From positions 1 to 33,941 of the forward strand of contig JAITFE010000019.1 of assembly GCA_031281585.1 (NCBI GenBank): DNA of 33,941 nt. The letters run 5' to 3'. Source of the DNA: Bifidobacteriaceae bacterium. Its GTDB lineage: Bacteria; Actinomycetota; Actinomycetes; Actinomycetales; WQXJ01. The notes beneath the pieces are model-generated. The model was not told the DNA's origin. It searched no databases and was given only the letters and a program-made list of their open reading frames with translations. This document shows, in pieces, positions 1 through 33,941 of the stretch. Made by a program: the position numbers and the translations under genes. Position 1 is the stretch's first letter. Each line of letters opens with the position of its first letter.

Positions 1-68
1 TCGACCGCCAAGACCCGCCCTGAAGAGGCGCCCAGGTCGATGGCGACCACGCGGGCCGGCCGGGTCAT
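1..68 (-). CDS. rhaB: Rhamnulokinase, N-terminal fragment (cut by window edge)
   Basis: Only the first 22 codons are in the window, read leftwards from an ATG at 68-66. The visible peptide contains VVAIDLGASSGRVLAV, which matches the N-terminal phosphate-1 loop of FGGY-family sugar kinases and most closely rhamnulokinase (E. coli RhaB begins with a VAVDLGASSGRVML segment). The enzyme would phosphorylate L-rhamnulose to L-rhamnulose-1-phosphate in the cytoplasm. The start codon shares one base with the stop of rhaI (TGATG), so the two are translationally coupled. The identity rests on one motif plus the operon context; another FGGY kinase is possible but unlikely next to rhaI and rhaM. Confidence 0.8.
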   Translation of the reverse strand, partial: MTRPARVVAIDLGASSGRVLAV

Positions 69-1234
69 CAGGCGCCCCAGCTGGCCTGGGTGCCGCCAAC
101 GCGTTCGGCGGCCACGCGCGCGGCGTACCCCGAGGCCTTGAACGCCGCGATCGGATCCGGTGCCAGGCCCTGGTCTAGCCGCAGGTCGGCGAGCAGTGGT
201 CGCACGTCGGTGTTGTAGGCGTCCATGAGGACGGCGTTGGCACCCAGCACGTCGCCGGCGCGTTGGGCGTCCACGAGGGCGCCCCTGTCGACCAACAGCG
301 CCTTGGCGGTCGCCTCCTGAACGTTCATCACCGAGCGGATCTGGCCCTCAATCTTCGGCTCGATGTTGTGGCACTGGTCCAGCATGAAGTTGACGCCGCT
401 GGCGGGCCCGAGGGCGTCCGCCCGCACAATCTGGTCCATGATGCGGAACAACTGGAACGGATCGGCTGCCCCCACCATCAGGTCGTCGTCGGCGTAGAAG
501 CGGGAGTTGAAGTCGAACGCCCCCAGCCTCCCCGCCCGGAGCAACTGCATCACGATGAACTCGACGTTGGTGCCCGGCGCGTGGTGGCCGGTGTCCAGCA
601 CCACTTTCGCCTGCGGGCCCAACGCCAGGACGTGGGTCAGCGCCGTCCCCCAGTCGGGGATGTCCGTGGCGTAGAAGGCCGGCTCGAAGAACTTGTACTC
701 CAGCAGCATCAGCTGGTCCGGGTCGAGGGCCTGGTAGATGGCCTGGAGCGATTCGGCCAGACGTTCCTGCCGGTCCGCCAGGTCGTCCTGGCCCGGATAG
801 TTCAGCCCGTCCGGCAGCCAGATCTTGAGCGCTTTGGAGCCGGTGGCGCGGCAAATGTCCAGGCAATCCAGGTGGTGGCGGACCGCCTGGGCCCGCACCG
901 CCGGGTCGGCGTTGGTCAGCGAGCCCAACCGGTAGGCGTCGTCCTGGAACAGGTTGGAGTTGATGACGCCAATGGCGACGCCCAAGTCCGCCGCATGCCT
1001 CGCCAACGCGTCGTAGGAGTTGACCTTGTCCCACGGGATGTGGAGCGAGACCCTCGGGGTGATGCCGGTGAAAAGGTTGACCTGGGCCGCGTCGGCGATC
1101 TTCTCGAACGGGTCGCGGGGCGTTCCGGGGGTGGTGAACACCTTGAATCTGGTGCCGGAGTTCCCGAACGCCCAGGATGGCAATTCGACGGTCTGGTCCG
1201 CCAGGGCCTGCTTGACTGATGCTGGTGTGTTCAT
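68..1234 (-). CDS. rhaI: L-rhamnose isomerase (Pseudomonas stutzeri RhaI type)
   Basis: A 388-residue TIM-barrel sugar isomerase converting L-rhamnose to L-rhamnulose with a divalent metal pair. Recognisable segments are LLEYKFFEPAFYATD (metal-binding Glu), KVVLDTGHHAPGTN (Asp and His ligands) and the ADDDL acidic cluster. The reading frame extends ten codons further upstream, but the ATG at 1234 has a GAGGAGG ribosome site four bases before it and avoids overlap with rhaM, so I use it. The gene lies 26 bases after rhaM and overlaps rhaB by one base, an obvious operon. Where the P. stutzeri enzyme, as I recall it, has a His in an FHFN segment, this protein has FDFN; this may be typical of actinobacterial members. 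The family assignment is secure and the exact sugar specificity is inferred from context. Confidence 0.92.
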   Translation of the reverse strand: MNTPASVKQALADQTVELPSWAFGNSGTRFKVFTTPGTPRDPFEKIADAAQVNLFTGITPRVSLHIPWDKVNSYDALARHAADLGVAIGVINSNLFQDDAYRLGSLTNADPAVRAQAVRHHLDCLDICRATGSKALKIWLPDGLNYPGQDDLADRQERLAESLQAIYQALDPDQLMLLEYKFFEPAFYATDIPDWGTALTHVLALGPQAKVVLDTGHHAPGTNVEFIVMQLLRAGRLGAFDFNSRFYADDDLMVGAADPFQLFRIMDQIVRADALGPASGVNFMLDQCHNIEPKIEGQIRSVMNVQEATAKALLVDRGALVDAQRAGDVLGANAVLMDAYNTDVRPLLADLRLDQGLAPDPIAAFKASGYAARVAAERVGGTQASWGA

Positions 1235-1260
1235 GACGCCTCCTCGCGTCTGGGCCCGGC

Positions 1261-1623
1261 TCATTCCGGGGTTGGGTCAGTGGGTGGCGGCGGTGCGGCT
1301 TCGAGTTGTGCCTCCAGGTGGAACACTTCCTCCAGGAGCGCCATGCCCTCGTCGGGGTTGCCCCCGGCCTGGAAGAACTCGGCCATGGCGGCCTGCCAGC
1401 GGGCGTTGACTTCGGTCGCCGCCATGCGGGCCTGCGCTGCCTGGTAGCCGTCCGCGAGGTCGGCCGTGCCGACCAGCAATCCGTCGGCGCGCAGGTAAAG
1501 CCTGTAGTCGCGCCAGCCGGCGTCCCTCAGGGCGGCCAGCATTTCCGGCCAAACGGCCCGGTGCGCGGCCCGATACTCGTCAAGGCGGGCGGGATCGATC
1601 TGGGAGGTGAAGCAGACGCGCAT
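1261..1623 (-). CDS. rhaM: L-rhamnose mutarotase
   Basis: A 120-residue small ferredoxin-fold protein of the RhaM/YiiL family that interconverts the alpha and beta anomers of L-rhamnose and so feeds the isomerase. The N-terminal RVCFTSQIDPARLDEYRAAH followed by VWPEM is the family signature; the Tyr and His of this stretch are the expected catalytic residues. Typical members are about 104-110 residues; here the extra length is a Pro-rich C-terminal tail (APPPPTDPTPE). I start at the ATG at 1623, preceded by AAGGAAGG, rather than ten codons upstream. It is the first gene of the rhamnose operon, with a LacI-type operator about 95 bases upstream. Confidence 0.92.
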   Translation of the reverse strand: MRVCFTSQIDPARLDEYRAAHRAVWPEMLAALRDAGWRDYRLYLRADGLLVGTADLADGYQAAQARMAATEVNARWQAAMAEFFQAGGNPDEGMALLEEVFHLEAQLEAAPPPPTDPTPE

Positions 1624-1718
1624 CGTGTTCCTTCCTTGCGGATCGGCGACCACGGCACGGCGACCGGATCGCGACGGACCATTGTTTCCGCGTTGTTGGG
1701 GCGGGGTGCAGCGCCCTG

Positions 1719-1734
1719 TTTGAAACGTTTCAAA
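1719..1734. promoter_or_regulatory. LacI-family operator upstream of rhaM
   Basis: TTTGAAACGTTTCAAA is a perfect 16-bp palindrome with the central CG typical of LacI-family operators. It lies just downstream of the proposed rhaM promoter, a position where a bound repressor would block initiation. The nearest LacI-family gene (3094-4179) is the obvious candidate regulator; the pairing is inference. Confidence 0.8.
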
Positions 1735-1746
1735 TGTTCATGCGCC

Positions 1747-1776
1747 AGACTAGCCAGCGCGCGGCCACCCGCGCAA
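1747..1776 (-). promoter_or_regulatory. Candidate rhaM-rhaI-rhaB promoter
   Basis: On the minus strand, TTGCGC (1776-1771) and TAGTCT (1752-1747) are separated by 18 bases and match -35 and -10 elements loosely. The start point would fall inside or next to the LacI-type operator at 1719-1734. The hexamers are weak matches, so the call leans on the operator position. Between this promoter and the inverted repeat at 1968 (1777-1967) I see nothing I can name. Confidence 0.4.
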
Positions 1777-1967
1777 GGCCAATTCCCGCGGGCATATTGG
1801 CATGAGGCATCACGGGCCACGTCACGCGAGCATTTGACAGTCAGGCGCCGCCGCCGCTGTCGCCCTGATGGCCCCCGGTGCCCATGTCTTTTGTCCCAGA
1901 GAGGAGTCTTGACGCCGCGAACGCAGACGCCAATGGCAAAGCCGGGCCATTGAAAGCCCGAAGGGGC

Positions 1968-2137
1968 GTCGACGCTCAGTGAATTGAGCCGGTCGGCGTC
2001 ACGCTATTGAGCCACCACCGTTCACGTGATTCAGGAGGCTTGGGAGGAGGGCAACGGCACCGCAGGTGCCTCAAATCGGTGGCGCGGGTTCGGCTCAATA
2101 ACGTGACGTATCCCGGCTCAATAGCGCGACCGTCGAC
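1968..2137. repeat. 170-bp inverted repeat with 46-bp arms
   Basis: The arms 1968-2013 and 2092-2137 are inverted copies with a 78-bp centre. Each arm begins with GTCGAC, has a 9-base unconserved gap, then a 31-bp block bounded by ATTGAGCC at both ends; the 31-bp blocks match at 26 of 31 positions. The ATTGAGCC/GGCTCAAT motif thus occurs twice per arm at 23-bp spacing. The centre has no coding signal. It looks like a miniature inverted-repeat element or paired insertion-sequence ends (IS21-type ends carry repeated motifs of this general kind), but no transposase is present. A double binding site for a dimeric protein is the alternative. Confidence 0.75.
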
Positions 2138-2164
2138 ACGAAGCGGCGCTGCCTATGACCAGCG

Positions 2165-2330
2165 CAACGACCAAGAGGGGTCCCTCGATAGTGGCAACAT
2201 CTGCGGATCGACCTGGCGGTCCGCCGTCCAACGACCAAGAGAGGTCCCTCGATAGTGGCAGCATCTGCGGATCGACCTGGCGGTCCGCCGTCCAACGACC
2301 AAGATGGGTCCCTCGATAGTGGCAACACCC
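2165..2330. repeat. 64-bp tandem repeat, about 2.5 copies
   Basis: CAACGACCAAGA starts at 2165, 2229 and 2293, an exact 64-bp period, with near-identical units including GGTCCCTCGATAGTGGCA and GGCGGTCCGCC, each partly palindromic. The third copy breaks off near 2330. The period is not a multiple of three, which argues against a coding repeat. The bases just before the first unit, TGACCAGCGCA at 2156-2166, recur exactly in the array core at 2766-2776. Confidence 0.85.
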
Positions 2331-2445
2331 CGCCCCCATCGTGGCGGCAGATGACACGGCAGCACCAAACCCGCCGGTCGATGAGTGGCGGGACGTGGCG
2401 GGACGACTCTCTCCGAGGGCGTCGGGCCGCCTCGGGGGAAGCCCG

Positions 2446-3033
2446 GCACAGGATCCGCCAGTCGGCGAGTCGGCGGCACATGATCCGCCACTCGGCGGAA
2501 GCCCGGCACGGAATCCGCCGGTCGACGAGCCGGCGGCACATGATCCGCCACTGGGCGGAGGTCTTGGCGCATAATCCGCCACTCGGCGGAAGCCCGGCAC
2601 AAAATCTGCCACTGGGCGGACCTGGTGTAACGAAATCCGCCGTTCGGCGTCGATTGGCGGATTGTGTGCCGCTGAACCCGTCGAACGGCGTTTCCTGTGC
2701 CGTCCGGGGCACTCAGCCGCGTCGAGTGGCGGCTAATGTCCGGTTTCCCCCTCGGGGCGCGCCTCTGACCAGCGCAGATGCAAACCGGCCCGGACAAAAT
2801 CCGCCTCTCGCCGGAGGGGGTGTAACAGAATCCGCCTCTCACCGGAGAAGGCGCAACACAATCCGCCACTGGGCGGCGGAGGGGCATAGAATCCGCCGTT
2901 CGATGAAGCGGTGGCACAGCCTCCGCTGCTCGCCGGCGGCCGCGCCACAAAACCCGCCACTCGGCATCGACCGGCAGCTTCGGCTGGCGGATTGTGTGCC
3001 GCTGGGCACGTGGTGTTTCCTGTGCTGTCCGGG
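2446..3033. repeat. Repeat locus A: inverted blocks of ~30-31-bp units
   Basis: Forward-reading units (R) with consensus near GCACAnAATCCGCC-ACTCGGCGG start at about 2446, 2476, 2506, 2536, 2567, 2597 and 2628. Inverted units (F, containing TGGCGGATTGTGTGCCGCTG and relatives) start at about 2649, 2680 and 2721. A core follows, then R units at about 2792, 2823, 2854, 2884, 2914 and 2945, and two F units up to 3033. A stray R unit lies near 2362. Spacing is 30-31 bp almost throughout. Many R units carry a small hairpin (TCCGCC-ACTC-GGCGGA, for example 2484-2499). The last F pair (2985-3033) repeats the pair at 2655-2708. The frames open across it are by-products of the period. It ends about 20 bases before the lacI -10. 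Confidence 0.85.
2735..2798. repeat. Core of repeat locus A
   Basis: Between the F block and the second R block lies a non-periodic segment containing a small GC hairpin (CCCC-CTC-GGGG area), TGACCAG at 2766-2772 and GCAAACC at 2780-2786, seven bases apart. The same two words with the same 7-base gap occur at 30936-30956 in locus B, again between an F block and an R block. Confidence 0.75.
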
Positions 3034-3053
3034 CGCGGTTTCGCGAAGATCCC

Positions 3054-3059
3054 TACAAT
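3054..3059 (+). promoter_or_regulatory. Candidate -10 element of the LacI-family gene
   Basis: TACAAT matches the -10 consensus at five of six positions and lies 34 bases before the GTG start. No convincing -35 hexamer sits 16-18 bases upstream, where the last repeat unit of locus A ends. An AGGAGG ribosome site follows at 3084-3089. Confidence 0.4.
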
Positions 3060-3093
3060 CCAATCGGATGGGCATTGAGGATCAGGAGGCACG

Positions 3094-4179
3094 GTGGCAA
3101 CTCGGCGAGCGGCTCGGCCGTCGATCCTCGACGTGGCCCGGGCCGCGGGAGTGTCCGTTGGCACTGTCTCCAACGCCATCAACCATCCGGACAGGGTGCG
3201 TCCCGGCACGCGTGTCCGCGTCGAGGCGGCCATCGCGGAATTGGGCTTTGTGCCCAACGTGCCCGCGCAGCGCTTGCGTTCCGGCACCATGGCCGCCCTT
3301 GGTGTTGTCGTACTCGACGTGCGCAACCCCTTCTTCACGGAGATGGCACGGGGGATTGAGGACCGCATTCAAGCGTTGGGCTGGACACTGATGCTCGCCA
3401 GTTCGGACCAGCAGGTGGAGCGCGAGCGAAGGGCACTCGAACTGTTGACCGGACATGGGGTGGCGGGGTTGATCGTGGTGCCCGCGTCGGATGACGTGTC
3501 GGCGCTGCTCGAGCTTGGGGCACGGGGCACGCCCGCAGTGCTGCTGGACCATCCGTCACCCGCCGCGGACTTGCCGTCGGTTGCGGTCGACAACATGGCT
3601 GGCGGCCGAATGGCTGTGCGGCATCTGCTTGACCTGGGCAAACGACACATTGTGATGTTGAACGGACCGCACGCCATCAGGCAGTGCCGCGACCGTTGGG
3701 ATGGCGCGCGGCTGGCGGCGGACCGAGCCGAAAAGGCGCAGCCCGAGAGAGAACGGCCCGAAAAAGTGCGGGTTGAAGAAGTGTTGCTTGAAGAAGTGCT
3801 GGTCGAATCGATGGACGTGGTGGGTGGCTCCCAGGCGATGGCGCAATGGCTGGCCGTCCACGCGGGCGTCCCCCCAGAGGCCGTATTTTGCGTGAACGAC
3901 CTGGTCGCGATCGGTGCCGCGCGGGCGCTCCGCGCCGCTGGTATGGACCCGGCGGCGACTGCGATAGTGGGCTACGACAACTCCGAGTTGGGGCGAGAAG
4001 TCGCCGTGCCGCTCACATCTGTGGCGCAGCCCACCTACGAAATGGGATGGCGCGCCGCTGACCTGCTGGTTCGCACGCAGGGAGCGGCTGGCGGCTCACC
4101 GCCGGCGGCGCAGCACGTCATGTTCCAGCCCAGCCTGATTGTGCGCGAATCCACCGCCGGACCTGCAGTTGCGCGCTAG
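3094..4179 (+). CDS. LacI-family transcriptional regulator
   Basis: A 361-residue repressor with an N-terminal helix-turn-helix (SILDVARAAGVSVGTVSNAI, about residues 10-29), hinge helix region (VPAQRLRSGTMAALGVV) and a periplasmic-binding-protein-like effector domain (VFCVNDLVAIGAARALRAAG; AIVGYDNSELG). The GTG start follows AGGAGG by four bases. Family members usually have 330-345 residues; the excess is a charged, repetitive stretch at about residues 209-232 (AEKAQPERERPEKVRVEEVL and a repeat of EEVL), caused partly by a 15-bp tandem duplication near 3765-3800. It probably controls the rhamnose operon, whose operator is 1.4 kb away, since no other carbohydrate gene is near; this is inference. 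Its stop codon overlaps that of convergent menB. Confidence 0.93.
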   Translation: MATRRAARPSILDVARAAGVSVGTVSNAINHPDRVRPGTRVRVEAAIAELGFVPNVPAQRLRSGTMAALGVVVLDVRNPFFTEMARGIEDRIQALGWTLMLASSDQQVERERRALELLTGHGVAGLIVVPASDDVSALLELGARGTPAVLLDHPSPAADLPSVAVDNMAGGRMAVRHLLDLGKRHIVMLNGPHAIRQCRDRWDGARLAADRAEKAQPERERPEKVRVEEVLLEEVLVESMDVVGGSQAMAQWLAVHAGVPPEAVFCVNDLVAIGAARALRAAGMDPAATAIVGYDNSELGREVAVPLTSVAQPTYEMGWRAADLLVRTQGAAGGSPPAAQHVMFQPSLIVRESTAGPAVAR

Positions 4180-5129
4180 AGAATCTGCTTCCTGAACTGA
4201 TCCCAACGCGGCGGTCGGCGCTCCAGGAAGGCGTCGCGCCCTTCGGCCCCCTCGGCGCTGCCATAGGCCAGGCGGGTGGCCTCTGCGGCGAACATTTGTT
4301 GGCCGGACAGACCGTCATCCTCCAAGTTGAACGCGAACTTGAGCACGCGGATGGCCTGCGGCGATTGTTCGGAGATGCGGCGGGCCCAGCCAATCCCGGT
4401 CGCTTCGACCGAATCGTGGTCAACGGCCAGGTTTACGGCGCCCCAGGCCTCGGCCTGCTCGGCCGTGTAGGTGTCGGCGAGGAAGAAGATCTGGCGCGCC
4501 CGCTTTTGGCCGACCTGGCGGGCGAGGAGCGCCGAGCCGTACCCGGCGTCAAACGACCCGACGGTCGCGTCGGTCTGTTTGAAGAGCCCATGCTCGCGGC
4601 AGGCGACCGTCAGGTCGGCCACCACATGCAGCGAGTGGCCGCCGCCGGCCGCCCACCCGTCCACCAGCGCGATCACCACCTTGGGCATGGTCCGGATCAA
4701 GTGTTGCGCCTCAAGGATGTGGAGCCTACCCGTGCTGGGCGACGTCCGGTGGCCCCCGTCGGTCCGCCCGTATTCGTACCCGCTCGCTCCTCGAAAGCGC
4801 TGGTCGCCGCCTGAGCAGAAGGCGTAGCCGCCGTCTTTGGGGCTGGGTCCGTTGCCGGTAAGGAGGACTGCGACCACATCCGGCGAGTCGGCGGCGTGCC
4901 GAAGCGCTGCGATCAACTCGTCGACTGTGTGCGGGTTGAATGCGTTCCGCACTTCGGGCCGGTTGAACGCGATCCGCACCCATGGTTGGTCTGTGTCGGC
5001 CGAATTAGCGGCCCCGGAGCGCTCCACCCCCCGGTGATAGGTGATGTCGGTCAATCCTTCGAAGCCTGGCACATCCCGCCACAGTTCAGGGGTGAATCCG
5101 GCGGAAGCCAAACCCGGCAAATCGGTCAT
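4176..5129 (-). CDS. menB: 1,4-dihydroxy-2-naphthoyl-CoA synthase
   Basis: A 317-residue crotonase-fold enzyme that cyclises o-succinylbenzoyl-CoA to 1,4-dihydroxy-2-naphthoyl-CoA in menaquinone synthesis. It follows the M. tuberculosis enzyme closely: LTDITYHR, AFNRPEVRNAF, TGNGPSPKDGG, CSGGDQR (residues 105-111), WAAGGGHSLHVV (159-170, oxyanion hole) and FKQTDATVGSFD with the expected catalytic-region Asp at 187. Length is normal. The ATG at 5129 has no clear Shine-Dalgarno sequence but stands six bases after a TAGGCT hexamer on the minus strand, suggesting a leaderless mRNA. It is transcribed away from menC and shares CTAG with the LacI-family stop codon, leaving no room for a terminator between the two. 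Confidence 0.97.
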   Translation of the reverse strand: MTDLPGLASAGFTPELWRDVPGFEGLTDITYHRGVERSGAANSADTDQPWVRIAFNRPEVRNAFNPHTVDELIAALRHAADSPDVVAVLLTGNGPSPKDGGYAFCSGGDQRFRGASGYEYGRTDGGHRTSPSTGRLHILEAQHLIRTMPKVVIALVDGWAAGGGHSLHVVADLTVACREHGLFKQTDATVGSFDAGYGSALLARQVGQKRARQIFFLADTYTAEQAEAWGAVNLAVDHDSVEATGIGWARRISEQSPQAIRVLKFAFNLEDDGLSGQQMFAAEATRLAYGSAEGAEGRDAFLERRPPRWDQFRKQIL

Positions 5130-5135
5130 GCGAGA

Positions 5136-5141
5136 AGCCTA
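5136..5141 (-). promoter_or_regulatory. Candidate -10 of menB, leaderless arrangement
   Basis: TAGGCT on the minus strand lies six bases before the menB ATG, the spacing expected when transcription begins at the start codon. No -35 element is obvious. Confidence 0.4.
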
Positions 5142-5186
5142 ATCGGCCGACGGCGCCGGGCTCCGCCCGCCACCCGGGTCGCCAGC

Positions 5187-5242
5187 GCAACTCAAACGCT
5201 CTTCGTGATCCACCTGCGGATCACGATGCTGGTTTGAGTTGC
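5187..5242. repeat. 56-nt bipartite hairpin between menB and menC
   Basis: An outer 11-bp stem (GCAACTCAAAC, 5187-5197, with GTTTGAGTTGC, 5232-5242) encloses a 6x6 internal loop and a perfect inner 8-bp stem (CGTGATCC, 5204-5211, with GGATCACG, 5218-5225) with a 6-base loop. It is formed by the first copy of the 93-bp repeat. There is no T tract, so it does not look like an intrinsic terminator. Confidence 0.75.
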
Positions 5243-5411
5243 ATTTGGCTCTCCGGCGGGCGGTTTCGGGGGCACAAGTGCGACCTTGGGCCTCATCGTG
5301 ATCCGCTGGTGGATCACGATGCTGGTGTGAGTTGCAGTTGGCCCTCCGGCGGGCTGTTTCGGGGGCCTGAGTGCGACCGTCGGCGTCTTCGTGATCCGCT
5401 GGTGGATCAGG
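5204..5411. repeat. 93-bp tandem repeat, about 2.2 copies
   Basis: CGTGATCC starts at 5204, 5297 and 5390, an exact 93-bp period. Each unit opens with the palindrome CGTGATCC-6 nt-GGATCACG and continues with GAGTTGCAnTTGGC and a CTCCGGCGGGC segment. The loop differs between copies 1 and 2 while the stem is preserved. The third copy diverges after 5411, on the way to the menC start. Because 93 is divisible by three, a frame stays open on the minus strand, but nothing about its composition looks like a protein gene. The gap 5130-5507 is otherwise empty. Confidence 0.85.
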
Positions 5412-5494
5412 AAGAGCCCCAAGGTTGCACTACCGCCGCTGAGAGGGTCGCCGTCGCCGTCCCGCAGAGCTCGCGAGCCTTCGGCCGGCAGCCC

Positions 5495-5500
5495 TAAAGT
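5495..5500 (+). promoter_or_regulatory. Candidate -10 of menC, leaderless arrangement
   Basis: TAAAGT lies seven bases before the GTG at 5508. A ribosome site is lacking at workable distance for that codon, which fits a leaderless transcript starting at or next to the GTG. Confidence 0.45.
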
Positions 5501-5507
5501 TGAAGGC

Positions 5508-6482
5508 GTGCCCGCCGTGTTCGACATCCCGCTGACGACTCGATTTCGGGGCATCACGCGCCGCCGGGGAATGGTGTGGGAGGGCCCGGCCGGCTGGGCC
5601 GAGTTCAGCCCGTTCGAGGATTACCCGCCTATCGAGTGCCTCCCCTGGTGGCGGGCGGCGCAGGAGGCCGCAGAATTGGGATTTCCGCCCCCGGTCAGGC
5701 GATCCGTCCCGGTCAACGCGATCATCCCGGCCGTCGGCCCGAGGCGGGCGGCCCAGATCGTCGCCGCCTCTGGCGGCTGTGACACCGTCAAGGTGAAAGT
5801 CGCGGAGCCCGGCCAAACCGCTGCGCAAGAGGCCGACCGCGTCAAGGCGGTCCGGGACGCTCTGGGCCCCGGCGGTCGCATCAGGATCGACGCCAACGGC
5901 GCCTGGGACGTGGAAACGGCCGTCAGCCGAATCGCAGAGCTCAACAAAGCCGCAGGCGGACTTGAATACGCGGAACAGCCTTGCGCCACCGTGCCCGAAT
6001 TGGCCCAGGTCCGCAAACGCGCCGCCGTGCCGGTAGCCGCCGACGAATCGATCCGCCGCGCTGCCGACCCCTTCCAAGTCAAGCGCCGCCAAGCCGCCGA
6101 CGTGGTGGTCTTGAAGGTTCAGCCGCTGGGCGGGGTCCGCGCCTGCCTGGCGCTGGCGGAGGAATTGGATCTGCCGGTGGTGGTGTCCTCGGCGGTGGAG
6201 ACCTCGGTCGGGTTGGCCATGGGGGTCGCCCTGGCCGCCGCCCTGCCCCGCCTGGACTTCGCCTGCGGTCTGGGCACCGGCCAGTTGTTGGCCGCGGATC
6301 TGGTCCAGGACCGTCTCTTGGCCTCCGATGCCGTCTTACTTGTCCGCCAACCCCTTCCCGACCCAGCCCTCTTGGCTGCCCACGCCGCCGGTCCCGCTGA
6401 CCAACGCCGTTGGCGCGACCGCCTGGACCAGGTCAGGCGCCTCGCAGGGGAAGCCGCCGGCCCGGTCGGGGTTGTGCTGTGA
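5508..6482 (+). CDS. menC: o-Succinylbenzoate synthase
   Basis: A 324-residue enolase-superfamily enzyme that dehydrates SHCHC to o-succinylbenzoate in menaquinone synthesis. All expected active-site positions are present: the KVKV pair (Lys95/Lys97), metal ligands Asp128 (RIDANGAW), Glu156 (YAEQP) and Asp179 (AADES), and Lys203 (VVLKVQPLGG). The N-terminal PLTTRFRGITRR segment is typical of the short actinobacterial OSBS group. The start is uncertain between GTG 5508 (seven bases after TAAAGT, leaderless) and GTG 5517 (GAAGG ten bases upstream). The stop TGA overlaps a GTG (GTGA, 6479-6482) that begins a duplicated copy of the menD start. Confidence 0.95.
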   Translation: MPAVFDIPLTTRFRGITRRRGMVWEGPAGWAEFSPFEDYPPIECLPWWRAAQEAAELGFPPPVRRSVPVNAIIPAVGPRRAAQIVAASGGCDTVKVKVAEPGQTAAQEADRVKAVRDALGPGGRIRIDANGAWDVETAVSRIAELNKAAGGLEYAEQPCATVPELAQVRKRAAVPVAADESIRRAADPFQVKRRQAADVVVLKVQPLGGVRACLALAEELDLPVVVSSAVETSVGLAMGVALAAALPRLDFACGLGTGQLLAADLVQDRLLASDAVLLVRQPLPDPALLAAHAAGPADQRRWRDRLDQVRRLAGEAAGPVGVVL

Positions 6483-6613
6483 GCAGCTCCTGGGCGGCGG
6501 GGCGGGCGTTGATGCAGCGGGAGCCCCAGATGCTCTGGGCGGCAACCGGGGCCGGGTCGGCTGGCTCGGCCTGCGGTTCGCTTCGGCCCCGCCGCGTCGG
6601 GGGCTTGTTGTGA
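6479..6613 (+). other. Duplicated, out-of-frame copy of the menD 5' end (44-codon frame)
   Basis: The bases from GTG 6479 for about 36 positions match those from GTG 6610 (the menD start) with four mismatches; both then reach a GGGAGCC/AGGAGCC segment. The offset is 131 bp, so the two are in different frames. The upstream copy reads as a 44-codon frame beginning VSSWAAGRAL (menD begins VSGSLAAARAL) that opens by GTGA overlap with menC and closes by GTGA overlap with menD. The simplest reading is that menC-menD once shared GTGA directly and a duplication inserted this spacer. Whether the short peptide is made or only couples translation is unknown. Confidence 0.7.
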
Positions 6614-8730
6614 GCGGCTCCTTGGCGGCGGCGCGGGCGTTGTTGGCAGGAGCCGTCGCGGGCGGCCTGAAACGCGTGGTGTTCGCGCCGGGTTCGCGCA
6701 GCGCGCCGCTGGTCTACGCCGCCATGGAGGCCGCCGGCCGAGGCGAGTTGGAATTGACCGTCCGCACTGATGAGCGGGTGGCGGGGTTCACGGCCTTGGG
6801 GATGGCCGCGGCCACCGGCGAGGCTGCTGCGGTTGTGACGACATCAGGGACGGCGGTGGCGAACCTGCATCCGGCGGTCATGGAGGCGGCCGCTTCCCGG
6901 CTGCCGCTGTTGGCCATCACGGCCGACCGCCCGGCCGAGTTGCATGGCGTGGGCGCCAATCAGACAACCGACCAACGGGAGGTTTTCGGCTCGGCGCCGG
7001 TTTGGGAGGCCACCATTGCCGCAGGCGCAGACGACCGGTCAATCAAGCGCGAAGGCCGCCGGGCAGTGGCTGCGGCGTTGGGCCGCGCGTCAGGGCTTGG
7101 CGGCCCGGCCCACCTGAACATCCAATTCCGCGACCCCCTCGCGCCGGGCCCGGACTGGGGGGACGAACTCCGGTCTCAGCTCGCGGGTGTCAACCGGGCG
7201 GATGATCCTTCGGAACTTCACGGCCGCGTCCCCGTTGGAATGGGGAGGGCCCAGAACGAGTTTGTCGACGCGCGTGACGGCGGGTCCTGGCCGGAGAAGA
7301 CCGGGCCAGGCGTTGTGGGTTGCCCGCGCCAAACTGGGCCTGGGCCGGGGCGGCGTCCGGGAGAGCCAGAGCACGATGCCGGCGAGTTGCTCCCGGTGGT
7401 GTTGGAAAAGGGGCCTCGCACGGTGGTGGTCGCAGGATTCGGCGCCGGGGCGGCGGCGCGCGAGTTGGCGGAGGCGGCCGGCTGGCCCCTGCTGGCCGAA
7501 CCGGCTTCCGGATCATGGGCGGGTCCGAACGCGATCACGGCGGGCCGGTTGGTCGCGCAACTGTTGGCTGACGGGATTGAGCGCGTGGTGGCTTATGGCC
7601 GCCCGGTGCTGAGCCGGCCGGTCGCAACTCTGGTCCAGGATCCCCGGCTGGAGGTGGTCATTGTCCACCACGGCGGCGGTCCTTGGTTTGACTTGGGCCG
7701 TCAGGCGGGTCAAATCGCCAGCCGGGTGGTCGTGGTGCAGGAACCGGGTCGTCCCGGTCAGGAAGAGCGGGATTGGCTTGAGGCCTGGCAAACGGCGGGC
7801 CGGGAAGTCTGGCGGCAGCTTCAGGCGGCCCCCTGGCCGAATGGGCCAGCCATCGCAAACGTGGTGGCACGGGCCCAAGGCCCGCTGGTGGTCGGGGCGT
7901 CGAGCGCCATCCGGGACTTGGATTTGACTCCCGCTCCCGCAGGTGAGAAGCGAGTCTTGGCCATGCGGGGCCTGGCCGGGATTGATGGAACCGTCAGTTT
8001 CGCGGGCGGGGTCGCTGCCGCTCTCAAACGGCAGCCGACTCTCCCGGCGGGCCCGGAATCACGGCAACGCCTTGATCCAAGCGCTGCCGGGCTGGGCGCT
8101 GCACGGGAGGGATCATCTGCGGGGCGCCCCACCCGCGACCAGGGCCAACCCCAGAACCGGAACCAAGGCCAAGATCAGCCCGGCGGTGCTGGCGGCGATC
8201 GCCACAAGATTGTTCTCGACCGGGTTCAAGGCCAGGGCGAACACCATGGCCAACCCCAGAACCGACACCAAGGCGCGGCGGCGACCGTGCTGCTCGGGGA
8301 CTTGGCGTTGGCGCATGACGCCGGCGGCCTGATCATTCCCGAGCTCGAAGACCGGCCGGACATCAGGATTGTGGTCCTGCAAGACCGCGGCGGGGCCATC
8401 TTCGAGAACCTGGAGGTAGCGGCGCCAGAGCTGAGCCCCGCCTTCGAGCGTTTCTTCGCCACGCCGGTGAGTGTGGACCTGGAGTCGTTGGCGCGGGCAA
8501 CCGGCGCCAGCTTCGCCGAAGCCCGCACTCTGAGCCAATTGGAGGACGCGCTGAGCACGCCGCCGCACGGCATTAGCCTGGTCGGCGTGCCACTGGAACG
8601 GGCCCGTCGGCGTGGTTTTGAGCGCCAGATTGTGGAGCTTTCGAGAAATGCCCTGGGACCTCCCAGGAACTTCCCAGCGATCCGGGAGGATTCATCCAGG
8701 ATCACGCGGTTTGATAGACGGCGAGGATGA
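6610..8730 (+). CDS. menD: 2-Succinyl-5-enolpyruvyl-6-hydroxy-3-cyclohexene-1-carboxylate synthase, enlarged
   Basis: A thiamine-diphosphate enzyme joining isochorismate and 2-oxoglutarate in menaquinone synthesis. The frame gives 706 residues, against roughly 550-580 for relatives. Conserved parts are APGSRSAPL (26-34), TDERVAGF with the catalytic-type Glu55, TTSGTAVANLHPAV, ANQTTDQ, the cofactor segment GDLALAHDAGGL (about 562-573) and LQDRGGAIF (about 589-597). Its Asp at the usual Asn metal position also occurs in the mycobacterial enzyme. Two stretches are foreign to the family: about residues 185-258, and a Gln/Pro-rich insert at about 475-557 (see 8113-8290). The frame is open throughout, so it may be functional with surface insertions. 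A hairpin (CCTGGGA-CC-TCCCAGG, 8652-8667) lies in the extra C-terminal tail. GTG start by family alignment. Confidence 0.9.
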   Translation: MSGSLAAARALLAGAVAGGLKRVVFAPGSRSAPLVYAAMEAAGRGELELTVRTDERVAGFTALGMAAATGEAAAVVTTSGTAVANLHPAVMEAAASRLPLLAITADRPAELHGVGANQTTDQREVFGSAPVWEATIAAGADDRSIKREGRRAVAAALGRASGLGGPAHLNIQFRDPLAPGPDWGDELRSQLAGVNRADDPSELHGRVPVGMGRAQNEFVDARDGGSWPEKTGPGVVGCPRQTGPGPGRRPGEPEHDAGELLPVVLEKGPRTVVVAGFGAGAAARELAEAAGWPLLAEPASGSWAGPNAITAGRLVAQLLADGIERVVAYGRPVLSRPVATLVQDPRLEVVIVHHGGGPWFDLGRQAGQIASRVVVVQEPGRPGQEERDWLEAWQTAGREVWRQLQAAPWPNGPAIANVVARAQGPLVVGASSAIRDLDLTPAPAGEKRVLAMRGLAGIDGTVSFAGGVAAALKRQPTLPAGPESRQRLDPSAAGLGAAREGSSAGRPTRDQGQPQNRNQGQDQPGGAGGDRHKIVLDRVQGQGEHHGQPQNRHQGAAATVLLGDLALAHDAGGLIIPELEDRPDIRIVVLQDRGGAIFENLEVAAPELSPAFERFFATPVSVDLESLARATGASFAEARTLSQLEDALSTPPHGISLVGVPLERARRRGFERQIVELSRNALGPPRNFPAIREDSSRITRFDRRRG
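8113..8290 (-). other. Insert inside menD whose antisense strand reads as membrane helices
   Basis: In the sense direction this part of menD is low-complexity (QGQPQNRNQGQD and HGQPQNRHQGAA, a 27-bp repeat at 8143 and 8248, 105 bp apart). On the minus strand the same bases read as strongly hydrophobic segments with actinobacterial codon use, such as SVLGLAMVFALAL, NLVAIAASTAGLILALV and PVLGLALVAGG. It falls just before the conserved LLGDL of MenD. It may be a fragment of a membrane-protein gene captured in reverse orientation, kept in frame; I cannot name the source protein. Confidence 0.55.
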
Positions 8731-8743
8731 AAGGAAGACGACC

Positions 8744-10660
8744 ATGAGCGACGAGCCCCGTCCAACGCCAGGTGGCGAAGCCAACGAGGAGCCGCGGTGG
8801 CAATCTGCCGAGGTTCCCGGAACCGATCCGGCCGTCGGCACGCCACTATCCGAGGCGACCCCGCCCGCGCCGGACAGGCCCCCAATTCCCGTCTACCCGC
8901 CAGTGTTCCCGCCCGTCTCGCGGCCCCGCCCGCCCGCCTCGCAGACGCCCGAACCGCCGCCGATGCCGTCCGGACCGCCCCAGCCGCGCCCATCCTTCCC
9001 CCCCCAGGCCATTCCAGAACAGCGGGGCGCCCAAGAACAGCGCGGCGAGCAACCACTCCGGGGAGCGGAGCCGCTGAGTCCCCAGGCGCAGTACGTTCAG
9101 GTTCCAACGCCGCCGCCTCAGCCGCAAACCCCGTACGCGCCGCCGTATCCGCAGTCTTTCCCGCCCACGCGAAACCCGAACCAAGCTCAGGCGCTGCCGC
9201 CGTTTGGGCGTTCTGGCCAGCATGCGGCGCCCCCGCCTCCCCCCGAAGCGCCGAGCGGTCCCGGCGTCAACGAGTCGCGCGCCTGGCAGGCTGCGGCCCA
9301 GCCCGGTCCCGGCCCGGTCTCCGCGTCGCCAACGCCTCCGCTGCCGCCTCGACCCGCGTCGCCGTACCAGGCCCCGAGCTATTCGCTCGGCACTGGCCCC
9401 GTGCCGGCGGTGAATCCTGCCTCGCCGCCGTCCCCGCCCGCCGAGCCCGAGGCGGCTTTCGAACAACCGGAGGGCTCCGACAGGCCAAAACGCAAGACGG
9501 TGACGCGGGCGGGAGCCTGGACCATCAGCCTGGTGGTCGCCATTGTGGTGGCGGCCGCGTCGAGTGGAGCCACCTACCTGCTGTTGGATGGCCGCACCAA
9601 CACCAGCATCATCAGCGGTCCGCCCATCACCACCACCTCGAGCTCTCCGGTGGAGGGCTTGACGTCTGGCAAGAATGTGCCGGAGATCCCTGAGGACGCC
9701 TATGACGGCGAATCGCCGCAGTGGAATCTTGTGGCCGCCCAGGTCCAGCCGACGGTGGTCGCCTTGCAGGTGTCCACAGGCAACTTCGGCAACGGTTCGC
9801 TCGGGTCGGGCGTCATCATCAATTCCGAGAAGGGCTATGTGGTGACCAACAACCACGTGGTGGCCGAATCCGCCGCGATCGACGTGGTGCTTTCGGACGG
9901 GCGGATTTTCTCAGGCGACGTGCTCGGCACCGACCCCAGCACGGATCTGGCCGTGGTCGAGCTCGACGATCCGCCGGAAGACCTGGTGGAAGCCCAGCTT
10001 GGCAACTCTGACGAGGTCGTGGTGGGCGAACCGGTGATGGCGGTCGGCAATCCGCTCGGTTTGGACAACACGGTCACCACGGGCATTGTCTCGGCGTTGA
10101 ACCGGCCGGTCGCCACGGTCGGCGCGAGCGGCGACCCGAAGGACGAGGTGGTGACGAACGCCATCCAGGTCGACGCGGCCGTCAACCCCGGCAACTCGGG
10201 CGGGCCGTTGTTCGACTCGAAGGGCCGCGTGATCGGCATCAACAGCTCTATCGCCACGCTTGGCTCGTCCAGCTCCCAGGCGGCCGGGAACATCGGCCTG
10301 GCCTTCGCCATCCCCGTCAACCAGGTCAAGATCGTGGCCGGCCAGTTGATCGAGGATGGCAGCGCGGTCCATCCGTTCCTTGGCGTCACGTCTGAGAGCG
10401 CCACAGTCGACGTGGAGGGGGTGCAGCGGGTCGGCGCGAGGCTCAGGTCGGTGCAGACCGACACTCCGGCGGCCCAGGCCGGCTTGTCGGTCGGCGATGT
10501 GATCGTGGCCGTCAACGGCAACGCGATCTCCGGCAACACGTCTTTGACCGCTTGGATTCGGTCCTACCAGCCAGGCGACAAAGTGGTGTTGACGGTCATG
10601 CAGGGCGGCAAGGCCAACGATGTCGAGGTGACGTTGGCCACCCGCGAGGAAGCTTCGTAG
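8744..10660 (+). CDS. HtrA/DegP-type membrane-anchored serine protease with PDZ domain
   Basis: A 638-residue S1C protease. Residues 1 to about 250 form a Pro/Gln/Ala-rich cytoplasmic region, followed by one membrane helix (about 257-281, ISLVVAIVVAAASSGATYLL), a Ser/Thr linker, the trypsin-like domain with His371 (TNNHVV), Asp401 (STDLAVVEL) and Ser485 (NPGNSGGPLF), and a single PDZ domain (about 543-635). It would act on the outer face of the membrane in protein quality control. The ATG at 8744 has AAGGAAG six bases upstream; an upstream frame extension overlapping menD is not used. It lies 13 bases after menD, so probably shares its transcript, and ends before a strong dyad separating it from convergent menF. 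A role linked to menaquinone synthesis is not implied by its sequence. Confidence 0.93.
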   Translation: MSDEPRPTPGGEANEEPRWQSAEVPGTDPAVGTPLSEATPPAPDRPPIPVYPPVFPPVSRPRPPASQTPEPPPMPSGPPQPRPSFPPQAIPEQRGAQEQRGEQPLRGAEPLSPQAQYVQVPTPPPQPQTPYAPPYPQSFPPTRNPNQAQALPPFGRSGQHAAPPPPPEAPSGPGVNESRAWQAAAQPGPGPVSASPTPPLPPRPASPYQAPSYSLGTGPVPAVNPASPPSPPAEPEAAFEQPEGSDRPKRKTVTRAGAWTISLVVAIVVAAASSGATYLLLDGRTNTSIISGPPITTTSSSPVEGLTSGKNVPEIPEDAYDGESPQWNLVAAQVQPTVVALQVSTGNFGNGSLGSGVIINSEKGYVVTNNHVVAESAAIDVVLSDGRIFSGDVLGTDPSTDLAVVELDDPPEDLVEAQLGNSDEVVVGEPVMAVGNPLGLDNTVTTGIVSALNRPVATVGASGDPKDEVVTNAIQVDAAVNPGNSGGPLFDSKGRVIGINSSIATLGSSSSQAAGNIGLAFAIPVNQVKIVAGQLIEDGSAVHPFLGVTSESATVDVEGVQRVGARLRSVQTDTPAAQAGLSVGDVIVAVNGNAISGNTSLTAWIRSYQPGDKVVLTVMQGGKANDVEVTLATREEAS

Positions 10661-10676
10661 ACCCTGCGGAGGGGGA

Positions 10677-10734
10677 GGAAACGGGGACGGTACCTTTTTC
10701 CGGTTCGCCGGAAAAAGGTACCGTCCCCATTTCC
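10677..10734. terminator. 58-nt near-perfect dyad between convergent genes
   Basis: A perfect 21-bp stem (10683-10703 with 10708-10728) closed by a TTCG loop is extended by a mismatch and five more pairs (GGAAA/TTTCC). It lies between the htrA-type stop at 10660 and the menF stop at 10745, so it can serve both directions. The T run is inside the stem rather than after it, so it is not a classical intrinsic terminator; the GGGGACGGTACC word resembles dispersed REP-like sequences. A related GGGGACGGT word occurs near 32518. Confidence 0.7.
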
Positions 10735-10744
10735 GGGGAGTGCC

Positions 10745-12196
10745 TCAGGGGGTGCTCGGGGCCAGCCCCAGGGCCTGGCGCATCGGGGCCAGCTTGGCCT
10801 CGGTTTCGGCCAGTTCCGCGTCCGGGTCGGAGGCGGCCACAATGCCGCCGCCGGCCCACAGCCGGGCTTCGCGCCGGTCCGCGCTGAGTTCCGCGCAACG
10901 CAACGCGATCCCCCATTCCCCGGCCCCGTTCGCGTCGATCCAGCCGACCGGCCCGCTGTAACGTCCCCGGTCTAGGCCCTCTAGCTGCCCGATCACCTGC
11001 GCCGCCTCCGCCTTGGGGGTGCCGCACACGGCGGCGCTGGGGTGGAGGGCGGCCGCCAACTCGAGCGCCCCGTGCGCCCGGCCCGAGCGCGTCCGTTTCA
11101 GTTCGCCCACCACGTCTGTGGCCAGGTGCATGACGTTGGGCAGGTGCAGCACCGAGGGGGCGTCCGGCACTGACAGCTCTTCGACGAAGGGTTCGAGCGC
11201 GGCCACCACCGAGGCGACCGCGAACTCGTGCTCCTCCAGGTCCTTGGAGGAGCGGGCCAACGCCGCCGCCCGGGCCAAATTGGCTTGGTCGCAGTCGCCC
11301 CGGCGGATGGTCCCGGCCAGCACCCGCGAGGTGACCAGGCCCCTGCTGGAGCGGATCAGCAGTTCCGGGGTCGCGCCGATCAATCCGTCCACGCTGAAGG
11401 TCCAAGTGTCCCGGTACCGGTCCGCCAGGAAGGCGAGAACCGGGCGCGGGTCGATCGCCCCTTCCAGCGCGCGCGCCAGGACCGAACGGGCCAACACCAC
11501 TTTTTCGATTCCCCCGGCCGCGATCAGCGCCATGGCGCGGCGGACCACCTCTGGCCAGGCGGCGGCGGAAACCGGGCCGGTCGACTCCCGCAACGGCGGC
11601 AGCGGGGCCGGTGGCAAGGCGTCTCGATCTCGACGCCGACCACCTTCCTGCCAAACCCGCAACAGCGGCAGGGGGGCCGGTGGCAGGGCGTGGTCCGCGT
11701 GTTCGGCCGGGGCTGGCGGCCCCGAGCGGTCAACCCCGCCGGCGCGAACCGGGCCGGAGGGTTGGCGCGGCGGGGGGAAGGCGGCATCCTCGCGGCCGGG
11801 GGCCAGGCGGGAGTCCTCGCGGGGATCCGAACCGTCGGCCGAGGCGGTCGTGATCCACTCGCGGCCGCGGTACCGGGCGACCAGAACGCGCGGCACCACC
11901 AGCACAGACGGAGCGGCTGAGGCGGGCGAGAAGGCGAACGAGCCGAGCGCCAGCGGTCCTAGGCCGGGGCGGTCGGCGGGGCCTTCGATGGCCGCGCGCG
12001 CCAAGACGGCCCGCCACCAGTCCTCGGCGGCCTGGAAGCGGCGCGGCCCGGCTGTTTCGCAGCGTGCCGCCTCGCCCCAGCCGACAAAACCGTCGCCCCG
12101 GCGCAGCCAAACCAACGGGTCGGGCGCGGGCACGGCGTCCAGGAGGTTTGGTGGAAGCGCCGCCGAGGTGGTCCGAAAGGTGATGTTGGGAAGCAT
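10745..12196 (-). CDS. menF: Isochorismate synthase
   Basis: A 483-residue chorismate-binding enzyme converting chorismate to isochorismate, the committed step towards menaquinone. The catalytic domain shows GGIEKVVLARSVLA, GATPELLIR, VLAGTIRRG, DLEEHEFAV, HPSAAVCGTPK, YSGPVGWID and LWAGGGIV in order. The N-terminal part (LVWLRRGDGFVGWGEAARCE, LALGSFAFSP) is as in actinobacterial homologues. I place the start at ATG 12196, eight bases after a TAGGCT hexamer, instead of a codon 35 residues upstream that would run into repeats. A Pro/Arg-rich insert at about residues 169-203 contains ALPPAPLPLLR and ALPPAPLPPLR, the product of a 69-bp-spaced duplication. It is convergent with the protease gene and divergent from menG. 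Confidence 0.94.
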   Translation of the reverse strand: MLPNITFRTTSAALPPNLLDAVPAPDPLVWLRRGDGFVGWGEAARCETAGPRRFQAAEDWWRAVLARAAIEGPADRPGLGPLALGSFAFSPASAAPSVLVVPRVLVARYRGREWITTASADGSDPREDSRLAPGREDAAFPPPRQPSGPVRAGGVDRSGPPAPAEHADHALPPAPLPLLRVWQEGGRRRDRDALPPAPLPPLRESTGPVSAAAWPEVVRRAMALIAAGGIEKVVLARSVLARALEGAIDPRPVLAFLADRYRDTWTFSVDGLIGATPELLIRSSRGLVTSRVLAGTIRRGDCDQANLARAAALARSSKDLEEHEFAVASVVAALEPFVEELSVPDAPSVLHLPNVMHLATDVVGELKRTRSGRAHGALELAAALHPSAAVCGTPKAEAAQVIGQLEGLDRGRYSGPVGWIDANGAGEWGIALRCAELSADRREARLWAGGGIVAASDPDAELAETEAKLAPMRQALGLAPSTP

Positions 12197-12204
12197 CGCC
12201 GGAC

Positions 12205-12210
12205 AGCCTA
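12205..12210 (-). promoter_or_regulatory. Candidate -10 of menF, leaderless arrangement
   Basis: TAGGCT on the minus strand, eight bases before the menF ATG; the same hexamer precedes menB. No Shine-Dalgarno sequence fits the ATG. Confidence 0.4.
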
Positions 12211-12308
12211 GCGGCTCCGGGCGGGCAAGACGGGTGGGGAACTCGGGGTGGGCTCCGGCCAAAGCCGGCGCGGACCCATGCGGGCGACCTGGCGAAGGCA
12301 CCGGGCGG

Positions 12309-12370
12309 TTTGCATGCGGGCTGGGTGGTTTGCGCGCGGCGCTGGGCCGCCCGCACGCGGCGCTGGGCGG
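12309..12370. repeat. 21-bp degenerate tandem repeat, three copies
   Basis: CTGGG recurs at 12321, 12342 and 12363 within similar GC-rich units (GCGCGGCGCTGGGC and variants), an exact 21-bp period. It lies in the divergent menF-menG gap (12197-12482), which otherwise holds only the two promoters. Confidence 0.65.
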
Positions 12371-12447
12371 CCTGCACGTGACGCGGGCGCGGCCGACCCG
12401 GGAGGCGGCCAGCCGCGCAAGTGCCCGGAACCGGGACCGCTGGCCGC

Positions 12448-12475
12448 TTTACATCTCGGTTGGACGTGCAATCAT
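12448..12475 (+). promoter_or_regulatory. Candidate menG promoter, leaderless arrangement
   Basis: TTTACA (12448-12453), 16 bases, then AATCAT (12470-12475), seven bases before GTG 12483. The spacing suits a leaderless start at the GTG that family alignment also favours. Confidence 0.4.
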
Positions 12476-12482
12476 GGCAGGC

Positions 12483-13187
12483 GTGACAGCCGCCGACCTC
12501 GCCAAGGAGCCACGGACTGTCGCCTCCATGTTTGACGCGGTGGCGCCCAACTACGACTTGGCGGACGCGGTCATGACGGTGGGGTTGGTGCGCTGGTGGC
12601 GGCGGCAGACTTTGGCCGAGGTGGACCCCCGCCCGGGGGAGCGGATCCTCGACTTGGCGGCGGGCACCTGTTCTTCTTCGGTGGCGCTCGCCAAGAGAGG
12701 CGCGCACGTGGTGGCCTGCGACTTCTCCGAGGGGATGCTCCGCCAGGGGCGCAGACGCCTGGGCGTCTGGTCCTACCAAGTGGGTCTGATCGGGGGCGAC
12801 GCGACCCGTCTGCCCTTCGCGGACGGCACTTTCGACAAGGTCACCATCTCCTTCGGCCTGCGCAACGTTCAGGACGTGCCTCAGGCGCTGATGGAGTTGA
12901 AGCGGGTCGCCAAGCCGGGCGGCAAGCTGGTCGTCTGCGAGTTTTCACGCCCCGTCTGGCGGCCCTACCGGGCGTTGTACCGCTGGTATCTGACCCAGGT
13001 GATGCCGTCGGTGGCCAAGTTGGTGGCCACCAACTCGCCCGCCTACCGCTACCTGGCGGACTCGATCTGGGACTGGGCGGACCAGGCTGAACTGGAGCGG
13101 CAGTTGGAAGTCGCCGGCTGGGAACGGCCCGCGCACCGCAACGTGATGGGCGGGATCGTCGCCCTGCACACGGCCACCGCCAAATGA
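12483..13187 (+). CDS. menG: Demethylmenaquinone methyltransferase
   Basis: A 234-residue SAM-dependent C-methyltransferase of the UbiE/MenG family, performing the final methylation of the menaquinone ring at the membrane. Family marks are KEPRTVASMFDAVAPNYDLA near the N terminus, the SAM-binding segment ILDLAAGTCSSSVALA (55-70), VTISFGLRNVQD and LVVCEFSRP. Position 63 is Cys where relatives normally have Gly in the glycine-rich SAM loop (GTG to GTC). The GTG at 12483 is preferred to the ATG three codons earlier because it gives the usual distance to the KxP motif. The gene stands 146 bases before the MenJ-like gene, with an AT-rich promoter-like stretch between. Confidence 0.95.
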   Translation: MTAADLAKEPRTVASMFDAVAPNYDLADAVMTVGLVRWWRRQTLAEVDPRPGERILDLAAGTCSSSVALAKRGAHVVACDFSEGMLRQGRRRLGVWSYQVGLIGGDATRLPFADGTFDKVTISFGLRNVQDVPQALMELKRVAKPGGKLVVCEFSRPVWRPYRALYRWYLTQVMPSVAKLVATNSPAYRYLADSIWDWADQAELERQLEVAGWERPAHRNVMGGIVALHTATAK

Positions 13188-13283
13188 CGCCCGCCAAGGC
13201 GATAATAAAACGACATTATTGTTTCGTAATTGCAATTGCGTGCTGAGCCGTTGAAGCTGGCCGGGACTGCCAGCCAGTTTATG

Positions 13284-13289
13284 TAGAAT
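13284..13289 (+). promoter_or_regulatory. Candidate promoter for the menJ-like gene and nuo operon
   Basis: TAGAAT preceded by TG lies 44 bases before the GTG at 13334. The gap 13188-13333 is markedly AT-rich for this genome (ATAATAAAA, ATTATTGTTT, AATTGCAATT), which is typical of a promoter or of an upstream regulator site. No good -35 at 16-18 bases is visible. Because nuoA begins 34 bases after the menJ-like gene, a promoter here could drive the whole nuo set. Confidence 0.45.
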
Positions 13290-13333
13290 CTGTGTGTTCC
13301 TGGTCAAAGAAGGGTTTAACTGAAAGGCTGCGC

Positions 13334-14623
13334 GTGCACCCAAGGTCAGGTGGCGATTCCAATGTGATCGTCGTCGGGGCCGGACCCGCTGGGTCCACGG
13401 TCGCCGCGTACCTTGCCAATGCCGGAATAGACACCATCCTTGTTGAGAAATCATCCTTCCCGCGCCCCAAGGCGTGCGGGGACGGCCTGACCCCCCGCGC
13501 CGTCAAGGAGCTGGTCTACCTGGGCGTGCCGTTCCCGGAGGCGGACGGCTGGATGCGGAACAAGGGCCTCAGGGTCTTCGGCGGCGGCCACGAACTGGAG
13601 CTGCCCTGGCCGGAGCTAGCCTCCTTCCCGGACTTCGGACTGACCCTGCCGCGCGAGGAGTTCGACCTGCGCCTAGCCCGCCACGCCGTCCAAGCCGGTG
13701 CCCAGTTGCTGGAGAACACCATGGTCACGGGCCCGGTGCTGGACGACAGGAGTGGCCGGGTGGTTGGCGTCAGGGCCACCACCGCGCAGGGCGAGCGCGA
13801 GCTCAGGGCCCCCATCGTGGTGGCGGCGGACGGCGTGTCCGCCCGCCTGGCCACCGCCATCGGCCGCCAGAAGAAGACCAACCGCCCAGTTGGGGTGGCT
13901 GTCCGGGCCCGCCTGCGTCTCAACAAGCCTCCCAGCGGACCGGGTCAACTGGACTGGATGGAGTCCCATCTGGAACTGTGGGACGGCCCCAGGGAGGAGG
14001 GGAAGCTGATGCCCGGCTACGGCTGGGTCTTCCCGGAGGCGGGAGGCGTGGTCAACGTCGGGGTGGGCTCCGTCACCTCCAGCGCCAAGGCCGCCAAGGT
14101 CAACTACCGCGCGCTCCTGGACAAATGGCTTGCCACGCTTGGCCCAAGGTGGGGCTTCACGGGCGAAGACGTGGTGGACGGACCGCGCTCGGCCGCGCTG
14201 CCGATGGCTTTCAACCGGGGGCCGCTGTACGCGCGCGGGCTTTTCCTGGTGGGAGACGCCGGCGGCATGGTCTCTCCCTTCGACGGCGAGGGCATCGCCT
14301 ACGCCATGCAGTCGGCCCGAATCGCGGCCGGGGCGATCGCCCAGGGCCTGGCGCGCCCGCCCGGAGAAAACCGTGAGGCCGCGCTGAGGACGTACTCTGA
14401 ATTGATGAAAGAATCGCTCGGGGGGTATTTCTCTTTGGGTAGAGTTTTTGTGAGGCTGATTGAACAGCCCGTGGTGATGCGGGTGTGCACACGGTACGGG
14501 TTACCCCGTCCCACGTTGATGAAACTGGTCATGAAGCTTCTCAGCGATCTTTATGAACCGCGTGGAGGTGACTGGATGGACAGAACCATCGCCACGCTTG
14601 CTCGAATGGCGCCGGCAGCATGA
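13334..14623 (+). CDS. Geranylgeranyl-reductase family flavoprotein, probable menaquinone side-chain reductase
   Basis: A 429-residue FAD-dependent oxidoreductase. It has the N-terminal dinucleotide motif VIVVGAGPAGSTVAAYLANA, the family segment RPKACGDGLTPRAV, and the second FAD motif LFLVGDAGGMVSPFDGEGIAYAM. GTG 13334 has GAAAGG six bases upstream. M. tuberculosis MenJ (Rv0561c), which saturates one isoprene unit of menaquinone, lies close to menG and next to a polyprenyl synthase; the arrangement here (menG, this gene, nuo, polyprenyl synthase) suggests the same role. Reduction of other isoprenoids, such as geranylgeranyl chains, cannot be excluded. It precedes nuoA by 34 bases and is likely cotranscribed with the nuo operon. 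Confidence 0.88.
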   Translation: MHPRSGGDSNVIVVGAGPAGSTVAAYLANAGIDTILVEKSSFPRPKACGDGLTPRAVKELVYLGVPFPEADGWMRNKGLRVFGGGHELELPWPELASFPDFGLTLPREEFDLRLARHAVQAGAQLLENTMVTGPVLDDRSGRVVGVRATTAQGERELRAPIVVAADGVSARLATAIGRQKKTNRPVGVAVRARLRLNKPPSGPGQLDWMESHLELWDGPREEGKLMPGYGWVFPEAGGVVNVGVGSVTSSAKAAKVNYRALLDKWLATLGPRWGFTGEDVVDGPRSAALPMAFNRGPLYARGLFLVGDAGGMVSPFDGEGIAYAMQSARIAAGAIAQGLARPPGENREAALRTYSELMKESLGGYFSLGRVFVRLIEQPVVMRVCTRYGLPRPTLMKLVMKLLSDLYEPRGGDWMDRTIATLARMAPAA

Positions 14624-14657
14624 TCAGCGGTCGGCCACACCAAGGTGGAGGTTTCAA

Positions 14658-15041
14658 GTGAGCAACCCGTTTGTGCCCATCCTGGCCATGCTGGCGGTGG
14701 CGGTTGTCATGGGCTTCGGCGGCCTGGCGGCCAGCTGGGTGATCGGCCCGCACCGCTACAACGAGGCGAAGCTGGAGGAATACGAATGCGGCGTGGACCC
14801 GAGCCCGCATCCAAGTCATGGCGGGCGTTTCCCGGTGCGCTTCTACCTGGTGGCCATGACCTTCATAGTCTTCGACATCGAAGTGGTCTTCCTGTATCCG
14901 TGGGCCACCAACTTCGACGCGCTGGGCCTTGGGGCCACCATCGCCATGATGGCCTTCTTGGCGCTGATCACGGTGCCTTTGATCTACGAGTGGCGGCGTG
15001 GCGGCCTGGACTGGGACGGGGGCGAGTCGTCTGATGGCTGA
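14658..15041 (+). CDS. nuoA: NADH-quinone oxidoreductase subunit A
   Basis: A 127-residue membrane subunit of complex I with three hydrophobic segments and the conserved loop [11 protein letters not shown], followed by [20 protein letters not shown]. The GTG start has GGAGG six bases before it; a frame extension upstream overlaps the preceding gene and is not used. It opens the fourteen-gene nuo operon and its end overlaps nuoB by eight bases. Confidence 0.97.
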
Positions 15042-15594
15042 CGGAATTGAGGGCCGCGCGCCGGAGGGCTTCGCGCTGACCACCGTCGCCAAGGTGGTCA
15101 ACCACCTGCGTGCCGGTTCGCTCTGGCCGGTCACTATGGGCCTGGCCTGCTGCTCAATCGAGATGATGGCGGTGGGCACCTCCCGGTTCGACATCTCCCG
15201 GTATGGCATGGAGGTCTTCAGGGCCTCGCCCCGCCAAGCGGACCTGATGCTGGTCAACGGGCGCATGTCGCACAAGATGGCGCCCATAGTCCGCCGGGTT
15301 TACGACCAGATGGCGGACCCGAAGTGGGTCATCTCGATGGGATCTTGCGCGTCTTCCGGCGGCATTTTCAACAACTACGCGATTGTCCAGGGCGTGGACC
15401 ACGTGGTGCCGGTGGACGTCTACATCCCCGGCTGCCCGCCCCGCCCGGAGATGCTGATCCACGCGATCATCGAGTTGTACCGCCAGATCGAGGCCGAGGG
15501 CCTGGGCGTGGACCGGATCAAGGCCGCCCGCGCCGCCGAGGAGGCGGCCATGAACGCGGTGCCGGTCGGCGAGATGAGGGGGCTCCTGGTATGA
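15034..15594 (+). CDS. nuoB: NADH-quinone oxidoreductase subunit B (cluster N2)
   Basis: A 186-residue peripheral subunit carrying the terminal 4Fe-4S cluster N2, which hands electrons to the quinone. The ligands are visible: adjacent Cys39-Cys40 (LACCSIE), Cys105 (GSCASSGG) and Cys134 (IPGCPPRPE). ATG 15034 overlaps the end of nuoA, and the stop overlaps nuoC by ATGA. Length and motifs are ordinary. Confidence 0.98.
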
Positions 15595-16310
15595 GCGCGG
15601 AATCCACCGGCGGGACGGGCCGGGAGTTGACGGCGCCGCCGCAGGCTGGCGGTCCGGAGGTGGCGGAGGTTCGCCACGGCGCCTTCGGGGTCCGCGGCTC
15701 CGGCGACACGTCCGGGTTTGGCGGTTTGACCCGGTTGGTGCAGCTTCCCGGTTCCAGCCCGCGTCCGTTTGGCGGTTGGTACGATGCCGTGGTCGACGCT
15801 TTGGGCGAAGACCTGGCCGGCGAGGGCCTCACCAGGGCGATCGAGAAGATCGTGGTGGACCGCGACGAGTTGACGCTGTTCATCCGGCGCGAGGACCTCC
15901 TGGCGGTGGCCGGCTTCTTGCGGGACGACCAGGATTTGCGCTTCGAGTTGTCACTCGGCGTCAACGGCGTCCACTACCCGGAGGACCGGGGCCGCGAGTT
16001 GCACGCCGTCTACCACCTGATGTCCGTCACCCACGGCCGGCGGATCATCCGGCTCGAGGTGACCGCGCCGGACGGCGACCCGCACATCCCCAGCCTGTTC
16101 GACTTGTACCCCACCCAGGACTGGCATGAGCGGGAAACGTACGACATGTTCGGGATTGTCTTCGACGGCCATCCGGACCTGACCCGGATTCTGATGCCGA
16201 CCGACTGGATTGGCCATCCGCAGCGCAAGGATTATCCGCTGGGCGGGGTCGACGTGCAATTCAAGGGCGCCTCGACGCCCCCGCCGGACCAGAGGAGGAG
16301 CTACTCATGA
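15591..16310 (+). CDS. nuoC: NADH-quinone oxidoreductase subunit C
   Basis: A 239-residue peripheral-arm subunit. The C-terminal half has the 30-kDa subunit signature, including [22 protein letters not shown] and [12 protein letters not shown]. The first 50 residues are a Gly-rich, poorly conserved extension. ATGA overlaps join it to nuoB and nuoD. NuoC and NuoD are separate proteins here, unlike the fused enterobacterial form. Confidence 0.97.
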
Positions 16311-17620
16311 CCACCCTGGATGAGGCGGCGGAGGAGTTCGTCGCCTTTGGCGGCGATTGGGAGGAGATCGCCCAGGAGTTGGCGCGCCGCAAGGAGGAGC
16401 GGGTTGTCGTCAACATGGGCCCCCAGCACCCCTCGACCCACGGCGTGTTGCGCCTGGTGTTGGAGCTGGACGGGGAAACCGTCCGGGAGACAAGGGTGGC
16501 CTTGGGCTTCTTGCACACCGGCATTGAGAAGACCATGGAGTACCGCACCTGGGCGCAGGGTTCGGCGCTCGCCACCCGGATGGACTACGTGGCGTCCATC
16601 ATGAACGAGGCGGCCTACTGCTTCGCGGTCGAGAAGCTGGCGGGCATCACCGACCGGATCCCGGAACGGGCGCAAGTCATCCGGGTGTTGATGATGGAGA
16701 TGGCGCGGGTGTCCTCGCACTTGGTCTGCCTGGGCTCCGCTGGCAACGAACTGGGCGGCACCACCCTCATGACCATCGCCTTCAGGGAGCGCGAACAGGT
16801 TTTGCGCTTCTTCGAGATGGTCACCGGGCAGCGCATGAACAACGCCTACTTCCGGCCGGGCGGCGTCTCCCAGGACTTGCCGCCGGACGCGCTGACCTGG
16901 TTGAAGGGCGTCTACCGCTCCATGGTCCGGGGCATGGACGATTTCGACAACATGGTCATGGTCAACCCGATCTGGAAGGCCCGGACGGCCGGGATAGGGA
17001 TTCTGAACCTGGCCGCCTGCATGGCGCTCGGCATCACCGGCCCCATGCTCAGGGCGACGGGGCTGCCCCTGGACCTGCGCAAAGACAAGCCGTACTGCGG
17101 CTATGAGAACTACGACTTCGAGGTCTGCACCACCGACACGTCCGACGTCTACGGCCGTTACTTGGTCCGCTCGAACGAGATGCGGGAGTCGATGAAGATC
17201 ATCGCCCAGTGCATCGACAAGCTAGAGGCGATGGGCGAGGGCCCGGTCATGATCGAAGACCCGGCCATCGCGTGGCCGGCCAAGCTGGAGATCGGGCCGG
17301 ACGGCCAGGGCCAGTCGCAAAGCCACGTCAAGGAGATCATGGCGACCTCAATGGAGTCCCTGATCCACCACTTCAAGCTGGTGACGGAGGGCTTCAGGGT
17401 CCCGCCGGGCCAGGCGTTCCACGCGATTGAGCACGCCAAGGGCGTCTACGGCGTCCACGTGGTCTCCGACGGCGGCACCCGGCCGTACCGGGTGCACATG
17501 CGCGAACCCTCTTACAACAACCTCCAGTCGATGGCGGCGCTGTGCAACGGCGGCACCATCTCCGACGTGGTGGTCTGCCTGGCCTCGATCGACCCCGTCA
17601 TGGGAGGAGTGGACCGATGA
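16307..17620 (+). CDS. nuoD: NADH-quinone oxidoreductase subunit D
   Basis: A 437-residue 49-kDa subunit that forms the quinone pocket with NuoB. It contains [22 protein letters not shown] with the pocket His, the [13 protein letters not shown] segment, and the C-terminal DPVMGGVDR ending typical of the family. A 30-residue N-terminal extension rich in Glu precedes the conserved part. AGGAGGAG precedes the ATG, and both ends have ATGA overlaps. Confidence 0.98.
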
Positions 17621-18327
17621 CTTACGCGCCGGAAACGCTGACGGCCTTGGCGGCGGACGCCGCGCAAGTGACCGGGCGGTACCCCTCGCGCCGCAGCGCC
17701 CTGCTGCCGCTGCTGCACCTCGTCCAGTCGGTGGACGGCTACATCTCCCCGGACGGGATCGCGTTTTGCGCGGAGACCCTGGAGTTGACGGCGGCGGAGG
17801 TCAGCGCCGTGGCCACCTTCTACAGCCAGTTCAAACGCCAGCCGAACGGCAAGTACACCCTGGGCGTCTGCATCACCTCGCTGTGCGGCCTGATGGGCGG
17901 CGACGCGATCTTCGAGCGGCTGAGCGAGTACCTGGCTGTCGGCAACGACCAGACGACTGAGGACGGGATGTTCACCCTCGAGAAGATCGAATGCAACGCC
18001 GCCTGCGACTACGCGCCGGTGCTGATGGTCAACTGGGAGTTCTTCGACAACCAGACCCCGGCCAGCGCCGTGGGGTTGGTTGACGACCTGCGGGCGGGCA
18101 AGGCGGTCCGCCCCACGCGCGGGCCCGACAAACTGGCCACCTTCAAGGAGGTGTCCCGCGTGTTGGCGGGCTTCGAGGACGGCCACGCCAACGAGGGCCC
18201 CTCGGCCGGCCAGCCGTCGCTGGAGGGGGTTGAGTTGGCGGCCCGCGAAGGCTGGGCCGCCCCGGCGCCGTCCGCCGGCGCCGCAGCAGCAGCCCCCGCC
18301 CCGGCAACCGAGGGGAGCGCCAAATGA
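17617..18327 (+). CDS. nuoE: NADH-quinone oxidoreductase subunit E (cluster N1a)
   Basis: A 236-residue 24-kDa-type subunit with a thioredoxin-like fold that binds the 2Fe-2S cluster N1a. Ligands are Cys85 and Cys90 (CITSLC) and Cys126 and Cys130 (CNAAC). The N-terminal helical domain has [11 protein letters not shown] and [11 protein letters not shown]-terminal Ala/Pro-rich tail after about residue 200 is not part of the fold and accounts for its length. ATGA overlaps join it to nuoD and nuoF. Confidence 0.97.
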
Positions 18328-19625
18328 GCACGCTGGCCCCCCTGCTGACCTCGCGTTGGGGAAACCCCGAATCCTGGACGCTGGCGGCCTACCGCCAGGC
18401 GGGCGGTTACGACGCGTTGGCCAAGGCGCTGAAGATGGACCCGGCCCAAGTTTTGAACACGGTCAAGGACTCCGGCCTGCGCGGCCGGGGCGGCGCCGGT
18501 TTCCCGACCGGCGTCAAGTGGTCCTTCCTGCCGCCGCCGGACGGCGGCCCGCGCTACCTGGTGGTCAACGCGGACGAATCGGAGCCGGGCACCTGCAAGG
18601 ACATCCCGCTCATGATGGCGGATCCGCATTCGCTGATCGAGGGCGTGATCATCACCTCCTACGCGATCGGCTGCCACCACGCGTTCATCTACCTGCGGGG
18701 CGAGGTGGTCCACGTCTACCGGCGGCTCCTGAACGCCGTCAGCGAGGCGAAGCGGGCGGGCCTACTGGGCGAGGACGTGATGGGCACGGGCTTCCAATTG
18801 GAGTTGACGGTCCACGCGGGCGCGGGCGCCTACATCTGCGGCGAGGAGACCGCCCTGCTGGACTCGCTTGAGGGCAGGCGCGGCCAGCCCAGGCTGAAGC
18901 CGCCGTTCCCGGCCGTCGCGGGCTTGTACGCGCGGCCCACCGTGGTCAACAACGTCGAGTCCATCGCCTCCGTGCCGTGGATAGTGGCCAACGGCGCCGA
19001 CTGGTGGAAGTCCATGGGCACCGAGAAGTCGACCGGCGTGGCCATCTACTCGCTGTCCGGCCACGTCAAGCGGCCAGGCCAGTATGAGGCCCCGCTTGGC
19101 GTCACCATGCGGGAACTGCTCGAACTGGCCGGCGGCATCCGCGAGGGCCACGAGCTCAAGTTCTGGATGCCCGGCGGATCGTCGACCCCCATGTTCACCC
19201 CGGAGCAACTCGACGTGCCCTTGGACTACGACTCGGTGGCGGCCGCCGGCTCAATGCTGGGCACAAGGGCGCTGCAGTGTTTTGACGACACGGTCTGCGT
19301 GGTCCGGGCCGTCAGCCGCTGGATGGACTTCTACGCCCACGAGTCGTGCGGCAAGTGCACGCCGTGTCGGGAGGGCACGTTCTGGCTGCGCGCGGTGCTG
19401 AGAAGGATCGAGGCGGGCCAGGGCAAGCCGGAGGACCTGCAAATCCTGGGGGACATCCCCGGCTCCATTGTGGGCCGGGCGTTTTGCCCGCTGGGCGACG
19501 GCGCCCCGTCCTCGCTGATCTCCTCGCTGAAGTTCTTCCGCGACGAATATGTCCAACACATCGATCAGGGCCGGTGTCCCTTTGACCACGCGGCTTCCTA
19601 TCTGTTTGAGGCGGTGGCGGCGTGA
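18324..19625 (+). CDS. nuoF: NADH-quinone oxidoreductase subunit F (NADH, FMN, cluster N3)
   Basis: A 433-residue 51-kDa-type subunit where NADH reduces FMN. The nucleotide-binding stretch is GLRGRGGAGFPTGVKW (51-66), followed by NADESEPGTCKD and GAGAYICGEETALL. Cluster N3 is bound by Cys342, Cys345 and Cys348 (ESCGKCTPCREG) and Cys388 (AFCPLGDGA). It is canonical in length. It overlaps nuoE by ATGA and nuoG by GTGA. Confidence 0.98.
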   Translation: MSTLAPLLTSRWGNPESWTLAAYRQAGGYDALAKALKMDPAQVLNTVKDSGLRGRGGAGFPTGVKWSFLPPPDGGPRYLVVNADESEPGTCKDIPLMMADPHSLIEGVIITSYAIGCHHAFIYLRGEVVHVYRRLLNAVSEAKRAGLLGEDVMGTGFQLELTVHAGAGAYICGEETALLDSLEGRRGQPRLKPPFPAVAGLYARPTVVNNVESIASVPWIVANGADWWKSMGTEKSTGVAIYSLSGHVKRPGQYEAPLGVTMRELLELAGGIREGHELKFWMPGGSSTPMFTPEQLDVPLDYDSVAAAGSMLGTRALQCFDDTVCVVRAVSRWMDFYAHESCGKCTPCREGTFWLRAVLRRIEAGQGKPEDLQILGDIPGSIVGRAFCPLGDGAPSSLISSLKFFRDEYVQHIDQGRCPFDHAASYLFEAVAA

Positions 19626-22102
19626 GCGCTGAAGACCTGGTCACCTGCAGCATCGACGGGATTGAGATCGCCGTCCCCAAGAACACGCTGATCATCCGCG
19701 CGGCGGAGGAGGCGGGGATCATGATCCCGCGCTTCTGCGACCACCCGCTGCTGAAGCCTGTGGCGGCCTGCCGCCAATGCCTGGTGGACGTGGCCTCGCC
19801 CGCCGGCCCGGAGGGGAAGCTGAGGGCTTTCCCCAAGCCGCAGCCGGCCTGCGCCATGACGGTCACGCCGGGCATGGTGGTGAACACGCAGCTGACCTCC
19901 CCGGCGGCCAAGGCCGCCCAGGAGCAGGTCGCGGAGTTGATCTTGATCAACCACCCGCTGGACTGCCCCATCTGCGACAAGGGCGGCGAATGCCCGCTGC
20001 AGAACCAGGCCATGTCGACGGGAAGGGCGGTCAGCCGTTTCACGGAGAAGAAGAACACCTTCCCCAAGCCGCTGGCGTTGACGGCCCAGATTCTGCTGGA
20101 CCGCGAACGCTGCGTGCTGTGCCAGCGTTGCACCCGCTTCGCGGAGCAGGTCCCCGGCGACCCGTTCATCGCGTTGCAAAAGCGCGGCGCCAACCAGCAG
20201 ATCGGCCGGTTCGACGCCGAGGTGCTGGGCGTGGCCCCGGTGGCGGGCGAGGCGGCCGACGAGGCCCAGGGGGACGTGCTGGCCCGGGACGGACGGCCGT
20301 TCGCGGGCTACTTCGCCGGCAACATCATCCAGATTTGCCCGGTCGGGGCCCTCACCTCCGCCGAGTACCGCTTCCGGGCCAGGCCGTTCGACCTGGTCAG
20401 CACGCAGAGCGTGGCGGAGCATGACGCGACCTGCTCGGCCATCCGCGTGGACTACCGGCGCGGCCGGGTGCTGCGGCGCCTGGCTGGCGAGGACCCGGAC
20501 TTGAACCAGGAGTGGATCACCGACAAGGACCGCTTCGGCTTCCATTGGCAGACGGCGCCAGACCGGTTGCGCCGCCCGCTGGTCCGGCGCGGCGACCAAC
20601 TGGTGGAGGTGTCCTGGCAGCAGGGCCTGGCCGCGGCCGCCCAGTTCTTGGGGGACGCCAAGCGCCCGGCGGTGCTGCCGGGCGGGCGCCTGACCCTTGA
20701 GGACGCCTACGCCTATTCGGTCTTCGCCCGCACGGTCTTGAAAACCGACTCGGTGGACTTCCGCGCCCGCCCATCCAGCCGCGAGGAGGCGCAGTTCCTG
20801 GCCCACTTCGTGGCCGGCGCCGGGCGAGGCGTTAGCCTGAACGACCTGGCGGCCGCCCCCGCGGTCCTCTTGGTCGGCTTCGAGCCGGAGGACGAGGGCG
20901 GCGTGGTTTTCCTGCGCCTGCGCGAGGCGGGGACCAAGGTTTACGCCATCGCGCCGTTCGCCTCGCGCGGGCTGAAGCGGCTGAACGCCGAGTTGCTGCC
21001 CGCGCCGCCCGGCGGGGAGGCGGCGGCTTTGGATCTTTTGTCCGATGCCGTTCCAGGGCTCCCAGCCCAGGCCGCGGCCGCGTTGGCCGGCGGGGTGATA
21101 GTGGTGGGCGAGCGCTTGGCGACCTCGCCCGGCGCGTACACGGCCGCGTTGGCAGCCGCCGAACGGCTCGGCGCGAAGCTGGCCTGGATCCCCCGGCGGG
21201 CGGGCGAACGCGCCGCCTTGGAGGCGGGCCTGTTGCCGGGCCTGGCGCCGGCGGGCCGGGCGCTTGGGCGCCTGGACCAAGAGGAGGCCAAGACGGTCTT
21301 CGGCGGCGCGTTGGACCTTGACGAGGGCTTGGACCTGCCGGGAATCATCGCGGCCGCCCAGGCGGGCGAGGTCGACACCTTGCTGGTGGGCGGCTTGGAG
21401 TTGACTGACTTGCCGTCGCCCAGGGCTGCCGCCCAGGCCTTCAAGGCCGCCAAGGTGGTGGCGTTGCAGGTGCGCGGCGAGGGCATCAGCCCGTGGGCGG
21501 ACGTGGTCCTCCCAGTCGCCCCGCCGCAGGAAAAGGCCGGGACCTTCGTCAACTGGGAGGGCCGCCTCAGGCCGTTCCCGCAGGTTTTGACCTCGACGGC
21601 GCTCTCAGACGCCAAGGTGTTGCAGGCGCTGGCGGACCGGCTCGGGTTCGAGGCCCGGATCGGCGAGTTGGCCACCGCCCATCAAGTCCTCGACTGGCTG
21701 GGCGCCCCGGCCGAGCGCCTGCCGGCCCCGCAGGTGGCGCCCGCGGAAAAGCCGATCCCGGCGGCCGGCTCCGGCGAGGCGTTGCTGTCCACCTGGCACT
21801 ATCTGGTGGACGACGCGGCGGGACTGGACGGCGAACCGAACCTGGCGGCATCGGCGCCCGCTCCGAGGGCCTTGCTCAGCGAGGCCACCGCCAAAGCGGT
21901 CGGCGTGGCGCCCGGCGACCAGCTTGAGATTTCGACCGCCGCCGGCTCGCTGACCTTGCCGGTCGCGATTGACGACCAATTGGCGGACGGCGTGGTCCAC
22001 GCGCCCACCAAGTCCCCCGGCAGCTGGGTGCGGGTGCGGCTGGAGGCCGCCAGCGGCGACACCGTCCGAATAGCCGCGAGCGCGAAGGAGGCTCAGCCAT
22101 GA
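19622..22102 (+). CDS. nuoG: NADH-quinone oxidoreductase subunit G, lacking the N7 ligands
   Basis: An 826-residue 75-kDa-type subunit with three iron-sulfur sites and a molybdopterin-oxidoreductase-like domain. N1b: Cys39, 50, 53 and 77. N5: His111, Cys115, 118 and 124. N4: Cys164, 167, 170 and 239. The extra N7 site, bound in many actinobacteria by CEHCASGC plus a distant NC, is here AEHDATCSAIR and EWIT, so all four ligand positions (265, 268, 272, 300) are replaced and one Cys is shifted to 271. The start is GTG by GTGA overlap with nuoF. Residues from about 330 on are the less conserved structural domain. Confidence 0.97.
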   Translation: MSAEDLVTCSIDGIEIAVPKNTLIIRAAEEAGIMIPRFCDHPLLKPVAACRQCLVDVASPAGPEGKLRAFPKPQPACAMTVTPGMVVNTQLTSPAAKAAQEQVAELILINHPLDCPICDKGGECPLQNQAMSTGRAVSRFTEKKNTFPKPLALTAQILLDRERCVLCQRCTRFAEQVPGDPFIALQKRGANQQIGRFDAEVLGVAPVAGEAADEAQGDVLARDGRPFAGYFAGNIIQICPVGALTSAEYRFRARPFDLVSTQSVAEHDATCSAIRVDYRRGRVLRRLAGEDPDLNQEWITDKDRFGFHWQTAPDRLRRPLVRRGDQLVEVSWQQGLAAAAQFLGDAKRPAVLPGGRLTLEDAYAYSVFARTVLKTDSVDFRARPSSREEAQFLAHFVAGAGRGVSLNDLAAAPAVLLVGFEPEDEGGVVFLRLREAGTKVYAIAPFASRGLKRLNAELLPAPPGGEAAALDLLSDAVPGLPAQAAAALAGGVIVVGERLATSPGAYTAALAAAERLGAKLAWIPRRAGERAALEAGLLPGLAPAGRALGRLDQEEAKTVFGGALDLDEGLDLPGIIAAAQAGEVDTLLVGGLELTDLPSPRAAAQAFKAAKVVALQVRGEGISPWADVVLPVAPPQEKAGTFVNWEGRLRPFPQVLTSTALSDAKVLQALADRLGFEARIGELATAHQVLDWLGAPAERLPAPQVAPAEKPIPAAGSGEALLSTWHYLVDDAAGLDGEPNLAASAPAPRALLSEATAKAVGVAPGDQLEISTAAGSLTLPVAIDDQLADGVVHAPTKSPGSWVRVRLEAASGDTVRIAASAKEAQP

Positions 22103-23454
22103 TCGCCAGTCTGCTTGCCGCCGCCGAACCGACCGATGTGGTGGCTGATTTCAGCCAGGACAACGGTTGGATCGTGGCGGGCAAAGCCGTCCTGATCCTG
22201 ATTTGCGCGCTGGTCTCCGTGATCATCGCGATCTGGTTCGAGCGCAAGGTGATCGCGCGGCTCCAGCAGCGGGTCGGGCCGAACGTGCGCGGGCCGATGG
22301 GCTTGTTCCAACTGGTCTACGACGCGCTGAAGCTGTTCCTCAAAGAGGACATGAACGTCTCGCGGGCGGACAAGCTGACGTACATCGTGGCCCCCGGCCT
22401 GTCGGTGGCGGCCTCGTTGATGGTGTTCGCGGTCATTCCGATAGGCGGCCAGGTCACCATCCCGTGGACGGACATCTCCACGCCGCTGCAGTTGACGGAC
22501 TTCCCGATGGCGGTGCTCTACATACTGGCCGTGACCGCTGTCGGGGTCTACGGCATCGTTCTCGGCGGCTGGTCCTCGCGGTCCACCTACTCGCTGCTCG
22601 GCTCCGTCCGGTCCACCGCCCAGATCATCTCCTACGAACTGGTCATGGGAATGAGCCTGGTGACCGTGTTCATCATGTCCGGGTCCATGTCGACCTCGAC
22701 CATCGTGAGCTCGCAAAGCAAGCTGTGGTACGGGATCATGCTGGCCCCCAGCCTGCTGCTCTACATCATCTCCATGATCGGGGAGACGAACCGCCTGCCG
22801 TTCGACCTGCCGGAGGCGGAGGGCGAGCTGGTGGCGGGCTACATGACGGAGTACTCGTCCATGAAGTTCGCCTGGTTCTTCCTGGCGGAGTACATCAACA
22901 TGCTGAACGTCTCGGCGGTCTGCACCACCCTGTTCCTGGGCGGTTGGCGGGCGCCTTGGCCGCTCAGCGCGATCGGGGACGGGGTGCTCAACACCGGCTA
23001 TTGGACCATCCTGTGGTTCTTGGCCAAGACCTGGCTGCTGATGTTCGTGTTCGTGTGGGTGCGCGGCACCGTGGTCCGGCTCCGCTACGACCAGTTCATG
23101 CGGTTCGGCTGGAAGGGCCTGCTGCCGGTGGCGCTCGCCTGGATTGTGATCCTCACCTGCGTGCGGGCTATCGACCAGTTCACCAACTACCACTTCAACG
23201 CCTGGGCCGTGCCCATCTTGTCTTGGGCGGTGGTGGCGTTCATCGCCATCTGGTACTGGCCGGTGCCGGAACCGCCGGAGGAAGAGGCGCCTGCGGAGCC
23301 GGTCGAGGTCGACGCGTTCGCCGCCGGCTTCCCGGTGCCGCCGCTGCCCGGTCAGGTGCTCCCGCCGTCGCCCAGGGCCGGGCGCCTCGCGGTGGCGGTG
23401 ACGGAGGAACTCGACCCGGTGCAGGTCGTCGAAATCAAGGAGGAGGAGCAATGA
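22099..23454 (+). CDS. nuoH: NADH-quinone oxidoreductase subunit H
   Basis: A 451-residue membrane subunit with about eight helices that forms the membrane side of the quinone site. Family segments are [55 protein letters not shown] and [11 protein letters not shown] hydrophilic tail of about 60 residues rich in Pro and Glu ([18 protein letters not shown]) follows the last helix. It has ATGA overlaps with nuoG and nuoI. Confidence 0.98.
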
Positions 23455-24122
23455 GCCCGCGTTCCAAATCGGCTCTTGACCCCAGCCGCAAGAAGAAGGG
23501 TTTCATCGGCTCGGGCGTGGCCCCGTGGGCCGGCTTCGGGGTGACGCTGCGGACCTTCTTCGAGAAACCGGTCACCGAGCAATACCCGTTCAAGGGCAAG
23601 TACCCGCCGCCGTTCCCGCGCTACCACGGCCGCCACCAGCTCAACCGCTACCCGGATGGCCTGGAGAAATGCGTGGGCTGCGAACTGTGCGCCTGGGCCT
23701 GCCCGGCGGACGCGATCTTTGTCGAGGCGGGCGCCAACACGCCGGAGGAGCAGTATTCGGCGGGCGAGCGTTACGGCAAGGTCTACCAAATCAACTACCT
23801 GCGCTGCATTTTCTGCGGCTTCTGCATTGAGGCGTGCCCAACCCGCGCGCTCACCATGACCACCTTCTACGAATTGTGCTCGCCGAACCGCGAGGACATG
23901 ATCTACACCAAGGACCAGTTGCTGGCCCCGCCGGAGGAGGGGATGCTCGCGGCCCCGCATCCCATGGCCGAAGGCCTGGATGACGACGACTACTATTCCG
24001 GCGCGGTGACCGGCCCAACCCCCGGCCAAATCGACTGGGTCCGCCAGCGCCGTCCCGAGGATCCAACGCTGTTGGGCGCGCGCGCGGGCGGGGCCGCCGC
24101 CCAGACGGGAGGCGCGGCATGA
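23451..24122 (+). CDS. nuoI: NADH-quinone oxidoreductase subunit I (clusters N6a/N6b)
   Basis: A 223-residue subunit with two 4Fe-4S motifs: Cys74, 77, 80 and 84 ([11 protein letters not shown]) and Cys119, 122, 125 and 129 ([11 protein letters not shown]), bridging NuoG to NuoB. AAGGAGGAGGAG just before the ATG is a strong ribosome site. The region after residue 160 is an acidic, Gly/Ala-rich tail. It has ATGA overlaps with both neighbours. Confidence 0.98.
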
Positions 24123-25072
24123 ACGCCGACCTGGCGATGAGCACCGCCGAACAATTCCTCTTCTGGATCGTGGGCCCCATCGTGGTGATGGGCGCCTCCG
24201 CCCTGTTGTTCTCCAAGCGGGCGGTCCTGACCGCCTGCTCGGTCATGGTCACCATGGTGGGCCTGGCGTTCTTGTATGTGGGGCTGGGTTCGCCGTTCCT
24301 GGGCGTGGTCCAGGTGGTGGTTTACACCGGCGCCATCATGATGCTGTTCGTGTTCGTGCTGATGCTGGTGGGCGTGGACGTGTCGGATTCGTTCATCGAG
24401 ACGATCCGCGGCCAGCGCTGGCTGGGCGCCGTCTTCGGGCTGGGCCTGCTGGTGGTGCTCGCGGGCGCGGTCCTGCGCTCCACCTTCATCTCCCACGCGG
24501 GCGCGGACAGCCCGCGCGCCCTCGCCGAAGCCGGCAACGTGGGCGGCGTGGCGAACCTGCTGTTCTCCGATTTCGCGTTCACGTTGGAAATCACCGGCTG
24601 CCTGCTGATCGTGGCGGCCATGGGCGCGGTCATCTTGACCCACCGTGTCAAGCTGACCAAGCCGGTCACGCAGGCGGACATCATGACTATCAGGACCAAG
24701 CGCGGCCTGCGCCTGACGCCTCCGCCGGCGCCCGGCAACTACGCCCGCCACAACGCGGCGGACGTGCCCGCCATTGACGCGGAGGGGAAGGTCATCGAGG
24801 ACTCGGTGCCCTCCTCGCTCAGGATGCGCGGCCAGGTGCACACCCTTCGGGGCTTGGCCCAAGACTTGTTGGAGGACCAAACCCCGCCGGTTCGCCGCCC
24901 CGACGCGGCGGAGTTGGCGCCGGGGGACCGACGGTTGCCCGATGCCGTGGCCGCCGAACCAGCCACCAGTTCAGACGCCGGTTCGGACGCCAAACCGGAT
25001 GCCAAACCGGACGCCCAGGCGGGGGCCCCGCCGGGCGCGGGGCCGGGCGGCGAGGCGGAGGTGAAGCCATGA
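24119..25072 (+). CDS. nuoJ: NADH-quinone oxidoreductase subunit J
   Basis: A 317-residue membrane subunit with five hydrophobic segments in the first 180 residues, including [21 protein letters not shown], the pi-bulge helix region. About 130 residues of hydrophilic C-terminal tail follow; its end has a short 12-bp-based repeat giving [11 protein letters not shown] (about 24985-25020). Long tails are common in actinobacterial NuoJ. It overlaps nuoI and nuoK by ATGA. Confidence 0.97.
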
Positions 25073-25368
25073 GCGTTTCGGCCTATCTGATCTTGGCCTC
25101 GGTCCTGTTCGTGATCGGGGCGGTCACCGTCCTGGTGCGGCGCAACTCGATTGTCGTGTTCATGGGAATCGAGTTGATGCTGAACGCGGCGAACCTGACC
25201 TTCCTGGCCTTTTCCCGCATGTGGGGCGATTTCGACGGCCAGTTGGCGGCCTTCTTCGTCATGGTGGTCGCCGCCGCGGAGGTGGTGGTGGGCTTGGCCA
25301 TCATCGTGTCCCTGTTCCGCACCCGGCGCACAGTCAGCGTCGACGACGAGAATCTGTTGAGGCACTGA
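25069..25368 (+). CDS. nuoK: NADH-quinone oxidoreductase subunit K
   Basis: A 99-residue, three-helix membrane subunit. It carries the conserved Glu pattern for proton transfer ([18 protein letters not shown] and [15 protein letters not shown]). Length is exactly as usual. It overlaps nuoJ and is followed by nuoL after three bases. Confidence 0.98.
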
Positions 25369-25371
25369 CCA

Positions 25372-27321
25372 ATGATCGACAACCTAGTTTTGACGGCGGC
25401 GTCCGCCGCGCCTGACCTTGGGGCTTCGACGGCGGCCCGGTGGAGTTGGCTGGTCATAGCCATACCGCTGCTCGGCGCGGGCTTCTTGCTGCTGGTGGGG
25501 CGAGCGGGCGACAAGTGGGGGCACCTGCTGGGCGTGATGGCATCGGCGGCGGCTTTCGGTGTGGCCGCCTGGGCGTTCTTCGACCTGCTGTCGCGGCCGG
25601 TGGAGACCCGCGTCCAGGACTTCGACTTGTTCGAATGGATCTCCGGCCCCTTCGGCCTGGACGTGGGGTTGCGGGTGGACCAATTGTCGCTGGCGTTTGT
25701 GCTGCTGGTGACGTTTGTGGGCACCCTGATCCACATCTATTCGATCGCGTACATGTCCCATGACAAGGACCGGCGGCGCTTCTTCGCCTACTTGAACCTG
25801 TTCGTGGCGGCCATGCTGCTGCTGGTGCTGGCCAACTCCTACCTGGTGTTGTTCATCGGCTGGGAGGGGGTCGGATTGGCCTCCTACCTGCTGATCGGGT
25901 TCTGGAACCAGCGCGAGGAGTACGCGGTGGCGGCCAAGAAGGCGTTCATCGCCAACCGGGTCGGGGACGTGGGGATGATCGTCGCGATGATGATCATGTA
26001 CGCGGAGTTCGGCTCGCTGAGGTTTGACGCCGTCTTCGCTCAGGCCGAGGCCGTGCCCGCCTCCACGCTGACCTTGATCGGCCTGGCGCTGCTCCTGGCG
26101 GCCTGCGGCAAGTCGGCGCAGTTCCCGCTCCAATCCTGGCTGGGGGACGCCATGGCGGGCCCCACCCCGGTCTCCGCGCTGATCCACGCCGCGACCATGG
26201 TGACCGCCGGCGTCTACCTGGTGGTCCGGTCCGGCCCGATCTTTGAGCACACGCCCGGCGCGCGCCTGGCGGTGCTGATAGTGGGCGCCATCACCTTGCT
26301 GTACGGCGCGATTGTGGGCTGCGCCAAGGACGACATGAAGAAGGCCCTGGCCGCCTCCACCATGTCGCAGATCGGCTACATGATGCTGGCGGCGGGCCTT
26401 GGCCCGGTGGGCGCGGTCTTCGCGATCATGCACCTGCTCACGCACGGCTTCTTCAAGGCCGGGCTGTTCCTGGGCGCGGGCTCGGTGATGCACGCCATGC
26501 GGGACCAGGTCGACATGCGCCGGTTCGGGGCGCTCGACAAGTTCATGAAGGTGACTTGGCTGACGTTCATGATGGGCTGGCTGGCCATTTTGGGGGTGCC
26601 CCCGTTCGCGGGCTTCTTCTCCAAGGACAAGATCATCGAGCAGGCTTTCGTGGCCCCGGAGGGGCAGGTCTGGCAGGGCTGGGTCTTCGGCCTGGTCGCG
26701 CTGTTCGGCGCCGGCATCACCGCCTTCTACATGTCCAGGCTGTTCTTCATGGTGTTCTACGGCAAGGCCCGCTGGACGGACGACCAGCACCCGCATGAGA
26801 GCCCCCGCCTGATGACGGTGCCCATGATCGTCCTGGCGCTGGGCTCGGTCTTCCTCGGCCTGATCTTGACGCTGGTCAAGTTCGACGAGTACCTGGCGCC
26901 CGCGCTGGTCCCCGGCCACCACGGCGAGCCGGTCGTCAACGCCTATGTGATCATGGGCGCGACCTTGGCGTTGGTGGTGGTGGGCGCCTGGATCGCCTGG
27001 GTCAGGTTCGGCTCGGCGAAGGCGAACATCCCGGTCCTGCCGCCGGCGGCGGACGGGCTGGTCCGGGCCGCGCGGGCGGACCTGTACCAGGACACCGTCA
27101 ACCACGCCCTGTTCGTCCGCCCCGGCCAGGCGTTGGTCCGCGTGGCCGTCAAAGCCGACGATGACGTGGTGGACGGCGGCGTGCGCGGCTTGGCCTGGCT
27201 GCTCCAAGGCGTGGGCGGCTTGGTCGCCCGGCTCCAAAACGGATTCGCGCGTTCCTACGCGGCGACCATGCTGGCGGGCGTGATCCTTCTGGCCGCAATT
27301 GTCCTGGCCGGCCGGATGTGA
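25372..27321 (+). CDS. nuoL: NADH-quinone oxidoreductase subunit L (antiporter-like)
   Basis: A 649-residue distal membrane subunit pumping protons. Key antiporter segments are WEGVGLASYLLIGFW (Glu in helix 5), GKSAQFPLQSWLGDAMAGPT (Lys in helix 7) and LIHAATMVTAGVYL, with the long lateral helix region near the C terminus. It starts three bases after nuoK with a modest TGAGG site and ends 13 bases before nuoM. Confidence 0.98.
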   Translation: MIDNLVLTAASAAPDLGASTAARWSWLVIAIPLLGAGFLLLVGRAGDKWGHLLGVMASAAAFGVAAWAFFDLLSRPVETRVQDFDLFEWISGPFGLDVGLRVDQLSLAFVLLVTFVGTLIHIYSIAYMSHDKDRRRFFAYLNLFVAAMLLLVLANSYLVLFIGWEGVGLASYLLIGFWNQREEYAVAAKKAFIANRVGDVGMIVAMMIMYAEFGSLRFDAVFAQAEAVPASTLTLIGLALLLAACGKSAQFPLQSWLGDAMAGPTPVSALIHAATMVTAGVYLVVRSGPIFEHTPGARLAVLIVGAITLLYGAIVGCAKDDMKKALAASTMSQIGYMMLAAGLGPVGAVFAIMHLLTHGFFKAGLFLGAGSVMHAMRDQVDMRRFGALDKFMKVTWLTFMMGWLAILGVPPFAGFFSKDKIIEQAFVAPEGQVWQGWVFGLVALFGAGITAFYMSRLFFMVFYGKARWTDDQHPHESPRLMTVPMIVLALGSVFLGLILTLVKFDEYLAPALVPGHHGEPVVNAYVIMGATLALVVVGAWIAWVRFGSAKANIPVLPPAADGLVRAARADLYQDTVNHALFVRPGQALVRVAVKADDDVVDGGVRGLAWLLQGVGGLVARLQNGFARSYAATMLAGVILLAAIVLAGRM

Positions 27322-27334
27322 GGAGTAAAGAGGA

Positions 27335-28897
27335 ATGACCATGCAGAATTTCCCCTGGCTCACGGTGTTGATCGCCGCGCCCAGCGTTGGCGCGCTGATC
27401 GTCTGGCTGGGCGGCGGCGCGATCCGGCGCTACGCCCGCCACATCGCCTTCGTCTGGTCTTTGCTGATCGCGGCGGCCGCGTTTGTGATGGCCACCGAGT
27501 TCGAGAGTTGGAACGGCGACATCCAGTTCGCGCAGCGGGTCGAGTGGATCCCCTCGTTCGGCGTCTCCTACGCGGTGGGCGTCAACGGTGTTGGCCTGCT
27601 GCTGATCCTGCTGTCCGCGCTGCTGGTGCCGATTGTGCTGCTGGCGGCCTGGCGGGAGCAGTCCTCCCCGGCCAAACAGGCTCATTACGCGGCGCTGGTG
27701 CTCTTCCTGGAGACGTTCATGATCGCGGTGTTCGCCGCCCGGGACGTGTTCTTCTTCTACCTCCTGTTCGAGGCGATGCTGATCCCGGTCTACTTCCTGA
27801 TCGGCTCGTTCGGCGGCCCGAACGCCAAGAAGGCGGCTTTGAAGTTCCTGCTCTATTCGCTGGCGGGCGGCCTGATCATGCTGGCGGGCGTGATCGCGGT
27901 GTGGACCCAGGGCCCGGGCGGCCCGGAGGGCTTCATGATCGACTCGCTGGTCGGCGCGGATTGGGGCTCTGCCCAGGCCGAGCGCTTGATCTTCCTGTCC
28001 TTCTTCGTGGCTTTTGCGGTCAAGGCGCCCATGTTCCCGGTGCACACCTGGCTGCCGGACGCCGCCCAGGCCGCCAAGCCCGGAACCTCCGTTCTGCTGG
28101 TGGGGGTCTTGGACAAGGTCGGCACGTTTGGGATGGTGGCGCTCTGCCTGCCCATGTTCCCGGAGGCGTCCCGGTGGGCCGCCCCCGTGATTGTGGTCCT
28201 GGCCGTGGTCTCGATCTTCTGGGGCGCGTTCCTGGCCTTGGGCCAGAAGGACATCCTGCGGATGATCGCGTACACCTCCGTCTCCCACTTCGGCTTCATT
28301 GTGCTGGGCATCTTCGCGTTCACGGAGACGGCCGAATTCGGGTCGGCCTTCTACATGTTCAACCACGGCCTTTCGACCGGGGCCTTGTTCCTGCTGGCGG
28401 GCTTCTTGATCGCCCGGCGCGGCACGCAGGACATGACGTTGATGGGGCCGGGTTTGCAGCGCACCACGCCGCTGTTGGGCGGCACTTTCCTGGTGGTGGG
28501 CCTGTCCGCGCTGGCGTTGCCCGGCCTGTCGCCCTTCGTTTCCGAGTTCATGGTGCTGATCGGCACCTATGAGCGCCTCCCCGTGGCGGCGGTGATCTCG
28601 GCTTTGGGCGTCATCATGGCGGCCCTGTACATCTTGATCGCCTATCAGAAGATCTTCACCGGCCCGGTCCGCGAGGACCTGGCCGGGACCCGCGACCTGG
28701 GCGCGCGCGAACTGTGGGTGGTCGGGCCGCTGATCTTCCTGATGCTGCTGCTCGGCTTCTGCCCCCGGCCCGCCACGGACTTGTTGGAGTGGCCGGCGGC
28801 CCAAGTGGTCCAACAGGTCCACGAGGTCCAAGTCGCCGACCAGGCGGCTGACGAAGATGACTTAGTGGGCGTCGAAGAGGAAGGAGACCAGCCATGA
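27335..28897 (+). CDS. nuoM: NADH-quinone oxidoreductase subunit M (antiporter-like)
   Basis: A 520-residue proton-pumping membrane subunit. It has FFFYLLFEAMLIPVYFLIG (Glu), VKAPMFPVHTWLPDAA (Lys) and ILRMIAYTSVSHFGF. Two ATGs, 27335 and 27341, follow a GAGGAGTAAAGAGGA region; either could be used. The C terminus is an acidic tail (ADEDDLVGVEEEGDQ). It has an ATGA overlap with nuoN. Confidence 0.97.
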   Translation: MTMQNFPWLTVLIAAPSVGALIVWLGGGAIRRYARHIAFVWSLLIAAAAFVMATEFESWNGDIQFAQRVEWIPSFGVSYAVGVNGVGLLLILLSALLVPIVLLAAWREQSSPAKQAHYAALVLFLETFMIAVFAARDVFFFYLLFEAMLIPVYFLIGSFGGPNAKKAALKFLLYSLAGGLIMLAGVIAVWTQGPGGPEGFMIDSLVGADWGSAQAERLIFLSFFVAFAVKAPMFPVHTWLPDAAQAAKPGTSVLLVGVLDKVGTFGMVALCLPMFPEASRWAAPVIVVLAVVSIFWGAFLALGQKDILRMIAYTSVSHFGFIVLGIFAFTETAEFGSAFYMFNHGLSTGALFLLAGFLIARRGTQDMTLMGPGLQRTTPLLGGTFLVVGLSALALPGLSPFVSEFMVLIGTYERLPVAAVISALGVIMAALYILIAYQKIFTGPVREDLAGTRDLGARELWVVGPLIFLMLLLGFCPRPATDLLEWPAAQVVQQVHEVQVADQAADEDDLVGVEEEGDQP

Positions 28898-30516
28898 GCC
28901 CCACCTCCCCGACTCCGGAGATTCTCATCGACTGGACAACTCTCAGCCCGGTGCTGATCGTCTTGGGCGCGGCGGTCCTGTCAACTTTGATTGAGGCGGT
29001 CGGCGCCCGCAAGGCCCGTTCGGGCGTGGCGGAGCAGCCCGCCTACCTGCGCGTGGTCCAGGCCGGCGTGGCCCTGCTGGCGGTGGCCGCCGCGGGCCTG
29101 ATGGCGTTGCGCCTGGCGCTCGAATCCGAATCCTCCATTGGCGAGAACGGCGACGGCGCCGTCCTGGTCGACCCGATGACGCTCTACCTCCAGTTGGCGA
29201 TCGCCACCTGCGCGCTGATCGGCTTGCTGGTGATCGCCGACCGCACCGTCCAGGGCGAGGACGCGTTCGCGCCGCAGGCGGCGGCGGTCCCCGGCTCGGA
29301 ATATGAGGCGAAGGCGCGCGGACGCGGCATGACCCAAACCGACGTCTTCCCGCTGGTGCTGTTCGCCACCGGCGGCATGATGCTGTTCCCGGCGGCGGCG
29401 GACTTGATCACCATGTTCGTGGCTCTCGAAGTGCTGTCGCTGCCGCTCTATTTGCTGGCGGGCTTGGCACGGCATCGGCGGCTGTTGTCGCAGGAGGCGT
29501 CCCTGAAGTACTTCCTGCTGGGAGCCTTCGGCTCGGCTTTCTTCCTGTTCGGCGCGGCCTGGGTGTACGGGGCGACGGGGGCGCTGAAGCTGACCGAGAT
29601 CGGGGCGGCCATGGCCGTACCGACCGGGCTGGACCCGTTGCTGGTGGTCGGCCTGGTGCTGATCCTGGTCGGCCTGCTGTTCAAGGTCGGGGCGGTGCCG
29701 TTCCACTCTTGGACGCCGGACGTGTACCAGGGCGCGCCCACGCCGATCACCGGCTTCATGGCGGCCTGCACCAAGATCGCGGCGTTCGGGGCGCTACTGC
29801 GGGTGCTGTACGCGGTCGCGCCCGCGCTGACCTGGGACTTGAAACCGGTCTTGTGGACGGTGGCGATCCTGACCATGGTGGTGGGCACCGTGGTCGGCCT
29901 GGTCCAAAAGGACGTCAAGCGGATGTTGGCGTATTCGGCGATCGCCCATGCGGGCTTCATCCTGGTGGGCGTGGTGGCCTGGACCTCCGAGGGCCTGTCC
30001 GGCTCGCTGTTCTACCTGTTCACCTACGGGGTGGCCACGGTGGGCGGCTTCGGCGTGATCGCCTTGGTGCGGGAGGTGGACCCGGAGGGCCACATGCGCG
30101 GCGAGGCGACCGGCCTGGACCAATGGCGGGGCTTGGGCAAACGCTCGCCGGTGCTGGCCGGGGCTTTCGCGCTCTTCCTGCTGTCCTTCGCGGGCATCCC
30201 GCTGACCTCGGGGTTCGTGGGCAAGTTCGCGGTCTTCGCGGCCGCGTTCGGGGCGGGCGCCTCCGCCTTGGCGATCATCGGCCTGGCCTGCTCCGCGGCG
30301 GCGGCGTTCTTCTACGCCCGCGTGATCGTGGCGATGTTCTTCGAGTCGCCGCCGGATGACGGCGCCTTGGCGGTCAGCGGCGTGGGGATCGGGGTGCGGA
30401 CCCTGGGACTCACCCAACTAGCGGTGGCCGTGTCGCTGGCGTTCACGCTGGCGCTGGGCGTGGTGCCGGGCTGGTTCTTGAACTTCACCCGAGGCCTGGC
30501 CCAACTGCTCTCCTAA
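28894..30516 (+). CDS. nuoN: NADH-quinone oxidoreductase subunit N (antiporter-like)
   Basis: A 540-residue proton-pumping membrane subunit, the last of the operon. It shows MFVALEVLSLPLYLLAGLAR (Glu), LLFKVGAVPFHSWTPDVYQG (Lys) and VKRMLAYSAIAHAGFILVGV. It ends with TAA at 30514-30516. No clean intrinsic terminator follows; the first structure is a small CGGCG-TT-CGCCG hairpin at 30551-30562 inside the repeat locus, with a T run ten or so bases later. Confidence 0.98.
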   Translation: MSPTSPTPEILIDWTTLSPVLIVLGAAVLSTLIEAVGARKARSGVAEQPAYLRVVQAGVALLAVAAAGLMALRLALESESSIGENGDGAVLVDPMTLYLQLAIATCALIGLLVIADRTVQGEDAFAPQAAAVPGSEYEAKARGRGMTQTDVFPLVLFATGGMMLFPAAADLITMFVALEVLSLPLYLLAGLARHRRLLSQEASLKYFLLGAFGSAFFLFGAAWVYGATGALKLTEIGAAMAVPTGLDPLLVVGLVLILVGLLFKVGAVPFHSWTPDVYQGAPTPITGFMAACTKIAAFGALLRVLYAVAPALTWDLKPVLWTVAILTMVVGTVVGLVQKDVKRMLAYSAIAHAGFILVGVVAWTSEGLSGSLFYLFTYGVATVGGFGVIALVREVDPEGHMRGEATGLDQWRGLGKRSPVLAGAFALFLLSFAGIPLTSGFVGKFAVFAAAFGAGASALAIIGLACSAAAAFFYARVIVAMFFESPPDDGALAVSGVGIGVRTLGLTQLAVAVSLAFTLALGVVPGWFLNFTRGLAQLLS

Positions 30517-30538
30517 GGCGCCTGATCGGGACTCACAA

Positions 30539-31099
30539 CCAGACGAACCCCGGCGTTCGCCGCGCAGTGTGGTTTTTCCATCCGGCCGGCCCCGCACAAT
30601 GCGGGTTCGCATCCGGCCGGCCCCGCCGAACGCCTGCCGAACGCCCGAATGTAGGATTCTGTCTGGCGTGCGGCGCACGCGGCCAGATGGAATCCCACAC
30701 TCGGCGGGTTCTACCAACTGAATTCCTACACTCGACGGTTCTACCAGACAAAGTCCCACACTCGGCGGGTTCGACCAGATGAATTCTTACACTCGACGGC
30801 GAATGTAGGATTTTATCTGGCTTGCGGCCGCGAATGTAGGATTCTGTCTGGCTTGCGGTCGCGAATGTAGAATTCCATCTGGTGCGGGCCCGCGAATGTA
30901 TGATTCTGTCTTCCCGCCGACACGGGCCGCGTTCCTGACCAGGTAGGACGCAAACCAGCGCAAGATGAAATCCTACGCTCGGCGCTGGCGGCCAGATAAG
31001 ATCCCACACTCGACGGGTTCTACCAGATATAGTCCTACACTCGATGGCGAATGTAGGATTCTATCTTGCCCAACTATTCGAATGTAGGATTCACTCTGG
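30539..31099. repeat. Repeat locus B: inverted blocks of 31-bp units
   Basis: F units (CGAATGTAGGATTCTGTCTGG and variants) start at 30646, 30800, 30831, 30862, 30893, 31048 and 31079, with two divergent ones before 30625. R units (reverse complement, CCAGATGnAATCCCACACTCG type) start at 30683, 30714, 30744, 30775, 30961, 30992 and 31023, with a divergent one at 30539. Spacing within blocks is 31 bp, once 30. The R-to-F junctions (30775-30820, 31023-31068) form long imperfect hairpins with 4-base loops (ACGG, ATGG). The order R4-F4-core-R3-F2 parallels locus A, and both share AATCCnnCACTCGGCGG. The block lies between nuoN and the polyprenyl synthase and contains no credible gene. Confidence 0.88.
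30914..30960. repeat. Core of repeat locus B
   Basis: A non-periodic segment between the F and R blocks with a CCCG...CGGG hairpin, TGACCAG (30936-30942) and GCAAACC (30950-30956), seven bases apart as in locus A (2766-2786). Confidence 0.75.
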
Positions 31100-31437
31100 C
31101 CAAACGGCCTAGGGTAGGGCCCTGTCTTTGAGAGGGATTTCAGTATCCCCTAGCCACGAGCGCCGACGCCGTCGACTGCGAGCTGACACTCTACGATCGG
31201 GACTCGGACCCAGACGGAATCCACCTTTCGCGGTCGAGTGTCGCTCTGCCATGCCCCTCTTTGGTCTTGTCTGCCTATCCCGCGTCGGCCAACTCTGGAT
31301 CCCGAGCTTCGAGCGTCCCAAGGTCCGCCTCGGCTTCCGCCGACCACTTGACGGCGGTTGAGGGCTCCTCACCCCGCCGCTCGGGCGGCTTGGGGGCCGC
31401 TCTCATCAGGGCATGAGGCCCCAGCCGGCCGCTGACA
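31100..31437. other. Gene-free stretch before the polyprenyl synthase
   Basis: I find no gene here. It has a small hairpin (GGGAT 31134-31138 with ATCCC 31145-31149) and one isolated degenerate R unit (CCAGACGGAATCC from 31210). The remainder shows no structure I recognise. Confidence 0.5.
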
Positions 31438-31443
31438 TAAGAT
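31438..31443 (+). promoter_or_regulatory. Candidate -10 of the polyprenyl synthase, leaderless arrangement
   Basis: TAAGAT lies eight bases before the ATG at 31452 and no ribosome site is present, so transcription probably begins at the start codon. Confidence 0.5.
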
Positions 31444-31451
31444 AGAGCGTT

Positions 31452-32474
31452 ATGGCATCCTCCCGGCCCGCTGTCGCCTTGGGCGATCCGTCGTTGGACG
31501 CAGCAATCGGCGCTGGGATGGACCGGGTGGAGGCGAAGCTGGCCTTGACGGTCGACTCGCCGGACCAGTTGGTGGCGGACGCCTCTGCGCATCTGCTCCG
31601 GTCTGGCGGGAAGCGACTGCGGCCGCTGCTTGTCCTTCTGGCTTCGAGCCTGGGTCGCGGCATTGACGACCAGGTGGTGGACGCGGCCGTGGTGGTGGAG
31701 CTCACCCACCTCGCGTCGCTGTACCACGACGACGTGATGGACGCCGCCCCTCTGCGGCGCGGCGCGCCCTCCGCGCATGAAGCCTTCGGACCCTCGGTCG
31801 CCATCCTGACAGGCGACCTCCTGTTCGCCAAGGCGTCGCAGATCGTGGCGGGCCTGGGACCGGAAATGGTCCGGCTGCAGGCGGAGACGTTCGAGCGGCT
31901 GTGCCTGGGCCAAATCCATGAGACGGTGGGCCCGCGCGGGGAGGACGACCCGGTGGCGTTCCACCTCCAGGTGTTGGCGGACAAGACGGGCGCCCTGATC
32001 GCCACTTCCGCCCGCTTCGGGGCGTTGCTGGGCGGCTGCCCGCCCGCAATCGTGGAGGCGCTGGTCGGCTACGGGGAGGCGGTCGGGGTGGCCTTCCAGT
32101 TGGCGGACGACATCATTGACTTGACCTCCCCGGCCGAGGTGACGGGCAAGACCCCGGGCACCGACTTGCGCGAGGGCGTGCCGACCATGCCGCAGTTGCT
32201 GGTCCAGGCGGCGGCCCGCCGCGACTTGGCGGACGGCGTGGCGGGCAGCCCGGACGTGGCTTTGGCCAACGCGATCGAGGGCGACCTGTCCGGCGATGCC
32301 GCGCTGGCGGCGGTGGTGGACCAACTGCGGGCCAACCCGGCCCTTGAGGAATCCCGCCGCATAGCCACAACGTGGGCGAACCGCGCGGTCGCGGAACTGG
32401 CTCCGCTCCCGAAGGGCCCGGTCCGCCGCGCCCTGACGGACATAGCGGACCTCTTCGTAAGCCGCCTCTCCTAA
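31452..32474 (+). CDS. Polyprenyl diphosphate synthase (trans-type)
   Basis: A 340-residue all-helical prenyltransferase that elongates allylic diphosphates with isopentenyl diphosphate. The two Asp-rich motifs are DDVMD (93-97) and DDIID (219-223), and GGKRLRPLL (52-60) binds diphosphate. The residues four and five before the first motif are Ser and Ala rather than bulky aromatics, consistent with a long-chain product. With men genes and a MenJ-like reductase nearby, it most likely makes the menaquinone side chain, like the M. tuberculosis grcC1 gene beside menJ; the chain length cannot be read from sequence. It is convergent with the Fic gene. Confidence 0.94.
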   Translation: MASSRPAVALGDPSLDAAIGAGMDRVEAKLALTVDSPDQLVADASAHLLRSGGKRLRPLLVLLASSLGRGIDDQVVDAAVVVELTHLASLYHDDVMDAAPLRRGAPSAHEAFGPSVAILTGDLLFAKASQIVAGLGPEMVRLQAETFERLCLGQIHETVGPRGEDDPVAFHLQVLADKTGALIATSARFGALLGGCPPAIVEALVGYGEAVGVAFQLADDIIDLTSPAEVTGKTPGTDLREGVPTMPQLLVQAAARRDLADGVAGSPDVALANAIEGDLSGDAALAAVVDQLRANPALEESRRIATTWANRAVAELAPLPKGPVRRALTDIADLFVSRLS

Positions 32475-32506
32475 CCCGGGAACCCGGGAACCCGGGAACC
32501 CGGGGA
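32475..32506. repeat. 8-bp tandem repeat CCCGGGAA
   Basis: CCCGGGAA occurs three times in a row directly after the polyprenyl synthase stop, followed by CCCGGGG. Every unit is centred on the palindrome CCCGGG, so many alternative hairpins are possible. Copy number probably varies by slippage. Confidence 0.85.
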
Positions 32507-32540
32507 CACGGGAAGGCGGGGACGGTCCTTCCGCCCACAC

Positions 32541-32558
32541 GGCGGGGACACGCCCGCC
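32541..32558. terminator. GC hairpin between convergent genes
   Basis: GGCGGG (32541-32546) pairs with CCCGCC (32553-32558) around a 6-base loop, between the polyprenyl synthase and the Fic gene. No T tract follows on either strand, so termination is only a guess from position. A GGGGACGGT word just upstream resembles the dyad at 10683. Confidence 0.35.
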
Positions 32559-32604
32559 CGATGCCGTCCGCCGTCCGCGCCGCGTCAAGTCGCGCCGGCG
32601 TTGT

Positions 32605-33636
32605 TCAGCCCGGGCGGTGACGGCGGTAGCGTTCCAGTTTGTAGGCTTCGAGGGCTTCGAGGGTGGACCGCCACCGGCCGCGCTGGTCAAGACTGGCTTG
32701 CAGGCGACCTCTGATTGCGGCCTGCCTCAAGGCCGCCAGCGACATGGACTGGTCCGCCAACGCCGACAGCGGGACCAGGTCGTCGGCGTTGGAGATCGTG
32801 GGCAGGAGCGAGTTCAGCGAGGCGATGGCGCGCCGGGCGATGATTTCGGCCAACGGGTCCGCGTCCCCGGCGTCGGCTTTGGCCAGCGCGGCCAGGTAGC
32901 GGCGGCGCTGCGTTTTCAGGATCACCACCGGGGGCCAGCCCAAACGCACCATGATCAGATTCAACAGCAGTCTTCCGGTGCGCCCGTTGCCATCCAAGAA
33001 CGGATGGATGCGTTCGAACTCGGCGTGCCAGGCGGCCACCATCCGCGGGCCGTCCGGCAGCGCGGCCTTCCCGGAGAGCAGGTCCGAACCCGCCTTGTTC
33101 ACCCGTGACACCCATCCATCGAGCATGGAAGGCACCAGCGGGAACATGGGCGGCTTCATCCCGCCGGGAAACGCCGCGATCTCATGGCGGCGGAAACTGC
33201 CAGGCGATTCCGACTCCTTGGCCGCCGGGTTAGGGGCCACGCCCCACACGTGACGCATTGCGAGGTGATGGACCTCGCGGACCTCGGTCAACGCGACAAT
33301 TTGGTCATGTTCCCAGGCCCGTTCGGCGCCGGCCTGCCCATAGACCCAAGTCGCGGCCTCGCCGTAGCCTAGGACCTCCAGGTAGTCCTTGATTTCCCTG
33401 GCGCCCACGGCGCGGCCCTGATCCAGCAAAGCCTGGACCTCGCGCAGGATCAAAGTGTTGCCCTCGACGGCCGTCGAATGGTGCACCTCCATGTGCCAGA
33501 GCTCGCTCCACGAAGGGCGCGCCTCCTCGACGGGCGGCAGGCCGCCATGCGCTCTCAAGTCGGCCATCGCGGAGGCGAACTGGTCGAACACCGCCTCACG
33601 CGAAGGGCGCCCGCGGCCCCGAAGGGAATTTGTCAC
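32605..33636 (-). CDS. Fic-domain protein with N-terminal inhibitory motif
   Basis: A 343-residue Fic protein. The catalytic motif HPFLDGNGRTGR (from His211) is intact, predicting AMP transfer from ATP to a protein hydroxyl. An inhibitory helix motif STAVEGN (54-60, S/TxxxEG/N) lies N-terminal to the Fic core, so it belongs to the self-inhibited class II type. The C-terminal 50 residues are Arg-rich with a possible helix-turn-helix (SMSLAALRQAAIRGRL). No antitoxin gene is adjacent, as expected for class II. The start is uncertain: GTG 33636 is six bases after TATGCT on the minus strand (leaderless), and GTG 33666 would add ten residues. The target is unknown. Confidence 0.9.
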   Translation of the reverse strand: MTNSLRGRGRPSREAVFDQFASAMADLRAHGGLPPVEEARPSWSELWHMEVHHSTAVEGNTLILREVQALLDQGRAVGAREIKDYLEVLGYGEAATWVYGQAGAERAWEHDQIVALTEVREVHHLAMRHVWGVAPNPAAKESESPGSFRRHEIAAFPGGMKPPMFPLVPSMLDGWVSRVNKAGSDLLSGKAALPDGPRMVAAWHAEFERIHPFLDGNGRTGRLLLNLIMVRLGWPPVVILKTQRRRYLAALAKADAGDADPLAEIIARRAIASLNSLLPTISNADDLVPLSALADQSMSLAALRQAAIRGRLQASLDQRGRWRSTLEALEAYKLERYRRHRPG

Positions 33637-33941
33637 AGTCCGAGCATATCTAAAAGAACACAACACTTTCGTCGAAGGCCCCCCGTCGCGCGTCCCCGGC
33701 CCAGTTCACGATGCCGTTCGCGGCGCCATGCCCCCAGGTCCGCTTGGTCTTCGGGCGGGGCCGGGGACGCCCGCAGAAACGGCGGCAAATGGAAATATGC
33801 GCCGTCCCCATTCCCGACTCCAGAAATACGTACGCAAGTCAGGCGGGGACCGGGAAACGCCTCATCAAAACCCCGGGGCCTCCTTGGAAGCTGAGCCCGC
33901 CGCGGTGTTCGCTGCCAGCGGCCAGATGCCGTTATCAGCGA
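33637..33941. other. Gene-free right end of the window
   Basis: No gene is visible. CGTCCCCGGCCC at 33691-33702 and its reverse complement at 33758-33769 form a 12-bp stem with a 55-base loop. A GCCGTCCCCATTCCC stretch near 33808 resembles one arm of the dyad at 10677. The first bases hold the likely Fic promoter (TATGCT, minus strand, 33648-33643). Confidence 0.5.

Follow-up and report, generated by a model that had tools for sequence, protein, structure and literature searches.

A dispersed family of intergenic elements built from phased inverted repeats around a conserved core in Bifidobacteriaceae

Here we describe two repeat arrays, locus A (~2452-2993) and locus B (~30643-31091), in a window of 33,941 nucleotides that makes up the whole of contig C19 in the 3.98-Mb, high-GC draft genome of a member of the Bifidobacteriaceae. 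At both loci a unit of ~31 bp, present in two orientations, makes up arrays around a short core. We call the orientation AATCC..CACTCG F and the inverted one R, labels that are opposite to those of an earlier, sequence-only reading of the window, and the features lie as follows.

2452..2649, + strand: locus A F block, seven A-type units (AATCCGCCACTCGGCG class) starting at 2452, 2482, 2512, 2542, 2573, 2603 and 2634, period 30-31 bp
2648..2735, - strand: locus A R block, inverted units starting at 2648, ~2679 (degenerate) and 2720; the first R overlaps the last F by 2 bp
2766..2786, + strand: locus A core TGACCAGCGCAGATGCAAACC, 30 bp past the last R 16-mer
2798..2966, + strand: locus A second F block, units at 2798, 2829, 2860, 2890 and 2951
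2978..2993, - strand: locus A final R unit, degenerate
30517..31451: gap of 935 bp between nuoN and the polyprenyl synthetase gene (ispB), containing locus B
30643..30658, - strand: locus B outermost R unit, B-type (GAATGTAGGATTC class)
30691..30798, + strand: locus B F block, units at 30691, 30722, 30752 and 30783
30797..30905, - strand: locus B R block, units at 30797, 30828, ~30860 (degenerate) and 30890, with a 2-bp overlap with the last F
30936..30956, + strand: locus B core TGACCAGGTAGGACGCAAACC, 30 bp past the last R 16-mer
30969..31046, + strand: locus B second F block, units at 30969, 31000 and 31031
31045..31091, - strand: locus B last R block, units at 31045 and 31076

Both loci share one block order: F units, R units, the core, then F units and R units again. 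The core motif, TGACCAG and GCAAACC separated by seven bases, is exact at both sites and on the forward strand at each, with no third site in the whole window, and it occurred in none of 100 dinucleotide shuffles (0 expected). Allowing 3 mismatches or fewer, the unit AATCCnnCACTCGGCG matches 28 times in the window against 6.6 expected and a shuffle maximum of 15, and 24 of the 28 matches fall inside locus A or locus B. Several spacings are exactly common to the two loci, namely the 31/30-bp unit period, the 30 bp from the last R 16-mer to the core, and the overlap of exactly 2 bp at the F/R junctions, while the distance from the core start to the next F 16-mer is 32 bp in the A-type and 33 bp in the B-type. 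The earlier claim of a common core and block order is thus borne out, with core, order and spacings all matching; the span then given, 2735-2815, holds the core and one unit but falls well short of the full extent of locus A.

Three other features of the window may be recorded here. Intergenic 93-bp tandem repeats with GTGATCCGCTGGTGGATCAC palindromes lie at 5199-5429, short AACCCGGG tandem repeats stand directly behind the polyprenyl synthetase gene at 32473-32523, and a Fic/DOC-family protein is encoded on the reverse strand at 32605-33591, its second half having a weak, below-cut-off match to an IS110 transposase.

Queries of the genome were the core, each of the two loci and a sequence-only profile made from 16 copies. 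Among the fetched regions, at least 21 arrays of four or more units were found, all of them intergenic and none inside a gene according to a simple codon-usage gene caller made for this analysis, and 20 of the 21 carry the core. The sequence-only reading had inferred a dispersed element present in two copies 28 kb apart; the dispersal is confirmed, and the copy number rises to at least 21. The case that would have undone it, a core found at these two sites by chance-level similarity, does not apply, given the shuffled controls and the further arrays. The arrays form two subfamilies, with A-type unit GGCACAgAATCCGCCACTCGGCG and B-type unit CCAGACAgAATCCTACATTCGGCG, the B-type core having the form TGACCAGsGnAAACGsrAAt. 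Since the closest relative of locus A lies on contig C41 (90% over 167 bp) and that of locus B on contig C93 (72%), the window loci belong to separate subfamilies and do not form a pair, so that of the proposal of two copies of one element the single composite architecture stands but the identity of the units does not. Across the genome the core follows the last R 16-mer by 30 bp in 17 cases, F follows the core start by 32/33 bp in 15 cases, and the 2-bp tail-to-tail F/R overlap occurs 23 times; copies within one genome are partly related, and such counts are not independent. By gene orientation, 9 arrays lie between tandem, 5 between divergent and 4 between convergent genes, without strong 3′-end bias. 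No neighbour gene family is common to the array flanks beyond generic ABC ATPases, which agrees with the idea that the element has no protein of its own.

In sister species the units are ~21 bp long and wholly different in sequence from those of A and B, yet the geometry is retained: an inverted unit, 22-25 bp, the core TGACCWGCGnAAACGCAA, and an inverted unit 24-27 bp past the core start. The units are GATGCAAAACGTCGAACTCG in genome G008, GGAGATAAATTGAAACACTCG in G012, GGAGATAGGATCGCAGTCTCG in G005, GACACAAAAGTCGCCAAACTTCGG in G009, GGGTGCAAAAGCGGGCACTCG in G002, GAGATGAAATGTCTATCTCG in G006 and CTACATAACCGTACTCTCGCGAG in G015. The distance from R to core is 22-25 bp in all seven, and in every one except G015 F lies 24-27 bp from the core start and R and F are 46-51 bp apart, with the geometry counts for G002, G006, G009 and G012 coming from one to three core sites each. 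G015 is the exception, with F 37 bp from the core start, R and F 61-63 bp apart, and units that are single. Where units repeat, the period is 31 bp in G008 (31 cases), G009 (11), G012 and G002, and 41 bp in G005 (10 cases) and G006, which is 31 bp plus one helical turn. The shorter motif TGACCWGCnnAAACG occurs, against a reversed control, 65 to 0 times in G008 (partly from a third element family), 63 to 1 in G015, 56 to 0 in G012, 41 to 2 in G009, 30 to 0 in G005 and 23 to 1 in G000; G001, G007 and G016 are poor in elements. That third family in G008 reads TAGGAGCGTGGTGAACAACCACGCTCC ... TGACCAGCGGAAACG ... GGTTTGTTCACCGGTTTCCTAG (e.g. L473, L475, L480), and its core form TGACCAGCGGAAACG occurs several dozen times there. 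The A- and B-type arrays and their counterparts in the sister species are members of one large element family on one plan, in which the repeat differs by species and the copy number ranges from 0 to 65 across a single bacterial family; the element-bearing Bifidobacteriaceae are presumably a termite-gut lineage. We know of no published description of this element family in the open-access subset of the literature.

The single-unit elements of G015 offer the clearest view of what is conserved. This genome has ~49 elements, with 98 half-sites that are nearly all R..F pairs around the core and none in the reversed control. In 43 aligned copies the arms have mean pairwise identities of 94% and 95% and the strict core 90%, while the two spacers, at fixed length, have 41% and 45%, where composition alone would give 26%. 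Such maintenance of arms and core beside near-randomised spacers points to long-lived copies kept by selection for some host role, and not only to decaying relics. Copies have also been made recently, because 20 pairs share more than 80% of their spacer sequence and most of these lie at unrelated loci. By the gene caller named above, the elements sit mostly 0-60 bp behind stop codons, 16 of them between convergent, 20 between tandem and 4 between divergent genes, and several provide a gene's stop codon, located inside the arm.

What, then, do the arms do? If they formed a hairpin under selection, each arm should fit its own partner best, but arms fit their partners no better than the arms of other copies (p=0.91 for the A-type, p=0.73 for the B-type, p=1.0 for G015), which argues against such a hairpin. 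We regard it as quite improbable that the arrays encode a structured RNA, whether terminator, attenuator or sRNA, at many loci. For an RNA speak the spacers of G015, which fold better than shuffled sequence and show modest pairing covariation on the right side, and related core sequences that in other actinobacteria cap terminator-like hairpins located behind tRNA genes; against it, RNAalifold finds 0 compensatory pairs in the 43 G015 copies and weak structure in the own genome, whose left spacers fold no better than shuffled, the whole window has no Rfam match at gathering thresholds, and the helical 31/41-bp phasing is a feature of DNA. A hairpin contribution may exist in the G015 genome only. 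Three narrower ideas were dropped: folding of the whole element as RNA, in which the inverted arms drive the fold and yet do not compensate; a left hairpin seen by eye in G015, which the own genome does not bear out; and a GNRA mini-hairpin in the core, absent from the B-type and from many G015 copies. Taken together, the lack of arm coevolution, the 31/41-bp phasing, and the keeping of arms and core with loss of spacers argue for the arms as predicted double-stranded protein-binding sites, rather than RNA or single-stranded hairpins. As a separate observation, in Nocardioides, Streptomyces and other actinobacteria the core sequence TGACCWGCGGAAACGC is found in hairpins, most of which immediately follow tRNA genes (L160, L230, L234, L149, L463, L465).

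Comparison with related genomes shows where the element is absent. In nine of nine sister species of the genus the nuoN-ispB spacing is 23-187 bp, with no element, compared with 935 bp here, so the position of locus B is lineage-specific. For locus A the comparison is with G007, the other sisters being rearranged or cut by contig ends, and there divergent rhaI and lacI lie ~180 bp apart without an array. The elements thus share with MITEs their presence and absence at orthologous sites (nine sisters for locus B, one arrangement for locus A), and they are also short, non-coding, multi-copy and intergenic, with terminal inverted repeats. The suggestion that they are mobile or recombination-active is supported, as regards spread, by the copy number, the recently duplicated copies and the empty sites, but neither a target-site duplication nor a transposase was found. 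None of the 43 G015 copies has a target-site duplication evident by eye, the way in which both target duplications and unit palindromes were judged, and the palindromic boundary CTCGCGAG makes duplication of a fixed target indistinguishable from the arm. No autonomous parent with matching arms or ends turned up in the own-genome flanks, the IS21 loci or the viral and plasmid collections, the genomes being incomplete draft assemblies; among plasmid and phage records neither locus A nor locus B has a match, and the units of four sister species, the ones scanned there, are absent from the viral contigs. The idea of insertion into pre-existing inverted repeats was also dropped, flank complementarity being at the level of shuffled flanks. 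In two viral contigs (L275 ~7000-7400; L264 ~10350-10700) the core occurs next to helicase/primase-like genes, surrounded by short direct repeats (GTGGCCGAT, CGTGATTGC), and these sites are possibly replication origins.

A known mobile element might have left such arrays behind. Descent from the relic ends of IS21-family insertion sequences, whose multiple end repeats are bound by IstA, or from MITEs derived from them, would account for several unit copies per side, as IS21 ends carry multiple direct repeats (L1/L2 and R1/R2; PMC10122671); IS21-like end repeats adjoin locus A, and one IS21 sits in the core of a G012 element. We nevertheless judge this origin improbable. At the IstB-bearing loci fetched from these genomes the end units differ, the published structure has a repeat spacing of 23 bp (PMC10122671) against 31/41 here, TG..CA termini are not seen on the element, and the sole unit match, in G012, is to an IS inserted in an element and not to its own end. 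An IS21-end origin had been considered from a G012 contig, C305, until it proved to be an IS21 inserted in the element core. The earlier reading had named a match to a known insertion sequence as fatal, and here the unit was not at IS21 ends. On C305 (L334 ~217-330) the IS21 interrupts the core of an array element, which suggests that the arrays are landing sites for insertion sequences. Beside locus A, at 2165-2355, lie 64-bp tandem repeats with GGTCCCTCGATAGTGGCAAC, ending GGCGGCAGATGACA; by sequence they resemble the IS21 right end in C305 and are probably an IS21 relic, outside the element family. Repeats of the GGCTCAATAnCGTG type at 2000-2130 are like the end repeats behind the IstB gene in G005 contig C361.

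It is likewise highly improbable that these are REP/REPIN elements moved through single-stranded hairpins by a RAYT (Y1 HUH) transposase. The elements are indeed dispersed, intergenic and in inverted pairs, and the own genome has Y1_Tnp genes, but these lack flanking A or B units. The search proposed earlier for a protein whose presence tracks the element came out against Y1_Tnp: no match was found in G012 or G015, both rich in elements, while G007 has one match and zero elements. The arms are uncompensated, and by eye no GTAG/CGTC tag or palindrome is common to the units of the eight species, although the B-type R units contain GTAG.

The reading we favour, with modest confidence, is a non-autonomous, MITE- or BIME-1-like dispersed element family whose units and core are bound by predicted trans-acting proteins. 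An asymmetric conserved core sits between inverted units of ~21-23 bp, which may recur outward every 31 (or 41) bp, with every distance constant in helical terms and the spacer letters free to vary. The units would be double-stranded sites for a lineage-specific DNA-binding protein, in the simplest case a transposase-like end-binder supplied in trans, which would assemble along the array on one face of the DNA. A second, conserved factor would bind the core and bend the DNA, so that the left and right arrays synapse. The element would spread, in the manner of a MITE or BIME, to sites between genes, often close behind a stop codon; a fast-changing unit recogniser would lead each species to amplify its own version of the unit, while core and geometry stay constant, and tail-to-tail F/R junctions may come from elements abutting or from end-to-end duplication.

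A less probable account, though one we take seriously, is that selection rather than mobility retains the arrays as BIME-1/RIB-like host sites around the site of a bending protein, with roles in nucleoid organisation, topoisomerase binding, or transcription end and insulation at gene 3′ ends. In its favour are the tight conservation of arms and core beside free spacers, the placement of the G015 copies behind stops and their scarcity between divergent genes, and E. coli BIME-1, which has the same plan, two inverted REPs flanking an IHF-binding segment, with units extending into mosaic clusters (PMC2817692). A unit that is replaced in every species and so wide a range of copy number are, however, unlike an essential site, orthologous loci are empty, and the own-genome arrays lack a strong bias to 3′ ends. 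Because the elements differ in number and position and their units turn over, we prefer a trans-mobilised, MITE-like element.

Compared with BIME-1/RIB, the elements are alike in having inverted units flank a core segment, here a predicted protein site, and in being dispersed, extragenic and extended into clusters; they are unlike it in having no general REP palindrome or GTAG tag, another core motif, 31/41-bp helical phasing, arms that do not compensate and no RAYT that tracks them. Prokaryotic MITEs such as Correia elements and QMITE2 lie in some cases near 3′ ends and in some contain an IHF site (PMC10969869). They too are short, non-coding and intergenic with inverted repeats, but the present family has species-specific arms with one core common to different families, phased multi-unit arrays, and no target-site duplication or parent transposon that we could find. 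The ends of IS21, Tn7 and Mu carry a ~20-bp transposase site in several directly repeated copies, inverted between ends. Multiple direct copies per side, inverted between sides, are seen here as well, but with no transposase gene, a longer period, and sides ~50 bp apart around a conserved core.

We tentatively raise the possibility that these arrays represent a new class of nucleoprotein element in Actinomycetota, with a conserved core and its factor, phased inverted arrays, and a unit whose sequence a rapidly evolving recogniser changes from species to species. From the family one would predict, in Actinomycetota, a factor that binds the core and a protein that binds DNA or resembles a transposase. 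The family provides a natural experiment as well, in which one protein-DNA geometry is combined with recognition sequences that differ among eight related species, often in dozens of copies each, and how REP/BIME-like repeats gain and change their sequence is now testable outside the RAYT system.

Follow-up and report, generated by a model that had tools for sequence, protein, structure and literature searches.

Locus B, the non-coding block that separates nuoN from the polyprenyl diphosphate synthase gene, is probably a protein-binding DNA array. Its repeated units would be binding sites presented on one face of the helix around a central box, within elements that are, or once were, mobile. 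The window, i.e. the whole stretch of 33,941 nucleotides that was analysed, has a G+C content of 68% and belongs to a draft genome of 4.0 Mb in 169 contigs (G000). The features of the block, its flanking genes and a related array in the same window are given below in window positions; F and R denote units on the plus and the minus strand, and PWM scores are those of the position-weight matrix used for unit calling.

2363-2998, no strand assigned: locus A, type-A member of the family in the same window, with the core CCGCCAC and its own central box at 2767-2784
28894-30516: nuoN, the gene 5' of the locus B block
30517-31425, no strand assigned: non-coding block, inserted between nuoN and the polyprenyl diphosphate synthase gene; limits approximate
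30542-30559, plus strand: degenerate outer F unit, PWM score only 7.1 (12.7 with a window-inclusive matrix)
30646-30663, minus strand: outer left R unit, GACAGAATCCTACATTCG, PWM score 35.4
30686-30795, plus strand: left F block, 18-mers at 30686, 30717, 30747 and 30778 (steps of 31, 30 and 31 bp)
30800-30910, minus strand: left R block, 18-mers at 30800, 30831, 30862 and 30893 (steps of 31 bp)
30937-30954, plus strand: central box (C), GACCAGGTAGGACGCAAA, conserved; in every type its distance to the first F unit is constant
30964-31043, plus strand: right F block, 18-mers at 30964, 30995 and 31026
31048-31096, minus strand: right R block, 18-mers at 31048 and 31079
31137-31155, minus strand: degenerate second central box, GGCTAGGGGATACTGAAAT then CCCTCTCAAAGACAGGG, with three mismatches to the box and the correct sequence after it
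31213-31230, plus strand: degenerate outer F unit, PWM score 15.3
31452-32474: polyprenyl diphosphate synthase gene, 3' of the locus B block

Seven F and seven R units occupy positions 30646-31096 on a single 31-bp lattice. The position-weight matrix was trained without window sequences and recovered 14 strong units in the block, while 50 shuffles gave none above the cut. A consensus scan of the window yielded 15 matches, every one inside the locus B block (expected: 0), and period-31 arrays were called there independently by Tandem Repeats Finder. The observation of an earlier note on this DNA, at least seven F units and as many R units spaced by 31 bp, was confirmed. The sole exception to the 31-bp step is one of 30 bp (30717 to 30747), and the lattice continues unbroken across the central box from the left R block to the right F block. 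Where F and R blocks face each other, at 30783/30800 and 31031/31048, they leave loops of 4 bases, and the units vary among themselves by substitution, both as previously described. The range originally assigned to the locus, 30539-31099, encloses the array but not the larger insertion, which fills most of 30517-31425; the degenerate outer units and the degenerate second box make the block longer than the array at 30646-31096. Directly 3' of the prenyl synthase gene, the octamer AACCCGGG is repeated about five times and followed by GGGGACGGTCCTT (32473-32523).

Locus B is a member of a family with dispersed copies. A search of its own genome returned 34 matching places, and a loose core pattern occurred 77 times there, compared to a single occurrence of the reversed control. 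The genome carries at least two array types. Type B, to which locus B belongs, comprises 17 loci with about 150 units, of which nearly all keep to the 31-bp lattice of their locus; the unit consensus is CCAGAYnnAAWCCTACAYTCG, with a length of 18-21 bp. Among 152 scored type-B units, one C is present in 152 and one T in 151, and AGA is conserved at 93-99%. Type A consists of locus A (about 2360-3000) and about ten other loci, which share the box and the layout of type B and have the unit core CCGCCAC in place of CCTACAT.

The family loci are intergenic and lie on many contigs. Locus A is flanked by the genes for L-rhamnose isomerase (68-1264, minus strand) and a LacI-type regulator; rhamnose isomerase, nuoN, a PemK-like toxin, a GntR regulator, a GHMP kinase, solute-binding proteins and vsr are among the mutually unrelated neighbours of the arrays. 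Among the loci inspected, neither a theme in the neighbouring genes nor a fixed array orientation relative to them was found. Near-identical vsr genes stand beside type-B array pieces on two contigs (L021:1164-2944 and L048:1775-2149), the first of which additionally has a DNA cytosine methyltransferase-like gene. Some loci are mosaic (L023:1890-2429, L034:1913-2220, L025:28-181 and L032): they feature an array with a pair of boxes, a tandem duplication of 218 bp that has a step of 41 bp (L034), and units intermediate between types A and B or mixing them. Repeated spacers at L021 and L031 are the result of local duplication. An origin of new units by duplication, as suggested in the earlier note, is visible in some loci (L034, L031), but most spacers show no trace of it now. 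The genomes are draft metagenome bins, in which the arrays are frequently located at contig ends. Tandem repeats of 64 bp (2.5 copies, 2165-2327) and 93 bp (2.3 copies, 5199-5429) in the window are outside the array family.

The central-box pattern was present in four of 396 genomes of the order, all four in the genus of the window (11 occurrences in G000, four in G009, three in G001 and one in G003), and it was absent from six of nine congeners. G001, G009 and G003, to which L085, L075 and L079 belong according to their identical contig places, contain arrays of the same design around the box with a species-specific unit sequence: GAGATnRAATCGCAGYCTCG in G001, GATRRGATTTCTATCTCG / GATAGAATCGCTATCTCG in G009 and GACAGAATCGACTGATCG in G003. 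Many copies in G001 follow one plan, F-R-R-box-F-F-R, of about 260 bp. The array elements are intergenic and discrete, measure about 250-900 bp and are inserted at sites that differ from species to species. Between lineages the unit block changes (CTACAT, CGCCAC, GCAGTC, GCTATC or TTCTAT, GACTGA), while the box, the GAYnRAATC of the left half and the terminal TCG stay largely the same. Two candidate loci were discarded: a unit-pattern match in G037 (L055) is an unrelated 120-bp tandem repeat, and locus L062 of G001 is a different dispersed hairpin repeat. The latter (L062:963-1340) consists of CCCAATTGCGACTTTGTGACCGATCTGCCCCG and its complement just 3' of a gene end, is off-lattice and has more than 50 further matches in G001. 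In viral contigs, 99 stretches matched the box pattern; paired units were missing from all 80 box matches that were checked, and none of the stretches contained two adjacent units. Phage and plasmid records held no similar DNA.

At the orthologous site, the gap between nuoN and the synthase gene measures approximately 20-60 bp in close relatives, including G001, G003 and G009, and about 130 bp in two more distant ones; no relative examined had a block there. Because this gap is short in the relatives, the locus B block is, by comparison of genomes, an insertion; in sister species the family is found at other places. Neither locus B nor an alignment of nine G001 copies revealed terminal inverted repeats or target-site duplications, and the element ends are fuzzy. 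The elements share with MITEs that they are multi-copy and non-coding and have an empty site in relatives, the last observed at locus B only.

Spacing was analysed for 345 units of five types, with the G of GAY as anchor for pair distances. Same-strand steps measured 30-31 bp (136) or 40-42 bp (38) in 174 of 184 cases; six of the remaining ten were at 58-62 bp, corresponding to a missing unit, and four at 80-87 bp. Not one of the 184 steps fell at 32-39 or 43-57 bp. Convergent anchors were 39, 50 or 60-62 bp apart in 57 of 58 cases, with 39 bp in types A and B, 50 bp in G009 and 61 bp in G001 and G003. Divergent anchors across the box were separated by 53-55 bp in 40 of 45 cases, and the value of each of the five types, 53-54 bp, is within this range. 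Step lengths hence differ by about 10-11 bp, one helical turn, and the distances of the types by about one or two turns. Taken alone, this between-type argument is suggestive, as the copies share ancestry and the spacing changes amount to roughly three independent ones with a chance fit of about 0.29 each (1-bp tolerance); the phasing argument is stronger where it draws on how strictly the spacing is held inside each type.

Spacer identity was 28-37% within and between loci, little different from the roughly 28% expected from base composition. Motif identity was equal within and between loci at almost every position, reaching nearly 1.0 at the key C and T as opposed to about 0.3 in the spacer. 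As the spacers are at background identity and the motifs are equally similar within and between loci, the pattern is the signature of independently constrained sites. The family hence combines the attributes of a protein-binding array, namely independently conserved sites, random spacers and helical phasing; whole-turn spacing with random spacers is rarely so clean in non-coding bacterial DNA. The earlier suggestion that spacing matters gained support, since the spacer sequence is random yet the step length is held, and the steps in congeneric genomes differ by about one helical turn.

In the proposed mechanism, each 18-21-bp unit would serve as one site for a sequence-specific protein, and the placement of sites at whole helical turns (three or four) would align the bound copies on one helix face. 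The two divergent innermost sites are separated by a fixed distance around the asymmetric box (GACCAGSGNNNACGNNAA), and the outer sites point back inward. A nucleoprotein assembly centred on or nucleated at the box is the likely working form, because the sites are on one face and symmetric about an asymmetric box. The unit block changes in concert across all units of a type, suggesting a binder with lineage-specific specificity; a change of the block with retention of the box, GAYnRAATC and TCG is as expected if the site co-evolves with its protein. This protein would most likely be a recombinase or transposase, or an accessory factor of one, and the elements would be non-autonomous and served by it in trans. 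A recombinase or transposase is our first guess because the arrays are dispersed and the orthologous site is empty; a nucleoid or silencing protein is its main rival. A binding protein or mobilising gene was not found, and the genes flanking the arrays are mutually unrelated.

More tentatively, and at somewhat less than even odds, the arrays may be the sites of a genus-specific DNA-binding machine that is assembled at numerous chromosomal loci on symmetric helix-phased arrays with a fixed box at the centre, and whose recognition block was switched several times, in all sites of an element together, recording protein-site co-evolution. If true, such a machine would be new, and so would its use, whether in movement, in chromosome folding or in silencing. 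The sites, which number several hundred over the four genomes, represent a statistical footprint of a putative protein complex, and the concerted switch of the block, both among species and between types A and B in one genome, provides a natural experiment on protein-site change.

The same binding arrays might be kept for the host, with a nucleoid protein using them for chromosome organisation, silencing or long-range regulation and with copies added by insertion. Intact sites in most copies after dispersal and the spread of loci over many contigs are consistent with such a use. However, the lack of the box pattern in six of nine congeners, the empty orthologous site in all relatives examined and the absence of a theme in neighbouring genes and orientation render host use rather unlikely.

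An identity with REP, BIME or REPIN-type elements spread by a RAYT (Y1 transposase) appears highly improbable. The arrays resemble BIMEs in being intergenic, multi-copy, mosaic, regularly spaced and present in both orientations (PMC2817692), and Y1_Tnp genes exist in the genus of the window. The distribution of these genes argues against a link: the array-bearing genome G003 (90% complete) has no Y1_Tnp (PF01797) match, G002, G004 and G005 possess Y1_Tnp and lack a central-box match, and array units are absent from the flanks of all five Y1_Tnp loci that were inspected (in G000, G001 and G009). One Y1_Tnp gene of G000 has inverted GGGGACGGTACC-like flanks of its own. Furthermore, the units are mostly non-palindromic, as seen in the consensus units of types A and B, with a near-palindromic unit in G009, and the complementary changes at pairing positions that characterise REPs were not detected. 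By the tests run, the locus B family is not a RAYT-type REP. An apparent type-A unit near a Y1_Tnp gene (L381) was dismissed as a chance match inside a glycogen-branching-type reading frame. The RAYT-like Y1_Tnp gene with the inverted GGGGACGGTACC-like motifs is located at L381:1817-2613 (contig C137 of G000), and a paired copy of the motif is present in the window at 10683-10728; gene and motifs probably constitute a separate RAYT/REP system.

It is scarcely credible that the arrays are functionless DNA that arose by neutral duplication, in tandem and inverted form, and then decayed. Such an origin would account for the local duplications (the 218-bp repeat of L034, the repeated spacers in L021 and L031), the degenerate outer units and the lack of the locus B block at this site in relatives. 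Decay would affect unit and spacer alike, but some positions of the unit never vary among about 150 copies, next to random spacers, and the same architecture with different units recurs in four species. The earlier note had regarded missing compensatory pairing together with missing conservation in relatives as pointing to such decay. Indeed, compensatory pairing was not observed, and relatives lack the block at the orthologous site; yet neutral decay does not follow, because other members of the genus have conserved both the family and its architecture at other places.

The left block of locus B (plus strand) folds as a long hairpin at -109 kcal/mol, far better than shuffled sequences (z = -7.6), and facing blocks are present in most loci. 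Such a fold is expected from any array of similar inverted units. Facing type-B units were 71.1% identical compared to 71.8% for non-facing ones, facing and non-facing spacers 31% and 29%, and wobble-type mismatches were distributed 53 to 51 between the strands, i.e. without G·U asymmetry; four further unit types likewise revealed no excess complementarity of facing units. Rfam gave no family match at the gathering score. A structured RNA, in which transcripts of facing blocks form long hairpins, as the earlier note had envisaged, and thereby regulate, terminate or protect neighbouring messages, is the least probable reading and was rejected, as a test of all facing R and F pairs gave no compensatory changes, the facing spacers are unpaired, and in other species the loops are enlarged from 4 bases to 15 or 26 with the helical registration kept. 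A strong predicted RNA hairpin can, as a caution, be a by-product of inverted DNA sites.

The preferred reading, a protein-binding array in mobile or formerly mobile elements, was compared with known systems. A CRISPR array is contradicted by the two orientations, the 10-bp spacers and the degenerate repeats, as opposed to direct repeats of about 21-48 bp with spacers of similar length. The ends of the transposons Mu and Tn7 contain several transposase sites of about 20 bp per side, on which a nucleoprotein complex is assembled. The arrays likewise have several sites of about 20 bp per side and would be bound in a nucleoprotein complex; they differ in that no transposase gene, termini or target duplication were found and in that the half-arrays surround a box rather than cargo. 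The attP site of bacteriophage lambda has a central core and two flanking arms with protein sites, whereas the arrays number many per genome and have no linked integrase. Pneumococcal BOX elements are modular, with a variable number of the inner module. To our knowledge, helical phasing is not known for them. The trait in common with the arrays is that of modular intergenic repeats, and a relation in sequence to the BOX elements (PMC3049150) is not known.

The nearest MITE with an inner array of short units is BrickBuilt of Porphyromonas gingivalis, which is present in about 19 copies, has inverted repeats at its ends and contains 23-nt repeats that adjoin one another with no spacer between them (PMC4596501). 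Both are short, species-limited intergenic elements with tandem short units (PMC4596501), but the arrays described here have random spacers of 10 or 20 bp, two orientations and a central box. Nearest in layout are BIMEs (PMC2817692). With BIMEs and REPINs mobilised by RAYT transposases (PMC2817692; PMC3116915) the arrays share dispersal, intergenic location, mosaic structure, both orientations, regular spacing and a lineage-specific unit. They are distinguished by the missing RAYT association, a conserved centre that is not a REP, the lack of palindromic REPs and of pairing selection, and the helical phasing of long same-strand blocks. The arrays represent a new variant among the interspersed bacterial repeats, with a putative DNA-binding partner.
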